A DNA stretch of 64,000 nt, from the NCBI RefSeq assembly GCF_030682845.1, contig NZ_JAUXNK010000075.1:68234-132233 (forward strand). Direction: 5' to 3'. The notes under the pieces are model-generated. The model was not told the DNA's origin, made no database searches, and was given only the letters and a program-made list of their open reading frames with translations. Positions 1 through 64,000 of the stretch are shown in pieces. Numbering within the stretch: position 1 is the stretch's first letter; each line of letters begins with the position of its first letter. Source of the stretch: Methanolobus sp. Lineage in GTDB: Archaea; Halobacteriota; Methanosarcinia; Methanosarcinales; Methanosarcinaceae. The position numbers and the translations under genes were made by a program.

Positions 1-92
1 TGCTGGATGCGGTAAAAATGGGCAGGGCGTGTTACTCCTCAAGGAATGCAGTTGAAAGGTACTTGTCGGAGTACGGGAAAAAAGAAGGATGA
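1..92 (+). CDS. C-terminal end of an unidentified protein (partial)
   Basis: An open frame enters from the left edge and ends at TGA 90-92. The visible part is about 29 residues, is rich in charged residues and ends in Lys-Lys-Glu-Gly. It is too short to assign to a family. It lies upstream of hpt on the same strand, but the TATA-like box before hpt suggests hpt has its own promoter. It could also be a chance open frame; the regular amphipathic composition is the only support. Confidence 0.45.
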   Translation, partial: LDAVKMGRACYSSRNAVERYLSEYGKKEG

Positions 93-138
93 CTCCTGCC
101 AGCATGCCCGGGTGAAGTTCCGTTCTCAGGAATACCTC

Positions 139-146
139 TTATATAT
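139..146 (+). promoter_or_regulatory. TATA box of hpt; probable leaderless transcript
   Basis: TTATATAT sits with its centre about 27 bases before the ATG at 169. Archaeal transcription normally starts 22 to 27 bases after the TATA centre, so the mRNA would begin at or next to the start codon. No Shine-Dalgarno sequence is visible before the ATG, which fits. Confidence 0.55.
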
Positions 147-168
147 TGTCAGATATTAAGCCATAATT

Positions 169-723
169 ATGCTTGAAAAACTCCATGAGTCTTTAATGAA
201 TGCTCCTATAGTACGCAGAGGGGAGTACAATTACTTCATACATCCTATCTCTGATGGCGTGCCCTTTCTGGAACCGGAACTTCTTGAGGAGATTACGGCT
301 TATATAATCCAGATAGCGGATATGGATATTGACAGGATACTGACCATCGAGGCCATGGGCATTCCTCTTGCAACTTCCCTGTCCATGAGAACGGGTATCC
401 CTTTCTCCATTATCAGGAAGCGCCAGTATGCACTTGACGGGGAGATCGTTATCTCCCAGAATACGGGATATTCCAAAGGGGAACTGTATGTGAACTCTGT
501 TAAAAAAGGAGACAGGGTACTCATAGTTGATGATGTGATAAGCACCGGAGGCACGCTCCTCGCGCTGATGACCGCACTGAGGGACGCAGGTGTGGAGATA
601 TCAGATGCAATTGTTGTGATCGAGCGTGGTGAAGGGGCTTCCAGGTTACGGGAAATGGGCTTTAACGTAAAGACCCTTGTCCGCATAAGCGTTAATGAAA
701 AAGGGGTTTCAATAGAGGCATAG
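169..723 (+). CDS. hpt: Hypoxanthine/guanine phosphoribosyltransferase
   Basis: This 184-residue protein matches archaeal type I phosphoribosyltransferases, which join hypoxanthine or guanine to PRPP to make IMP or GMP in purine salvage. The PRPP-binding motif [13 protein letters not shown] is at about residues 117-129, with two acidic residues followed by the Thr/Gly-rich loop. The length is usual for archaeal Hpt. It ends in TAG at 721-723 and dph2 starts one base later, so the two are probably co-transcribed. The ATG at 169 is preferred because the TATA box places transcription start there. The archaeal family also contains adenine-specific relatives, so substrate choice is less certain than enzyme class. 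Confidence 0.9.
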
Positions 724-724
724 T

Positions 725-1723
725 ATGGGAGAGGAAGGTTTCGATTTCCAGGTAGATCATATCATTTCCGTGATAAAGGACAGTGGTGCGGAGGTAGTTG
801 GCCTGCAGTTCCCGGAAGGCTTCAAGCGCAAGTCACCTGCAATTGCAGCGCAGATAGAATCCGGGACCAGTGTAAATGTTATCATATCCGGTAATCCCTG
901 TTTCGGAGCATGCGACATAGATGTGGCCCTGCTGGACAAGGTGGACATGCTTTTCCACTTCGGACATGCGCCGCTGGATGATAATGGATTGGCCGGAAAG
1001 ACTTTCTTTATCGAGGTCAGGTCCCGGGCGGATGTGACAGAGGTTGTGAGAAAGGCATTGCCTGAACTCTCAGGACACAGGATATGCCTGATAACCACAG
1101 TCCAGCATGTTCATAAACTGGAGGATGCCTGCAGGATACTTGAAACCGGCGGTAAGGAATGTGTCATCGGGAGGGGTGACAGTAAGATAGCTTATCCGGG
1201 CCAGGTGCTCGGGTGCAATTTCTCTGCCGGCCGCGGGGAGGAATGTGATGAGTATCTTTACATCGGCAGCGGTGAGTTTCACCCTCTTGGTGTTTCACTT
1301 GCAACGGGAAAAAATGTGCTTATAGCGGACCCATTCGTGAATGAGGTCCGCCATGCTGATCCTTCAAGAGTGCTTAGGCAGAGGAGTGCCGTGATAGCTA
1401 AATCCCTTGATGCAAAAGTATTCGGGATCATTGTATCCTCAAAGCCGGGGCAGGAGCGAATGCAACTGGCACAGGACTTAAAGGACCTGGCTGTCAGGCA
1501 TGGCATGAGTGCTCATATATTTACCATGGACCTGGTGACCCCGGACCAGCTGCTTCAGTTCAGGGTGGATGCCTTTGTTAACACCGCGTGCCCGCGGCTT
1601 GCAGTGGATGAAGTTGGCAGGTTCAGTGCTCCCATGCTGACTCCACAGGAATTTGAGATCGTCCTGGGGGAGAGGTCATGGGAAGCTCTTGTATTTGATG
1701 AGATCACAGGTGATTGCCCTTGA
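725..1723 (+). CDS. dph2: 2-(3-amino-3-carboxypropyl)histidine synthase (diphthamide synthesis, Dph2)
   Basis: This 332-residue protein is an archaeal Dph2. These are unusual radical-SAM enzymes that transfer the 3-amino-3-carboxypropyl group of SAM to a histidine of elongation factor 2, the first step of diphthamide synthesis. The three cysteines expected to hold the 4Fe-4S cluster are visible at about residues 59 (in NPCFGAC), 164 (LGCNF) and 289 (NTACPR), one in each of the three repeated domains. The ATG starts one base after the hpt stop. The 3' end overlaps the next gene at a TTGA junction, which suggests coupled translation. Its place beside exosome and RNA polymerase genes is common in archaea. 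Confidence 0.92.
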
Positions 1724-2307
1724 AACAACGCAAACTCGAGATGTTGCTTGAGAAGATAGAGGGATTCGATTCTCCAAGTGCTGCTCTTGAGCAGTATGCA
1801 ACTCCTGCGGTCCTTGCTGCTGAACTGCTGCATTTTGCATATATGCAGGGTGATCTTGAGGACACGGTATCTGACCTTGGTTGCGGAACCGGCATACTTG
1901 CCATAGGCGCAAAAATGCTGGGGGCTGAGAAAGTTGTCGGGTTTGACCTGGACAAAAAGGCTCTTGAGGTTGCCAGGAGGAATGCAGAGGTAATGGGAGT
2001 GGATGTCGAGTTTGTCCATTGTGACATCTCAGAGATTCAGGGACATACTCATACGGTGGTGATGAACCCTCCTTTCGGGGCCCAGGCAAAAGGTAACGAC
2101 CGACCGTTCCTTTTAAGTGCCTTGAGAACCAGTGATGTGGTATATTCCATTCATAACAGTGGGAGCCATGATTTTATCACCAGGTTCATAGGTGATGCCA
2201 GGATTACCGACTGGTATTCAACGGCGTTTCCGCTAAAGCGAACATTCAAATTCCATAAAAAAGATGTAGAGATGATCAATGTAGAAATGTACCGTATTAT
2301 GCGATAA
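1720..2307 (+). CDS. METTL5-like rRNA adenine N6-methyltransferase
   Basis: A class I SAM-dependent methyltransferase of the METTL5/COG2263 type. The SAM-binding glycine loop (SDLGCGTG) is at about residues 51-58. The catalytic NPPFG, typical of amino-group methylation of adenine, is near residue 116. Human METTL5 makes m6A in the small-subunit rRNA and archaeal homologues are expected to act on 16S rRNA; this is inference here. I place the start at the TTG at 1720, which overlaps the dph2 stop as TTGA. A TTG two codons upstream (1714) is in the same frame and equally possible. The neighbours (dph2, csl4, rpoL) support an RNA or translation role. Confidence 0.85.
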
Positions 2308-2682
2308 ATCCTTAAGTCATAATGCAGTCTTATTTCAGGATTGGTATTTTCAAACTTTTAAATCGATTTCAGTGTCATAAGAGGGATTCTAATTAGAATA
2401 AGAAACAGGAGAAAAACTTCACGCAGGAAGATCAAGTCTTCCAGCTCCGGGGATGCGCAGGTCAGTGAAGTTGAGGTATCTGTCGATACCCCCCCTACTC
2501 AGGGCAAACCTGCTGGACCTAAGGGAGCCTTCGCTCCAAAAGCAGAGGCAAAGAAAGCAGGAAATACAAGATCCGAGGCCAAAAAACCCTTCTCCGGGAA
2601 GTCCGGGGCAAGGAAAAGCCCTGCTGCAAAAGCAGAAGTAAAGGCCAAAGAACGTGAGGCAGAGATAATAACAAATCCGCCG
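2308..2682 (+). other. Open frame continuous with Csl4, basic/Ala-rich, no standard start codon
   Basis: The csl4 frame stays open upstream from the TAA at 2359-2361 to the first GTG at 2683. The conceptual product is low-complexity and rich in Lys, Ala, Pro and Ser, starting roughly Arg-Arg-Lys-Thr-Ser-Arg-Arg-Lys. It contains no in-frame ATG, GTG or TTG. A TATA-like TTTAAAT at 2357-2363 and an AGGAG at 2407-2411 lie just before the basic stretch, as if translation started near 2416-2425. Possible explanations are a near-cognate start (ATT 2392, ATA 2398, ATC 2431), a sequence error, or an untranslated leader that is open by chance. Confidence 0.45.
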
Positions 2683-3279
2683 GTGAGCGGTTCTGTGGAA
2701 GAATATAAAATGGATGCAAAAGAAAGTGTTTTTGTCATGCCCGGTGACCTTGTCGGTACTACCGAAGAGTTCACTGCCGGTGAAGGCACCTACATTGATG
2801 TGGGTGATATACATTCAATAGGTACAGGATATGTGCATATTGACAGGAACTCAAGAGTAATATCCGTGCTTCCTAAAACCAAAACGCCTCCACAGTTGAT
2901 CGAAGGGGATATTGTTGTTGGCAGCGTTGTGAATATACGTGAATCCGTTGTCTTGGTTGCGATTGGTGCGATCAGGGGCAAGGGAGAGCGTGAGTTCCAG
3001 ATGGATGGTCCGGCCGCTATTCATGTTTCCAATGTGAGGGATTCTTTTGTCAAGAGCCTTTCCCAGGAGTTTGCGATGTCTGACATCGTCAAGGCAAAGG
3101 TCATCAATACCCAGAATATGCGCCTGAGCACTGCTGAAGCGTCATTGGGTGTCATGAGGGCCAGTTGCTCCAGATGCAGGACGATCCTTGAGAAGGACGA
3201 AAGTAAACTCAAATGCCCTTCATGTGGCTATATCGAAAAGAGAAAGTTGTCTTCCGATTACGGAACCGGAATACTCTGA
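2683..3279 (+). CDS. csl4: Exosome RNA-binding subunit Csl4
   Basis: The 198 residues from GTG 2683 contain the Csl4 layout: an N-terminal strand-rich domain beginning around VMPGDLVG, a central S1-type RNA-binding domain (about residues 75-150), and a C-terminal zinc ribbon with C162, C165, C178 and C181. Csl4 forms part of the cap of the archaeal exosome, the 3'-to-5' RNA-degrading complex, and helps bind substrate or DnaG. The start is uncertain: ATG 2710 is an in-frame alternative, and the frame is open for another 320 bases upstream. The next gene is rpoL, and clustering of exosome, RNA-modification and polymerase genes is well known in archaea. Confidence 0.88.
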   Translation: MSGSVEEYKMDAKESVFVMPGDLVGTTEEFTAGEGTYIDVGDIHSIGTGYVHIDRNSRVISVLPKTKTPPQLIEGDIVVGSVVNIRESVVLVAIGAIRGKGEREFQMDGPAAIHVSNVRDSFVKSLSQEFAMSDIVKAKVINTQNMRLSTAEASLGVMRASCSRCRTILEKDESKLKCPSCGYIEKRKLSSDYGTGIL

Positions 3280-3303
3280 ATAACTATAACAGGTGAGATA
3301 AAG

Positions 3304-3582
3304 ATGGAATTGAAGATAATTGATAAGATCGATGACGAAATGCACCTTGAGATCAAAGGCGAGACACATACGCTTCTCAACATGCTCAAGTCAGTTCTCC
3401 TTGACGACAGCAGAGTGCAGATAGCAACCTATGATATGAAACATGTTTCTATCAGCGACCCTATACTTTTTGTCAAAACAGATGGCACCGATCCTATAGA
3501 TGTCATCAAGGATGCACTGAAAGTTCTCATTTCCCAATGCGATGAGTTCATAGGTGTTTTCTCAAAAGCAGTAGAAGCCTGA
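3304..3582 (+). CDS. rpoL: DNA-directed RNA polymerase subunit L
   Basis: At 92 residues this matches archaeal RpoL, the homologue of eukaryotic Rpb11, which pairs with RpoD to start assembly of RNA polymerase. The characteristic core HTLLNMLKSVLLDD lies at about residues 22-35 and is followed by the strand that docks with the partner. A good Shine-Dalgarno (AGGTGA) lies before ATG 3304. It sits 24 bases after csl4 and is followed by a hairpin that probably ends the operon. Confidence 0.93.
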   Translation: MELKIIDKIDDEMHLEIKGETHTLLNMLKSVLLDDSRVQIATYDMKHVSISDPILFVKTDGTDPIDVIKDALKVLISQCDEFIGVFSKAVEA

Positions 3583-3593
3583 GATTACCTGCA

Positions 3594-3620
3594 GCACCTT
3601 TGAGGTGCATTTCTCTTTTT
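3594..3620 (+). terminator. Probable terminator after rpoL
   Basis: A perfect 6 bp inverted repeat, GCACCT-TTG-AGGTGC (3594-3608), is followed by a pyrimidine-rich tract ending in five T. It comes shortly after the rpoL stop, where an operon end is expected. Archaeal termination depends mainly on the T-rich tract, so the hairpin itself may be secondary. Confidence 0.5.
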
Positions 3621-3762
3621 ACGGCTCTCTGTGGCTATTGCCTCAGATCCGGCTTTGTATTTCTGACATTCATTGCTGTTTGGCAGGGGAAGCTTTAATG
3701 AATATTCTTAATTAGTATTGGCTCACTATCCAAAAAGGTAATTCTAACAGGTGAAGATTTAA

Positions 3763-4935
<1,173 letters not shown>

Positions 4936-4999
4936 AGACTCCCAACGTGTATTCCCCATTTATACTCAATTGCACGCTTAAGAATTACTTCAATGGACC

Positions 5000-5950
5000 A
5001 TGCCCATTAGTACGATACTGAGGAAAAAACGTGCAGACGAGGCATTAAACAAAGTCAAGGTCAAGGCAGGAACAGTAAATAAGGCTCTCAACAAGCTGAT
5101 ACTTCTTTTCCTGTTTGTGATCCTTCCCCTCCAGGGTGCCATAATAGCTATCAGACTTGAATACATAGTTGTTCCTCAACTAATCCTGGCCTTTCTGGAA
5201 GCTATTCTAACCATAATGGTGTCATATACAATAGCGACTGTTTTTCTCAAACTGACCATCTATCTGGTTCCCGAACGATTTGGCGGTGCAGGCAGTCAGG
5301 AAGAAAAGATACTGCTCAGCAAGGCCTATGTAGCGTTCATCTACGCTCTGTCGACATTGGTCGTTTTCTGGCAGCTTGGTATCGATACCAGGGATATAGC
5401 CATATTCCTCGGGCTTATTGCCACGGGTTTTGCCTTTGCGCTGCGGGATATCATATTCTCCTACTTCGCATGGTTCATCCTGCTCACAAAGAAACCGTTC
5501 AAGATAGGCGATTATATCGAGGTTGGGGATGAGGAAGGCATGGTCAAGCACATAGGCCTGTTCTACGTTGTGGTGGATCCTACCCCCTCGACATACGAGG
5601 ACTTCCACAAGATACCTAACAAGGTATTCCTTGAGAGGGCTATCACCAACCACGGCAAGGGTAAATTCAAACTGGCGTTCGACTTTTACATCAAAGATAT
5701 CCCCGCGTATCTCGATGAGAAGGTGGAGAGCATCAGAGAGAAAGCAAGGTCAGCCGGTTACGGGGATGCACGCTTCCACCTCGATTCCGACAAGGACGGC
5801 CTCAAACTGACCACCGAATATAAGGCCACATTCGAATCCAAAGAAAAAGCAAGACACCATCTGATCTGCATTATCATGAAAGAGATGGGCATCCTGACCC
5901 CCGAGGCCGCCAAGGTACATGAACCCAGGAAGCTCAGGTATTCCCTCTGA
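5000..5950 (+). CDS. MscS-family small-conductance mechanosensitive channel
   Basis: A 316-residue membrane protein with hydrophobic segments near residues 32-53, 55-85, 108-125 and 128-160. The last is the Gly/Ala-rich pore helix (GLIATGFAFALRD), followed by the MscS beta domain containing KPFKIGDYIEVG. Such channels open when membrane tension rises and release solutes during hypo-osmotic shock. A close paralogue of the same length is at 16507-17457. The region that follows holds a tRNA gene, so this is probably a single-gene unit. Some relatives are gated by other signals, and the ion preference cannot be read from sequence. Confidence 0.88.
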   Translation: MPISTILRKKRADEALNKVKVKAGTVNKALNKLILLFLFVILPLQGAIIAIRLEYIVVPQLILAFLEAILTIMVSYTIATVFLKLTIYLVPERFGGAGSQEEKILLSKAYVAFIYALSTLVVFWQLGIDTRDIAIFLGLIATGFAFALRDIIFSYFAWFILLTKKPFKIGDYIEVGDEEGMVKHIGLFYVVVDPTPSTYEDFHKIPNKVFLERAITNHGKGKFKLAFDFYIKDIPAYLDEKVESIREKARSAGYGDARFHLDSDKDGLKLTTEYKATFESKEKARHHLICIIMKEMGILTPEAAKVHEPRKLRYSL

Positions 5951-6028
5951 CCCCCATTCCTCTTTTCGCGTGCCCTGATACCATAAAGCCTTTAATCTCA
6001 GAAGTATTATTAAGGATATATCATGCAC

Positions 6029-6099
6029 GCGGCTGTGGTTTAGCGGTATGACAGAGGCTTCCCAAGCCTTTAACCCGGGTTCGAATCCCGGCAGCCGCA
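6029..6099 (+). tRNA. tRNA-Gly (anticodon CCC)
   Basis: The acceptor arms GCGGCTG (6029-6035) and CAGCCGC (6092-6098) pair fully and are followed by discriminator A. The anticodon stem GAGGC/GCCTT encloses the seven-base loop TTCCCAA, giving anticodon CCC at 6061-6063, which reads GGG. The T arm CCGGG-TTCGAAT-CCCGG is perfect and the D loop has the usual AGCGGTA. There is no intron and CCA is not encoded. A T-rich tract follows directly. Confidence 0.95.
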
Positions 6100-6388
6100 T
6101 GATTTTTGTGTTTATTGTGTGAGTTTCAATAATGCCACCTCTTTAAAACTTCTTTTTTCGTAGGTTCTGATCATATCCACCGCACAGAAGGTGGGGGATA
6201 TATACAACGTGAAAAAAGTGTACGCTAATTTTTAAGACTACTTTTGAAGCAAAGAAATAATGTATGATGTTTTGCGCTTATTATGCACAACCACGTTTTA
6301 ATTTTGAGAAATAAAATGAATATATTAAAAAAGACGTTGTTTTCATAACTTCAAATTAAAATTATGTTTATTTGAAGAAGAAATAACA
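6100..6388. other. AT-rich spacer without a recognised gene
   Basis: No convincing open frame or RNA gene is visible between the tRNA and the convergent regulator gene. The tRNA terminator (TTTTTG) probably lies at its left end. Several TATA-like runs occur but no downstream start fits them. Confidence 0.5.
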
Positions 6389-7174
6389 CTAGAGTTCAGT
6401 AATTGGAATGGAATCCTTTAAATAAAAGTCAAAAAGATATTTTCCCCATTTAAGAGCGGCGAGATTGCTGCACATAATGTATTGCCCATCAATCTCCCCC
6501 TCGTTTGTTAGCAACCGCATGAGAGTATAGTAGTCATTGACCAGAAATGCCAAAAAGTCTAACTTTTTATGGTGAACAAAAATATTAAATGACTTGCCCT
6601 TCGTCATTTCCTCTAAAAAAGTATAGTGATTCTCTTGTAAAGTGTCAATCACATCTTTGGAGAAGATGGCATTTACATTTACATTTTTACGAGCCATTTC
6701 AGAAAAAACAGTGGGATAACTCGGGTGAAATGACGCAGCAATCATATTTACAGAATTAGAAATATAAGAGGAATTAGTTATTTTGGCGTTAAGGTCATAC
6801 ATTTCACTCACAAGAGGCTTTATGATTTCACAACCCCCAAGCTCATTCATTCTTTTTAAAAGGTGAGGCGGGATAAAATTAAGGTTATGAGTTCCCCAGT
6901 AATCAACATCACTATCCAAAACTTCGAGAGTATTTAAAAGAGGAAACATATCATCAGTTACAAGTTCTCCAATTGTTGTCAATTCATAAGTATCATCGTA
7001 TTTATTAACAAGATAATGTTCTTCAAGTGTCTTTATCTGAGGAAGCAATGCCTGCCTAGTAGTATCAAGGGAATTTAGTAAATATTCCATCTTCTTAGCT
7101 CCATCTTTGAGCAAGAGAAGAACTCCCTTTCTTTTCTCTGACATGAAAATAACATCAAGTAGTGGTTTCTTCAT
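6389..7174 (-). CDS. FilR1-type winged-helix transcriptional regulator (copy A)
   Basis: A 261-residue protein of the methanogen family with an N-terminal winged helix (about residues 1-80, containing SLDTTRQALLPQIKTLEE as recognition helix) and a C-terminal FilR1/DUF1724 domain. FilR1 is known as a regulator linked to filament formation and methane metabolism in Methanothrix; the target here is unknown. The start at 7174 gives Met-Lys-Lys-Pro, matching the start of paralogue B at 23626; a longer frame begins at 7243. The two copies are similar throughout and end in Ser-(Ile/Thr)-Pro-Ile-Thr-Glu-(Leu/Ile) followed by TAG. Codon use is AT-richer than in housekeeping neighbours. Confidence 0.82.
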   Translation of the reverse strand: MKKPLLDVIFMSEKRKGVLLLLKDGAKKMEYLLNSLDTTRQALLPQIKTLEEHYLVNKYDDTYELTTIGELVTDDMFPLLNTLEVLDSDVDYWGTHNLNFIPPHLLKRMNELGGCEIIKPLVSEMYDLNAKITNSSYISNSVNMIAASFHPSYPTVFSEMARKNVNVNAIFSKDVIDTLQENHYTFLEEMTKGKSFNIFVHHKKLDFLAFLVNDYYTLMRLLTNEGEIDGQYIMCSNLAALKWGKYLFDFYLKDSIPITEL

Positions 7175-7370
7175 TGTTCCCCATCCCATGCAGAAGTATA
7201 CTTGTAAGGGGATAATTGACTCATATAGTTGCTGGTCGCTCAATCTTATAGAATCAAGTTGTCGATATTCTATTTAATGTATAATTGTTAAAATTCGAAG
7301 AGTTAAACCTTTAACCCCTCGTATTTATAATTTGCCATTTGCATAAGCTAATTGAAAAAAAGAAAAAAAT

Positions 7371-7762
7371 TTACCAAATAACCTTATTCAATATCTTCCT
7401 CATCTCCTTCGTATTCATATTTAACTCCCCTTCCCTCACCCTATCCTTCAATTTATTCAACGTACTCCTGTATTTTATCCCAATCTCTCTAGCTTCGGCA
7501 GGAGTTAAATTAAGAATGTACTCTCGCAACTTTGCAATGTCATAATAGGTTTCAACTCTATTGTTCTCTAATTCCTGCATTTCAACTTTATTAGCTTCCT
7601 TGCCAATGTACACGCACCCTTTAGGCTTAACATGCCTTCTTTGCAAAACCCCATATTGCCTTCAAATTTGGCTTCAGGATGATCTATGAATTCAAGGAAC
7701 ACGTCACTTAATGGCTTCCAGTATTTCCAGGCAACCTCATTTTCAACTCCCATCATGGCCAC
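7371..7762 (-). pseudogene. Decayed, frameshifted gene remnant, possibly Cas1-like
   Basis: Two overlapping minus-strand frames (7568-7762 and 7371-7646) join into one coherent product if a frameshift near 7640-7655 is allowed. The first carries GVENEVAWKYWKPLSDVF, which resembles the Gly-Glu-x2-Ala-x-x-Tyr-Trp segment of Cas1 integrases. The second is a helical tail with LTPAEAREIGIKYRSTL. The 5' part of any Cas1 would be missing, and no CRISPR array or other cas gene is present in the window. The remnant runs up to the promoter region of the divergent regulator gene. The Cas1 link rests on one short motif and is tentative. Confidence 0.35.
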
Positions 7763-7826
7763 CAGAAATTATATATGTTGATTTATGTTATTTACTGTAA
7801 TCACTGGAAATAGCGTAAATGTGGTT

Positions 7827-8318
7827 ATGATGAAAACTACAAAAAAGGAATTTGAGAATCTTGTGTATCAGGGGATAAAATCTCAGGGATTTGACGAATT
7901 GTCATCCAGGCTGATCGCAATATTGTATTCTGAACCGGATCCTTTGACACTGGAAGAGCTTTCTGCGATCACGGGGTATAGTTTTTCGGCTGTGAGTGCA
8001 ACAATGAAACTGCTTAGTGGCATAAAGGTCGTGGAGAAAACAAAGAAAGCCGGTTCAAAAAAGTTATACTTTTCAGTTCAGAGGAATATGTTGACGCTCA
8101 CCATTGCTGCAATAAGGTCCAAGAGTGAATTCATGGTAGCTCCTGCACTTAATGATCTTCCCGGTATAATTGAAAAATGCAGGAACAGCAAAGCGGAAGG
8201 TTCCGAAAGGACACTCAGGATAATAGAACAATATTATCAGCAGATGGTGGCACTGGATATGATTTTTAAAAACCTGATCGAATTTACGGAAAAAATCCAA
8301 AAAGAGATGAGTACATAA
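7827..8318 (+). CDS. MarR/GbsR-like winged-helix regulator
   Basis: A regulator of about 163 residues with a winged-helix region (about residues 30-85: TLEELSAITGYSFSAVSATMKLL, then a wing with KTKKAGSKKLYF) and a helical C-terminal part, the layout of GbsR-type members of the MarR superfamily. The frame begins at ATG 7785, but the paired ATGs at 7827/7830 give a start closer to the conserved domain. The stop and the next start overlap (TAATG at 8316-8320), so it forms the first gene of an operon with a secreted protein, permease and ATPase. By position it probably controls that transport unit; ligand unknown. Confidence 0.78.
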   Translation: MMKTTKKEFENLVYQGIKSQGFDELSSRLIAILYSEPDPLTLEELSAITGYSFSAVSATMKLLSGIKVVEKTKKAGSKKLYFSVQRNMLTLTIAAIRSKSEFMVAPALNDLPGIIEKCRNSKAEGSERTLRIIEQYYQQMVALDMIFKNLIEFTEKIQKEMST

Positions 8319-9547
8319 TGAATTACAATACAAAACTGACATTTTTGGTCCTGTTTATCTTTACACTCCTTTTAACAGGAATAAATACTGTTCAGGCAGT
8401 ATCTGCCGGTGATGAATGTTTGAATGCGGTTGTAGAGAACATAAGTCCAAGTTCGGTAGGAATCAATGAACAATTCACCATTGGTATCAGTCTTGAGAAT
8501 TGCGGCACCAGGGTTCCTGAAAACATCACTTTTGAAATAATCCGCATCCCCCCGGATATCATAGTAACAGAAGATCTGGTTGCCTATTTTCCCAGATTCG
8601 TGTACCGTAACAGCGAAAGGCAGCTAAGGTACCATATGCGGACAGCCCCTGATGCAAACCCCGGCCCCCATATCATAAAAATGAGACTGACATACGGAAG
8701 TGAGGATGCATACGTAGTAAAATACTATGATGTCGAAGTGATGGTGACAGGCGAACATGCAGAACCAAGGATATCTTCTGTCAGAACAAATCCTCAATAT
8801 CTCTATGAAGGGGATACTGTTGACCTGAATCTGGAGATAGAGAACTTCGGTAAAGCAATAGCAAAATCCGTAGTAGTCAACTTAGATCACAATTTTAAGG
8901 GAATCACCAACTCTACAGTTGGCTCTCTTGCCCCGGGTGGTAATCAGACCGCATTATTCAAGTTCAAGGCAAGCACGGCAGGCACATTCGTGATCCCTGT
9001 TATCATAAGCTATGAAGACGACTATGGCAAGCAAAGGGACGAATATGACATCCAGTTGACCGTGCTTGACAGGAAAGGGAATCTGAACGTTGCATCGGTA
9101 AAGGTCAATCCGGTTCTCCCCTATGACGGGGATACTGTCGAACTGACAATGAGGATCGAGAACTCCGGTGACAATACAATAAATTCAATACGGGTTTATT
9201 ATGACCACCCGTTCAAAGGATTAAAAGAATCTTTCATAGGAACCCTTGCCCCTAATGAAGACGGGCCTGCCGTGATTACCTTTGTAGCGGACCGGGCAGG
9301 GGAATACGAACTGCCGGTAACCATAACCTATAGTGATGATTTTGGGGAAGAGCAGATCAAAACCAACATTAATCTCATTATTATGGAAAAGAACAGCGGG
9401 ATAGGAACAATAATAATCATATTGCTTATCCTGACAGTTATTGGCGGCCTTATATATTATAATTACAGGACCACAAGATCAAAAGATGCGGTCATCAGGC
9501 AGCTGATGGAAGGCAACGATAATTCCGGTAACGACAAAAAAGAATGA
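8318..9547 (+). CDS. Secreted, membrane-anchored protein with CARDB/NEW3-like repeats
   Basis: A 409-residue protein with an N-terminal signal peptide (about residues 1-30), an N-terminal beta domain, two similar Ig-like repeats and one C-terminal transmembrane helix (about 367-387) followed by a charged cytosolic tail. Each repeat contains a GDTVxLxxxIENxG motif followed by D(H)xFKGxxxSxxGxLAP, as in the COG1361/CARDB group of archaeal S-layer-related proteins. It would sit on the outer face of the cell. It overlaps the regulator by one base and lies nine bases before the permease, so it is probably the extracellular partner of the ABC unit. Its ligand is unknown. Confidence 0.8.
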   Translation: MNYNTKLTFLVLFIFTLLLTGINTVQAVSAGDECLNAVVENISPSSVGINEQFTIGISLENCGTRVPENITFEIIRIPPDIIVTEDLVAYFPRFVYRNSERQLRYHMRTAPDANPGPHIIKMRLTYGSEDAYVVKYYDVEVMVTGEHAEPRISSVRTNPQYLYEGDTVDLNLEIENFGKAIAKSVVVNLDHNFKGITNSTVGSLAPGGNQTALFKFKASTAGTFVIPVIISYEDDYGKQRDEYDIQLTVLDRKGNLNVASVKVNPVLPYDGDTVELTMRIENSGDNTINSIRVYYDHPFKGLKESFIGTLAPNEDGPAVITFVADRAGEYELPVTITYSDDFGEEQIKTNINLIIMEKNSGIGTIIIILLILTVIGGLIYYNYRTTRSKDAVIRQLMEGNDNSGNDKKE

Positions 9548-9556
9548 GGGCTCAAT

Positions 9557-10765
9557 ATGATCAATGATATCCGGGTGGGAGCCCTCATTGCATACTGCAG
9601 TGTAAAGAGAGGAAACAAGAAAACCCTCATTTTCATAGTTTTTGTCCTTTCACTCATTTTCATGAACTTGGTGTTCCTTCCGTCAATGATAGGAGGACTT
9701 TCAGGCCTGTTTACCGGATTCATGCAGGACTATCCCTACGGAGATATCGTCATTGAGCCAACGGGCGATAACACTTACATTAACAATGCTGATAACGTAT
9801 TGAAGAAGGTCCGGGCTGTAGAAGGCGTGAGAGCCGGTACAAAAAGACTGGACGTGGGAGCATCCATCAACCATAAACAGAAAGTTGTCGGTGTAACGAT
9901 AACCGGAATGCTTCCCACGGAAGAATACGAGATATCACGATATCCGTACATTATCTCAGAAGGGGATTTCTTAAGCGATCTTTCCAGGGACGAGATCATC
10001 ATTGGCGCTATGATCGCAGGGACCGGTTTTGGCTCCGAGATATATGACAACCTGGGTGAAGTAAGGCCGGGAGCGTTTGTTGACGTAACCTACAGCAATG
10101 GGGTAAAGAGGACCTATAAGGTCAAAGGCATAATGGAAGGCAAATTCGAGGTTGTCGATCTTAATGCCCTGGTCCATTACAAAGAGATCGAGGATGTATA
10201 TGGCCTTGAAGGAAAAGAAGCCACCAGTGTAGTTGTCAGGGTTGACAGGCAGGGAACGGAAGCACAGATACAGGACAAGATAAGAGAAGCAGGAGTGAAT
10301 GAGCAGATCTTTACATGGGCTGATAAGTCGGAGTCTCTCATAAGGCAGGCAATGCAAAGCATGGGCGCCATAGATACCATGTCCAAGATCGTGAGCCTGA
10401 TCGTAGGTGCAGCACTGGTCCTTATCATAATCTACATCAATGTGCTGAACAGGAAAAAAGAGATAGGTATCCTGAAAGCAGTGGGTATCACTCCAAGGTC
10501 CATTGTGCTGTCCTATGCATTCCTCAGCACGTTCTATGTTTCCCTGGGAATATCTGCAGGATTGATACTATACTTGTCACTTATGTTCTACTTCCAGGCG
10601 AATCCGGTAACATTCTATGAAACTCTGGAGATAAGGCCCGCTATTGATCCTGTGCTGCTTGTCCAGAGCGTGGTCACCATGCTTACGCTGTCAGTGATAG
10701 CCGGGATACTCCCTGCCTGGAGTGTATCAAGGGAAAGCATACTCAAAGCCATATGGGGAAGATAA
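9557..10765 (+). CDS. FtsX/MacB-like ABC transporter permease
   Basis: A 402-residue permease. It has one N-terminal transmembrane helix (about residues 27-47), a large extracellular MacB-type periplasmic core domain (about 50-260), and three C-terminal helices (about 270-295, 317-340 and 365-388). This is the topology of FtsX/LolC/MacB proteins, which pass mechanical force from ATP hydrolysis across the membrane rather than forming a classic channel. The C-terminal GILKAVGITPRSI segment is the conserved coupling region. Its stop is two bases before the ATPase start. Likely roles are export or activation of an envelope process together with the preceding CARDB-like protein. Confidence 0.85.
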   Translation: MINDIRVGALIAYCSVKRGNKKTLIFIVFVLSLIFMNLVFLPSMIGGLSGLFTGFMQDYPYGDIVIEPTGDNTYINNADNVLKKVRAVEGVRAGTKRLDVGASINHKQKVVGVTITGMLPTEEYEISRYPYIISEGDFLSDLSRDEIIIGAMIAGTGFGSEIYDNLGEVRPGAFVDVTYSNGVKRTYKVKGIMEGKFEVVDLNALVHYKEIEDVYGLEGKEATSVVVRVDRQGTEAQIQDKIREAGVNEQIFTWADKSESLIRQAMQSMGAIDTMSKIVSLIVGAALVLIIIYINVLNRKKEIGILKAVGITPRSIVLSYAFLSTFYVSLGISAGLILYLSLMFYFQANPVTFYETLEIRPAIDPVLLVQSVVTMLTLSVIAGILPAWSVSRESILKAIWGR

Positions 10766-10766
10766 A

Positions 10767-11459
10767 ATGATAATAGTAAAGGACCTGAAAAGGTGTTATG
10801 GCACAGGAGACACGGCTGTCAGGGCTCTTAAGGGTGTTTCATTTGAGATCAACAAAGGGGAATTTGTAGCTATAATGGGCGCATCCGGAAGTGGAAAAAC
10901 AACCCTGCTAAGGATACTGGCACTCCTGGACGATGCAACAGATGGGGAATATACGATCAGGGGATTAAAGGTTTCAAGCTTGCCTGAAGCAGAAAGAAGT
11001 TATTACAGGCTGACACAGGTCGGTTATATCTTTCAGGATTATGCACTTATCAGCGAGATGAGTGCCGCCGAAAATGTGTATCTGCTTTCCATGATGGAAG
11101 GAAAGTCTAAGAAGGAATCGTACAGAACTGCCCTTGAAGCACTGGAAAAGGTTGGCCTGAAAGGAAAGCATGATAGAGTTCCTGATGAATTGTCGGGTGG
11201 CGAAAAGCAAAGAGTGGCAATCGCAAGGGCCATTGCAAAAAGACCGGACATCTTGTTTGCCGATGAACCGTGTGCCAACCTGGACACCACCAATTCAAAA
11301 CAAGTACTGGATGTATTCAAAGAGCTGAATGAAAGATATGGCCAGACAATCGTGATGGTAACGCATGAACCATGGCACACTGATTATGTTGACAGGGTGA
11401 TCACATTCAAAGATGGTAGTTTACTTAGCGATGATAAAAAAATGAAAGTGAAAGAATGA
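10767..11459 (+). CDS. ABC transporter ATP-binding protein (MacB/LolD type)
   Basis: A 230-residue ATPase with Walker A GASGSGKTT (residues 38-46), signature LSGGE (142-146), Walker B ILFADEP (162-168) and the switch histidine in MVTHEP. The family is the LolD/FtsE/MacB-ATPase branch that works with FtsX-like permeases, as expected from its neighbour. An in-frame upstream start at 10722 would overlap the permease by 44 bases; ATG 10767, one base after the permease stop, is far more likely. A 17-codon frame starts inside its stop codon (ATGA at 11456). Confidence 0.9.
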   Translation: MIIVKDLKRCYGTGDTAVRALKGVSFEINKGEFVAIMGASGSGKTTLLRILALLDDATDGEYTIRGLKVSSLPEAERSYYRLTQVGYIFQDYALISEMSAAENVYLLSMMEGKSKKESYRTALEALEKVGLKGKHDRVPDELSGGEKQRVAIARAIAKRPDILFADEPCANLDTTNSKQVLDVFKELNERYGQTIVMVTHEPWHTDYVDRVITFKDGSLLSDDKKMKVKE

Positions 11460-11652
11460 AAGAACATGAAGTGAACATCATGAAAAACAAAGTAGGATTT
11501 GTCTCATGAACGGTGTTAACAGTCTGTAGGGGTTGTATTTTTAGTAAGTCCTTATATCCATCTCTACCAGCAAAACCATTATATCTCTCCGGGCATTTTA
11601 TCCAGCCCTTATACTTTTTTATAAACGAAGATACAGTCGGTGAAAACAGATC

Positions 11653-12246
11653 ATGGGAGAAAGTGTGGCTATTAGCCTGGCCGTAAAAAGGGCAATTCGT
11701 TACGATATTATACAGAACATACTCCGGCACTATGAGTGCCCGCCCTCCTGCCACTCCCACTGTTGCAGTAAAGGGCAGATACATATGTTCGAGGATGAGC
11801 TGAAGGTGCTGTCGTCCCTTGATCCGGCAAGGGCGGGGAAGATCACCACGGACAGCAATTCCCCCAGCCTGTATCTCATGCAGGCTCCATGTTCGTTCCT
11901 TAATGACATAGGCAGGTGCCATGTATATGAAAGAAGGCCCACGGTCTGCGGCATGTATCCTTTCAAGGTCAATACTTCGGGTACCACAGTTGGGTTACAG
12001 CCATGTCCGGTGGGTTATTTGATAATCAGGGACTTTGCTTCCTGGATAATTGACACTCTCTCAAAGTCGGATATCTCTCCGGAAGAAAGGTCCGTGCTGG
12101 TTGATGAATGGAAGAAGAATGTGGAATCATATGCATTGGAACTCTCAGAGTTTCATTCCAGGCCTGTTCTCATGGAAATGCAGATCCCCTATGACGAGCT
12201 TGGGATGCTCTCCATGTTCCTTGCCTCAAGGAACAGTGGAAAATAA
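11653..12246 (+). CDS. YkgJ-type cysteine-cluster protein
   Basis: A 197-residue protein with the cysteine pattern of the YkgJ family: C29, C33, C37 and C38, then a second set in CSFL...GRCHVY...RPTVCGMYPF about 50 to 70 residues later. Members of this family are thought to bind zinc or an iron-sulfur cluster, and function is mostly unknown. The ATG at 11653 follows a modest Shine-Dalgarno region (CGGTGAAA). It seems to be a single-gene unit between the ABC operon and two CBS-domain genes. Confidence 0.8.
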   Translation: MGESVAISLAVKRAIRYDIIQNILRHYECPPSCHSHCCSKGQIHMFEDELKVLSSLDPARAGKITTDSNSPSLYLMQAPCSFLNDIGRCHVYERRPTVCGMYPFKVNTSGTTVGLQPCPVGYLIIRDFASWIIDTLSKSDISPEERSVLVDEWKKNVESYALELSEFHSRPVLMEMQIPYDELGMLSMFLASRNSGK

Positions 12247-12450
12247 CCGGCTTACAGTAATTTCATCCGGGATGGGAAATGGCCACCCGGAAAAGCCACC
12301 TGGGAATCCTGTCTGTTAGATCTCCAAATGTCTTTTCTGCTTTACAGAGGTTGCATTTAAATAGTTGCGGATTCATTTTTTCTATGGGGAAAAGTACTGT
12401 AGCATCGACTTTGTACCCCAGGGAGTGAAAGAATAACAGTTGGAGAAATA

Positions 12451-13224
12451 ATGTCAAAGGACCCTATATCCATAAGGGAGGACGACTATATGACCCACGC
12501 CCGGCAGATCTTGCGGGACAATTTTCTCAGGGGTCTTCCTGTGGTGGACGAAGGGAATAAAGTATTGGGGATCCTCACAGATCAGGATATACTGAACATC
12601 CGGTCCAGCAAATCCAATGTGACTGTCCGTGGTTACATAAGCGAGTCACCTTTGATCACGCCGGATATGGATATCCGCAAAGCTGCCAGAATGCTGCTTG
12701 ACGCAAAACAGCCCCTCTCACCTGTGATCGTTTCAACGTCTGATAGGTCCATTGCAGGGATACTGAGCAACGCGGACCTCCTGCGGCACATTCAGCCAAC
12801 AAAAGTTTCTCCCCGGAATGTCGGAGAGATCATGACCACAAAGGTCGAGACAGCACTTCCGGATGATAACATTTCCAGAATATGGGAGAATATGCTTCAA
12901 TGGGATTATACCGGTATACCTGTGGTGTCCCATAAAAAAGAAACAATGGGAATTGTTACCCGGCTTGATATAATAAAGGCCGGTTATGCCAGGATAGGTA
13001 CCACCAATATGCAAGGCAGAAGCTCGGGCGGTTCTATGAAAGTGGAAAAAGTCATGTCCACTCCTTTATATTCGGTACCTCCGACAACATCCGTAAGTGA
13101 GGCCATCGGTGAACTGCTTCGTAATGATATCGGCAGGATCAGCGTTACCAACGGAGGGGAACTGTTGGGCATTGTGGACAGGCACGATCTATTGAAGGCC
13201 TGTTTAGAAGGAACTGGTTTATGA
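12451..13224 (+). CDS. Four-CBS-domain protein (257 residues)
   Basis: The whole protein consists of four CBS motifs arranged as two Bateman modules, with typical repeats of the form LPVVDExxxVLGILTDQDIL and a closing GIVDRHDLL. CBS pairs bind adenine nucleotides or SAM and usually regulate a partner protein. There is no attached catalytic domain. ATG 12451 has a good ribosome-binding site (TTGGAGAAATA). The next gene, also four CBS domains, is on the same strand 109 bases away. Confidence 0.88.
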   Translation: MSKDPISIREDDYMTHARQILRDNFLRGLPVVDEGNKVLGILTDQDILNIRSSKSNVTVRGYISESPLITPDMDIRKAARMLLDAKQPLSPVIVSTSDRSIAGILSNADLLRHIQPTKVSPRNVGEIMTTKVETALPDDNISRIWENMLQWDYTGIPVVSHKKETMGIVTRLDIIKAGYARIGTTNMQGRSSGGSMKVEKVMSTPLYSVPPTTSVSEAIGELLRNDIGRISVTNGGELLGIVDRHDLLKACLEGTGL

Positions 13225-13333
13225 CAGCATCCGGGCTGACTATCCGGATCAGACTGTATCTATAAATTGTAAATTTTCACTCCCATCTTCTTTTTTCAAT
13301 GGGTATCAAGGTATCAAAAAGTGTGGTGATATA

Positions 13334-14332
13334 TTGAGTACAAGAGATAATATAAGGGTTGCAGAAAATGAGGCAAGAGTGCGGGGAAAACTGCACGCTA
13401 ACGACAGGACCATTCAGCAAAAGGGCTCTGCATTGTACAATAATAGCCGTATGATAAAGACCGGACCTATTGACTTCGATGAAAAGATATCAAAGCATGA
13501 GGGCGGCATCATGGCACTGGCAAGCAGAGATGCAGTGACCATGCCGCCCACTACAAGCATCATCAATGCCATCAGGACCATGACCGAAAACGGTTTCAGG
13601 CGTATCCCGGTGACAGATGCCGGTACGAACAGGCTGGAAGGCATTGTCACATCTGTAGAAATCATCGATTTCCTGGGAGGCGGCAGCAAGAATCTGCTCG
13701 TGGAAGAACGTCATCATGGAAACCTGCTGTCTGCTATCAATTCTCCTGTGCGGGAGATCATGCAGGAGGACGTCGTCAGCATAAGGGATAATGCCGGCAT
13801 CGATGATGCTATACGGGCAATGCTTGACAATAACACAAGCGGGCTGCCGATAGTTGATAATGAGGGCAGGGTTGTGGCTATATGCACCGAAAAGGACCTG
13901 ATAAGATTTGCAGCAGGCATTACTTCCACGAAGAAGGTATCTCAGTATATGAGCAGGAAAGTGAAGACCACAACTCCCGATACAAGTATCGGTCAGGCGG
14001 CAAGGATCATGATTGACAATGGGTTCAGGAGAATTCCCATAGTCAACAACGGAAAGATCCTTGGCATGGTAACTGCCTCTGATATAATGCACTTCCTGGG
14101 GGGAGGCAGCGCCTTTGAGAAACTCACTACAGGCAACATCCATGAAGCATTCGATGAACCTGTCCTTTCCCTTATCTCAAAGGAAACGGTAAAGGTAAAC
14201 CAGGAAACAGATATAGGCGAGGCAGCCCATATTATGGTTGACAAAAACATTGGTTCGCTGCCTGTGATGGAGGGTGATTTCCTTGTAGGGATAATCACTG
14301 AAAGAGACTTCCTCCGGGCAATATCCGAGTGA
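13334..14332 (+). CDS. Four-CBS-domain protein (332 residues)
   Basis: After about 65 N-terminal residues without a recognised fold there are four CBS motifs in two Bateman modules. Two of them end in the near-identical FLGGGSK / FLGGGSA, which indicates internal duplication. It is probably a nucleotide sensor working through a partner. The start is a TTG at 13334 with GGTGAT 7 to 12 bases upstream; no better ATG lies near. It is distinct in sequence from the neighbouring 257-residue CBS protein, so this is not a recent tandem duplication. Confidence 0.86.
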   Translation: MSTRDNIRVAENEARVRGKLHANDRTIQQKGSALYNNSRMIKTGPIDFDEKISKHEGGIMALASRDAVTMPPTTSIINAIRTMTENGFRRIPVTDAGTNRLEGIVTSVEIIDFLGGGSKNLLVEERHHGNLLSAINSPVREIMQEDVVSIRDNAGIDDAIRAMLDNNTSGLPIVDNEGRVVAICTEKDLIRFAAGITSTKKVSQYMSRKVKTTTPDTSIGQAARIMIDNGFRRIPIVNNGKILGMVTASDIMHFLGGGSAFEKLTTGNIHEAFDEPVLSLISKETVKVNQETDIGEAAHIMVDKNIGSLPVMEGDFLVGIITERDFLRAISE

Positions 14333-14420
14333 AGAAGTGCCCTGAATCCCTTCTCCACCCTTCCTATTTTTTACTTCACAGCTTAATCCTTTTGTTCCTG
14401 CAGTGTTCCCATACATCCCT

Positions 14421-15548
14421 TTAGGTTTCTTCTGCAAGTTCGATCATGTATATGTCAAAGTATCCGCTGCGCATATCCACCCACACTACAGTATCCTCGT
14501 ATATTGCCGGATATTCCTGCGGGAACGGATCTGCAGTTATCTGCTCCTCTTCCTGGGAGGAAATATTGTAACTATATATGTCTGAATTCCATTGCATTCC
14601 CGCCGTGTTCATATCCGTTGATAATGCAGCATGATTCCTGTAATCTTCCCACACTATCCTGTCCCCGTATATTGCAGGAAGCAACTGGTTAGACCTATCG
14701 GTTGTTACCTGTGTTTCCTCTCCAGAGGTAAGATTGTACATGTAGACGTCCACGTTCCATTCCAGCCAGTCATCGGATGTCAGGTTTGCATTACGCATGT
14801 CTGTCCACACTATCCTGTCCCCATGGATGCCCGGTCCTTCCTGCCATGACTCGTTGGCCGTTACCTGTGTTTCCTCGCCCGAGGACAGGTTATACATGTA
14901 GATATCCACATTTGATCGGAGCAGGTCCTGCAGTTTCAAGTCCGGGTCATCTTCTGGTATGTTTGCATTACGGGTATCCGTCCAGGCTATAATGTCCCCA
15001 TATATTACGGGGTCTATTTGCAATGACTCATTGGATGTTATCTGGATTTCCTCTCCTGATGTGATATTATACATATATATGTCTGCATTCCCGTTGCGCA
15101 TATCTTCCCAGACTACCCGGTCACCATGAATGGCAGGATACCACTGATCAGACTCGTTGTCTGTCAGTTGTGTCTCCTCTTTGGAAGTGACATTGTACAT
15201 GTATATGTCTGCATTCCCGTTACGCAGATCTGTCCACACTATCCTGTCCTCATATATTGCAGGTCCTATCTGCAGTGACTCGTTTGCGGTTATCTGCACT
15301 TCCTCTTCCATGGAGGTGTTATACATGTATATGTCCGCGTTCCATACAAGCAGTTCATCCGAAGATGTGTTGGCATTGCGCCAGTCAGTCCACACAACTA
15401 TGTCTGCATATATCGCAGGATCGTTCTGGTCTGACTCTCCCATTGTTATAGGAGTCTCGTTGCCTTCAGTCTGTGCCGCAACGGTGCCTGTGGCGGTCAA
15501 AAGCAATACACTCAAAAAACAGACTGCAGCAGTCTTTTTAATGATCAT
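14421..15548 (-). CDS. Secreted seven-repeat TolB-like beta-propeller
   Basis: A 375-residue protein with a signal peptide (about residues 1-25, ending ATGTVAAQT) followed by seven repeats of about 45-60 residues. Each contains AIYGDRIVWTDxRN, then (N)ADIYMYN and SGEETQ(V/I)T. Seven such repeats should close a seven-bladed propeller of the TolB/DPP type common in Methanosarcina surface proteins. Many N-x-S/T sites suggest glycosylation. The highly repeated DNA also produces long frames on the opposite strand, which I treat as shadows. The last repeat is followed only by a short acidic tail, with no membrane anchor. Confidence 0.85.
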   Translation of the reverse strand: MIIKKTAAVCFLSVLLLTATGTVAAQTEGNETPITMGESDQNDPAIYADIVVWTDWRNANTSSDELLVWNADIYMYNTSMEEEVQITANESLQIGPAIYEDRIVWTDLRNGNADIYMYNVTSKEETQLTDNESDQWYPAIHGDRVVWEDMRNGNADIYMYNITSGEEIQITSNESLQIDPVIYGDIIAWTDTRNANIPEDDPDLKLQDLLRSNVDIYMYNLSSGEETQVTANESWQEGPGIHGDRIVWTDMRNANLTSDDWLEWNVDVYMYNLTSGEETQVTTDRSNQLLPAIYGDRIVWEDYRNHAALSTDMNTAGMQWNSDIYSYNISSQEEEQITADPFPQEYPAIYEDTVVWVDMRSGYFDIYMIELAEET

Positions 15549-15711
15549 TTGATAACTCTCCTTCTATCCGGTTCCCCTATCTTGATGCACAATTTGATTA
15601 TAGGATGATACCCCTTATCATTTTTGAATCAATGTTCAAAAACTAGATGTGGGTAAAGTTGCCCGTTCAATCATACTTATATGTGCCCGGCACAATATTG
15701 GGTAGAAGGAA

Positions 15712-16164
15712 ATGGAGCCTGTAATTGACCAGTATACTGACATATTGATTGTGGGAAGCTATCCTTCAGAAATATCTCTGAGTTCTGGCCAGTACTACGG
15801 TAACCCAAGGAACCATTTCTGGAAACTGGTGGGCTGTGTTCTTGATGTTGATCTGGCGGGGTTGTATTATGATAAGAGACTCCGGGTTTTACAGGAGCAC
15901 AGGATAGGTCTGTGGGATACTCTAAAAAGTTGCCAGAGGAAGGGCAGCCTTGACAGCAACATCCAAAACGAGATATACAACGACCTTTCAGGTCTGACCC
16001 ATATCCGCAGGATTATTTGTAATGGCAGCATGGCCGGAAAATACATCAGGCATTGCAAGGTGCCTGCTGATGTCATGGTATTCACAGTTCCGTCTTCAAG
16101 TTCTGCAAGGGTTATGAAATTCAGCGAAAAGCTGGAGCAATGGAAAAAGGCAATGTCCTGCTAA
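15712..16164 (+). CDS. Hypoxanthine/uracil DNA glycosylase, UDG family 6
   Basis: A 150-residue member of uracil-DNA glycosylase superfamily family 6 (HDG), first described from Methanosarcina barkeri and Methanosarcina acetivorans as deoxyinosine glycosylases. Visible motifs are GSYPSEISL near residue 14, QYYGNPRNHFW near 26-36, LWDTLKSCQRKGSLDSNI in the middle and VPSSSSA near the C terminus. It removes deaminated adenine (hypoxanthine) from DNA and starts base excision repair. The length is a little shorter than the usual 160. It appears to be monocistronic. Confidence 0.88.
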   Translation: MEPVIDQYTDILIVGSYPSEISLSSGQYYGNPRNHFWKLVGCVLDVDLAGLYYDKRLRVLQEHRIGLWDTLKSCQRKGSLDSNIQNEIYNDLSGLTHIRRIICNGSMAGKYIRHCKVPADVMVFTVPSSSSARVMKFSEKLEQWKKAMSC

Positions 16165-16506
16165 GATTATTATCCAAAAGTGTATTTATGGATGGGATAT
16201 CCGCAAGATCATGTGTGACTGCATGAGCAACTTATACCATACATAAGAAACGATATACTGTTGTCCGCAAGGCTTTAAAGCAATGATCTATTATAAGAAT
16301 TCGTTAGAGTTTTAGCAAGAGGTGTGTTTGTTCTCAACGTACCACCCCCCCACATTCCACACCCAGTTTCCACGGCACACCTCTGCTACTAACCAAGGGC
16401 ATTACATCCGAATAGTTTTTCTACAGCCTATAGATTCATATATCCGACAAAGATATATATGCACTAAAGCCATGACTAGGCAAAAATGCTTTAAAAAGGT
16501 ACTTTT
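16165..16506. other. 342-base gene-free stretch with long-range inverted repeat
   Basis: No open frame is supported here. A 9 bp inverted repeat, AGAGGTGTG at 16318-16326 and CACACCTCT at 16376-16384, encloses a C-rich segment, and a T tract follows at about 16418-16423. A TATA-like GATATATA near 16449-16456 probably serves the mscS gene at 16507. The enclosed part could be a structured RNA or an mRNA leader element; nothing more specific is recognisable. Confidence 0.35.
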
Positions 16507-17457
16507 ATGGTCACAGAACCACCCACTGGGAAGAAAAATGGAAATTCACTGAACGAGTTCAAAGGGCGGCTGAAACACACTTTCCTGAACCGGACAATAT
16601 TATTGTTCTTGCTCCTGAGCATGGTAATGGCATCCATTGTGCTCGCCAACCAGCAAAACATCATCAATATCCCACAGGCCATCATGGAATATGTGGAGCT
16701 GGTCATTACTATCCTTCTGGCATATGCACTTGCATCTGTGGCTGCCAGGCTGACAGTTAATAGTATTATGGACTTTTTCGGGGACACTTTTGAACCTGAA
16801 CAGAAGATATTGCTCACAAAAGCGTATATCGGCCTGCTGTATTCTATAGCGTCGGTCTTTATCTTTGTGCAGCTGGGAATAACTGTCCAGAACATAGCGA
16901 TTTTCTTCGGTCTGATTGCTACAGGTTTTGCTTTTGCGATAAGGGATGTTATCCTTTCATACATTGCATGGTTTATCCTGCTCACGAAAAAACCCTTCAA
17001 GATAGGGGACTATATAAGTATCGAAGGGGTGGAAGGGCTTGTCAAGCATATAGGAATGTTCTATGTACTTCTGGACGATTCTCCCGAAACTTATGAGGAT
17101 TTTTATAAGATACCCAATAAGATGTTCCTGGAAAAACCTATTCACAATTATGGAAGAAGCCGTTTTAGCAGTGAGTTTGACCTATACCTGAAGAAAATGC
17201 CGGTTGATATGGGGGATATGTTCCTGGACCTTGATGAATTGCTGGAAAGGATATCCTTGGAGATCGGGAAGACGGTATCAACACGGGTTACAATGAGGCT
17301 GGATTCAGACAAGGAAGGCATGAAAATAAGGGTGTACTACAAGTGTACATATAAAGAGCGCAACATGATCAGGGACAGGGTGCTGAGGGTCATGTTCAGG
17401 GAAATCCACAGGTCTTCACGTCAGCAGCAGGAAGTTGATGGCAACAAGACTGAATGA
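16507..17457 (+). CDS. MscS-family mechanosensitive channel (second copy)
   Basis: At 316 residues this is a paralogue of the gene at 5000-5950, with the same layout: three to four N-terminal membrane segments, pore helix (GLIATGFAFAIRD), and the beta domain with TKKPFKIGDYIS and KIPNKMFLEKPIHN. The N- and C-terminal ends diverge most. The pair may give channels with different tension thresholds, as in other organisms with several MscS genes. The upstream region holds an inverted repeat. The 3' end converges on a membrane protein gene 31 bases away. Confidence 0.88.
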   Translation: MVTEPPTGKKNGNSLNEFKGRLKHTFLNRTILLFLLLSMVMASIVLANQQNIINIPQAIMEYVELVITILLAYALASVAARLTVNSIMDFFGDTFEPEQKILLTKAYIGLLYSIASVFIFVQLGITVQNIAIFFGLIATGFAFAIRDVILSYIAWFILLTKKPFKIGDYISIEGVEGLVKHIGMFYVLLDDSPETYEDFYKIPNKMFLEKPIHNYGRSRFSSEFDLYLKKMPVDMGDMFLDLDELLERISLEIGKTVSTRVTMRLDSDKEGMKIRVYYKCTYKERNMIRDRVLRVMFREIHRSSRQQQEVDGNKTE

Positions 17458-17488
17458 TAGCAACCATAACTGAAACCCCGGCAGCCTG

Positions 17489-18490
17489 TCACCATTGCGA
17501 TGGAGAATATTCAAACTCAAAATTATCAACTTCATCTGAATCCAAGCCAAGGTCAGAGAACATTTTCCTGAAAACACTTCTGTAATCTTCCTCAGGTATC
17601 TCTTTTTCTGTTGTAAGCCGGACATGAAGATTTACTCCTCCTTTGGGGTCGGCCTGTATGATGTAATCGTTCCCGTTTTGTCGATGGATCACTCTTGAAT
17701 TCTGCAGAATATAATTGATACTTCCTGCTATCCTGTCATCCTCATAGAATAATTGTCTTATTGAGCCGGAACCTGTCGTTTCTGTGAAGCTGAAAGCATC
17801 ACTTCTGCTCTTCATATCCGTATATGTTGAATTAAAGTCCGGTGGATGAGTAACTATGACCGTGGCACTTTCTTCACTCTCGATGTTTTCCTTTAGCCGA
17901 ACCAGATATGTTTGAGCTGCTGCATCACTTATTCCAAACATAGTCCTGAATAGCTCTGTCATCACTTCATCGTCGGGAAGATGCTCGGTTTCAAAATGTC
18001 TGAAGGACGGATCCTGCCAGGTCTCGTTATAGAAAGTGATGATCGTTGTCCCATTTCCAAATTTTGCTTCCATCGATATCCCGTCTGGAAAATAGTAATT
18101 CAAGGAACTGACCCAGAAGCTGTCTCCAAGATATGCTCTGACCTGAGAGACTCCGGGAGACCAGATGCCACTTGCCTCAAATAAGTCTGAATCAATATAC
18201 ATTGGACCTTCGACAATGTAGCCTGCTTGCCGTGCACTTGATATCATCTGGTCGTAATCGGTATTTCCCAGGTTTCGCCCCTCACTAGAGTAAGATGCAT
18301 TGTCAAAGGATATCAGCGCAAAAGCAAAGGAAGCATATATCACTCCTGTCAGTCCTACCAGCAGGAACAAGGTGATCTGGCCTTTTCTTTGCAGGGTAAG
18401 GTTCCTTTTGCTCCAGAGCCAGAACATAAGTCCGATGAAAATAGCTCCTGACACAATTACTGACAGGCCGAATGCGGTAGTCTCAAGCAT
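17489..18490 (-). CDS. Membrane protein with large extracellular domain, unknown function
   Basis: A protein of about 333 residues starting at ATG 18490, where GGAG stands seven bases upstream; an in-frame ATG at 18577 gives 29 more residues but has weaker support. Two hydrophobic helices occur near residues 6-25 and 38-62, followed by a long soluble part of mixed alpha/beta composition without cysteines or recognisable motifs. I do not recognise the family. It lies convergent with mscS and divergent from a PEF-CTERM surface protein, so it may be an envelope protein. Confidence 0.65.
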   Translation of the reverse strand: MLETTAFGLSVIVSGAIFIGLMFWLWSKRNLTLQRKGQITLFLLVGLTGVIYASFAFALISFDNASYSSEGRNLGNTDYDQMISSARQAGYIVEGPMYIDSDLFEASGIWSPGVSQVRAYLGDSFWVSSLNYYFPDGISMEAKFGNGTTIITFYNETWQDPSFRHFETEHLPDDEVMTELFRTMFGISDAAAQTYLVRLKENIESEESATVIVTHPPDFNSTYTDMKSRSDAFSFTETTGSGSIRQLFYEDDRIAGSINYILQNSRVIHRQNGNDYIIQADPKGGVNLHVRLTTEKEIPEEDYRSVFRKMFSDLGLDSDEVDNFEFEYSPSQW

Positions 18491-18933
18491 GTTGTCTCCA
18501 TGATTCGGATTGTTATAACCCTGGCCAGCCTTCCCGGGTCTTTTCAAATACTGGCTGATCTCTTTCTGCACTGACACCCGACAATCTTATTCTGCAGAAT
18601 GTCATTTTCTCCTTTTGATCAGAGAGGCTATTATTTTTGTAGCTATAGTAATAAAAGCCAGTTTCTTTAGTCCCATGTCCCCTATACCTCCTTATATTGT
18701 TCGTAAAGGGATATGTCTGTCAGGTAAATCTGAATTCGACAATGGTCTTTTTACCCACTACCCCTGATACTCTATTTCAATAGGGCCGTATATATTTTCG
18801 GGTATTAATGTTCCTTACCATTGTATCAGTAACACTCCATGCAGGTAAGATCCATGCGATACATAATTATATAGGACCTGCATTATAATATCTTGCTGGC
18901 ACTAGGGATAATTCAGATGCCTCAGGGATAAAA
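18491..18933. other. Intergenic region between divergent genes
   Basis: About 440 bases separate the start of the minus-strand membrane protein from the plus-strand surface protein. It must hold both promoters. AT-rich TATA-like runs are visible near 18790 and 18868-18893, and a short inverted GCAGGT...ACCTGC pair spans about 18841-18881. No open frame is supported. Confidence 0.45.
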
Positions 18934-19614
18934 ATGAAAACGGGTTATTTGCTCTTACTGTTCTTTGTAGTAATGCTCGCTGCAATTCTCGGTTTGAATC
19001 TTCCTCATGAATATACTCCAGATGATGTGGATGTAAATGACAGTGACACAATTCCTGCTTCAATGATGTCTGTCCCGGATAGTGATCCCAACACGGAAGA
19101 GAATGTTAAAGACGAGCGCGGCTGGTGGCTTCATAAGGGGCGCAGCTATGTATCTTACGGCGGCAGGGAATACACGGGCAATACTGCAGAGATTGCGAAG
19201 GTGGATCTGGTAATTCTCCTTAACGGGCAGGATGCAGGTAATTCTCCGGGCCAAGGGTTTGTTGCAGGCTCACAGGCCACTGCAGAGTATTTTGTTACCA
19301 ACATCGGTAATGTATCATTTGATGACATCATTGTCACAGATACTATCTTTGGAGATATAGGGGAATATGGAACCCTTGAAGCAGGTAAGAGTGTGTCTTT
19401 CTCAGTCACATACGATGTCCTGGAGGGGCAGTTCTCCAGTGCAGGAAAAGTTGTCGCATTCAACGAGAGCACTCTTGAGGCCTGTAGTGATGAACACAAT
19501 ATGTTCTATTATGGAATGAAAGTTCCTGTCTCTGACATACCGGAGTTCCCTACAATACTATTTCCCATGACAATATTGATAGGACTGGCGTTAATCTTCG
19601 GAAGAAAGGAATAG
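18934..19614 (+). CDS. PEF-CTERM surface protein
   Basis: A 226-residue exported protein with an N-terminal signal segment (about residues 3-22), an acidic Asp-rich linker and one Ig-like domain with TAEYFVTNIGN. The C-terminal tripartite signal is IPEFPTILFP, then a hydrophobic helix, then GRKE. This is the PEF-CTERM sorting signal known from Methanosarcinales, which is cut by an archaeosortase and probably swapped for a lipid anchor. The archaeosortase is not in this window. Two consecutive TAG codons end the gene. Confidence 0.85.
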   Translation: MKTGYLLLLFFVVMLAAILGLNLPHEYTPDDVDVNDSDTIPASMMSVPDSDPNTEENVKDERGWWLHKGRSYVSYGGREYTGNTAEIAKVDLVILLNGQDAGNSPGQGFVAGSQATAEYFVTNIGNVSFDDIIVTDTIFGDIGEYGTLEAGKSVSFSVTYDVLEGQFSSAGKVVAFNESTLEACSDEHNMFYYGMKVPVSDIPEFPTILFPMTILIGLALIFGRKE

Positions 19615-19689
19615 TAGCAGGCATCATTCATTTCCTGCTCTCTTTTACTGGTTCTAAGGGTATCAGTCACGAGTGGCAGTTATTATTTA

Positions 19690-20211
19690 TTACAGATATT
19701 CAGGCGACATTTCCTTGTAACGGTTTGCAAGTTCCACATACGAGGCAGCGTTTTCCTCTATGTGTTCCTTTTCCTTCTCATTCACCTGTCTTTTGATGTC
19801 GGCGGGAATACCCAGAATTACACTTCCTTCAGCAAACACCTTGCCCGGGGCTACCAGCGCGTTAGCTCCAATGATGGAGTAGTCCCCGATGACAGCACCA
19901 TTCAGGACCGTGGCATTCATTCCTATCATTACATTGTTTCCTATCCTGCATCCATGAAGAACTGCTCCATGGCCGACTGTTACATTGTCTTTTATTTCTG
20001 TCACTATGGAAGGATCAGTGTGGATGACCACGCTATCCTGTATACTGGTCCTGTTACCGATGATTATCTTTCCCATGTCTCCCCTGATGACTGCATTGAA
20101 CCATACACTGGAGAACTCCCCGATCTGCACATCCCCGATTATCTCAGCGGAATCTGCAATGAATGCTGTGCTGCAAATCAAGGGCATCTTAGTCATAAAT
20201 TCCCGAATCAT
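19690..20211 (-). CDS. Gamma-class carbonic-anhydrase-like hexapeptide protein
   Basis: A 173-residue left-handed beta-helix protein made of hexapeptide repeats (GDVQIG, GNRTSI, GNNVMIG, GDYSIIG). The three metal-binding histidines of gamma carbonic anhydrases are present at H64 (VVIHTD), H81 (TVGHG) and H86 (VLHG). The acidic loop of Cam that carries its proton-shuttle glutamate is absent, so this resembles the CamH branch. Activity as carbonic anhydrase is plausible but unproven for many relatives. Met6 (20196) is an alternative start. It ends facing the surface protein gene. Confidence 0.83.
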   Translation of the reverse strand: MIREFMTKMPLICSTAFIADSAEIIGDVQIGEFSSVWFNAVIRGDMGKIIIGNRTSIQDSVVIHTDPSIVTEIKDNVTVGHGAVLHGCRIGNNVMIGMNATVLNGAVIGDYSIIGANALVAPGKVFAEGSVILGIPADIKRQVNEKEKEHIEENAASYVELANRYKEMSPEYL

Positions 20212-20483
20212 CTATTCAATTCCTTACACTCATTTTGTTTAGAGCTATTTGTCTATGTTCCCTGTCAGGCTGACACCACATATAACTGCCAGTCTGTGAC
20301 CAAGAGCTGTTAGAATATTCAAAGCCGTATGATTTGTGACAAGCTATTGAATTTAAGTAGGGTTTAGATTAAATAAAAACATGGGGTTATATGTTAATGT
20401 CAGGATGGAGTTCCCCGGGCACCCTTATAATCTATTAACGGGTGGGGGACAGGTACATTTCCTGAAAATAGTGGGGTGAATAT

Positions 20484-20621
20484 TTGAAGCAGCTAAAAGA
20501 ATGTCCTGAGTGTAAGGCACGCTTGCATGACATGGACCAAAACATACAGCATTGTGAGATATGTGGATATTGGACGCAGAAGGGAACTGCCAGAATGGAT
20601 TCGGTAATGGTGTTTGCATAA
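20484..20621 (+). CDS. Tiny zinc-ribbon protein (45 residues)
   Basis: A TTG start at 20484 preceded by GGGGTGA opens a 45-codon frame ending at TAA 20619-20621. It has two CxxC knuckles, CPEC near residue 7 and CEIC near residue 24, the pattern of a treble-clef or zinc-ribbon microprotein. Function is unknown. It lies nine bases before a second tiny zinc-ribbon frame, so the two may be co-translated. The opposite strand gives longer frames, but these lack recognisable features. Confidence 0.55.
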   Translation: MKQLKECPECKARLHDMDQNIQHCEICGYWTQKGTARMDSVMVFA

Positions 20622-20630
20622 GGTGGGAAA

Positions 20631-20756
20631 GTGGAAGTACAAGAGAGAAAATCCTGTTCCAGGTGCAAAGGGACACTTAAGAAACATATGCTGGGCATGA
20701 ATCTATTTTACTTCTGTCCGGGCTGTGGTTACCATGCATCCGGTGATTTCCTTTAA
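20631..20756 (+). CDS. Tiny zinc-ribbon protein (41 residues)
   Basis: A GTG start at 20631, just after AGGTGGG, opens a 41-codon frame ending at TAA 20754-20756. It carries CSRC near residue 9 and CPGCGYH near residue 29, a complete zinc-ribbon. It follows another tiny zinc-ribbon frame with nine bases between them. They differ in spacing and sequence and are not a recent duplication. A single frameshifted gene is also possible, but each part has a full set of four cysteines. Confidence 0.55.
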   Translation: MEVQERKSCSRCKGTLKKHMLGMNLFYFCPGCGYHASGDFL

Positions 20757-20821
20757 ATTGGTAGAAATATCTCTTGCAAATACTTCTACTTTTTTAATTT
20801 ATTGCTTTAGCATACAGTTGC

Positions 20822-21733
20822 TCAGTCATCGAAAATACCAAGCCTTATTTTTATGAAATTATATACTTCGTTAGCTATGTCTATATCGCAGCAGCTTTCG
20901 ATTCCCTGGAACCCTGGTGAAGAATTTGCTTCGCACACCTTGAAGTGGTTCCCGTCAAATAACAGGTCGATTCCGGCTATATCAAGGCCAAAGATACGCG
21001 AGGTCTCTGTTGCAAGCCATTCTATTTCAGGCGTCATCTCGTAACTTTTCACATGCCCGCCTGTTGAAAAGTTTGCTTTGAAATTCCCATCCCTGGATGT
21101 CCTTTCTATGCAGGCTATGGGCCGGCCGCCAAGAACAAAGACTCTGAGGTCCCTGCCTTTACTCGTCTGTATGAACTCCTGGAGTATTATGTTCAGTTTA
21201 GGATCGGTTGAGTGTATTAAAGGCATCAGGTCGTTAAAACTTGCCTTATTGTCCGAGAGGTATACTCCTTTTCCGCGGGACCCTGAAATGGTCTTTATGA
21301 CAAGAGGAAATCCCAGGTATTTTTCCACAAGGTCCACATTTACAGGGTATTTTGCAAGCATGGTCCTTGGCACAGGGATATTATTCTCTGCAAGTATCTG
21401 CTGCGAATAAAGTTTATCCTTGACAGTGTCTATGCTATGGGCTGAGTTAAATGTGCGGACGCCAAGCCTTTCAAGATGTCTGATAACCGCCATCCCGAAA
21501 TAGGTGGTCCCGGCTCCTGTACGCGGAAGCAGGAAATCCGGTAGTGAAACTATCTTTCCATCGAGAAGTATGCTCTTGCGATCTTCCCTTGTAACAATGA
21601 GGTCTATCTGTTCGGGTCTTACAACCTGTATCTCTATGTTCCTTTTGCGTGCTGTTTCTATCAGGCGATGAATCTCATAAGCATCAGGCCACAGTTCTTT
21701 CTGGGTATATTTGTAAAGAATCCATCCCTTCAT
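20822..21733 (-). CDS. RimK-family ATP-grasp ligase
   Basis: A 303-residue ATP-grasp enzyme related to RimK, MptN and CofF, which add glutamate or similar amino acids to protein or cofactor carboxylates. Seen are the ATP-binding loop KTISGSRGKGVYL (about residues 140-152), LQEFIQTSKGRDLRVFVLG, and the metal-binding end DLLFDGNHFKVCEANSSPGFQG. The start at 21733 gives Met-Lys-Gly-Trp and has GAGGT ten bases upstream; the longer frame from 21817 is less likely. Substrate cannot be set from sequence; candidates include tetrahydrosarcinapterin (MptN) or coenzyme F420 (CofF). Confidence 0.8.
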   Translation of the reverse strand: MKGWILYKYTQKELWPDAYEIHRLIETARKRNIEIQVVRPEQIDLIVTREDRKSILLDGKIVSLPDFLLPRTGAGTTYFGMAVIRHLERLGVRTFNSAHSIDTVKDKLYSQQILAENNIPVPRTMLAKYPVNVDLVEKYLGFPLVIKTISGSRGKGVYLSDNKASFNDLMPLIHSTDPKLNIILQEFIQTSKGRDLRVFVLGGRPIACIERTSRDGNFKANFSTGGHVKSYEMTPEIEWLATETSRIFGLDIAGIDLLFDGNHFKVCEANSSPGFQGIESCCDIDIANEVYNFIKIRLGIFDD

Positions 21734-21883
21734 CCCGATTAACCTCAACTGGATATTGCTATACAATTGGCTTATTAGTATATAGCATATCTGATAAAAT
21801 ATCATGACCATTTGCATCTAAAGCCCAAGGTCACGGCTTTATAGCATACTGTCATTGCGCGGGACAGATCAGGCAGGTACAAG

Positions 21884-22048
21884 ATGGAAACAGAAGATAC
21901 GATCATTTGTGCGATTGCTATTGGCGTGTTAGTCTGTTTTGCAATATATGCATTAACAAGCCCCCTTCCATGCAGTCAGAGTCAGGTGGAGACTGTCACA
22001 TTTGGCGCAATATTCGCCTACATTTTCAGTCAGGCTGGTCTATTGTAG
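21884..22048 (+). CDS. Small membrane protein (54 residues), unknown
   Basis: ATG 21884 with CAGGT a few bases upstream opens 54 codons ending at TAG 22046-22048. The product has two hydrophobic segments, about residues 7-25 and 38-54, separated by a short polar loop with one cysteine. No family is recognised. It is convergent with the frameshifted reductase gene two bases away. The hydrophobic pattern and the ribosome-binding site make it more than a random frame. Confidence 0.5.
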   Translation: METEDTIICAIAIGVLVCFAIYALTSPLPCSQSQVETVTFGAIFAYIFSQAGLL

Positions 22049-22050
22049 GA

Positions 22051-22711
22051 TTACCCTTCGATCACCCGGTAAAGCACATGCAAATGTCCGCTGTCAAATA
22101 CATCCTGCCTTACCAGTTCCAGGGTCACGCCTGCCTTCACAGTTTTCCCGAACAGGCATAGATTCTCTTTTCCGGCTATTGCTGGTGTGACCACCAGGCT
22201 GATCATGCTTGCCAGTCCCTGATCCAGCAGTATGCCACATAGCGTGCTGCCACAATCAGTCACAATTTTCCCGAAGCCATATCTCTGATTGCATATCTCA
22301 AGTGCCTGCCTGTTCCTTACCTGTGATAATGTGGTCATAATCTCTCTGTTGCAGGTACTCTGCATATGAAGCAGGCGTTCCTTCGGAAATCAGTACGATT
22401 ACATCCTGGCAATATTCCGATCGCCTGAACACATGTAGCATACCTTCCAGAATGCCCCTGCTGTCCGCAATTATCCAGTAAGGTCTTGCTTCATCTCCTT
22501 TATATGCAGACTTTACGATATCGGATGGCTCTTCTGACGGGATATTGCCGATAAACATCTCGGCTCCGGTCTTAGCTGTATTGGAGCTGACCAGCATCGC
22601 ATCAGGTCCAAGGGAACCTAGTATCCGGTAGTGCAATCCTATATCTGCGCTAAACCCTGCCAGGGATCCATCAAGGCTGATGGTGTTATGTATTATCAGT
22701 TCTGGGAACAT
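22051..22711 (-). pseudogene. RibD/dihydrofolate-reductase-family gene with a frameshift
   Basis: Two minus-strand frames together make one protein of about 220 residues, the usual length of archaeal diaminopyrimidine reductase-like proteins. The first part (22298-22711) has the N-terminal motif TISLDGSLAGF and a substrate-site segment LVSSNTAKTG. The second part (22051-about 22325) has the C-terminal signature IVTDCGSTLCGILLDQGL followed by the final strands. The frame changes near 22315-22330. It is either a young pseudogene or a sequencing error. The family includes riboflavin-pathway reductases, but many members are uncharacterised. Confidence 0.72.
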
Positions 22712-23362
22712 CTATTTCTCCAGGCCCGTGGAAGCTATATGATTTCTTTTGAGATTATAGACCATCCTATTTAATCCTGAGGAAAGTCCTCCGAAAGTAA
22801 TAATCAATGCTTTCCGACCTGAATTGCATTCGTTCTGTTTCTATTACTCTTATGGCTAAAACTTCATAAATCGTGTATATCATAATGATGATGATTATTA
22901 TATTAGATAGTATAGATATATTTATATAGTATAATCAATTACTAGGATTTGCAGGTGCAATGCCTGCGACGCAGGAAACTGCAATGACCAATTTACATAT
23001 AGGTATGATATGTAACTTAACCGGAAATCCCGATAAGTAAAAACGAAATGTAACTGCAAAATGGAATAAGGGCAAAGGCTCATCCCCTCAACCTCTCCCT
23101 CCAAACATTGAACCTTGTCCTTATCCATGCAGTAACACACAATAAGTGGAGTATGAGCGGTTTAGTGGGAAACGATGGACTGTGGTGGTTCAGTGGGAAT
23201 AGTGGATTAGGAGTGGGAAGTAAAAGAGTGTGGGTACAGTAAATATCGGAGTATGAGCAAGTTGGGGTACATCACGGCAATGCCGGGATGTGCCGGGGTT
23301 ATTGTCAACATTGCGATTATAGTCAGTCCCTCCGTCCAGGGGAAAAATAACGGGTGGTAAAC
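22712..23362. other. Gene-poor AT-rich region with short repeats
   Basis: No supported gene lies here. The left half is very AT-rich. The right half contains repeated GGAGTATGAGC (about 23148-23158 and 23249-23259) and several AGTGGGA motifs, suggesting decayed or rearranged DNA. A 72-codon minus-strand frame at 22922-23140 has no recognisable features and I leave it out. Confidence 0.4.
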
Positions 23363-23465
23363 TCAATTACCACTCAGTTCCCTTGTTTTTTCGTAAATCC
23401 GAAGCACATCATCTTCTTCTCTGACTCTTTGAGGTAGCCAGTTAAAGATATCCCAGCTGCATGAA
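23363..23465 (-). pseudogene. Fragment of the 3' end of a TPR gene
   Basis: On the minus strand the sequence reads REEDDVLRIYEKTRELSGN followed by TGA. It closely matches the last residues of the large TPR protein at 24523-27162 (KEDDALWMYEKAKELIGN, TGA). At DNA level the match covers roughly 60 bases with scattered differences. No start or upstream TPR repeats remain. It looks like a partial duplication of the TPR gene end, now separated from it by the FilR1 gene. Confidence 0.65.
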
Positions 23466-23544
23466 TCATTTTCCCGGTTGGAGGCGTATAAATGAGAACT
23501 AAATTAGGTGCAGCTCAAAAAATATGCTTATTCCAGTATTTAGA

Positions 23545-23553
23545 TTCTTATAA
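23545..23553 (+). promoter_or_regulatory. TATA-like box before FilR1 copy B
   Basis: TTATAAATA lies in an AT-rich tract about 75 bases before the GTG start at 23626. This leaves a leader of about 50 bases that contains the strong AGGAG at 23613-23617. Confidence 0.4.
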
Positions 23554-23625
23554 ATACAAATAAGCCCTTATACTTTTTTGAGGGGAGTATTTGAAAATAT
23601 AGTTGTATTAAGAGGAGTGTCGCAA

Positions 23626-24408
23626 GTGAAGAAACCATTAATTGACGTGCTGTTAATGTCAGAGAAGAGAAAACAAGCACTTTTACTCTTGCAGGACAGT
23701 GCGAAGGAAATGGAATATCTTCTCAAATCCCTTGGTACTACCAGGCAGGCTCTGCTGCCTCAGATAAGGATACTGGAAGAGCATCACCTTGTTAATCACT
23801 ACGAAGATACCTATGGACTGACAGCCATTGGTAGACTGACAGTTGATGAGATGGCTCCACTGGTGGGTACCCTTGAAATTTTGGATGCAGATATTGATTA
23901 CTGGGGAACTCATGATTTCGATTTTATTCCACCAGCTCTACTGAAAAGAATCAAAGAGTTGAGGAGTTATGAGATTATTAATCCTCCCCTTGCGGACTTG
24001 TATTCTCTGCATAAAACATACCATCACAATAAAATAACAGAATATGTCTATTCAGTTGGTAACATCTTTTATCCTGATTACCAATCAAGATTCACTGAGA
24101 TGATAGATAATAAAATCACTACTAATTATATTGTGTCTGAGAATTTGTTTGATAAAGTAAGAAATGAATATTATGAAGATTTTAAAGTTTTCATTAAAAG
24201 TAAATATTTTAATTTATACGTCTACGATAAAAACATGAACTTTTTATTCTTTACATTTGATGATTACCATATAGTTATAAACATGCTAAAGAAAAATGGG
24301 GATGTTGATAGCAAGTACATCCTGTGTAGTACAAAGGATGCGCTTAAATGGGGAAAAGATCTTTTTGACCATTATCTGAAAGATTCAACACCAATAACTG
24401 AAATTTAG
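23626..24408 (+). CDS. FilR1-type winged-helix transcriptional regulator (copy B)
   Basis: A 260-residue paralogue of the regulator at 6389-7174, with the same N-terminal winged helix (SLGTTRQALLPQIRILEE) and C-terminal FilR1/DUF1724 domain. The GTG at 23626 is chosen because AGGAG lies eight bases before it and the product then begins Val-Lys-Lys-Pro, like copy A. The winged-helix half and the extreme C terminus are best conserved. The middle of the sensor domain (about residues 120-210) differs strongly, so the two copies probably respond to different signals. It ends in TAG. Confidence 0.83.
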   Translation: MKKPLIDVLLMSEKRKQALLLLQDSAKEMEYLLKSLGTTRQALLPQIRILEEHHLVNHYEDTYGLTAIGRLTVDEMAPLVGTLEILDADIDYWGTHDFDFIPPALLKRIKELRSYEIINPPLADLYSLHKTYHHNKITEYVYSVGNIFYPDYQSRFTEMIDNKITTNYIVSENLFDKVRNEYYEDFKVFIKSKYFNLYVYDKNMNFLFFTFDDYHIVINMLKKNGDVDSKYILCSTKDALKWGKDLFDHYLKDSTPITEI

Positions 24409-24522
24409 GCTTTGTAGTGGCCTATTTACTACTAATACTTGCGCAATGATTTAAAAAAGATAAGTCCCCTTGGTGCTACTTGCGAATGAAAACAAGAAGG
24501 GGATTTTTACGGGGCTGTTATA

Positions 24523-27162
24523 TCAATTACCTATCAGTTCCTTTGCTTTTTCGTACATCCAGAGTGCATCATCTTCTTTACCCATATTCTCAAGTATGTA
24601 GCCAAGGTTGTTCAGGGTGCATGCTGCGCTTTCCCTGTATGACACGTTATCAGGCTCTTCCTCAAGAATCATGGCGTATCTTTTGAGTGCATTCTCGTAC
24701 AGGGGCTTTGCTCTCTCTAGCTCTCCTTCCTCAAGAAGGAAGTACCCCAGGTTGTTAAGTATATACGCTACGTTCTGCTGATACTCAATGTTGTGGCTGT
24801 TCTCTCCGAGAAGTGTCTGGTATTCCATAAAAGATGCTTCAAACAAGCCTCGTGCCTCTTCCACCTGTCCCATATCAGTCAGCAGGGCGCCTAGCTTGCA
24901 TCTCATGGATGCTGTTCTTTCAAGGTAGAAAAGACTCGAAGTATCCACTGCGGCCAGTTCTCCATAGGATGATAATGCACTTTCATAGTACTTCCTTGCC
25001 TCGTCCATGTATCCATTCTCATCGAGTTGCAGTGCCATATTCTCCAGTATGGCAGCACTGTCTTTTCCGATGTATATATTGCCAGGGTCCATCTCAGCAA
25101 GCTTCTCACACAGCCTGAGCAGCATGTCATAGCTTTTGATCCTCTGCTCAAAATCCTCTATCTCAGGAACAGACACCTTCAAGTTCTCCAGCATGCGAGT
25201 GACCTTTAGGCGGTACTGTGAATTCTTACCCTCTCCTGAAATGAGTTTCAAGTAGATGTCCAACCCTTCTGCGACCTGTCCCTCATCGATCATCAGGTTT
25301 GCTATCTCCTCCCTGAGGCTTATTATGTTCTGGAAGTATCGCAGGTTATCAGGCTCTATTGCAAGCAGTTTCTCACGCATTGCAAGTATCTTCCCGTATT
25401 CAGCGATAAGCGCTTGCCTGTTGCTGGCATCAAGGGGATCCCTCTCCATGTTCATGAGGATGCTGTCAACTTTATCCCTATGGCTCTTAACAGAAGGCTC
25501 CATGCCACAGAGTCTGAAATATATCTCAAGGGCCTTGTCTTTTTCTTTGAGGTCTGTCCGGACAATACCGACGGCTTCAAGAGCGGAAACGAGCTTATCC
25601 ATGTATTCTTCATTGCTACCCTCAACGGACATCAGTGACTCATACATTGCGGCAGCCTTTTCAAAATGCTCTGCAGCCTCATTGTGCATCTCCATGCCCA
25701 GCATAAGCTTCCCTGTCTCATCCTGCAGGCCTGCAATATCCTTTTTGATGCCGGCATCATCCTGCATGATCCCGCCAAGCCTTATAAGCCTCTTAAGTAT
25801 TATCTCGCAGGCCCGGATCTTTTCCTGACCTTCATCTATCCCTTCTGCAAAATGTCGCAGATCATCGATAATATACCTGGCGCCGGACTGGAACATCTCA
25901 TCCGATGCTTCTGCTTCAAGAGCTTCCAGTGCAATATCAGATGCCAGGACAAGATCCTGCATAGCCATGCTTTCCTCATGCAGATCCTTTAGGAGCTTTC
26001 CGCGGATATCCAGAGCAAAAGCAACATTCAGCCGATAGGACATGTTGGAAGGATCGATGTCCTGTAGCAGCTCGCATGTTGTGAGTATTAGCTCATGGTC
26101 TCGGAGTTTTTCCCGGGAACTTTCCTCCTGGTCTACAAACTCATTAAGTTCCCTGAGCACAGAGATGATCCCTGAGCGGTATTCCGGGTTCTCAGGTTCA
26201 TTCTCAAGTAACTCCCGGAAGTATTGCAAAGAATTGATGAGCTTCTCTCTCTCACTTTCCGGTTCCTTTGATTCTGCAAAAAGTTCATGATTTATATCCT
26301 CTGACGGGGCTCCTGCAGCGTTAGCTGCGCTGTCATCTTTCCTTTCTGCAGCAAGGCGTTCCTCTATTGCCTGTGCCTCGGCGTACAGGGCTTTGGCATC
26401 AATGGTTTTACCGGCAGACATGAGCACATCTGCATAGCCCTTCAGGGCAAAGGCGAGCCTCTCAACATAAAGTGCTGTTGGGTCCATCTCGATAATTCTG
26501 CGGTAGGTATCCACCAGTTGCCGGTACTTCTCTTCCGAAAGATCCCCTGGCGAGCTGCCTGCCTCAAGATTGAGGAGATTCTCAAGGATAGTTGCCATCT
26601 TGAACTGCAGGGTCGTAGCCCTGCCAGCTTCCTCGGGACTCTCCCGGAGTATGCGTAGAGCTTTTTCAAAGCTTTTCTGTGCAGCTTCCTCTTCTCCCTC
26701 TTCCGCCAGCAGGGCTCCAAGGTTGTTCAGCGTTGAAGCAGCGTTTGACCTGTAAGTCATGTTGTTACTGTCACTCCCCAGAAGTTTATCATAAGCGTGT
26801 ATGGATATATCATAATTTTTCCTTGCCTCTTCTTTGGATCCCTTTTTTTCCAGGATGCCAGCCAGATTACTGAAAATACCTGCCCTCTGTTCGTAATTTA
26901 CATAGCCGTTGACCGAAAGATCATTGCTGACATCAACAGCGAGCCTGTATCTTTCAAAAGCATCATCCTCACGGCCCGTTGAAAGCAAGAGATCGGCGTA
27001 TGTCTGCAATACGCTGGCATGGATCTCGGGAGATTCGGCTTCCTTTACACTGTGTTCTGCCAGCTCCAGGGCATGAAGCGCATCCTCATATAACCCTTTC
27101 TCGATGAAGGACACCCCTTTGTTGAGGTGTCTGACTGCTATATCTCTTGATCGTGTGGACAT
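24523..27162 (-). CDS. Large cytosolic TPR-repeat protein
   Basis: An 879-residue protein built almost wholly of tetratricopeptide repeats, for example GVSFIEKGLYEDALHALELA near residue 17, TLNNLGALLAEEGEEEAAQKSFEKAL near 150, and two strong C-terminal repeats of the form LNNLGYxLxExGxxxxAxxxYExAL. There is no signal peptide or membrane helix. TPR arrays serve as scaffolds for protein complexes; the partner is unknown. The repeats in the middle are diverged. A truncated copy of its 3' end lies about 1.1 kb downstream at 23363. Confidence 0.85.
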   Translation of the reverse strand: MSTRSRDIAVRHLNKGVSFIEKGLYEDALHALELAEHSVKEAESPEIHASVLQTYADLLLSTGREDDAFERYRLAVDVSNDLSVNGYVNYEQRAGIFSNLAGILEKKGSKEEARKNYDISIHAYDKLLGSDSNNMTYRSNAASTLNNLGALLAEEGEEEAAQKSFEKALRILRESPEEAGRATTLQFKMATILENLLNLEAGSSPGDLSEEKYRQLVDTYRRIIEMDPTALYVERLAFALKGYADVLMSAGKTIDAKALYAEAQAIEERLAAERKDDSAANAAGAPSEDINHELFAESKEPESEREKLINSLQYFRELLENEPENPEYRSGIISVLRELNEFVDQEESSREKLRDHELILTTCELLQDIDPSNMSYRLNVAFALDIRGKLLKDLHEESMAMQDLVLASDIALEALEAEASDEMFQSGARYIIDDLRHFAEGIDEGQEKIRACEIILKRLIRLGGIMQDDAGIKKDIAGLQDETGKLMLGMEMHNEAAEHFEKAAAMYESLMSVEGSNEEYMDKLVSALEAVGIVRTDLKEKDKALEIYFRLCGMEPSVKSHRDKVDSILMNMERDPLDASNRQALIAEYGKILAMREKLLAIEPDNLRYFQNIISLREEIANLMIDEGQVAEGLDIYLKLISGEGKNSQYRLKVTRMLENLKVSVPEIEDFEQRIKSYDMLLRLCEKLAEMDPGNIYIGKDSAAILENMALQLDENGYMDEARKYYESALSSYGELAAVDTSSLFYLERTASMRCKLGALLTDMGQVEEARGLFEASFMEYQTLLGENSHNIEYQQNVAYILNNLGYFLLEEGELERAKPLYENALKRYAMILEEEPDNVSYRESAACTLNNLGYILENMGKEDDALWMYEKAKELIGN

Positions 27163-27399
27163 AGGTGGTATTTCTCTGGATCTTCAGTTATGATAGTGAG
27201 TGTTGATACTGAGTGTTAGTCAGTTGGTACTATATCTCAAAGCAACAGTTAGCATAGTATTATATTTTTCTGCCGGAATGTTGCTAATTGCATTACATTA
27301 TTTAAAAATGCACCTATGAAGCCTGTTCTAAAGCAAAAGATAGTTTTTGGAAGGATATCTAGAGAATTCTGCCTGGTATTTTTATCTTCCTTTCACATC

Positions 27400-28065
27400 T
27401 CATCTGAGCGAGCCAAGGTTCCCTGCGAACCATTCTCCTGCAATAGCAGCAACTTCCTCAAGTTTGCCCGGCTCCTGGAACAGGTGAGTAGCCCCCGGAA
27501 CTATTCTCATCTCTTTCTGTACATTCAGCCTGTCCAGAGCCCATTTGTTCATCTCTATTACAGGTGTATCCATACCTCCCACAATGAGCAGCGTGGAAGC
27601 TTTTACATTTGCAAGGGAATCTTTTGCAAGGTCTGGCCTGCCTCCCCTGGACACCACGGTCATGACAGCTTCAGGCCTGCGGGCAGCAGCGATAAGAGCT
27701 GCAGCAGCACCCGTACTGGCCCCAAAATAACCTATTCGGAATTTTTCTGTAGCTGGTTGTTGCAACAGCCAGTCGGTTGCCGCGACAAGACGGGTAGCAA
27801 GCAGCTCTATATCAAAGCGAAGATGGGCTGTCACTGCATCTATATTCTCTTCTTCCGGGGTCAGCAGGTCGAACAGCAGTGTTGCAAACCCTCTGTCCTG
27901 AAGTTGCTGCGCGACATACCTGTTCCGAGGACTGTGCCTGCTGCTTCCGCTGCCGTGTGCAAACACCACAATGCATGCCGCACCATCAGGTATGTTCTGA
28001 TCTCCTTCAAGAATGATCGGACCCAGCGGAATGCTGACATGCTCTTCGATTATGGGGCCCATCAT
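27400..28065 (-). CDS. Alpha/beta hydrolase (dienelactone-hydrolase-like)
   Basis: A 221-residue alpha/beta hydrolase with the nucleophile elbow GASTG (Ser117), acid Asp166 in IVGGMDTP and His194 in GATHLF, so the catalytic triad is complete. FAHGSGSSRHSP near residue 35 forms the oxyanion region. It starts inside the stop of the phosphoribosyltransferase gene (four-base overlap), a sign of translational coupling. In many bacteria homologues of these two proteins are joined in one polypeptide, so they probably act together. The substrate is unknown. Confidence 0.83.
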   Translation of the reverse strand: MMGPIIEEHVSIPLGPIILEGDQNIPDGAACIVVFAHGSGSSRHSPRNRYVAQQLQDRGFATLLFDLLTPEEENIDAVTAHLRFDIELLATRLVAATDWLLQQPATEKFRIGYFGASTGAAAALIAAARRPEAVMTVVSRGGRPDLAKDSLANVKASTLLIVGGMDTPVIEMNKWALDRLNVQKEMRIVPGATHLFQEPGKLEEVAAIAGEWFAGNLGSLR

Positions 28066-28730
28066 CCCTTACCCTCCTCCTGAGTTTCCATTTTTGCAGC
28101 CTTCTCCAGTAAGTTGCAAACCTCGTTGTCGCTAGTCTGAGAAAAATCCGTATACCAGGCGCCTACACCGTAGAAAGGCTCAGGAGTTGTCAGGCATATT
28201 GTCTCGTCAACCTCTGCCGCAAAGTTCTCACAAGTGTCTTTTGCTGCAGTAGGAACTGCCACTATAAGATGCGCAGGCTTCTGGGTCCTGACAGCTTTTA
28301 CTGCCGCACTCATAGTAGCGCCTGTAGCTAATCCGTCATCTATCAGGATAACTGTCCTGCCGGCTATATGTGGCTCCGGTTTTCCTTTACGGTATGTCTG
28401 TTCCCTTCTCTCCAGTTCCACCTGCTCAGCAGCAGCGACAGTAGCGATAGTATTATCGGAGATTCTAAGGGATCTGACCACATCCATATTCAGCACACGT
28501 ATGCCTCCGCTGGCAATGGCTCCCATCGCCAGCTCCTCATGACCCGGAACTCCCAGTTTCCTGACAATGAACACATCAAGTTGCGCTCCCAGCTCCTTGG
28601 CAACCTCAAAAGCAACCGGCACTCCTCCCCGTGGCAGCGCAAGCACAAGCAAGTCCTTGTGCCCTGAATATCCGGAAAGTCTCTCTGCAAGCTTTTGACC
28701 TGCATCAATTCTGTTACTGAATAAACTCAT
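28062..28730 (-). CDS. Phosphoribosyltransferase-domain protein
   Basis: A 222-residue type I phosphoribosyltransferase-fold protein with the PRPP-binding motif TVILIDDGLATGAT. The N-terminal LALPRGGVPVAFEVAKELGA and the DVFIVRKLGVPGHEELAMGAI segment are typical of the orphan group often paired with dienelactone-hydrolase-like proteins. The start at 28730 (Met-Ser-Leu-Phe) follows GGGAAGGGAACA; an in-frame start at 28784 is less likely. Base substrate unknown. Its stop overlaps the start of the hydrolase. Confidence 0.83.
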   Translation of the reverse strand: MSLFSNRIDAGQKLAERLSGYSGHKDLLVLALPRGGVPVAFEVAKELGAQLDVFIVRKLGVPGHEELAMGAIASGGIRVLNMDVVRSLRISDNTIATVAAAEQVELERREQTYRKGKPEPHIAGRTVILIDDGLATGATMSAAVKAVRTQKPAHLIVAVPTAAKDTCENFAAEVDETICLTTPEPFYGVGAWYTDFSQTSDNEVCNLLEKAAKMETQEEGKG

Positions 28731-28925
28731 TGTTCCCTTCCCCTGTTTTATAATGTCCTTAATTACTATTTTACTTATGCGCATGGGAATACTGCAAGTA
28801 CCCTGGAGGACTGCATATCCCAGGCAGGATAATCAGTAGCCATAAGACGTCTTATGAAAGTGAAAATAGAGTAGAATACTTATATTTAATAAGGATGATA
28901 GTTAATTAACTAACATTCGTTATCC

Positions 28926-28936
28926 GTATATATCTT
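28926..28936 (+). promoter_or_regulatory. TATA-like box before the amber-interrupted TPR gene
   Basis: CGTATATATCT lies about 50 bases before the paired starts ATG 28973 and ATG 28982. This leaves a short leader of roughly 15 to 25 bases. The spacing fits transcription of the whole frame, including the part before the amber codon. Confidence 0.4.
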
Positions 28937-28981
28937 CAAATCTATCCTCGAGTAACCACATCACGCTAAAAAATGATTCCC

Positions 28982-31900
28982 ATGAAAACGAAAATATATG
29001 TGCTTTCCTTAACACTGATGTTTATTGCAACATTTCTTTTTAGCCCTCTGGCTGTCAGTGCCAGCACTGACGTAAAGGATTAGAATTCACATGCTGTTGC
29101 TCTCACAAAAGATGGAAATTACGACCAGGCACTCGAATATTATAACAAGGCTCTGGCTCTGGATTCCTCAAATGCCGAAACACTGGATAATAAGGTCTCA
29201 ATTCTGTTCCTGTCGGGGCAGTACCAGGAAGCTTATGACGTAAACAAAATCCTGCTCAACAGATATCCTGGCTCCCCTACAGCACATTTCAAGAAAGGGC
29301 TTATCCTTTCCGCAACGGGGGATTATGAGAATGCTATAAGTGCCTATGACATGTCCCTGAACAGGCTTGAAAAAGGCGGTTCTGACTACGATAATGGTTT
29401 TGACATCGGCAGCATTGTTCTGTCACATGGGGACAATGTATCCCAATTAACGGAGTTTGACCCCCGGGCTGCTACCATATTTTATCATAAGGGTAAAGCA
29501 CTGGAGAAAGCTGGCAGATACGAGGAAGCCCTGGTGTGCTATGAGAATGCCACCGCACTCACATCATCATATGCAGATTCATTGCATAGGAAGGGTCTCA
29601 AATCTTATGGCTCCGGGGAGTACGGCAAGGCTTTACAGCTGTTAGACAGTGTGCTCTTAATCGAACCTTACAATGCCGTAGTATGGTATGAAAAAGGGCT
29701 TGTACTCGATGCAATGGGAAATCATGAGGATGCCATTGGTTGTTATAGCCAGGCGATCGAGCTTGATCCCTCTTATGAGGACGCTCTTTTGAACAGGGCG
29801 AAGGCCTGGGAAAAAACAGGCGCTATCGAAGAAGCAATAGAGGATTATGATCTCCTGCTTATGGTCAATCCCTCCAGTTCCGAAGCATGGTATGGCATGG
29901 GACGTAATTATGAGGATCAGGGAAACTATGAGTATGCATTAAGGGCATATGAACAGATCCTTACATATGAACCCGCCAATAAAGAGGTCTGGTCAAAGAA
30001 AGGCTTTTTGCTGGATTCTCTGGGTATGTATGATGAGGCTATCCTTGCCTATGATATGTCCCTTCAGCTCCAGAGCCAGCGCAGGCTCTCACTTTCAAAT
30101 CCGGTTGATACGCCGGATATTTTTGCTTCAAGCATCGATGTGATGGCTTCCTATGATGAACAACCTGTTTTCACATCCGATACTGCCGGGATATGGTATA
30201 ATAAAGGACTGGCTTATGACAGGCTTGGCAGGCACAAGGAGGCTGTCGATGCCTATGACAGGGTGCTGGGTCAGGAAAAGGGCTTTGCTGTCGTATGGTA
30301 TAAGAAGGCCGTTGCACTGGACAACTTGCAACAGTACGATAAAGCCATTGATTGCTATGCTCAGGCTCTCAAAATAGATGCATCCTATCCCCGGGTATGG
30401 TATGAGATGGGTCAGGATTATGACCGGCTTGGAAAAAGCAGTATGGCGCTAAAATCCTATTCAAGTGCTCTCAGTCTGGACCCGGATTTTGCAGCTGCCT
30501 GGTATGCCGGTGCTGCAGATCTCTCCCGTCTTGGAAAGCACAGCGATGCAATAGGATATTATGACCGAGTTCTCGAACTTGAGCCCGGCTTCGTAGATGC
30601 ATGGTTCAATAAAGGCAATTCCCTGGACAGCCTGGGAAGATCGGCCGAATCTATCGTTTGCTATGAAACGGTGCTTGAGTTGCAGCCCTCGCATCCTGGT
30701 GCAACAGAGAAGATGAATGCCGGACTTCAGAAGCAGAACGGCACTTCCAGCGTTCTCCTGAGATCCATGACCATTGCGAACAACAACAAATTGTCAGGGA
30801 ACACAGCTAACGATATGCTGTTGCCCAATGCCTTTGTTCTTTACAACAGCTTTTCACCTGCACCCGCGTACAGTACAAGGAAAGCTGCTGGTGCCTATGA
30901 AACACTTGGCATGCCTGTAAGCCTTGATCAGCTGTGGGCAGGCAAAGGCGATGCTCTCAATGGCATGAACATGCCCGAAGATGCCATGGCCTGCTATGAT
31001 AAGGCATTGATGTTAAACAGTGATTCAACTGCTGCATGGTCCGGCAAAGGCTTCTCATTCGACCTGTTAGGTATGCATGAGGAAGCACTTGGACTTCATG
31101 AAAAGGCTCTTCTGGCACAGCCTAATGATCCTGAAGCCCTTCTAAGGACAGGGATCTCACATTATAGGAATATGGATGAATGGACAGCACTGGAATATTT
31201 TGAGAGGGTACTGCAACAGGAACCTGGCAACCAGAAAGCTCTATACTATAAGGCGTCTGTTTGCGAAAGCCTTTCACTGTATGCTTACGCCATAGAGTCT
31301 TATGATGCCATGCTGGCAGAAGATCCTCAGAATACCGAAATCTGGTATATGCGGGGATTGGCGCAATATAAGGCTTACATGTATGATGATTCACTGGAAT
31401 CTTTTGATAAGGTTCTGCAGCATGATAATTCAAATGTGACCGTACTTATGTACCAGAGCATGTCCTCGGCGCAGATGGGCAATTACGGCAAAGCTATCGG
31501 CTACAATGAGCGCATACTGGAAATACACCCGGATGACACTGAGGTGCTTTTCATAATGGGAACAACCTACGAGAAAGCCGGCCAGTATTCAATGGCTATT
31601 GAGGTATACGACCGTATACTTGAACTTGAGCCAGAGAATACCAAAGCGTGGAACCAGAAGGGATTTGCCTATTATCTCATGGGCGATCCGGCAACTGCAG
31701 CGGATATGTTTGATAAGTCAATATCCATTAACTCCGAAAATCCCTCTGCCTGGTATCACAGGGGTATGCTGGCTTACATGCTCAGTAGTCCCAAAGGTGC
31801 TATCTATTATTACGATAAGGCATTGGAGCTGGATCCCGACTGTATCACTGCATGGTATAACAGGGGCTTTGTCCAGAATGTCCGGGGAGATACGGAAGGT

Positions 31901-32176
31901 GCAATTGTGAGTTATGACAGAGTGCTGGAATTGGATCCCGCTTCCGTCTCAGCTATGTACAATAAGGAATTTGCCCTGTATCGTCTGGGTAAGTCCTCGG
32001 AAGCCGCCCGTCTACACGAGATGATAGGGCTCATAGATCCTGAATTTGTTACCTCTTTGCAGGACAGGGGCACAGCTTTCTTCCTGCCGACAGCCTATAG
32101 TGACACACTTGACTATGAGCTGCCGGTAAGATGGTACAATGGGACCACCGAGTATATCCGGGTGAGTGAGAAGTAA
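28982..32176 (+). CDS. Secreted TPR protein interrupted by one in-frame amber codon (possible pyrrolysine)
   Basis: From ATG 28982 (or ATG 28973, same frame) the product begins with a clear signal peptide (about residues 1-27, ending FSPLAVSA). Six residues later comes TAG at 29081-29083 (residue 34), and then an uninterrupted TPR protein to TAA 32176, 1064 residues in all. The stretch right after TAG reads ALTKDGNYDQALEYYNKALALD, a full TPR. More than twenty TPRs follow, with a low-repeat insertion near residues 580-640. The first ATG after the amber codon (29351) lies inside a repeat and would give a protein without a signal. Either TAG is read as pyrrolysine, known in this clade, or the gene carries a fresh nonsense mutation. 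Confidence 0.7.
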
Positions 32177-32229
32177 GTTGCAGGGGTGGATATCACAAAC
32201 TTTATCGTGCATATCCCCCTTTTCTCACC

Positions 32230-32901
32230 ATGCTGAAATCTCTTATTTTTGATATGGATGGCGTGCTGCTGGACTCTATGCAGTCCCATGCAGATGCATG
32301 GATACAGGTTTCCCGTGAATGGGGTGTTCATGTCAGCCGGGATGATATTTACGAGATAGAAGGAGCCAATCATATACTGGGTCTTCAGTGGCTTTTCCAT
32401 AAGGCTGGGAGGGATCTGGATCCCATACATTACGATCCTATACTCGCCAGGAAAGTGGAGATATTTTCCAGCATATCCCGGGTGAGACCTTTTGAGGGAA
32501 TCTATGATTGCCTTGAAAAACTCGCTCGACTGTTCGATCTTGCCGTTGTGACAGGCTCCGAGAGAGTAACAGTCATGCGATTACTGGATGAGTTCTTCCC
32601 GGACATATTCAATGTGGTCGTGTGCGGAGATGACGTGCAGCGAGGGAAACCCTTTCCTGACCCATACCTGAAAGCTGTGGAACTGCTTGGTATCCAGAAG
32701 GAAGAATGCATCGTCATCGAGAATGCTCCTATGGGCGTTCAGGCTGCAAAAAGTGCCGGGCTTTTTTGCGTGGGCGTTCCCACTTACGTTACTGCCGATA
32801 AGTTATCAAAGGCAGATGTTGTACTGGATAACCATTCATCTCTCTCCGGCTACCTTTTGCGGATGATTCCGGTTCATCCTTCGGAAAGTTTTAAAGCGTA
32901 A
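32230..32901 (+). CDS. HAD-family phosphatase (beta-phosphoglucomutase-like)
   Basis: A 223-residue HAD hydrolase with motif I FDMDGVLLDS (residues 7-16), motif II VVTGSE, motif III lysine in RGKPFPDPY and motif IV around ECIVIENAPMG. The helical cap between motifs I and II is the C1 cap of the phosphoglucomutase/phosphatase branch. It probably dephosphorylates a small sugar phosphate or phosphoglycolate-like compound. It lies 53 bases after the secreted TPR gene and 16 bases before another TPR gene. Confidence 0.85.
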   Translation: MLKSLIFDMDGVLLDSMQSHADAWIQVSREWGVHVSRDDIYEIEGANHILGLQWLFHKAGRDLDPIHYDPILARKVEIFSSISRVRPFEGIYDCLEKLARLFDLAVVTGSERVTVMRLLDEFFPDIFNVVVCGDDVQRGKPFPDPYLKAVELLGIQKEECIVIENAPMGVQAAKSAGLFCVGVPTYVTADKLSKADVVLDNHSSLSGYLLRMIPVHPSESFKA

Positions 32902-32917
32902 TTTCCAATATATATGT

Positions 32918-33649
32918 ATGGATAATACGACCGATAGTACAGATCCAAGGGAGAGGCTTCTGGAAGACCTGAGAGGTCTTAAACAGGATTTCAGCAAGGA
33001 TCCCACTATGGACAACCTGTTCCAGATAGCCGTTATATATGACGCACTTGGGCAGACCGAACGCGGCATAGGTTTTGCAGAGGCTTTCCTCATGCAGATA
33101 GAAGATGAAATGGAAAGGCTCGTGATGAACACAATGGTCCTGAGCATGGTGGATAGGGATGATGAGGCAGTTAAACTCCTGGGAAAAGCAGAGGAAAAGT
33201 TCCCGGAAGACATCCGGCTGAAAAGATACCGGGGCATGTTGCTTAACAAGCAAAGGAAGTTCGCGGAAGCTGTCGATGCATTTACGACTTTGCTGGAAAA
33301 AGATTCCGGCGACCTTGAGGCGGTATCCGGAAAGATCATAGCTCTCCTTGGGTTAAAAAAGCATGATCAGGCCATGAAAGCATATCAGGCTTCTATCAGT
33401 ATAACTCCACAGGAAGCCCCTCAATGGCATTTCAAGGGCATGCTTGACGGCCTGATGGGTGAGCATCTCTCAAGGATACAGCAGAACGGTCTGAATGAAG
33501 ATCACAATAAGAAACTTTCTGAAAGTTTCATGCGGATCAATAGTCTGATCGACAATTTCGGTCCGGATGTACGTAACTTTTACAGGATGGGACAAGTAGC
33601 AGGGAAGGAGGCTTACCATCTGACAATGGATGATGCAGAGGAAAAATAA
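32918..33649 (+). CDS. Cytosolic TPR protein (243 residues)
   Basis: A protein with about four to five TPR-like helical pairs in its N-terminal two thirds (for example ALGQTERGIGFAEAFL and LLNKQRKFAEAVDAFTTLLEKD). It has an acidic start and an alpha-helical C-terminal part. There is no signal peptide. The gene follows the HAD gene at 16 bases and is probably co-transcribed with it. Function unknown; TPRs suggest a protein-binding role. Confidence 0.75.
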   Translation: MDNTTDSTDPRERLLEDLRGLKQDFSKDPTMDNLFQIAVIYDALGQTERGIGFAEAFLMQIEDEMERLVMNTMVLSMVDRDDEAVKLLGKAEEKFPEDIRLKRYRGMLLNKQRKFAEAVDAFTTLLEKDSGDLEAVSGKIIALLGLKKHDQAMKAYQASISITPQEAPQWHFKGMLDGLMGEHLSRIQQNGLNEDHNKKLSESFMRINSLIDNFGPDVRNFYRMGQVAGKEAYHLTMDDAEEK

Positions 33650-33659
33650 GCTCCATTTA

Positions 33660-33695
33660 CAGAGAAAATTCTCTTCTCTATCTCTTTTTCATTCC
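33660..33695 (+). terminator. Possible terminator after the TPR gene
   Basis: AGAGAA-AA-TTCTCT is followed by a long pyrimidine tract rich in T. It lies directly after the TPR stop codon and before the promoter of the coenzyme M operon. Confidence 0.35.
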
Positions 33696-33828
33696 CTCTT
33701 CTTCAGTTCCTGTTTTTGGAAATGCGCGTATCGTAATCTATGTATATTTACCTCTTATATGTCCTATATGTATTAATATCTCTATATTATTTGCCCTACT
33801 CAGGTAAAACATGCTCCGAGAAGGGATA

Positions 33829-33837
33829 GTTTTATAA
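33829..33837 (+). promoter_or_regulatory. TATA box of the coenzyme M operon; probable leaderless mRNA
   Basis: TTTTATAAC is centred about 28 bases before ATG 33861. The expected transcription start is therefore at or next to the start codon. No Shine-Dalgarno precedes the ATG. Confidence 0.5.
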
Positions 33838-33860
33838 CATATTTTTGTTCACTTGAGTTA

Positions 33861-35111
33861 ATGAATAAGTATACTGTCAGATGTTTGCACTGCGGGGAAA
33901 TCCATGGGCCATATTCACTGAGCTGCAGGAATGGTGACGATGCTCTCCTGCGTGCAGAGTATTCAGCCAGGCAGCTTCAGCCTGTGGACATGCCTGGTAT
34001 ATGGCGGTATAAGGAATGGTTACCTGTACAGGGCATCATCGAAGAAGGTTCGGGAAAGACTGTCACTTACAAAAGTGAAAAGCTTGCCTCGGAATTGGAG
34101 CTTAAGGACCTGTGGATAGCCTTCAATGGTTACTGGCCACAAAGAGATGCCAGGATGATGACCTGCACATTCAAGGACCTGGAATCATTCCCGACCATGC
34201 AGCGACTGAGGGAACAGGATGAGGCAAGGATAATGGTGGTGGCATCTGCAGGCAACACTGCAAGAGCTTTTTCCCACGTGTGCAGCATCACCGGACAGCC
34301 TCTGCTCCTGATTGTACCACAGGAGAGCTCACACAGGTTATGGACAACCCATGACGACACCTCCGCGGTCTTCCTGGCTACAGTGGAAGGTGATTATTTT
34401 GATGCTATTTCCCTTGCAGGCAAGATTGCCTCAAGGGAAGGGTTTGTGAATGAAGGCGGGGCCAGGAACGTCGCCAGGAGGGACGGCATGGGGACTGTTA
34501 TGCTTGATGCCGTTCTCACGGCAGGTTCACTTCCGGATCATTATTTCCAGGCGGTGGGGAGCGGTACAGGCGGAATATCTGCCTGGGAGGCATCCATGCG
34601 GCTGATAGAGGATGGCAGGTTCGGCTCAAAGCTCCCACGCCTTCATCTGGCACAGAGCCTCCCCTGTGCTCCGCTGTACTCTCTTAAGTATGGAGCTGAT
34701 GCTGTTGAACCAGAATGTCCAGGAGGGATGTATGATGACGTGCTGTTCAACCGGAAACCTCCATATGCGATAAAAGGAGGCGTCAGGGACGCGCTTGAAG
34801 CTACAGGCGGCACTGTATATGCAATAAGGAATGAGGAAGCGGCTGAATCACAGGCAGTGTTTGAAAAGGAAGAAGGCATAGACATAAATCCTGCTGCTGC
34901 GGTGGCTGTTGCAGCACTGGTGAAAGCAGTACGGGAAGGCAGTGTCCAGCCCGACGACCGGATAGTCCTGAACATAACCGGCGGCGGTCAGAAGAGGCTG
35001 ATGCAGGACTATCCCACAAAGATAATTGAGCCATCTGTAAGGGTGTCTGCAAAAGACTCCCATGCAGAGGATATGATTGTAACTATGGTACAAAGTGTGT
35101 TTGGTGGATAG
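33861..35111 (+). CDS. Cysteate synthase
   Basis: A 416-residue PLP enzyme of the threonine synthase fold. In Methanosarcinales this ThrC paralogue makes L-cysteate from O-phosphoserine and sulfite, the first committed step of coenzyme M synthesis. The PLP lysine is K105 in TCTFKDLES, and the phosphate-binding loop [10 protein letters not shown] follows near residue 134. The N terminus has a zinc-ribbon-like CxxC (CLHCG) and a third cysteine near residue 22. The comD and comE genes downstream support cysteate rather than threonine synthesis. It ends in TAG two bases before the next ATG. Confidence 0.9.
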
Positions 35112-35113
35112 AT

Positions 35114-35878
35114 ATGAACGAAGAACTGACTCTAACAATACTTGGCGGTGTAGATAAGGATGGGGTCCCTGAACCTGTGAAATTCGTGGAAGTAAGCAAA
35201 GGCGAGATCATAGGAATTGTGGGGCCGACCGGCTCGGGCAAGAGCACCCTCATAGATGATATAGAACAGCTTGCCCAGGGAGACACGCCCACTGGCAGGT
35301 CCCTACTTATCAACGGTAAAAGGCCGGATGCTGTTATCCGTGTAGATCCGCGGAAAAAACTTGTGGCACAGCTGTCCCAGAAGATGCATTTCCTGGCAGA
35401 CATGACAGTTGTTGATTTCTTGCACATGCATGCGCGCAGCAGGGGTAAGGGGCCTGAGCTCGTGGACAGGGTTATCGAACTTGCCAACACCCTGACAGGA
35501 GAGCCTATATCCCCCGACCATTACCTGACAGTCCTCAGCGGAGGCCAGTCACGGTCCCTGATGACAGCAGACATTGCGGTCATAAGTGATTCCCCTGTAG
35601 TCCTGATAGACGAGATCGAGAATGCAGGTATTAAAAAGCAGGAGGCTCTCAGGTTGCTTTCAGGTGAGGGTAAGATCGTTGTTGTAGTCACTCATGACCC
35701 GGTCCTGGCACTAATGGCATCCCGCAGGATAGTTATCCGCAACGGTGCAATGATGGACATCATCACCACCAGCAGGGAGGAGCAGGATGTGTGTGGCAGG
35801 ATCACTCAGGTGGACAACTGGCTCATGTCTCTGAGGGATACCATTCGCAGGGGAGAGATCGTAGAGGAGCTGGCATGA
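35114..35878 (+). CDS. ABC-type ATPase embedded in the coenzyme M operon
   Basis: A 254-residue ABC ATPase with Walker [10 protein letters not shown] (about residues 37-45), signature LSGGQ, Walker [12 protein letters not shown] and switch histidine VVTHDP. There is no membrane partner nearby, and the helical subdomain is short. It may therefore be a soluble ABC protein of the type used in metallocluster or Mcr activation (compare the known component A2/AtwA), not a transporter. It begins two bases after cysteate synthase and overlaps the next gene by four bases, so the four genes are expressed together. Precise function unknown. Confidence 0.8.
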
Positions 35879-36573
35879 AGCTGGTGGTACTTGCGGGTAC
35901 TCCGGGTTCAGGTAAAACATCTGTGCTGCTCCATACCATCAGGTCGCTTATTAAAAGCGGAAAGAAACCGGCTGTCGTTAAGGTCGATTGCCTGTGGACA
36001 GATGACGATCAGCGCTTCAGCAAGCTTGGCATCCCGGTACATGTGGGTCTTGCAAAGGACATGTGCCCCGATCATTTCACGATCTATAACACCGATGCAA
36101 TGCTGGATTGGGGGGCATCCAATGGTGCTGACATAGTTTTGAACGAGACTGCAGGACTGTGCCTTCGATGTGCGCCATACCCGGACGAATGCCTGGCCAT
36201 CTGTGTGATCGATGTCACAACCGGACCTAACACGCCCCTGAAAGTGGGTCCCCTGCTCACAACTGCGGATATAGTCGTTATGACAAAAGGCGACCTGGTT
36301 TCCCAGGCCGAGAGGGAGGTATTCAGGGAGAGGGTGCTTGATGTCAATCCCGGATGTATCATAGTTGAGGCCAACGGGCTTACCGGAAAAGGGGCTTTCG
36401 AACTTGCTGAAATGGTCACCGAAGGCCCGGATGTGTGTGAGAACATGGTGTTGCGATACAACCCTCCGCTTGCCATATGCTCCCTGTGTACAGGAGAGAC
36501 CCGTGTGGCGCGCAAGCATCACATGGGCGTGTTGAGGCAGCTTGACGGTTTCATGGAGTACAGGGGTGAGTGA
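35875..36573 (+). CDS. G3E-family GTPase with CxxC motifs (metallochaperone-like)
   Basis: A 232-residue P-loop GTPase. Walker A is GTPGSGKTS (residues 8-16). The G3 motif NETAG is the ETxG form that marks the G3E class (HypB, UreG, CobW, MeaB), and MTKGD fills the guanine-specificity position. The G3 motif runs straight into [11 protein letters not shown], and a second pair, CSLC, lies near the C terminus; together they could bind a metal. I chose ATG 35875, which overlaps the ATPase stop as ATGA. By class and position it probably delivers or checks a metal or cluster for an enzyme of this pathway. Confidence 0.8.
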
Positions 36574-36576
36574 GCA

Positions 36577-37209
36577 TTGACTGACGTCCTGTCACTCCTG
36601 CCTGGTTATAACTGCGGAAGCTGCGGTTTCAGGCAGTGCAGGGATTTTGCTGCACAGCTGAAAAGTTCGGAGGACCTCCAGCGCTGTCCTTTCCTCGAGA
36701 GGGATACTTTCCGGGAAAACCTCGAGAAACTGACAGCTCTTGTAGGTACCGACACAACTCAGGAAGAAAAGATAATAGGCATTATCGACGGGCTTGAAGC
36801 AGACTTCATGCTGGCTCCTCTCAGGGACGAATGCTCCTGCAGGGAGTTCATCCATCCGTTCGATGGCTCAGTTGAGATACAGGTCGGTGATTTCATACGC
36901 TACAGGCCACTTGCCTGCCCTGTCACTCATTTTGCAAAGGTGATCGATATAGATCCCGGCATATACACTATACACCTTGTGGGTCCCCTGCATCGCTTAG
37001 GCAGGGAGGACTTCAAGTTCAAGGATCTTGGCCTTTGCATGATACTTGCCTTTGAGGGCAGAATTTCCAGAGGGCAACTCCCAAAGGTCGGCCAGACAGT
37101 CAAATTCATCCCGGAATACTGTATGATGCAGAAAGTCCACTCCGGGATGGTCGTGGGTGTAGAGGGTAAGAATATACGTATAGAGGGTATAGACCTGAAG
37201 GTATGGTGA
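36577..37209 (+). CDS. 4Fe-4S-binding protein with PF04060-type motif
   Basis: A 210-residue protein whose N terminus holds C13-x2-C16-x4-C21-x15-C37, the 4Fe-4S motif shared with RnfB and the CODH/ACS corrinoid protein subunit. A further CSC occurs near residue 88, followed by a beta-rich domain with a long run of short strands (about 95-210). The start is TTG 36577, three bases after the GTPase stop, with GGGGTGAGTGAG upstream. The stop overlaps the comD start. No homologue of known function is recognised; it could accept or carry a cluster handled by the preceding ATPase and GTPase. Confidence 0.78.
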
Positions 37210-37721
37210 AACCTTTGCCGGTGGATGGAACCTCTTCGGAGGCTGTATACCAGGGTATGAAGAGAGCAGGCATTGACTTTGTAGTCAGTGTGCCCTGCCT
37301 TAACCTGAAGGAAGTTATCCAAATGGTGCATCGGGACCCTGATATCATCCATGTGCCTGTGACCAGGGAGGAAGAGGGTGTCGGAGTATGTGCAGGCGCC
37401 TACATGGGAGGCAGAAGGCCCGCGATGCTGATGCAAAACTCGGGGCTTGGGAATTCTGTCAATGCGCTTGCCTCTTTGAATCAATTGTATGGCATTCCTC
37501 TTGTAATGATAATGAGCCATCGCGGGGTTGAAGGTGAGCCTATATGTGCCCAGGTGCCCATGGGGGAGCTGACTACGCAGTTGCTGGAAATACTCGAAAT
37601 CCCTTATTTTCTTCCGGATTCAAAGGCCGATGCAATAGAGAAGATACAGGTGGCCTGGAAAACCGCACTTGAGGGAAAGAAACCTTCAGCAGTGCTTTTG
37701 CCAATCCCTTTCTGGAGGTGA
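37203..37721 (+). CDS. comD: Sulfopyruvate decarboxylase, alpha subunit
   Basis: A 172-residue protein matching ComD, the PP domain subunit of the thiamine diphosphate enzyme that converts sulfopyruvate to sulfoacetaldehyde in coenzyme M synthesis. Visible are the glutamate-containing [18 protein letters not shown] segment, which activates the cofactor, and [15 protein letters not shown] 37203 overlaps the preceding gene by seven bases; GTG 37206 is an alternative. It is followed directly by comE. Confidence 0.92.
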
Positions 37722-37728
37722 TGCAAGC

Positions 37729-38292
37729 ATGCAACGTATCGACGCTATCAGGGAGATAGCCCAAAAAGCAGGACAAGATGATGCTCTCCTTGTATGTAAT
37801 ATCGGTATACCCTGCAAGGAACTCTACAGCGTATGCGACACTCCTGGCAATTTCTACATGCTTGGCTCCATGGGCCTGGCCTCGTCCATCGGTCTTGGCC
37901 TTGCGCTTTCCCTTCCCAGGAGGAAGATCATAGCCATTGATGGTGACGGCTCTGTACTCATGAATCTGGGGAGCCTGGCAACCATAGCCACACAGGCTCC
38001 GGAAAATTATCTTCTTGTCATAATTGATAACGGCTCTTACGGTTCCACAGGCGATCAGCCTACAGCAACATCAAAAGGAGCTGATTTGTCAAAGGTTGCA
38101 ATGGGAGCCGGCAACAGAAGGGTCTGCCGGGCCGACAGCCATGAGGAACTGAAACATATCCTGCAAGATAATGATCACGGCATTATCGTTGTGAAAGTGA
38201 ATCCCGGGAACGCAGATGCTCCAAATATAAACATGTGCCCAGGAGATATACTGCGCAGGTTCATGACCGGATCGTATCAACCATCTGACTGA
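37729..38292 (+). CDS. comE: Sulfopyruvate decarboxylase, beta subunit
   Basis: A 187-residue ComE carrying the thiamine-diphosphate and magnesium-binding motif, IAIDGDGSVLMNLGSL followed about 25 residues later by NGSYGSTGDQPT. It pairs with ComD to form the active enzyme. ATG 37729 is preceded by a very good GGAGGTGAT; the longer frame from 37669 overlaps comD and is not supported. Its 3' end overlaps the convergent DUF39 gene by 32 bases, so transcripts from both strands must meet there. Confidence 0.93.
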   Translation: MQRIDAIREIAQKAGQDDALLVCNIGIPCKELYSVCDTPGNFYMLGSMGLASSIGLGLALSLPRRKIIAIDGDGSVLMNLGSLATIATQAPENYLLVIIDNGSYGSTGDQPTATSKGADLSKVAMGAGNRRVCRADSHEELKHILQDNDHGIIVVKVNPGNADAPNINMCPGDILRRFMTGSYQPSD

Positions 38293-39568
38293 TCACAAAA
38301 GAGCCGTCAAGTATCATTCTTTTGAGCTTTTCTTCAAGCTCCAATGCTCTTTTACGGTCAGACTGCCTCAGCACTATTGGAACCTCGTGCATCCTGCCTT
38401 CCATCTCGAACCGGATGCTCCCAAGCTCTGCGCGGAATACATTCCCTGGACATTGGGTAGTACACAGGCCGCAGTTGAAACATTGTCTCATGTTCATGAC
38501 CGGCCTGTCATTATTGTAATGTATCGCATCCATAGGGCAACACTCTGCAGCCCTGCATTCTTCACACTGGATACATGATGAAGGCCTGAACTCCACGGAG
38601 ATATCGGTGCCCCTCCAGCCGTCTGCATAACTGGTACTGCCAATCGTCACGCGCCTGTCCACATCCATTACGGGCATCGGTACATCCGGATCTGTCACAA
38701 TGATGGCATCAAGCACTGACTGGCTGACAACGGGAATAGGTATCGCCCATGAGACTATGCACTCGGGCCCGGCAGAAGTGGAGAACCCTCCCATGAGAGA
38801 AGGGTCCATGTCGTGCATATCTGCAAATCCGGTGAGGTTTGGCCTTGCCGGACTGCTGCGTGTCCCTTCTCCGATGACAAAACCCTGTGCACCGTTCATG
38901 AGCATCCGTGTGCCTATTCCGATTGTCTCAAGCTGCGGGTCATTCTTCAGAGGATTGATCTGGCCGCATCCTGAGAATGTCGCAGTCTTCATATCAGGCT
39001 CGAATTCCGTGGCGTGGAATATCGTGCCGACAGGCTTCCCGGAACAGTTAACAAAAGCTGCGTAGTTTTTGAATGTGTGCCTGGTGGCAAACAATTTTGC
39101 GTGAGGCATCCCGTCCAGTGTGACCTGTGTGTGGAAAGTTTCGTTCCCTTCAGTGGTGACTGCAACATCTATTGACTTCTTTTCTGCCATCTCCCGGAAA
39201 AGGTGGCCTGCGCCGTATCCGGGAATTGTGTGTGAATGTGCTGTCCCGAAAACTACCAGGTCGAGCATGCCAAGGCTTTCGTTGGGACATGGTCCTACAT
39301 GTGCGGTTATTCCGTTAAGGAAAACCTTTGACGCTCTCTTGAAGGGAAAAGGGGATTCTACCGGGAAAGAAAGCACGGCATAGGTCCCGCTCATTACCGC
39401 CCTTGTGGCGGTGGTCACCACATCAACATCCCTGATCGTGATGCCTTCTCCTTTTTCCACAAGCTCGCATATCTCCTGCGAGGTCATCACTACTGCATCG
39501 TTACTAATAATCTTCTTTTTGATATCTTCAATTGAACGCTCCACGATAGTACCCCTGTATCCACTCAC
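38261..39568 (-). CDS. DUF39/ferredoxin metalloprotein (methanogenesis marker 16 type)
   Basis: A 435-residue protein with an N-terminal DUF39 (COG1900) domain and two C-terminal 4Fe-4S motifs: CIQCEECRAAECCP near residue 340 and CFNCGLCTTQCP near 370. Relatives act in reductive sulfur insertion into aldehydes, such as homocysteine formation from aspartate semialdehyde; the conserved cysteine lies in TFSGCGQINP near residue 203. Next to comDE, a plausible job is thiolation of sulfoacetaldehyde to coenzyme M, but that is inference. It converges on comE with a 32-base overlap. Confidence 0.85.
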   Translation of the reverse strand: MSGYRGTIVERSIEDIKKKIISNDAVVMTSQEICELVEKGEGITIRDVDVVTTATRAVMSGTYAVLSFPVESPFPFKRASKVFLNGITAHVGPCPNESLGMLDLVVFGTAHSHTIPGYGAGHLFREMAEKKSIDVAVTTEGNETFHTQVTLDGMPHAKLFATRHTFKNYAAFVNCSGKPVGTIFHATEFEPDMKTATFSGCGQINPLKNDPQLETIGIGTRMLMNGAQGFVIGEGTRSSPARPNLTGFADMHDMDPSLMGGFSTSAGPECIVSWAIPIPVVSQSVLDAIIVTDPDVPMPVMDVDRRVTIGSTSYADGWRGTDISVEFRPSSCIQCEECRAAECCPMDAIHYNNDRPVMNMRQCFNCGLCTTQCPGNVFRAELGSIRFEMEGRMHEVPIVLRQSDRKRALELEEKLKRMILDGSFVISQMVDTIRS

Positions 39569-39618
39569 CTGATATTCTAAAAGAAGATAGGAACTGATAT
39601 TTAATTTATGCTTTGCTA

Positions 39619-40752
39619 TCAGTCCAGGCCGAGGATACTTGCCAGCTCAAGCCCTTCGCTTCCGATCTCGGAAAGCCTGTCAAAGGCCTCTTGCTTGGTT
39701 ATGTATTTCTCGGTACGGGTGCCATCGGAGGCTTCTACCTTGATGGTTATCTCGTTCTTGACATAACCGCGCTCGAAGGATTCCCTGACAATTTCCCCGT
39801 ACTGCTGAGCTATCAGCTTGAGGCAGTCGAACACTTCATTGGTGCGAACGGCATCCCTCCCGTCAAGCATTATTCGGGTGAGGGTCTGCGAGCGTATGAA
39901 CAACTCGACATACTTGCGCAGTTCGCTCATAAGGTCCTCGATGCTTTCCAGCTTGACTGACTTTATGAGGGTCTCATCGGCTGTTATATCGGTTTCGCCG
40001 AAATTGATCTGGCAGTTGCCATCATTGCAACTGATTCTGAACTGCTGGTCCCTCTTCCTTGTTTCGAAGGTGGCATCGATATGGTCAACTCCGTCATAGT
40101 TCACAGAAGTGACAAGATACTCGGAAACATCGATCATCTTGACCTTGTTCTCCTTATGGATCAGGCCGGATTTTGTCCATGTAGGCAGGAACAGGTCTCC
40201 GTATGCTTCCTTGATGGTAAGTGTCTCATGGGCATAGGTGAGTTCGGATGTATATTCCATGCCTGAAAATACTGCCATCATTGTGCCAACGAGGGCACCT
40301 TCCTTCATGGAAATATGATATTGGTTCGTTGTCCCGTATATGCCTGATCTGAAAAGAGGGTTCAGAGTGGCAAGGATCTCTTTCTCCAGTTTATATAATC
40401 CGCTTTCTGAATCGTTTCTGATCAGGTCCAATTTATGGTTCAGGCTCTTCAGTCCCTTTGTTGAGCTTGCAATGCAGGCATCCATAACAGAGTTGCGGCA
40501 TTCCAGTATTTCCTTGTCCCTTGCATCCCTGGAAAGCTGATCTACATAAGCCTGGACATCCTTACTGAATTTATCCAGCTCCATTATCCTTAATTCGAGG
40601 GAAGATATCTCCTCGGATTCATCCTCGCTAAGCTCAATGGCAGAATTTTCCAGAGGAATGACTTTCTTGGCAGTTCCTATGAAGTCATTCAGGTCCTGAA
40701 TAAAATCCCTTTGCAATGGTAATGCAGTTGAATCCTGGAATGTGTATTTCAT
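39619..40752 (-). CDS. Conserved coiled-coil protein of unknown function
   Basis: A 377-residue protein. The first third is acidic and strongly helical, with likely coiled coils around residues 45-75 and 100-130. The middle (about 140-250) is beta-rich and the end is helical with many Glu and Arg. There are few cysteines, no signal peptide and no motif I recognise. It has its own promoter region upstream (AT-rich 40753-40830). It lies between the DUF39 gene and tyrS with no tight linkage to either. Confidence 0.65.
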   Translation of the reverse strand: MKYTFQDSTALPLQRDFIQDLNDFIGTAKKVIPLENSAIELSEDESEEISSLELRIMELDKFSKDVQAYVDQLSRDARDKEILECRNSVMDACIASSTKGLKSLNHKLDLIRNDSESGLYKLEKEILATLNPLFRSGIYGTTNQYHISMKEGALVGTMMAVFSGMEYTSELTYAHETLTIKEAYGDLFLPTWTKSGLIHKENKVKMIDVSEYLVTSVNYDGVDHIDATFETRKRDQQFRISCNDGNCQINFGETDITADETLIKSVKLESIEDLMSELRKYVELFIRSQTLTRIMLDGRDAVRTNEVFDCLKLIAQQYGEIVRESFERGYVKNEITIKVEASDGTRTEKYITKQEAFDRLSEIGSEGLELASILGLD

Positions 40753-40844
40753 CCAAATCCCTTTTTGAAATATACTTCTAATATTATTATGTCCTCATTT
40801 CGATTATATATATTTCGATTTGAGAGTTTGTCTTTCCCATAAGA

Positions 40845-41795
40845 TCATATTACGGATCTTACGCTTTCCAATATCATATTCATATAGCGTGCAGCACCGT
40901 TCTTCAGGTCCATGGGGTGAAGCTGGCCGCTTGCATAGACTTCCTGAAGCTCCCCGTAACCTTTGCACTTGAGGTCCCCTCCGAACTTTTCAGGCCGTTC
41001 AAATACAATCTCTTCATAGCGCGGAGAGATGTGATACCTGAATAGTTCCAGCACAGGGTTGTTCTCAATTTCCCCCGCAGGGCAGAATGCTTTTTTCATT
41101 TTGGCATTGATCTCTGCCTCGGAATCATCGACAGAAATGAAATTGTCATTTGACGAGGACATCTTATTGCCGTCAAATCCGAGGATAATGGGAGTATGAA
41201 TGCACAGCGGGGCATTATAGCCCAGTGCCGGAAGTCCCTCTCTTGCAAGCATGTGGATCTTGCGCTGGTCGATACCGCCAACAGCCACATCAACTCCCAG
41301 CATTGCGATATCTATCGCCTGCATGATGGGGTAGACCATCTGGGACACCTTCGGGTCATCCATCTGTCGCCCTACCTCGTCCATGCTCCTCCTGGCCCGG
41401 TTAAGGGAGGTGAGACGCGTGAGTTTGAGGACATTCAGCATGTAATCCGGCTTGAGCTGGTAATCTGACCCGTAGACGAAGTTCGTCTCTTCAGGGTCCA
41501 GTCCCAGGGCAATGAAACAGCGCTTGTTATAGTCCGCAGTCTCACGAACCTGTTCTAGCGTTCCTTTCTGGTTGAGATATGCGTGGACATCTGCCAGCAA
41601 GACGGTTATCTTAAAGCCTGCTTTCTGCAGGTCAAGGAGCTTGTTGACAGTCAGCACGTGCCCCATATGGATCTTGCCGCTAGGTTCGTACCCTACATAA
41701 GCAGTAGGATGCTCTTTTGTTTCCAGGAGTTTTGTCAGCTCCTCTTCTGTTACTATTTCCTGTACGTTCCTTTTTATAAGTTCAAGTCTGTCCAT
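40845..41795 (-). CDS. tyrS: Tyrosyl-tRNA synthetase
   Basis: A 316-residue class I synthetase of the archaeal/eukaryotic type, which joins tyrosine to tRNA-Tyr. The HIGH-like motif is GKIHMGHV near residue 40 and the KMSKS-like motif is GNKMSSSNDN near residue 208. The tyrosine pocket is visible around YGSDYQL and QMVYPIMQAIDIAMLGVDVAVGGIDQRK. The length is usual for archaeal TyrRS. The ATG at 41795 is the natural start. Confidence 0.94.
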   Translation of the reverse strand: MDRLELIKRNVQEIVTEEELTKLLETKEHPTAYVGYEPSGKIHMGHVLTVNKLLDLQKAGFKITVLLADVHAYLNQKGTLEQVRETADYNKRCFIALGLDPEETNFVYGSDYQLKPDYMLNVLKLTRLTSLNRARRSMDEVGRQMDDPKVSQMVYPIMQAIDIAMLGVDVAVGGIDQRKIHMLAREGLPALGYNAPLCIHTPIILGFDGNKMSSSNDNFISVDDSEAEINAKMKKAFCPAGEIENNPVLELFRYHISPRYEEIVFERPEKFGGDLKCKGYGELQEVYASGQLHPMDLKNGAARYMNMILESVRSVI

Positions 41796-41838
41796 AGGTT
41801 CACCGTTGCAATCGTGTGCTGTATAATTGCCTATCTCC

Positions 41839-42600
41839 TTAAATGCTTTTTCTTATGCGGTCATTCTGCTCTTTTAAACTGAGCAGTTCATCAATAAGAT
41901 CCGCTCCATCTCCGGCTTTGAAAAGTGGCAGTTCCCAGTCCTGCTTTATCCGGGTGCGGGTGGCCAGTGTTTCTTCTTGCAGGCAGGGATTAAAACCCTC
42001 AACCTCATATATTTCCCTGAGCACCATGATCCCACGTCTCTGCCAGGCCGGAACAGCCGCTACATTTGTGCCGCGCTGGAAAAGCAGTTCATGCATCTGT
42101 CCTGACTTTTTACTTCGCAGGAGTCCTGCAGCGCTCTTTTCGTCCATCCCTTCACTAAGGAGTGCGTAATAGGCATGGGAATTGATACAGTTGCGCCACG
42201 CTTCAGCCTGCCTCCACACAAGATATTCCTCAATAAGGTTTTCATGTATAGGTATGATCCTTGAATCAAAGGATAGGGGCTCGTCGGGCTTTAGAAGTAA
42301 TGTCAGCGCACTGCTGATAAACGAAGCTATCACGGAATCAAGTTTCTCTATCCTGCCATCAAAAGCTAATTCATTGAAAAAGAAACTGATCTCGTCCGAA
42401 AAAGTGTAAGCAAACACCGGACTCAGGCCGCTATGCTTGAAGAAAAGCTCCGCAGCATCTGCCATTGCAGATGCGAACTTGATGTCATATGGTCTTTCAA
42501 ATCCCATGCGCAAGAGCACATGTCTGAAGTTGCGGCCATCAACGCGCACAATGACAGGCGGTACACAGTAAAGATCTGAATAGATCTCTCGCCTTTTCAT
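41839..42600 (-). CDS. thg1: Thg1-family 3'-5' RNA polymerase / tRNA-His guanylyltransferase-like
   Basis: A 253-residue protein of the Thg1 family, which adds nucleotides in the 3'-to-5' direction; archaeal members repair or finish the 5' end of tRNAs. Metal-binding acidic residues are visible in VRVDGRNFRH near residue 20 and YTFSDEISFFF near residue 65. In Methanosarcina acetivorans the orthologue contains an amber codon read as pyrrolysine; here the frame is unbroken. Start 42600 (Met-Lys-Arg-Arg) lies eight bases after the PRC-barrel stop, and an in-frame start at 42654 would overlap that gene. The two genes are probably co-transcribed. Confidence 0.88.
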   Translation of the reverse strand: MKRREIYSDLYCVPPVIVRVDGRNFRHVLLRMGFERPYDIKFASAMADAAELFFKHSGLSPVFAYTFSDEISFFFNELAFDGRIEKLDSVIASFISSALTLLLKPDEPLSFDSRIIPIHENLIEEYLVWRQAEAWRNCINSHAYYALLSEGMDEKSAAGLLRSKKSGQMHELLFQRGTNVAAVPAWQRRGIMVLREIYEVEGFNPCLQEETLATRTRIKQDWELPLFKAGDGADLIDELLSLKEQNDRIRKSI

Positions 42601-42607
42601 AAACCGT

Positions 42608-42877
42608 TCATTCTTCAGGCTCTTGCTTGGCCGGTTTTCTGAACCTGTCCACAATGTTCCTGATAAGGACTATGTCGCCTGTTGTGACTACCCATCTGTA
42701 GGGTATTATGACACCCTTAGAAGTGACGTCGAATATATCCTTGTTTATGGAGGAAACTGCTATTCCCCTTACCGTCCTTTCATCAACGTCCAACACAAGA
42801 TCGGCAACCTTGCCTACATATGTGCCTGTATCGGTGTAAATGTTCAATCCGAAGAGTGAAGTTATGTCTGCACGCAT
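42608..42877 (-). CDS. PRC-barrel domain protein
   Basis: An 89-residue single PRC-barrel domain (GLNIYTDTGTYVGKVADLVLDVDERTVRGIAV and a closing IPYRWVVTTGDIVLI). Such small proteins are common in archaea, and the domain is shared with RimM and photosynthetic reaction centre H subunits, often linked to RNA processing or ribosome assembly. It lies just upstream of thg1 on the same strand, which would fit an RNA-related role. Confidence 0.85.
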   Translation of the reverse strand: MRADITSLFGLNIYTDTGTYVGKVADLVLDVDERTVRGIAVSSINKDIFDVTSKGVIIPYRWVVTTGDIVLIRNIVDRFRKPAKQEPEE

Positions 42878-42982
42878 GGTATCCCTTCTTACTTATATTT
42901 TACTTATATATCAATATTTGTATGTAAGTGCCGGTGCCGTATTTATTAATTTTGCTAATATCTAATACAGCCATCATCATAT

Positions 42983-43897
42983 TTATATTTTTAATATGCT
43001 ACGGCGCACATCTTCTGCAGACTGCTTCAATGCATGCTCCTGATCCACGGTAAGCTTAAGCTCTATTATTTCTTCAGCGCCTCTTTTTCCGATCTTTACG
43101 GGAACTCCCAGGCAAATGTCCCTGAGGCCGTACTCGCCATCAAGATAGACAGACGCCGGCACGATCTTTTTTGTATCCTTGAGGATTGCTTCGGTCATGA
43201 TTGCAACTGCCGCAGATGGCGCATAGAATGCACTGCCTGTCTTCAGGTGACCTACTATCTCCGCTCCCGCATTGACAGTTCTTTGCACCAGCCGGTCAAT
43301 AGTTTCTTTTTCCATCAGCCCTGGAAGCGGTATTCCCGAAACGGTGGTATATTCGGGCAAAGGCACCATGGAATCCCCATGTCCGCCAAGGACCATTGCA
43401 TTGACATCTCTCACGTTGCATTGAATCTCTTTTGCTATGAAGGTCGCAAATCTGCTGGAGTCCAGAAGCCCGCTCATCCCGAATACCCTTCCTCTTTCCT
43501 GCTGTGTACACTTTACAGCTGCATATGTTGTCACATCAAGGGGATTTGTAACTGTCATGATGATGGCACCAGGCGTATGTTCCTGAATATGACTGCAAAC
43601 TTCTCTGGTTATCTTTATGTTTGTTGTAAGCAGGTCATCCCTGTCCATTCCGGGTTTCCGGGCAATACCTGCAGTCACAATGACAATGTCAGAACCGCTA
43701 ATATCGCTGTAGTCATTAGTACCCGCAACATCCACATTGTATCCCATGACAGGCGCTGCCTGGGCGATATCCAGTGCTTTGCCCTGCGCCAGGCCATCCA
43801 CTACATCCAGCATCATGACATCCGCAATATCAAGCTCAGCAAGACGCTGCGCTGTCGTGGCTCCCACATTTCCGGCTCCAATTATTGAGACTTTCAT
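42983..43897 (-). CDS. mdh: Malate dehydrogenase
   Basis: A 304-residue L-malate/L-lactate dehydrogenase family protein that interconverts malate and oxaloacetate. The nucleotide-binding loop GAGNVGATTAQ is at residues 7-17 and the Asp ending the second strand (MLDVVDG) favours NAD. Substrate residues are seen in the IARKPGMDRDDLL loop, where arginines near 80-86 select malate, and the catalytic histidine is in LGGHGDSMVP. The methanogen-type sequence is close to bacterial tetrameric MDH. It has its own promoter region. Confidence 0.92.
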   Translation of the reverse strand: MKVSIIGAGNVGATTAQRLAELDIADVMMLDVVDGLAQGKALDIAQAAPVMGYNVDVAGTNDYSDISGSDIVIVTAGIARKPGMDRDDLLTTNIKITREVCSHIQEHTPGAIIMTVTNPLDVTTYAAVKCTQQERGRVFGMSGLLDSSRFATFIAKEIQCNVRDVNAMVLGGHGDSMVPLPEYTTVSGIPLPGLMEKETIDRLVQRTVNAGAEIVGHLKTGSAFYAPSAAVAIMTEAILKDTKKIVPASVYLDGEYGLRDICLGVPVKIGKRGAEEIIELKLTVDQEHALKQSAEDVRRSILKI

Positions 43898-44045
43898 AAG
43901 TTATCCCTGCTTAATTATCAAGTCATACCCTTAAGCCTTTATCCATGGCCGGGGTGCATTATATAAAGAATGATCGTATTTGTAAATTTCCCGGTGGAAC
44001 GTTATGATTTATCATATATCAGACCTAACAGGTTAAGTGAAATAA

Positions 44046-44801
44046 ATGCTCACCAGTACATACATCCATATTCCCAGGGTAGGGGCCACGGTGGAAAAAA
44101 AGATATGGGCAAGTGGCATCAGGACATGGGATGAGTTCCTGGATAAAAAAAGCGACCTTCACATACCGCGTTCCAAGATGGAGCTCATTATTCCGGGAAT
44201 AGAGGAATCCCGTGAGCGTCTAGTGTCACATGACTGTGAGTTCTTTGCCCGTTCACTCCCTGGCGTGGAGCATTGGCGTGCTTTCCCTGAGTTCGGGGAT
44301 AAAGTCGCTTATGTAGACATTGAGACTACAGGTCTTTCACCCTGTCATTCGCACATAACAGTCATCGGTATATATGATGGAAAAGAGGCAAAGACATTCG
44401 TCCGGGGCATAGATATGGACGATATAGTCGAGGAGTTTGAGAAATACGATTTCCTTGTCACCTTCAACGGCGCAAGGTTCGATCTTCCTTTTATCAAGCG
44501 CGAATTCCCCCAGGTTGACATGAATAAGCTTCATGCAGACCTGATGTATCCTCTGAGGCGCATCTCTCTTACAGGCGGCCTTAAAAAGATCGAAGTGGAG
44601 CTTGGAATCACCAGAAGCGAGGATGTTGCAGGGATTTCTGGCTTTGATGCAGTGCGCCTGTGGCATCAATACGAAAGAGGTGATGAGGAAGCACTTGAAC
44701 TACTCCTTGAGTACAACAGAGCCGATATAGTTAACCTCGAAACTATAATGCAGATGACCCTTCAAAGATTTATCGATAACAAGTTTGCAGACTGCAGATG
44801 A
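44046..44801 (+). CDS. RNase H-fold exonuclease (YprB/DnaQ-like)
   Basis: A 251-residue protein with the DEDD exonuclease pattern: Exo I in VAYVDIETTGLSP near residue 84, Exo II in TFNGARFDLPF near residue 140 and Exo III in EYNRADIVNL near residue 220. It is the YprB-type ribonuclease H-like group. The position directly before uvrC suggests a DNA-repair role, though RNA substrates are possible. Its TGA at 44799-44801 ends one base before the ATG assigned to uvrC. SD-like AAGTGA precedes its ATG. Confidence 0.85.
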   Translation: MLTSTYIHIPRVGATVEKKIWASGIRTWDEFLDKKSDLHIPRSKMELIIPGIEESRERLVSHDCEFFARSLPGVEHWRAFPEFGDKVAYVDIETTGLSPCHSHITVIGIYDGKEAKTFVRGIDMDDIVEEFEKYDFLVTFNGARFDLPFIKREFPQVDMNKLHADLMYPLRRISLTGGLKKIEVELGITRSEDVAGISGFDAVRLWHQYERGDEEALELLLEYNRADIVNLETIMQMTLQRFIDNKFADCR

Positions 44802-44802
44802 T

Positions 44803-46605
44803 ATGGTTCCCGATCTAAGCAAGATACCTGATTCTCCCGGTGTATATCTCATGAAAGATGTATCCGGAGATATCATCTACGTCGGAAAGGCGATATCCCT
44901 TTCCAGAAGAGTACGTTCTTATTTCCAATCCTCTGCCGGTCATACACCCAAAACAAAGGTGCTTGTCAGGCATATTGAGGACATCGAGTTCATACTGACA
45001 GCCACTGAAATAGATGCTCTTGTACTTGAAGCCAACCTTATCAAAAAATACAAGCCTCGCTATAACGTGCGGCTGAAAGATGACAAGCGTTATCCTTATG
45101 TCAAGGTAACTGTCAATGAAAAATTTCCGCGCATATTCCTTACACGCAGAAGGCTGATGGATAATGCTCTCTATTTCGGCCCTTACACTAATTCCAGGGC
45201 TATTCACAGTACTCTGGAACTCATATCGAGAATATTCCAGTTGCGCAAATGCCGAAAACCCATCGTTGCAGGAAGGACAAGACCCTGCCTCAACTACCAC
45301 ATAAAGTTATGTGCTGCCCCATGCAGGGGCGCAATGGTAGAGAGTGAATACCGAGTTCGAATTATGGAAGCTGTGCGCTTTTTGAAAGGCGATACCTCCG
45401 GCCTGCTGAGACAACTGGAAGAGCGGATGCATCTGCTTGCACAGCAGCAGGATTATGAATCCGCTGCAGAGGTGCGTGACCAGATAGAAGGAGTGAGATG
45501 CCTCAGCCAGCAACAGATTGCAACCTCGGGCACGGATGACAGGGATGTCATTGCAGCGGTATCTGACGAAACCGTGGTGTTCCTCCAGATATTCTACATA
45601 AGGCACGGAAGTATGGTGGGGAAGGCCGATTTCTCTCTTGTCGGCGCTGAAGGCTCCAAAGAGATACCTGAAGCCCTTGCCACATTTATCAAACAGTATT
45701 ATCAGGACTCTCCCATCCCTCCTGAGATACTTGTGCAATATGAGGTACCTGAGAAAGAACTCATCATGACATGGCTTAGCGGCAGGTCCGGCAGGGAAGT
45801 CAAATTGCATGTGCCCCAAAAAGGCGATAAGAAGAAGATGCTTGAAATGGCTGTCCGTAATGCGGAAATGGCTATGAGGGTGGCTGAGCTGAGACCCGGT
45901 CCGTCTGTTGCTGCACAGGCTGCACTTAAAGAACTTCAGGAAGTGTTATCACTTGAGAAACTGCCTCAGCATATAGAGGGTTTTGACATATCCAATATTT
46001 CCGGTACCAATGCGGTGGGCTCGATGGTGATATTCGAGAACGGCCTCCCTTCAAACAGCAAATACCGCCAGCATAATATCAGGACAGTGAAGGGAATAGA
46101 TGATTTTGCAATGATGGCCGAGGTGGTTACCCGCAGGTACACACGTCTGATAAAGGAAAATGCGCCTCTGCCGGACCTGGTTCTTATAGACGGGGGTCCG
46201 GGTCAGGTAGGTGCGGCAAAGTCTTCCCTGGATTCCCTCGGGCTTGATATTCCTCTTATAGGACTTGCAAAACGCTTTGAGCATATCATAACTCCCAGGA
46301 AAGGTCCTGAGGAAGTTATCATCCTTCCCAAGACCTCTTCCGCGCTCAAGCTCTTGATGCATATCCGGGATGAAGCCCATCGTTTTGCCGTCACATCCCA
46401 TCGCCGCAGGAGATCTGCGACACTGACTCATTCCGAGATCGATGCGATACCTGGTATCGGCCCCGGTAAAAAGAAACTATTGCTCGAACACTTTGGTTCA
46501 GTGGATAACATAAGGTCTGCGTCTGTCCAGGCCCTGACAGAGGTCAAAGGGATAAACAAGAAGATTGCAGAGTCTATCCATGAATATCTTAAGACCCAAA
46601 ATTAA
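44803..46605 (+). CDS. uvrC: Excinuclease ABC subunit C
   Basis: A 600-residue UvrC. Domains in order are a GIY-YIG nuclease (about residues 10-95, PGVYLMKDVSGDIIYVGKA), a four-cysteine segment (CRKPIVAGRTRPCLNYHIKLCAAPC), a UvrB-interacting UVR motif (QQQDYESAAEVRDQI), the RNase H-like endonuclease domain (ISNISGTN, LIDGGPGQ) and tandem helix-hairpin-helix motifs at the C terminus (IPGIGPGKKKLLLEHFG). It makes the two cuts in nucleotide excision repair with UvrAB. ATG 44803 gives the usual start; TTG 44785 is an in-frame alternative overlapping the exonuclease gene. Confidence 0.95.
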   Translation: MVPDLSKIPDSPGVYLMKDVSGDIIYVGKAISLSRRVRSYFQSSAGHTPKTKVLVRHIEDIEFILTATEIDALVLEANLIKKYKPRYNVRLKDDKRYPYVKVTVNEKFPRIFLTRRRLMDNALYFGPYTNSRAIHSTLELISRIFQLRKCRKPIVAGRTRPCLNYHIKLCAAPCRGAMVESEYRVRIMEAVRFLKGDTSGLLRQLEERMHLLAQQQDYESAAEVRDQIEGVRCLSQQQIATSGTDDRDVIAAVSDETVVFLQIFYIRHGSMVGKADFSLVGAEGSKEIPEALATFIKQYYQDSPIPPEILVQYEVPEKELIMTWLSGRSGREVKLHVPQKGDKKKMLEMAVRNAEMAMRVAELRPGPSVAAQAALKELQEVLSLEKLPQHIEGFDISNISGTNAVGSMVIFENGLPSNSKYRQHNIRTVKGIDDFAMMAEVVTRRYTRLIKENAPLPDLVLIDGGPGQVGAAKSSLDSLGLDIPLIGLAKRFEHIITPRKGPEEVIILPKTSSALKLLMHIRDEAHRFAVTSHRRRRSATLTHSEIDAIPGIGPGKKKLLLEHFGSVDNIRSASVQALTEVKGINKKIAESIHEYLKTQN

Positions 46606-46636
46606 AATATCTTGGGTTCCTACCTTCTTGTAGGAA
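46594..46636 (+). terminator. Two adjacent hairpins after uvrC
   Basis: A first inverted repeat, ACCCAA...TTGGGT (46594-46599 with 46612-46617), overlaps the end of uvrC. A second, TTCCTAC-CTTCTT-GTAGGAA (46617-46636), is a perfect 7 bp stem. They lie just before the pgi gene and may end the uvrC transcript or shape the pgi leader. Confidence 0.4.
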
Positions 46637-46679
46637 GTTTGAAAGTTAATCAGAGTTAGTGTTTTAAGGGTGAGTTAAA

Positions 46680-47414
46680 ATGGGAAATGAACTTGATTTT
46701 TATGGCAACATCAGGACTCCTGATGTCAGGATGCTTTACGATATGTCCGAGGTTCTCTTTGACAGGGAATGGCTCATATCCGCTGAAAATATGGAATTGT
46801 ACTACATGTACAGGAACCTGTACAGGAACAACTCTGAGCATGAGCTCATCAGCAGGCACAACCTAAGATATGATATCACGATAATACCTCCAAGGATGCT
46901 GGGCAGGGAATATATAAAGACCGCCGGCCATTATCACCCCCATGTTCCGGGAACTGAGCTTTCATACACTGAAGTTTACCAGGTGCTTGAGGGCAAAGCT
47001 ACTTACCTGCTGCAGAAGCAGGAAGGTGACATGATAACTGATGTAATGGTCTACAACGCAAAGAAGGGAGATTGTGTGCTCATACCTCCGGGATACGGGC
47101 ATATAACCATCAACGCTACCGGTGAGACCCTGAAGATGGCAAACTGGGTGTACAGGGATTTTTCCTCCATATACGGGACTATCAAGGAACTTTCAGGAGG
47201 GGCCTACTACCTGCTTGTGGAAGGATTCGTCAGGAATACCCGCTATCAGGATGTTCCGCCCATTCGGTTCATGGATGTCATGGATTATCCGGAACTGGGA
47301 CTTTTTGCAGGAAAGGATATGTACGAACTTGTCAATGATGTATCCCAGTTGGCATTCCTGGGAGAACCGCAGGATTACTCGTCCGTGTTTGAGAAAGCTA
47401 TTGCAGGAAAGTAA
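46680..47414 (+). CDS. pgi: Cupin-type glucose-6-phosphate isomerase
   Basis: A 244-residue protein with the archaeal cupin phosphoglucose isomerase fold, which interconverts glucose 6-phosphate and fructose 6-phosphate and uses a bound metal. The metal site is visible in TAGHYHPHVPGTE near residue 84 (two His and a Glu), with the second cupin motif IPPGYGHITIN supplying a further His. Typical enzymes are about 190 residues; the extra length is a C-terminal region after residue 195. ATG 46680 follows GGGTGAG. Confidence 0.9.
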   Translation: MGNELDFYGNIRTPDVRMLYDMSEVLFDREWLISAENMELYYMYRNLYRNNSEHELISRHNLRYDITIIPPRMLGREYIKTAGHYHPHVPGTELSYTEVYQVLEGKATYLLQKQEGDMITDVMVYNAKKGDCVLIPPGYGHITINATGETLKMANWVYRDFSSIYGTIKELSGGAYYLLVEGFVRNTRYQDVPPIRFMDVMDYPELGLFAGKDMYELVNDVSQLAFLGEPQDYSSVFEKAIAGK

Positions 47415-47430
47415 CTTTTTATGTGCGAAC

Positions 47431-47438
47431 ATATAAAT
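47431..47438 (+). promoter_or_regulatory. TATA box before the NrpR-like gene
   Basis: ATATAAAT overlaps the first in-frame ATG at 47437. Transcription from it would start near 47460, downstream of that ATG. The real start must therefore be the TTG at 47473, which has GAGGTG six bases upstream. Confidence 0.55.
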
Positions 47439-47472
47439 GGTCCGAGTTATTAGAACGGTTAGAGGTGTATCG

Positions 47473-48225
47473 TTGCAAAAAAATGGTCGTATACAGTTTA
47501 CTTCTGCCAGGATAGAGGACCTGATGTTCAGGACTACATTTGACCCCAGGACCCGTGAAGGGGACGTGATAGTTAATCTTTCCCTCATCAGCAGCAAAGA
47601 TTACGATGATGTCATCAAGATATTCAGTATGGCGATGAATAGCGGTCTCACGGTGAGTCCAATGATAAAGGTCTTCCGTGAAGGAGATGCGATAGGGAAC
47701 ATGATCATAGGGAAGAACGAGGTCGGTTTTGCAACGGTATGCAGTATAACTATCGACGGAATCCTCCTTAAATCCGGTGTGATGATAAAACCTAAATTTG
47801 GCGGTCTGGTGGAGATCCGGGAAGGCCTGCCTGTAAGGTTTACCAATGTGCTCACTTATCAAAGCACTACAATAGACCCCCTGGAAGTACTGATGTCACA
47901 GGAACTCACATCTGTCATGGAAATGCTCAGGACCGGGACGGGCAAGATCCTTGCGAACTTAAGGGAAGCCCCCATGATCGCACGGGACATCATCGACAGC
48001 ACTCTTTCCGATATGGTCGAGGCAGGTATAACAGGCATACTTGAGGTGGGTGAGCCCAATACAAGGATACTGGATATACCTGTGGAAAGGGACCACCTGG
48101 GCATCGTGGTCATAGGGGGCACGAACCCCATGGCTATTGTCCAGGAGCACGGCATTTCCATCAGGACCAATGCAATGTCCACTCTGATGAGCTTCAGTGA
48201 AATGAAACATATCAGGGAACTGTAA
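47473..48225 (+). CDS. NrpR-domain protein without DNA-binding domain (NrpRII-like)
   Basis: A protein of about 250 residues made of one NrpR regulatory domain (DUF128), with [26 protein letters not shown] at the start, [21 protein letters not shown] in the middle and [17 protein letters not shown] near the end. There is no winged helix. In Methanosarcina, NrpRI with a DNA-binding domain and NrpRII without one work together to repress nitrogen-assimilation genes and respond to 2-oxoglutarate; this gene fits NrpRII. The partner is not in the window. The start is TTG 47473, set by the TATA box and GAGGTG. Confidence 0.83.
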
Positions 48226-48280
48226 GCATCAAGCATCTAAGCGATGCCAATGTATATCCTTCCAATGCGCTTTGGAAATA

Positions 48281-49663
48281 TCAGGTGCGGCCTGTTATCT
48301 GCCTGGCTATGAGCTCATTCAGTCGCTCAATGAATTCCTCTTTTTTACCAAAAGGTACTGTTGCACCCGCAGCAATGTCATGCCCTCCTCCGGCGCCTCC
48401 GATCTCCTGGCACACCTGGCTGATGGCTTCTGAAAGGTTGAGCCCTTTGTTCACAAGCTCCTGTGTGCCTCTTGCAGATACCTTATGTCCGTCCTCCTTA
48501 TCGGCAAATGCTACGATGGGGAGATGCCGGTTGTTGGATGCATGGCTCATACCCGCAACTATCCCGACAATAGTTTCCGGTATAGAGCTACCTGCATCGA
48601 AATATTGGAGGTTCGATAACTGAGTTACTCCTTTTTCCCTGACAAAGTTAAGGCCGTCCACAAGGTTCTTGCGGTGCTCGCCCAGGAGCTTCTTCGAATC
48701 CTCATAAGCCTCTCCCCTGTTCCCCATGCAGACAGCCATTCCGATATCTGCTTTCATGTATCGTCCAGTGGCATTAAGTAGAGTGGCGTATTCGCTGGCG
48801 TCTCTCATTTCGGTTCCTTCACTTTCCTGCAGGAGTATGTAGCACTCGCTGACCAGGCGGTTGACGCTGTATGATGAAAGGCCGTTCTTCACCGAATATT
48901 GAAGGAGGGAAGAAGTCACCTTTATTTTTTCTTCCTCTGTAAGGTCTATCCACCTGCGCCATCTCTCATCTTCTGCGCAGCGGAATCCTATCTTCCGGAG
49001 GAATTCTATGCAAGCGTCCTCGTTGCCTGTAAGCCCCGGCAGATAAGGGTCTGAAGAATACTGCAGCATTTTATAGACCGGCCTTGTCTGCTTGCCGAAA
49101 AGGGATATATCTGTCTTTGCTGTGATGATGTCCGGATTATTGTCAAGTATCTCCCGGTTGAGACTTACGAGTTTGCCATATTTGCGGTATTGCATATCTC
49201 CAATACATCCTACGATGGCAAGGTCTGCAAGATCCCTGTTACTTCCGAGCTGTTCCGCAAGCAGGAATGCAGTCCCTGAGCCGCTGATCTCAAAGGAACC
49301 ATTGGCCCCGAAAAGATGAGGGTTGAGGTGCATTTCCAGATCTCCCTGTGGACGGTGATGGTCAGCAACTACTGCATGCAGTCCGTAATTGTTAATATGT
49401 TCTATCTGCCCGCTGCCAAGGTCTGTAAATATCACAAGTTCGGGGTTCTCGTTTGCAAGCTTCCTGACGATATTCTCATCAAGCTGTTTCACAAAAAGCA
49501 TCTCATACTCGATACCAGCTCTTTCCATTGACCTGGCAATGATAGCCGCAGAACTTATCCCGTCGGCATCGATATGCGACACCAATTGCACTTCTTTGTG
49601 TTTCTTTATCTCCTCTGCGCACCTTCTGGCACGCTGAGCCATTTGTATCATGGTGTCAGACAT
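48281..49663 (-). CDS. DHH-family RecJ-like exonuclease (GAN-type)
   Basis: A 460-residue DHH phosphoesterase. Motifs are SHIDADGISS near residue 30, FTDLGSG near 80, ADHHRP near 98 and GCIGDM, with the DHHA1 domain at the C terminus (GGAGGGHDIAAGATVPFG). Archaeal RecJ relatives act as single-strand exonucleases and as the GINS-associated nuclease with the replicative helicase. The preceding Hjc-like nuclease gene on the same strand ends ten bases before this start, so they form an operon. Archaea often have several such paralogues, so which one this is stays open. Confidence 0.87.
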   Translation of the reverse strand: MSDTMIQMAQRARRCAEEIKKHKEVQLVSHIDADGISSAAIIARSMERAGIEYEMLFVKQLDENIVRKLANENPELVIFTDLGSGQIEHINNYGLHAVVADHHRPQGDLEMHLNPHLFGANGSFEISGSGTAFLLAEQLGSNRDLADLAIVGCIGDMQYRKYGKLVSLNREILDNNPDIITAKTDISLFGKQTRPVYKMLQYSSDPYLPGLTGNEDACIEFLRKIGFRCAEDERWRRWIDLTEEEKIKVTSSLLQYSVKNGLSSYSVNRLVSECYILLQESEGTEMRDASEYATLLNATGRYMKADIGMAVCMGNRGEAYEDSKKLLGEHRKNLVDGLNFVREKGVTQLSNLQYFDAGSSIPETIVGIVAGMSHASNNRHLPIVAFADKEDGHKVSARGTQELVNKGLNLSEAISQVCQEIGGAGGGHDIAAGATVPFGKKEEFIERLNELIARQITGRT

Positions 49664-49672
49664 CTTTCCTCA

Positions 49673-50170
49673 TCATATTGCCTTTGAATTCTTCTTCCAG
49701 CCATCTGGATCGATTACGTATTTGTTTCCTGTTCTCTCCATCCTGCAGAACTCCTGGATCTCTCCGATGGTGAATTTGGTCATCTCATCCTGATGGAACC
49801 TGGCATCAAGCACGTCCCAGGGAACGATATAAGCTTCCCTTGAATGTCCGACTCCCATTTTCAGTTCCACAGCAAGAAAACCTGTTCTCCCGGAGCGTTT
49901 CAGGAAATCAGATATCCTGTCTATCTGGTGTGAACCGTTCTTGTCTGTAGTGAAGTGCTGGGTGAAATACAGCGCTTTCGCCCCTTTATCGACAGAGATA
50001 CTCTTGCACTCTATGCCCAGATAGTAGTCCGGATTGAGTGAATCTACAAGCACATCCAGGAACTGCGCAGTGAACCTGTGCTGCTTCAGGCGGTGAGCGA
50101 TGCCTTTTATGTTCTTTTCTTCAAAATATTTATTGAACGACTGGACAAGTACTCTTTCAAACTCTGTCAT
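49673..50170 (-). CDS. Hjc-like PD-(D/E)XK nuclease
   Basis: A 165-residue protein with FLDVLVDS near residue 37 and LGIECKSIS near residue 52, the D-x(n)-E-x-K core of restriction-like nucleases, with an N-terminal glutamate (EFERVLVQSFN) as in archaeal Holliday junction resolvases. It is slightly longer than Hjc of Pyrococcus. A role in cleaving branched DNA is likely. It is the first gene of an operon with the RecJ-like exonuclease, a natural pairing for recombination or fork repair. Confidence 0.75.
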   Translation of the reverse strand: MTEFERVLVQSFNKYFEEKNIKGIAHRLKQHRFTAQFLDVLVDSLNPDYYLGIECKSISVDKGAKALYFTQHFTTDKNGSHQIDRISDFLKRSGRTGFLAVELKMGVGHSREAYIVPWDVLDARFHQDEMTKFTIGEIQEFCRMERTGNKYVIDPDGWKKNSKAI

Positions 50171-50266
50171 ACAAAACCTGCTTTTTAGGATAAGATAATC
50201 CTTATAATTTAAAAATACTGTGTATTTGCGTTAACTTGATGTACTTTATGCTTCAATTATCCGGGG

Positions 50267-50446
50267 ATGAATAAGAGAAACATGGAAATACTATCCTCAG
50301 TAGGCTCTGTGATCCTGCTGACAATACTTTTCATTCTGGTCCACCAGAACATCCCGCAGTCCCAGGAATATGGTTTTGTTGTTGCGCTTGTTGTCTTTAT
50401 AGTAGTTGTTTCCTTAATTGGTCTTAAACTGACCAGGATGGAATGA
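50267..50446 (+). CDS. Small two-helix membrane protein coupled to the next gene
   Basis: A frame of 59 codons from ATG 50267 (54 from ATG 50282) to TGA 50444-50446. The product has two hydrophobic helices, near residues 12-24 and 38-54, joined by a polar turn (HQNIPQSQEYG). Its stop overlaps the ATG of the YjbQ-family gene (ATGA), which supports real translation. No family recognised; small unlabelled proteins of this kind often modulate larger membrane partners. Confidence 0.6.
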   Translation: MNKRNMEILSSVGSVILLTILFILVHQNIPQSQEYGFVVALVVFIVVVSLIGLKLTRME

Positions 50447-50886
50447 AGCCGGGATGTGTAATGGCGGTATTTACAGGTTATCTGGAATTCGATACTAAAG
50501 GGGACACTGATATCATAGATGTGACTTCCCGTGTCGCAGGGATTGTTGCCTCATCCTCTATCATTGATGGTACTGTTCTGGTATTTGCACCGGGTTCCAC
50601 AGCTGCAATAACCACACTTGAATATGAGCCGGGTCTTGTTTCTGATCTTCGGGAAGCCCTGGACCGCCTTGTTCCGCAGGATATGTATTATAAACATCAT
50701 GAAAAGTGGCACGACGGGAACGGACATTCTCATATAAGGGCTTCACTGCTTGGGCAAAGCAAATCTTTCCCTGTGATCAAGGGGAACATATTACTTGGTA
50801 CATGGCAGCAGATTATTTTTATCGATCTTGACAACCGTCCTCGCTCAAGAAAAGTAGTAGTTCAGGTATGCGGGGAAAGGGCATAG
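50443..50886 (+). CDS. YjbQ/UPF0047-family protein
   Basis: A 147-residue protein of the COG0432 family. It has the usual ending GTWQQIIFIDLDNRPRSRKVVVQV and a conserved HEKWHDGNGHSHIRASLLG containing the histidines near the active site. Bacterial members complement thiamine-phosphate synthase mutants weakly and were named secondary thiamine-phosphate synthases; the true role is unsettled. ATG 50443 overlaps the small membrane protein stop, though an in-frame ATG at 50461 also exists. The gene ends in TAG. Confidence 0.85.
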   Translation: MKPGCVMAVFTGYLEFDTKGDTDIIDVTSRVAGIVASSSIIDGTVLVFAPGSTAAITTLEYEPGLVSDLREALDRLVPQDMYYKHHEKWHDGNGHSHIRASLLGQSKSFPVIKGNILLGTWQQIIFIDLDNRPRSRKVVVQVCGERA

Positions 50887-50965
50887 GTACCGGAAGATAA
50901 AAAGTTGATAATATAATAGAAACCCTGATTCCGGAAATCAGGATCTCTTTTGTGGATATTTCATT

Positions 50966-51367
50966 TCAGTTATTCTGCTTGACAAGGAATTTAACAAAAT
51001 CCGGGCTAAGCCTTGTTTCCCTGACCATCTTGTCCTCGATCTCATCGTCTGAGAGTCCGTCTGCCCTGTACTGGTCAATACGGTCATAAACACTCTGTGA
51101 AACCTCTGAGTATTCATTGATATCTTTCCGGTGTCCCCATACATCGCCTTCAAGAAGGTCGATTCCCTGCATTTCAAGGTACATCCTGGCTGAGTTTGAA
51201 ATGGTCCTCTTGTAGGAGCTTGGGATGTGTAATGCCTTTACGTTGGGGCATTTCATGACAAGGGAGAATATATCAGTGTTAGATGGCCGGAACGCAAGAT
51301 GTACGATTTCTTCATTCTGTCCAAGCGTATTAATCTCATCTTTTGAACTTACGACTCTTATTTTCAT
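50966..51367 (-). CDS. DUF1699-like protein of methanogens
   Basis: A 133-residue protein with an N-terminal alpha/beta half (KIRVVSSKDEINTL, then PNVKALHIPSSYKRTIS) and a helical C-terminal half (LSDDEIEDKMVRETRLSPDFVKFLV). I recognise it as similar to the DUF1699 proteins found in Methanosarcina; function unknown. A long AT-rich region lies upstream and should hold its promoter. Confidence 0.7.
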   Translation of the reverse strand: MKIRVVSSKDEINTLGQNEEIVHLAFRPSNTDIFSLVMKCPNVKALHIPSSYKRTISNSARMYLEMQGIDLLEGDVWGHRKDINEYSEVSQSVYDRIDQYRADGLSDDEIEDKMVRETRLSPDFVKFLVKQNN

Positions 51368-51853
51368 GTTTTATCACCTTATTTTAATATGCGCATATTA
51401 TTTTGCCACAAACTGTGCAGCATTTTACCCAGTAATAAATTAGTGTATATACAAAGTTTTATTTAAAGGTTCCTAAACATATAAGATTATACTCATAGTA
51501 TAAATTAGTTTAATCGTATAATGTCTATTTTTATTTAGGCAGACCTTGCTTTATAAATAGCCGTCGAGGACAGTGATCTTAACAATTTTGTGTGAATCCA
51601 ATGGAATGCATAATTTTTAATATTCGTAATTTTATATTCAAATTGAAACCTTATTTTATGTTTATCTTATTCTTTATTATCCAACCTTAATTTTTATTTA
51701 TTCAACTCTAAATATAATCAAAGTATTGTATACACATACAGCAATTTGTATTTAAGTTTTTCTCACTTTCAATAAAGAAGCCTATCTCATCCTTCGCAGG
51801 ATACATTTCTTATGTAAATCTATTTATAAATAAAATGACATTCCCTCTTTGTC
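51368..51853. other. 486-base AT-rich divergent intergenic region
   Basis: No open frame or RNA gene is recognised between the DUF1699-like gene and the membrane protein. The sequence is very AT-rich with many TATA-like runs (for example near 51475 and 51820-51835). Its length for two small genes suggests regulatory content or decayed DNA. Confidence 0.4.
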
Positions 51854-52666
51854 ATGCCACCACATACAGCGAGCCCTCGGATTAAAATGAATATTCGATT
51901 CAGCTATCTGCTCTTTGGTGTGATACTTACTTATTTCTCGAGCTATCTGCCTGATCTTTCAGGGGTAGTGGGGATAGAAGGAACAAGAATAAGCTCCTTG
52001 GTTGCATTTGGATCGTTGAATGGCATGCTTTTCGGTCCTTTCTGGGGTGCTATTGTTTCAGGTACAGGCATGTTTCTTCATGAGCTCAACACTCCCGGCT
52101 ATATCAGCAAGAACGCATTCAGCATGCTCTCTCTCTTCTTCATAATGCTGTGCTCAGTGGTTTCAGGCCTGATAGTTCAAAGGCAGCATCGTATGGCTGC
52201 ACTTATCTACGGGTTCCTGTTGTTTTTGTGGTACTCTACGGATGTCGGCAGGGAAGCTTACTATTATCCCTGGTTCCATATAATCACATTAATAGCGTTT
52301 CTAGTAGTCGGCAAATATGTTGTAGAGTCTATCCACTCAAAAACGTTTATTTTTATCTATTTGTTCTTTGCAGCCCTTTTAGGTGTCCTCTCGGATCATA
52401 TCGCAGGCTCCATTGCCTATTCCTACATTTATGACCTGCCAGCATCTGCATTTTCTTCCGTAGTGCTGCTCTATCCAATGGAACGCGCCATACTGGCGTT
52501 GAGTGCCACTCTCATTGCATTTTTCATTCTGGCTATCTACAGGGACTTAATCCTGTCTTCCGATAACTTCAAAGAAGATGTCGACAGGCTCAAATCACAG
52601 GAACTGGAGGAGTATTTGAACCGCGATGTAATGCAGATAATTGAAAATGAAGGGTATGAACGCTGA
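51854..52666 (+). CDS. Multi-pass membrane protein, unknown
   Basis: A 270-residue membrane protein with about six hydrophobic segments, near residues 15-32, 50-75, 95-112, 118-134, 140-158 and 165-235, and a charged helical C-terminal tail (about 240-270). The arrangement, with a small glycine-rich second segment (GSLNGMLFGPFWGAIVSGTGMFL), recalls substrate-binding components of ECF transporters, but no ECF ATPase is nearby. I do not assign a substrate. The start could be ATG 51854 or the internal ATG at 51887. Confidence 0.65.
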   Translation: MPPHTASPRIKMNIRFSYLLFGVILTYFSSYLPDLSGVVGIEGTRISSLVAFGSLNGMLFGPFWGAIVSGTGMFLHELNTPGYISKNAFSMLSLFFIMLCSVVSGLIVQRQHRMAALIYGFLLFLWYSTDVGREAYYYPWFHIITLIAFLVVGKYVVESIHSKTFIFIYLFFAALLGVLSDHIAGSIAYSYIYDLPASAFSSVVLLYPMERAILALSATLIAFFILAIYRDLILSSDNFKEDVDRLKSQELEEYLNRDVMQIIENEGYER

Positions 52667-52691
52667 CAAGGCTGCTTTTCCGGCCAAGGGT

Positions 52692-53447
52692 CTATTGAAA
52701 ACTTTCCAGTTTATGCTTCATGCATGAGATGGCCATGGAAAACACATGTCCCCTGTCTGAAAGGACCAGTATCTCCTGGCTCCTTGTTGCAATATTGCAC
52801 ATGCATGGTATCGTCACAAGCACAGGTATGTCGTAACGCTTTTGCTGCAGAACATTCCCATCAACTGAGCAGTGATGCATATTGTCGACTATGGCGCACT
52901 TCTTGTTAAGGGACTTGTAGACTCCATTAACAAGCTGTTCAGTACAATCAAAGCAGGCTTTAGTAGGGCTCTGCACTATCAGGACGATGTCAGAGGCTGC
53001 AACAGCATTGATCGACTCATACTCTACCCCGGGCCCCGTATCAAATATGATCACATCTGTCCCGTTCCTGATAAGTTCTTTTTTCCCGATGATTATATTT
53101 TTCAGTGCATTAGACTGCCATTTCCTGTCTTTGCTCGCAAGTTCTCGTATCTCGTTTATATCCGCCTTGGAATAGCCAACAAGGAATTTTCCATTTGTCC
53201 CAAGTTCTCCGCTTACATCCACTACCACTTCATTGATCCCTCTTTTCCCGGAGAGCAGGTCATTGACCCAGAAGGGTATGCCGGATGTGTCATGTTTGAA
53301 GAATGTACGCAGAGACGGTCCCCTTACATCCATATCCAGCAGGCACACATTCCTTCCATCAAGAGCATAAGCTGCGGCAAGATTTACTGAGATACTCGTT
53401 TTTCCGGTCCCGCCTTTTGCTGAATGTACTGCTATTGTGAATGTCAT
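52692..53447 (-). CDS. MinD/ParA-family ATPase
   Basis: A 251-residue deviant Walker A ATPase with HSAKGGTGKTSIS near residue 8, switch I near LLDMDVRGPSLR and switch II around VIIFDTGPGVEYE. It belongs to the MinD/Mrp/CooC superfamily, which includes cell-positioning proteins and nickel-insertion factors. Three Cys residues (CFDCTEQL, HHCSVDG) may be meaningful. Start 53447 has AGGAG upstream; the longer frame from 53522 lacks support. The next gene upstream, a winged-helix protein, is on the same strand 111 bases away. Confidence 0.8.
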   Translation of the reverse strand: MTFTIAVHSAKGGTGKTSISVNLAAAYALDGRNVCLLDMDVRGPSLRTFFKHDTSGIPFWVNDLLSGKRGINEVVVDVSGELGTNGKFLVGYSKADINEIRELASKDRKWQSNALKNIIIGKKELIRNGTDVIIFDTGPGVEYESINAVAASDIVLIVQSPTKACFDCTEQLVNGVYKSLNKKCAIVDNMHHCSVDGNVLQQKRYDIPVLVTIPCMCNIATRSQEILVLSDRGHVFSMAISCMKHKLESFQ

Positions 53448-53558
53448 AGCAACTCGCTGCTCCTGAACAGTTTGGAGCAATTTAGACTTTTGATAAGAAA
53501 TACTTTTCCTTTGAATGTACACGATAAATAATAATAAAATGTAAGGAGTTTCCGGGTA

Positions 53559-53909
53559 TCAACACATGTTGCTGTTGATATGGAAATACACTTTCCTTCC
53601 TTCTCTGTATTTCTCAACATGTTCCATTCGTACAAGCTGATTGAGGTAATTGCTTTCAACAGCTCTTTCCTTGCGGGTGATCTCTGCAATATCTTCAGCC
53701 GTCGCGGGTCCGATCTCAAAGAGTGTGGTTGCTGTAGTACGCAAATGATCAGGCAGTGAAAGCAGCATCATGACATCCAGTGAACTGTTCACATTCAATT
53801 TTTCATTTGAAAAAGGAACTATTTCTCCTTTTGACAGCAACCTGTCCAATTTGGAATTGATCTCTTTAAGATTATAAAGTATCTCCTCAAGGATTTCGTT
53901 TTCAGGCAT
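53559..53909 (-). CDS. Winged-helix regulator, small
   Basis: A 116-residue protein with an N-terminal helical part (EEILYNLKEINSKLDRLL, a possible coiled coil) and a C-terminal winged helix (LRTTATTLFEIGPATAEDIAEIT followed by recognition helix and the wing EKYREGRKVYFHI). It resembles TrmB/ArsR-like archaeal regulators. It probably controls itself or the MinD-like gene downstream. The ending has a single cysteine. Confidence 0.75.
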   Translation of the reverse strand: MPENEILEEILYNLKEINSKLDRLLSKGEIVPFSNEKLNVNSSLDVMMLLSLPDHLRTTATTLFEIGPATAEDIAEITRKERAVESNYLNQLVRMEHVEKYREGRKVYFHINSNMC

Positions 53910-54001
53910 TATTTTCCCTTTTGTTTTTATCTGCTATTTAGCATGCTTCCTGATATTTATTCAGGTTTACTGGTTAATCAAAATAAATCTTTTCATTTCC
54001 C

Positions 54002-55648
54002 TTATCCCAGTTTCCTTGACATGTATACCCCGTCAAGTTCATAGCCCAACTTACGGTAGTATCCTCTCACGCCTATGCCACTAAGGATTGCCATTTTGCT
54101 ATAACCTGCGTCAAGGGATATCTCCTCTGCACATGCAACTAGTTCCCTGCCATACCCTCTGTGCTGCCAGTCAAACTTTCCGGCGCTATCGCCCACAGCC
54201 ACCATGGAACCATATACATGCAACTCTCTTCCCAGAGCAGCATTCTCAAGTTCTTCCCGGTGTGGCATGGAAGGGAAGCGCAGCCTCATGAAGCCTATGA
54301 GTATATCCTGAACCGTGTCCTCAAAAGCAATAAAATGCTCCTTTCCTCCGCAACAGTCATAACTTTCGACCGTGAGCTCGATATGTTCGTAATCGGGCTC
54401 TCTTCCTTTGAGGATATTATGTCCTACTTCGCGGCACCTGATACATCGGCACCTTCCCCCATGCCGCTCAAGATGGTCCTGTGCAAGCTGTCTCACGTTG
54501 CTTTTCCTGACACCGGCAAGTATCTGGGGAGCAGGAATATCTCTTTGTATGCGTTGCAGGCGGACCCATTTCGGTACAAGTGACTTGATCTGCGCCAGAA
54601 GCCCCACAGCGTCTTCGTCTGTTATCGCGCTATAATCTCCGCCCTCCCACATTTTATGCAGTTCTGTGCCTTCTGTGACAAGCGTGGGGTATATCTTAAG
54701 ATAGTCAGGCATGAATCTCGGGTCAGTGAACAGTCTTTTGAAATTCCTTATCTCGCTTTCCTCATTCATGCCTGGAAGCCCGGGCATCATGTGGAATCCT
54801 ACCTTAAGGGCACTGTCCCTCAGCACTCTGTTAGCTTCAGTGCTGTCTGCAACAGTATGCCCTCTGCGCATTCTTGAGAGCACGAAGTCATAAGTACTCT
54901 GAACGCCGATCTCGACTTTGGTAGCTCCAAGTTCCAGCATCCTGTCAATATGTTCAGGCTTTGTCCAGTCCGGCCTGGTCTCAAAGGTAATACCTGTATT
55001 TCTCACCTCTGCGGTCTCATTGGCCTTGTGTACCTCTTCCAGGGTGACATAGGGGCAAGCCTCTCCTATAGTATTGGCATCATTGCGCCACTCAGTACCA
55101 TAAAAGTCGTTCATTGCCTCAATACAGCGTTTTGCATACCATTCCTGGTAGTCTACAGACCTTGCGGAAAAAGTGCCGCCCATGACAATGAGTTCGGCTT
55201 TCTTTATCTCATGCCCTATCTCCTTTAGCTGCCTAAGCCTGGAAGTAACTATCCTGTAAGGGTCGTAGTCGTGCTGTATCGCACGCATGGTGGAAGGCTC
55301 CCTGCCCATGTAACTTTGGGGGGAATTGAATTGCGAATCCGGTCCTCCCGGGCAGGGAACGCATATTCCGTGAGGACAGGGCGCAGGGGACGTCATAGCT
55401 GCTATGACCGCGACCCCTGATATGGTACGCACCGGTTTTCGTTGCAGGATATCCCTTACCTTTTCCTGTTCTTCTTCGTTGCCTGTCATGATAATGTCTG
55501 CATTCTTCGGGAGGCTGGCAAGCCTGCAGCTCTTTGCTGTTCTCTTCTTCTCCACGTTCAGTTGGCGCAGATCGGTGATCTTCCCGGCGATAACCAACTC
55601 AAGTATCTCTCTGCATGCTTTATTATAATCAGTGTCTTGCGCAGTCAT
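54002..55648 (-). CDS. elp3: Elp3 tRNA uridine-34 acetyl/carboxymethyl transferase
   Basis: A 548-residue archaeal Elp3 that modifies wobble uridines toward cm5U. The radical-SAM cysteines occur as CPHGICVPCPGG near residue 94, in the CxxxxCxxC spacing typical of Elp3, and a GNAT acetyltransferase domain fills the last 160 residues (ending GYSKMAILSGIGVRGYYRKLGYELDG). A zinc-site segment CRCIRCREVG lies between them. In archaea Elp3 works without the other Elongator subunits. It is the last gene of the secF-secD-rfc-like-elp3 run. Confidence 0.93.
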   Translation of the reverse strand: MTAQDTDYNKACREILELVIAGKITDLRQLNVEKKRTAKSCRLASLPKNADIIMTGNEEEQEKVRDILQRKPVRTISGVAVIAAMTSPAPCPHGICVPCPGGPDSQFNSPQSYMGREPSTMRAIQHDYDPYRIVTSRLRQLKEIGHEIKKAELIVMGGTFSARSVDYQEWYAKRCIEAMNDFYGTEWRNDANTIGEACPYVTLEEVHKANETAEVRNTGITFETRPDWTKPEHIDRMLELGATKVEIGVQSTYDFVLSRMRRGHTVADSTEANRVLRDSALKVGFHMMPGLPGMNEESEIRNFKRLFTDPRFMPDYLKIYPTLVTEGTELHKMWEGGDYSAITDEDAVGLLAQIKSLVPKWVRLQRIQRDIPAPQILAGVRKSNVRQLAQDHLERHGGRCRCIRCREVGHNILKGREPDYEHIELTVESYDCCGGKEHFIAFEDTVQDILIGFMRLRFPSMPHREELENAALGRELHVYGSMVAVGDSAGKFDWQHRGYGRELVACAEEISLDAGYSKMAILSGIGVRGYYRKLGYELDGVYMSRKLG

Positions 55649-55680
55649 TTATTGTAAGCCCTATCCTCTGCAGCCCTGCA

Positions 55681-56718
55681 TTACTGGCAAAAACCTGCTA
55701 CGAGGGCTTCCAGTTGTATTCGCTCACTGGATGCGTCTGTCATACAGAGGTCGGCATCAGATATCTTTATTATCCAGCCCGCAATGGTCGCATCGCTCTC
55801 GTTGGAAGATGCTGCCATCGCATGTAACTGCAAGAGGATTTCCTGGCCCGACATGCCATCCTCCAGGATCAGATCGTCTATAGCCTTGCGGGCTTCGATG
55901 ATATCCTTTGCCACAGCTGCATGGAAAAGATGAGTGATGTTCTCTGACCTTTCCTTCAAAGTGCAGTCATATATTTCCTGTGCCCCGATACCGGAGCCCT
56001 GGGATTGCAGGGATGCCACCTGCATGGTATGAAGTGCTATGGCAACGTTCCCATTTGCGTGATAGCCAAGTGCATCAATCCCGTCATCTGATATTGGCAC
56101 ACCTTCGTTGTCTGCAACCTGTCTGATAAAAGCTGCAAGCTTGTCTACCGACACATGCCTGAAGAACAGCTGAAGGCCCCTTGATCTCAGAGGTGCTATA
56201 AGTTTTGAAGGCTGTGTCGTGGAAAGCACGAATCTGCATGTAGCTGTGTATTTTTCCATTATCCTTCTCAGGGCGTGTTGGGAATCTGAGTTGAAAGCTT
56301 CTGCATTATCAATGAATATTATCTTAAAGTCTGCATCGATAGGTCCCATACTGGCATACTCATTGATGATTTCCTTAAAAATAGCAATAACGCTCTTTGT
56401 TATCTTAGAAGGGTCGTCAGTGCCTATGATGCGCAAAAACCTTTTATCTCGCACAAGGTAGCGCTTGCCCTGTTCAAAAAAATCAGAGGCGTTGAAATAA
56501 GTGAAGTTGCGCTCATAGTCTTCACCATATATTTCGTGTGCCAGTGCAAAGGCGGCCGAGGATTTGCCTGTGTTCTCAGGTCCGTGGAAAACCATGTGAG
56601 GAAGATTCCTGGAACGGACCAGCCTGCGGATCATATCTATGGATTCCTCGTTACCCAATACTTCATCCAGATTCGAAGGCCTGTATTTTACCGTCCAGAG
56701 ATCTTTCATTTTCCTCAC
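55681..56718 (-). CDS. Replication factor C small-subunit paralogue with altered ATPase motifs
   Basis: A 345-residue clamp-loader protein. It starts like RFC small subunits (WTVKYRPSNLDEVLGNEE). Walker A is GPENTGKSS near residue 46. Walker B reads IFIDNAEAF, with Asn where the catalytic Glu of DEAD normally stands. Sensor 1 has Thr in LSTTQPSK, and the SRC motif is SRG, although its arginine remains. Methanosarcina has a second small subunit (RFC2) in its RFC complex, and this is a good candidate. ATP binding may remain while hydrolysis is lost or weak. It lies 22 bases after secD. Confidence 0.82.
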   Translation of the reverse strand: MRKMKDLWTVKYRPSNLDEVLGNEESIDMIRRLVRSRNLPHMVFHGPENTGKSSAAFALAHEIYGEDYERNFTYFNASDFFEQGKRYLVRDKRFLRIIGTDDPSKITKSVIAIFKEIINEYASMGPIDADFKIIFIDNAEAFNSDSQHALRRIMEKYTATCRFVLSTTQPSKLIAPLRSRGLQLFFRHVSVDKLAAFIRQVADNEGVPISDDGIDALGYHANGNVAIALHTMQVASLQSQGSGIGAQEIYDCTLKERSENITHLFHAAVAKDIIEARKAIDDLILEDGMSGQEILLQLHAMAASSNESDATIAGWIIKISDADLCMTDASSERIQLEALVAGFCQ

Positions 56719-56740
56719 CCGATTGTCTGTTTATTTTTGT

Positions 56741-58450
56741 TCACTCTGACTTACTGGCGGCTTTCTCAGCACTTGCCTCAAGCACGCTGTGGATGATCTT
56801 TGCATATACCGGCCTGGCTATCAGTATGCCTATAAGGACGCCTACGATAGTTGTTATTGCGAATCCCTTGAGGGCACCGAATCCCATTACTACCAGCGGG
56901 GACATTGCTATCACAGTTGTCGCAGCGGCAGCGAATATGATGGCGAATGCTTTTGTTATCCTGGCCAGATATACTTTTCTCGGAGGGAGCTTGCCTTCGT
57001 AAAGCACTTCATCTGTGATGATGACAAGGTGGTCTATACCAGTACCCATGACAGCTATGATACCCGCAATGCTTGGAAGGTCGAGCTGCCATCCGATGGC
57101 GCCGGCAAAACCAAGGATCATTATCACTTCACTGACAACTATTCCTATCATTGGCAGTAGTATCTCCGGCTTCCTGTACCTTCTGTAAACGACTGCTGCA
57201 ACTGCAAGCAGGGTCATCAGCCCGGCAAAGATGGCCTGGCTCCTGAACTGCTCACCCAGGGAGGCGTCCACCTGCCCTGAGCCTATTATCTCCACCTTAA
57301 CGGGAAGCGCCCCGGCGCGCAGGTGTATCTGCAGTTGCTCAGCTTTTGCCCTGCTCTCCTCATCTCCTCCGGTGGATGCCTGCCAGGAGTATATCGGATA
57401 CTGGGATAGTGTTGCTGCCGCAGAAGAGCTTAGAGGTGCACTGTATACCTCGTTCTCATCGAGGTACATTATCAGGTTATGTGACATGGGGTCAGTTGTT
57501 GCCCCCGTTTCAATGGCTGCTCTCTGCAGTGCAAGTGCTCCGGCATCGGTCAGGGTGAATGGGGTGTACCATTGCCCGTCCCTGTCATTATACCCTGCTA
57601 TTCCGACACTCTGGATCTCATCACCATAGAGCACATGCCTGCTGGCATTGCCCTGTGTCGCTATTCTTATTTCGAATTTTCCTGGTTTTGATGCGATATC
57701 CTGAGCAGTGGCAAGGTCCATTCCCGCAAAATCAATAAGGATGTAATCATCACCTACCACTCTCACGGGTATGTCCTTGAGTCCGAGGGTGTTCAGTTTC
57801 TCACTCAGTATGTCCTTTGTCAGGTCTCTTGTTTCTTCCCTTACACCTTCACGGTAGATGGGCGTACCATCACTGCCGCGGACTATGTACCCGCCAACAT
57901 TGGACATGATCCTTTCCAGGTCTTCCTGGGATACAGGAGTCCTTATCTCATATTCAATGCTGCCTGAATCGGTCCTTTCGGGAATGACTTCTGCTTTGAG
58001 GGTATCGCTGAGGTAAGATGTGATAAGTGTTGATTTGGATGTGTAGAATACAACTTCTGTTACGTTATTCTCCCTGGTAACAGTTGACTGCCCCAATCCT
58101 AGCTGGTCCATCCTGGCAGTGGTAAGCTGTTCGGTAGTTGTAAAGGTGACAACAAGCTGTTCGTTATCCGTGTTAACATTCACGATATTGATACTATCGC
58201 CAATCTCATTCCTGAGTACTGCGCCAGACAGTGCTTCGGCATCAGCGTCAAGCTGCGCCGTGGCTCCCTGAAGCTTGACCTGCAGCCACGAACCTCCTTC
58301 AAGGTCAAGTCCGTAATTGAGCCCGGTAGTGAAACCTTCCTCAGAAGAGTATCCTGGCTGGATGAAGATGATCGAGGCAAATATGGCAATTATGAAAACT
58401 ATTACCCTGAAGTCCCTGAAGAGACTTTGCTGTTCTTCATCCTCTCTCAT
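56741..58450 (-). CDS. secD: Protein-export membrane protein SecD
   Basis: A 569-residue SecD with one N-terminal transmembrane helix (about residues 12-32), a large extracellular P1 domain and five C-terminal helices. The conserved end motif GTGIDHLVIITDEV matches the GVDANV region in fourth-helix context. With SecF it uses the proton or ion gradient to help pull exported proteins across the membrane. ATG 58450 overlaps the secF stop by four bases, so the pair is translationally coupled. Confidence 0.93.
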   Translation of the reverse strand: MREDEEQQSLFRDFRVIVFIIAIFASIIFIQPGYSSEEGFTTGLNYGLDLEGGSWLQVKLQGATAQLDADAEALSGAVLRNEIGDSINIVNVNTDNEQLVVTFTTTEQLTTARMDQLGLGQSTVTRENNVTEVVFYTSKSTLITSYLSDTLKAEVIPERTDSGSIEYEIRTPVSQEDLERIMSNVGGYIVRGSDGTPIYREGVREETRDLTKDILSEKLNTLGLKDIPVRVVGDDYILIDFAGMDLATAQDIASKPGKFEIRIATQGNASRHVLYGDEIQSVGIAGYNDRDGQWYTPFTLTDAGALALQRAAIETGATTDPMSHNLIMYLDENEVYSAPLSSSAAATLSQYPIYSWQASTGGDEESRAKAEQLQIHLRAGALPVKVEIIGSGQVDASLGEQFRSQAIFAGLMTLLAVAAVVYRRYRKPEILLPMIGIVVSEVIMILGFAGAIGWQLDLPSIAGIIAVMGTGIDHLVIITDEVLYEGKLPPRKVYLARITKAFAIIFAAAATTVIAMSPLVVMGFGALKGFAITTIVGVLIGILIARPVYAKIIHSVLEASAEKAASKSE

Positions 58451-59349
58451 GCTTTTCTCCTCCTCTGGCCTGAACCGGTTACATACCGTCTGAGGATCGA
58501 TGTGTTAAGCAGCCATGTGTTAGTCATGTCAGCTACCAGTCCGAATATCAGCACTATAGAGATATCTGACAACAGTGTTATCTGTGAAAAGGACGGGATG
58601 ACAACATATGAATATGTTGAGACCACGTACATCACAATAAGTGCTGAAAGTGTTGTTGTTGTCATTGTTATGCCTGTCTGCATTGCATTAGATATGTTCT
58701 CTTGGACCGTGCCACGCCTTTTAAGCACCCTTGTAGTGAGCAGGATGTTACTGTCCACTGAATAACCTATAAGCATCAGCAGGGCGGCAACCGTGCCGAG
58801 TGAAAGCTCGATACCTGCCACATTCATGAATGCGGCAGCTATCAGGATGTCTGACATGGCTGTGAACACTATGGTGCCGGATGGCACGAAGGTCTTGAAT
58901 ATCAGGAATATGACTGCAGCCATTCCTATGAATGAAAGGAGCACGGCTATAACTGCTTGTTTCTGAAGGCTTGCTCCATATACAGGTCCTATCTGTTTTA
59001 TCTCCACGCCCGTGTATGCAGATGTCACTTCCCTTGCTAACTGGCTCTGTTCTTCGTTGCTCATAGGCCCGAATTGCATCACAACGCGTGAACCCGTTTC
59101 GCGGGCATCGATGATGGGATAGCTGGAAAATTGATCCTCAAGCGACTCCGCACTCTGGGTGGTCGCTACTGAGACCAATGTTCCGCCCTTGAATTCCATT
59201 CCAAGTTGCACAGGTGAGCCCGTGCTTGCAAAAGTAATTCCCAGTATAATAACGGATACGAGGAAAAGGGCAAGGGGTATTGCTGCAAGCTGACGGTTAC
59301 TGTGGCTTTTAACAAATGAATCTAAACGTTCGGTTAAACCGAGTTCCAT
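58447..59349 (-). CDS. secF: Protein-export membrane protein SecF
   Basis: A 300-residue SecF with an N-terminal helix (residues 24-42), the extracellular P4-like part (GMEFKGGTLVSV near 54) and five C-terminal helices. The conserved GYSVDSNILLTTRVL matches the SecF family signature. It is the first gene of an operon with secD, an RFC-like gene and elp3. The promoter lies in the 104-base divergent region shared with the dCMP deaminase gene. Confidence 0.93.
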   Translation of the reverse strand: MELGLTERLDSFVKSHSNRQLAAIPLALFLVSVIILGITFASTGSPVQLGMEFKGGTLVSVATTQSAESLEDQFSSYPIIDARETGSRVVMQFGPMSNEEQSQLAREVTSAYTGVEIKQIGPVYGASLQKQAVIAVLLSFIGMAAVIFLIFKTFVPSGTIVFTAMSDILIAAAFMNVAGIELSLGTVAALLMLIGYSVDSNILLTTRVLKRRGTVQENISNAMQTGITMTTTTLSALIVMYVVSTYSYVVIPSFSQITLLSDISIVLIFGLVADMTNTWLLNTSILRRYVTGSGQRRRKA

Positions 59350-59420
59350 GTTTTATACTCCAAAAAACTTTTTTAGCTCTCTTGGTGCCAACAAAGTAGT
59401 TGCTATTCATACACTACAAC

Positions 59421-59427
59421 TTATATA
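59421..59427 (+). promoter_or_regulatory. TATA box of the dCMP deaminase gene; probable leaderless mRNA
   Basis: TTATATA is centred 30 bases before ATG 59454. Transcription should begin near 59446-59454. The upstream in-frame start at 59400 would lie before the promoter and is therefore rejected. Confidence 0.5.
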
Positions 59428-59453
59428 TACTACTTGCCATTTCTTCTAAACGA

Positions 59454-59903
59454 ATGACAGACAGACCAAGCGTTGATGAGTATTTTCTTGAGATTGCCAC
59501 TGTGGTTGCCAAGCGTTCCACCTGCCTTAGGAACAGGGTTGGCGCTGTTATTGCCAGAGATAAGAGAATATTGTCTACAGGTTACAATGGTGCCCCGCGT
59601 AATATGCAACATTGTCTTGATATCGGCTGCATAAGAGAACAGAACAATATCGCATCGGGCACCCGTCATGAGAAGTGCAGGGCCGTTCATGCAGAGCAGA
59701 ATGCCATACTTCAGGCGGCACTCCATGGTGTGAGTACTGATTCGGCGACAATTTACTGCACACACCAGCCCTGCATCCTGTGTGCCAAGATGATCATAAA
59801 CGCGAATATCAAAAGAGTGGTATATATCCAGCCCTATCCTGACACTGATGCACTAAGTTTCTTTGCAGATGCAGGTGTAGAGGTTGTCAGCATGCCCTTT
59901 TAG
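59454..59903 (+). CDS. dCMP deaminase-family protein
   Basis: A 149-residue cytidine/deoxycytidylate deaminase. The zinc and proton-shuttle motif is [11 protein letters not shown] near residue 79 (His and Glu), and the second motif is [11 protein letters not shown] (two Cys). It probably deaminates dCMP to dUMP for thymidylate synthesis. The start at 59454 follows from the TATA box. Its final TAG overlaps the stop of the convergent cofE gene by three bases. Confidence 0.88.
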
Positions 59904-60655
59904 GCATGCCTGAGACTGAAAAGTCCTTTTCTGATAATATCCTGACTGTTGTCCCGATACATCTCTTTCACAGATGATTTGTCATCGGAGCGCAGTTCCA
60001 GACCTCTTAAGATGACCACCGGGTACCCTCCATCCCCTTCTCCCATGAGCAGGTTCGCTGCACCTGCTATCTCATCGGCGACTGACTCCTCTGTTATCTG
60101 AAGTATGTTCCCAAAAAGGTCCTTTTCCCCTTTCCAGTTCTTGATTGGATGGATATGATAGAGGCCAACCGCAACCCCGGTTTGTCCGATCTTGAATGCC
60201 CGACCGTTGGTATCGGTTATGATTACGCTGATCTTCCTGCCTGTGATATCCTCGATCCTTTTTCCCATATCCGCAGCACTTGCATCGGGATCCGTCGGGA
60301 GATCCACAAGGAATCCCTTGTCTACATTAGATGTGTCGATGCCTGCCTTTATGCACACATGCCCGTTATTTGTCTCCACCAGGAATATGGGTGACTCGAT
60401 CAATATGTCACGGCTCCTGTCAAGCACGGCCTGTATAAAGCGGGGGTCCGCCTGATGTTCCTGTGCTATCCTGCAAGCCTCATCGCCTGCTACTATGTCA
60501 TCTAGCCTGAACACCCTGCCTTCGGCTTTTGCTACTATTGTTGAAGCAATAATAATGATGTCTTTATCCCTGATCTCTGCATTCTGGCAGATAATAGATG
60601 CTATGTCATCTCCCGCTTTGATCAGCGGCACGTTCTCAACAGTAAATGCTTCCAT
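59900..60655 (-). CDS. cofE: Coenzyme F420-0:L-glutamate ligase
   Basis: A 251-residue CofE, which adds two glutamates to F420-0 using GTP to finish the methanogen electron carrier F420-2. Motifs include the N-terminal [27 protein letters not shown] near residue 40 and the metal-binding [19 protein letters not shown] segment. The start at 60655 (Met-Glu-Ala-Phe) gives the normal length; the frame extends to 60757 without conserved sequence. It converges on the dCMP deaminase gene. Confidence 0.9.
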
Positions 60656-60882
60656 CTTCACAGGATATTCCTCAGGGGAGTAACAGGAGTAGGCATAAAT
60701 AATAGTATCGTATAACAGGAAATCGCGGCGATGATGATAGTTACCCCCACTGAGCAAAGGATGATGATTACTCTAACTGATGCCGCGCTAAGACCGTATT
60801 TTTGAAGAAGGTGAAAACAGAAAGATGTCCACTTCCTTGTGGACATTCAGGGAACACTGCAAAATATATTGTGCTAGAGTAC

Positions 60883-61344
60883 TTATTCTATCATTATCTT
60901 ATGTTTTTCTTCCTCTTCTGCCTTGGGAAGTGTGATCGTGAGCACACCATCTTCCATCTTGGCAGTTGATCCCTGTTCGGTCACAGAAGCAGGCAGGCTT
61001 AAGGAACGGGCAAATCTTTTGAACGAGCGCTCCTTCATAAGGTAACCTTCTTTTTCTTCTTCGTTCTCTCTCTGGGTGTTTGCGCTGATCCAAAGCCTGT
61101 TCCCTTTGATGTCGATATTAACATCTTTCTTCTCGATGCCGGGAAGGTCTGTGGTGACGATTATATTGTTCTCCTTCTCTTTGATATCAGCAAGAGGATG
61201 GAATGTGTCAAGATCCATCCATCCTCCACCAGTCTCACTCTCCCCGAAAAGCTGGTTCAGACGGTCCTGCATACTTCTCATTTCTTCAAAGGGATCCATT
61301 CTGTCCACGGAAGAAGGATTCCATCTTGTAAGTCCAAATCTCAT
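60883..61344 (-). CDS. Small heat shock protein Hsp20
   Basis: A 153-residue alpha-crystallin-type chaperone. The N-terminal arm has RWNPSSVDRMDPFEEMRSMQ, the crystallin domain (about residues 50-140) includes VTTDLPGIEKKDVNIDIKGN and ERSFKRFARSLSLP, and the C-terminal anchor is followed by an acidic tail. Such proteins hold unfolded clients during heat or other stress. ATG 61344 is chosen because GGAG lies seven bases upstream; the frame opens at 61359. Confidence 0.92.
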   Translation of the reverse strand: MRFGLTRWNPSSVDRMDPFEEMRSMQDRLNQLFGESETGGGWMDLDTFHPLADIKEKENNIIVTTDLPGIEKKDVNIDIKGNRLWISANTQRENEEEKEGYLMKERSFKRFARSLSLPASVTEQGSTAKMEDGVLTITLPKAEEEEKHKIMIE

Positions 61345-61512
61345 TATGCCACTCCTCATTTCTAATTCATATAGTCACATGGAAGCACTTGCTTCAGGCG
61401 CCTCCACTATCTATATTTAAAGATGGTTCTATTTAAAGATGATTAAAGAAAAAAGTCAACCGGATTTGAATTTCGGAAGATTAAGCAGGGAGGAACTCAT
61501 CTCCCTTTCCAA

Positions 61513-62715
61513 TTATTGTTGACCGGATCTGATCAAAATCCCTACAAGGTCTGCTGCGTATACTGTACCAAAAGAGCCTTTCTTCACTGACTCCTCATCA
61601 AAGGCCTGAGCGTCATCCGGCTCATCTGCGGCAGTTGAATAGACTGCAAAGGGTATTGGCACTGAAGTGTGCGTTCTGCGTGCAACAGGAGTTGGATGAT
61701 CGGGCAGTACCATTATGGTGACAGCTTCACTATATTCCATGGCTGCTTTCAGGACTGTGCCGACGACCTTCTCGTCGAAGTCCTCTATAGCCTGGATCTT
61801 GGCTTTCAGGTTTCCCATGTGCCCTGCCTCGTCAGGCGCTTCGACATGCACGAATACGAAGTCATGGTCATCCAGGGCTTTCATTGCGTATTCACCCTTC
61901 CCCTTGTAATTAGTATCAAGATAACCTGTGGCCCCGGGGACCTTTATGACATCCAGCCCGGCATATATGCCGATGCCGTTCACCAGATCCACGGCCGATA
62001 TTATGGCTCCTTTAAGACCATAAAGTTCGCTGAAAAGCGGGAAAGCAGGTGCGAATCCCTGACCCCAGAGCCATATGGAGTTACCGGGGTTCTTGCCTTC
62101 ATTAATCCTTTTCTCATTGACCGGATGATTTTCCAGTATTGGCATCGAAGCTTCGATAAGCTCACTCAGCACTTCACTATCCTTTCCCACAGGCATGTGA
62201 AGAAGCCTCTCCTGATCTATAACGTCATGGGGAGGTGTGCATTTGGTTTCAGATCCAAGCGATCCCTTGCTCACCAGCAGATGGCGATAGCTGATTCCCG
62301 GATAGAAACTGAAAGTCGCGTTGCCCAGTTTCGCATCCACGGCCTCGATAAGCTCTTTCGCCTCGGCATTTGTGATATGCCCGGAGCTGTAATCTGCTAT
62401 AAGCCCGTCATTTATCGTAATAAGGTTACACCTGAAGGCCACATCATCTCCGGCTATCTTGATCCCCATGCTTGCGGCTTCAAGCGGTGCCCTGCCAGAG
62501 TAGTACTTCTTCGGGTCGTAACCTATAATGGACATGTTTGCAACATCGCTGCCTGGGTGCATGCCCTCAGGCACTGTCCGGGCAAGTCCTGCGCGTCCGT
62601 TCCTTGCTATATGATCCATGTTTGGTGTGTTGGCTTTCTGAAGGACTGTCTTTCCGCCAAGTTCCTCAAGGGGCTCATCAGCCATGCCGTCTCCGATAAG
62701 TACTACATATTTCAT
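61513..62715 (-). CDS. apgM: 2,3-bisphosphoglycerate-independent phosphoglycerate mutase, archaeal
   Basis: A 400-residue archaeal ApgM of the alkaline phosphatase superfamily, which interconverts 3- and 2-phosphoglycerate in glycolysis and gluconeogenesis. The N terminus [12 protein letters not shown] binds metal, the nucleophile serine lies in [14 protein letters not shown] near residue 55, and metal-binding histidines are seen in [10 protein letters not shown] and [17 protein letters not shown]. The length is standard. It appears to be transcribed alone. Confidence 0.94.
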
Positions 62716-63081
62716 ATTTTAACCTCAGTAAGACTTCAATAAACAGGAATTAGTTAGTAACGTTCTCTCAAGTATGTTTACTTTGCCGTTGTTGTTCAGA
62801 TGGATGATAGACCCTGGAGAAATATCATACAAGGCAAATTGTCAGAAGAGATTGTATCCAGGCATTACGAGCTCTATAAAAGCAAGTATCAGTACGAATT
62901 TACCGCGAATTAAGGGGAGGACCATTTTCCTGACAGGAGTGCATTCCAATGTTATTCCCCTTGAGATATTGGTCCGAAGGTTCTTTAATCATTCTTTATC
63001 ATTTTTGGATACTCATAATCTTTATATCAGTCCGTATCTTTATACTGGCAAAAGCGGTATTGATCAAAACGTGGTTGAACT
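62716..63081. other. Intergenic region before the aspartokinase gene
   Basis: About 366 bases without a firmly supported gene. A 37-codon frame at 62800-62913 (starting MDDRPWRNIIQG) has protein-like composition but no ribosome-binding site. TATA-like runs near 63018-63028 and 63038-63046 probably serve the aspartokinase gene. Confidence 0.4.
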
Positions 63082-64000
63082 ATGAGAATCGTAATGAAAT
63101 TCGGCGGTACGTCGGTTGCCAACGGCGAAAAGATCCGTCATGTCGCAGAGCTCTTAAAGAGGTATCATCAGGGCGGTAATGAAGTTATAGCAGTGACCTC
63201 GGCGCTTAGCGGTGTCACAGATGGTCTGCTAAGCACAGCAAATGAGGTATCTCTTAGCGGAAAAGTCACACGTGTCAAGGAATTCATAGCCGACATAACT
63301 AAGAAACATTACGATGCTATCCATGCAGCGGTCGATGGTGAAGCTCTCCAGGCGGAGTGTATAGGATCACTTGACTGCCGGCTGGATGAGCTTGAAAAAG
63401 CCCTTATTGGCATATGCTATCTGGGTGAACTCACACCGCGTTCAATAGATTATATCTCATCTTATGGTGAGCGCCTTGCAGCTCCCATTGTCAGCGGTTC
63501 CATACGCTCCCTGGGAATCAGTTCCAGGTCGTTCACTGGTGGAGAGGCAGGCATAACCACGGACTCTAATTATGGTGATGCAAAGCCCCTTGAGCAAAGC
63601 TATTCCCAGGCAAACGAGAGGTTGTGTCCATTAGTGGCAGATTCGATACCAGTGGTGACCGGATTCATCGCCCAGAACAGCCAGGAGATAATCACTACTC
63701 TGGGACGCAGTGGCTCCGATTTCTCAGCATCCATCCTCGGCGCTGCAGTGAACGCAGACGAGATATGGCTCTGGAAGGAAGTTGGTGGGATCATGACAAC
63801 AGACCCCAAGATAGTGCCGGAAGCTCAGTCCATTCCCCGGATATCCTATATAGAGGCAATGGAACTCTCTTATTTCGGCGCAAAGGTCCTTCATCCCCGC
63901 ACAATAGAGCCTGCTATCAGGCACAGGATACCCGTGAGAGTAAAAAACACCTTCGATCCTGAGTTCGAAGGTACTCTCATCGTTGCTGAGCAGAATAAAA
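63082..64000 (+). CDS. Aspartokinase (partial, runs off the right edge)
   Basis: The frame from ATG 63082 stays open to the end of the window, giving 306 residues of an aspartate kinase that phosphorylates aspartate for the Lys/Thr/Met pathway and supplies aspartate semialdehyde. The N-terminal VMKFGGTSVANG is the family signature. Further conserved parts are SSYGERLAAPI near residue 130, TTLGRSGSDFSA near 205 and GIMTTDPKIVPEA near 235. The C-terminal ACT regulatory domains would lie beyond the edge. Confidence 0.93.
   Translation, partial: MRIVMKFGGTSVANGEKIRHVAELLKRYHQGGNEVIAVTSALSGVTDGLLSTANEVSLSGKVTRVKEFIADITKKHYDAIHAAVDGEALQAECIGSLDCRLDELEKALIGICYLGELTPRSIDYISSYGERLAAPIVSGSIRSLGISSRSFTGGEAGITTDSNYGDAKPLEQSYSQANERLCPLVADSIPVVTGFIAQNSQEIITTLGRSGSDFSASILGAAVNADEIWLWKEVGGIMTTDPKIVPEAQSIPRISYIEAMELSYFGAKVLHPRTIEPAIRHRIPVRVKNTFDPEFEGTLIVAEQNK

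Follow-up and report, generated by a model that had tools for sequence, protein, structure and literature searches.

An in-frame amber codon private to one Methanolobus genome in a conserved TPR gene of a pyrrolysine-decoding host

We analysed a 64,000-nucleotide stretch of DNA (the window) from Methanolobus. The host genome (G000) is a 2.87 Mb draft in 110 contigs. Comparisons were made with its nearest relative, a sister species (G044), and with an outgroup (G050). The features of the gene studied here are collected in Table 1. As originally predicted, ATG 28982, the TAG at 29081–29083 and the TAA at 32174–32176 fall in one frame. Read through the TAG, positions 28982–32176 (plus strand) encode 1064 residues with a single TAG, at residue 34. 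Translation also bore out the claim that no further stop or frameshift occurs across the 3.1 kb after the TAG, and a Pfam search recovered the proposed TPR identity of this part (TPR_1, E 1.1e-143, 13 stretches). As modelled with AlphaFold (mean pLDDT 83), residues 1–230 form paired helices. The solved structures nearest to this model, according to Foldseek, are designed consensus TPRs and MamA.

Judged by hydropathy and layout alone, residues 1–33 have the arrangement of a signal peptide: an n-region (MKTK), a hydrophobic core and small terminal residues. A start at ATG 28973, which is conserved in close relatives, would give MIPMKTK..., adding three residues. The TATA-like stretch further upstream differs by one change in the sister species (ttatatttga) and may be the promoter element of the gene. 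Downstream of the TAG, no in-frame ATG, GTG or TTG occurs before ATG 29351, at residue 124, within the TPR region. Hence, a re-initiation product would lack both the putative signal peptide and the initial TPRs. Two more TPR proteins closely flank the gene, at 24523–27162 (minus strand) and 32918–33649 (plus strand) of the window.

Table 1. Features of the amber-containing TPR gene, in window coordinates.
Feature	Position	Strand	Remarks
TATA-box-like AT stretch, ttatatttaa	28880..28889	+	Upstream of the TPR gene; from sequence
Possible alternative in-frame start, ATG ATT CCC	28973..28981	+	Three codons upstream of ATG 28982
N-terminus with putative signal peptide, residues 1–33	28982..29080	+	From sequence and hydropathy
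In-frame TAG, codon 34	29081..29083	+	TTG in the sister species, TTC in the outgroup
TPR body, 1030 codons and TAA	29084..32176	+	Open; constrained in the comparison of host, sister species and outgroup
Gene-caller ORF (table 11), 941 aa from ATG 29351	29351..32176	+	Without putative signal peptide and first TPRs

With the first 193 residues of the TPR protein as query, we searched 112 genomes from the family. The protein turned up across Methanolobus and in at least two other genera. In the sister species, the same ORF is uninterrupted and lies in a collinear region; identity is 94% over 1068 aa and 92% over the N-terminal 193 residues. Hence, the sequences before and after the TAG are halves of one gene and not a chance arrangement. 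Collinearity was verified in the outgroup as well. Uninterrupted homologues in the same genus and family are 28–92% identical to the N-terminal region and have frames of about 1050–1108 aa. Among the 112 genomes, a stop in the matched region occurred only in the host and in no orthologue. Since all the orthologues found carry a sense codon at position 34, conserved recoding was rejected.

The original prediction singled out TAG, or codons for glutamine, lysine or tryptophan, as what relatives might carry at residue 34. None of these was found in the eight closest relatives. Codon 34 reads TTG, TTC, CTC, CTG, TTT, ATC, TTT and TTT, specifying leucine, phenylalanine or isoleucine. Since the codon of the sister species is TTG, a single T>A substitution explains the TAG of the host. 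Our reading, which uses our own consensus assignment, places residue 34 at what would be the first conserved hydrophobic position of helix A in TPR 1. Lysine, glutamine or tryptophan is not usual at such a site.

The case for a pyrrolysine-containing protein depended on the host having pyl genes, and a search of the genome found them. The pylS, pylB, pylC and pylD genes form one cluster on contig C108 (L032:8228–12500), and all four gave NCBIfam equivalog matches above cut-off. A tRNA-Pyl with a CUA anticodon is encoded on contig C63 at 17766–17837 (L051:1501–1572). This tRNA shares 90% identity with a Methanosarcina-type tRNA-Pyl query and was called independently by ARAGORN as tRNA-Pyl(cta). 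The usual order of the genes is pylTSBCD; here, pylT and pylSBCD are on different contigs and pylT does not immediately precede pylS. In-frame TAG codons are present in mtmB, mtbB and two mttB loci of the host, and a PYLIS_1 match lies downstream of the TAG in mtmB, which is near the pyl cluster. On all the genomic criteria applied, UAG is read as pyrrolysine in the host, to the extent that sequence can tell.

The prediction also stated that TAG ends other genes of the window, and it does. Conserved genes of the window that terminate in TAG keep this stop at its position in the sister species, and mostly in the outgroup too. Across the host genome, TAG terminates 54 of the 472 ORFs of at least 350 codons. 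One archaeal code reportedly reads all TAG codons as pyrrolysine. The conserved TAG stops and the 54 of 472 ORFs do not favour such genome-wide reassignment here. On sequence grounds, UAG works in the host as a stop as well as a sense codon, which fits the published view of pyl-bearing archaea (PMC2933860). As a separate observation, two window ORFs, 6389–7243 (minus strand) and 23578–24408 (plus strand), have closely similar C-termini (ALKWGK.LFD.YLKDS.PITE) and both terminate in TAG. Contig C65 carries a related ORF (L115, TAG at 4670), a decayed copy interrupted by several stops.

In Methanosarcina acetivorans, a uidA reporter into which an amber codon had been placed yielded mostly truncated product and 20–30% full-length, pyrrolysine-containing product, and PYLIS was not essential for amber suppression (PMC2933860). 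No PYLIS match was detected downstream of the codon 34 TAG, even at E<=10, and the RNA after it had no unusual structure (fold z-score +0.85). A PYLIS-like element or special fold guiding pyrrolysine at codon 34 was rejected on these results. The complete pyl set, the amber methyltransferases and the reporter readthrough measured in M. acetivorans together make a full-length protein with pyrrolysine at residue 34 plausible.

The explanation that we favour, and which is probably correct, is a recent, lineage-specific nonsense mutation that changed the leucine codon TTG into TAG in the conserved gene of a putatively secreted TPR protein and is partly suppressed by Pyl-tRNA. The T>A change would have converted codon 34 into a UAG at which Pyl-tRNA competes with release factor. 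Most translation would terminate as a signal-peptide stub. The remainder would yield full-length exported protein with pyrrolysine in a TPR helix A, in lowered quantity that may depend on methylamines. Pyrrolysine would be a tolerated stand-in for leucine and not selected for its chemistry. We propose that suppression of the UAG by Pyl-tRNA accounts, in whole or in part, for the tolerance of the mutation.

A newly arisen null allele is a distinctly less probable account. Here, suppression would be too weak to matter, the UAG would terminate translation, at most a cytosolic fragment would be made from ATG 29351, and decay would not yet be visible. That TAG is a working stop at the end of many conserved genes, and that neither PYLIS nor unusual structure follows codon 34, speak for this. 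The 20–30% suppression of an introduced amber in a related genus (PMC2933860) speaks against it, as does the rest of the gene, which is free of frameshifts and stops.

Constraint on the gene bears on the same question. The dN/dS between the host and the sister species is 0.155, similar to the values of the other pairs (0.144–0.195). Changes polarised with the outgroup comprise 33 nonsynonymous and 53 synonymous on the host lineage versus 34 and 50 on the sister lineage (p=0.88). One patch of the sister orthologue (L034), codons 675–760, is dense with changes, holding 41 of the 84 polarised on that lineage (21 nonsynonymous, 20 synonymous). This pattern suggests that TPR sequences have recombined or undergone gene conversion in that species. 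Without the patch, the ratios are 33:51 for the host and 13:30 for the sister species (p=0.34). In the 5' third of the gene, the host lineage has somewhat more nonsynonymous changes, as a null allele might, and the difference is not significant (p=0.18). Under a simple model, neutrality over about 15% or more of the host branch is unlikely.

Constraint no weaker than on the sister lineage counts against a null allele and implies that the mutation arose recently or is tolerated, or both. The gene has neither relaxed constraint nor extra lesions, the signs of a pseudogene, although a very recent pseudogene would look alike. The constraint data would fit either a recent stop or enough protein still being made, and cannot separate the two.

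We surveyed premature stops using a coding-potential scan of 1.64 Mb of the host genome, with 0.47 Mb of the sister genome for comparison. Adjacent genes, misplaced starts, antisense ORFs and decayed genes made up most of the matches. A second private amber lies in a 103-codon, otherwise open gene on contig C5 (L056:5721–6032, minus strand; TAG at 5970–5972). The position is CAG or CAA, encoding glutamine, in four related copies, and the change is CAG>TAG. By eye, the gene resembles a ribbon-helix-helix regulator; it has no Pfam match. We regard this codon as another candidate for neutral pyrrolysine, and it adds to the case for mutation with partial suppression. A premature TGA, which apparently replaces a tryptophan codon, lies near the start of an SNF-family transporter on contig C16 (L067:5579–5581); the 423 residues after it match PF00209. 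Such an opal nonsense codon in another gene is a further point for the null allele. No clear excess of in-frame TAG over TAA or TGA emerged in these 1.64 and 0.47 Mb, a comparison that is underpowered by the few clean cases. Weighing against mutation with partial suppression are the TGA lesion elsewhere, the lack of a clear TAG excess, and constraint that would be the same in a newly dead gene.

An error of assembly or base calling, or a minority strain variant in a species that has TTG, is improbable. Only one base in a 110-contig draft is at issue, which such an error could supply. However, codon 34 is outside any homopolymer run, and nearby changes on the host lineage (R5I, P9S, A31V and T46N) have the spread of ordinary substitutions.

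Selected recoding is the least credible reading. It would make pyrrolysine at residue 34 adaptive, or have the amber serve a surface protein as an adaptive switch dependent on methylamines. The codon directly follows the putative signal peptide, and how it is decoded hinges on pyrrolysine supply. Against this, TAG is absent from all relatives found, the eight closest have leucine, phenylalanine or isoleucine at a structural TPR position, and there is no insertion element. Taken by itself, a switch after the signal peptide is scarcely more credible; production of the export-competent form would require decoding of UAG as pyrrolysine, tying surface display to methylamine-linked pyrrolysine supply. 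The original prediction of a pyrrolysine-containing secreted protein is supported in part, in that the genome shows UAG decoding by the host and a full-length protein is plausible. A specific role is not supported, given a private TAG, the lack of a PYLIS and the normal use of TAG as a terminator. A selected role or purpose for pyrrolysine at codon 34 finds no support in the comparisons made here.

For mutation with partial suppression, there are comparable cases among known systems. The tRNA-His guanylyltransferase Thg1 has protein evidence for pyrrolysine. The in-frame UAG of Thg1 in M. acetivorans is attributed to neutral evolution (Heinemann et al. 2009, PNAS, as cited in PMC3639795 and PMC11467909). 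Like that gene, the TPR gene encodes no methyltransferase and carries a lineage-restricted in-frame amber, in an otherwise constrained sequence of a pyrrolysine-decoding methanogen. Thg1 is a cytosolic enzyme, whereas the TPR protein is predicted to be secreted, is known from sequence alone and has its amber 34 codons from the start. The TPR gene shares an in-frame TAG with the MtmB, MtbB and MttB genes of the same genome. In the methyltransferases, the amber is conserved and catalytic, with a PYLIS in mtmB, whereas that of the TPR gene is private, non-catalytic and without PYLIS. Read-through candidates predicted in Methanosarcina and others include a CobN homologue, transposases and a TetR cluster (PMC1242214, PMC3639795). 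Like these, the TPR gene is a computational pyrrolysine candidate outside the methyltransferases, and is read partly as drift. Neither "TPR" nor "tetratricopeptide" appears in the article text of PMC3639795.

Standard gene callers, starting the TPR gene at ATG 29351, would miss the putative signal peptide. Should the full-length protein be produced, pyrrolysine would once more have arisen by drift outside the methylamine methyltransferases, this time in a repeat protein that is exported. The case would illustrate how an ability to suppress UAG allows nonsense mutations to persist in pyrrolysine-decoding archaea.
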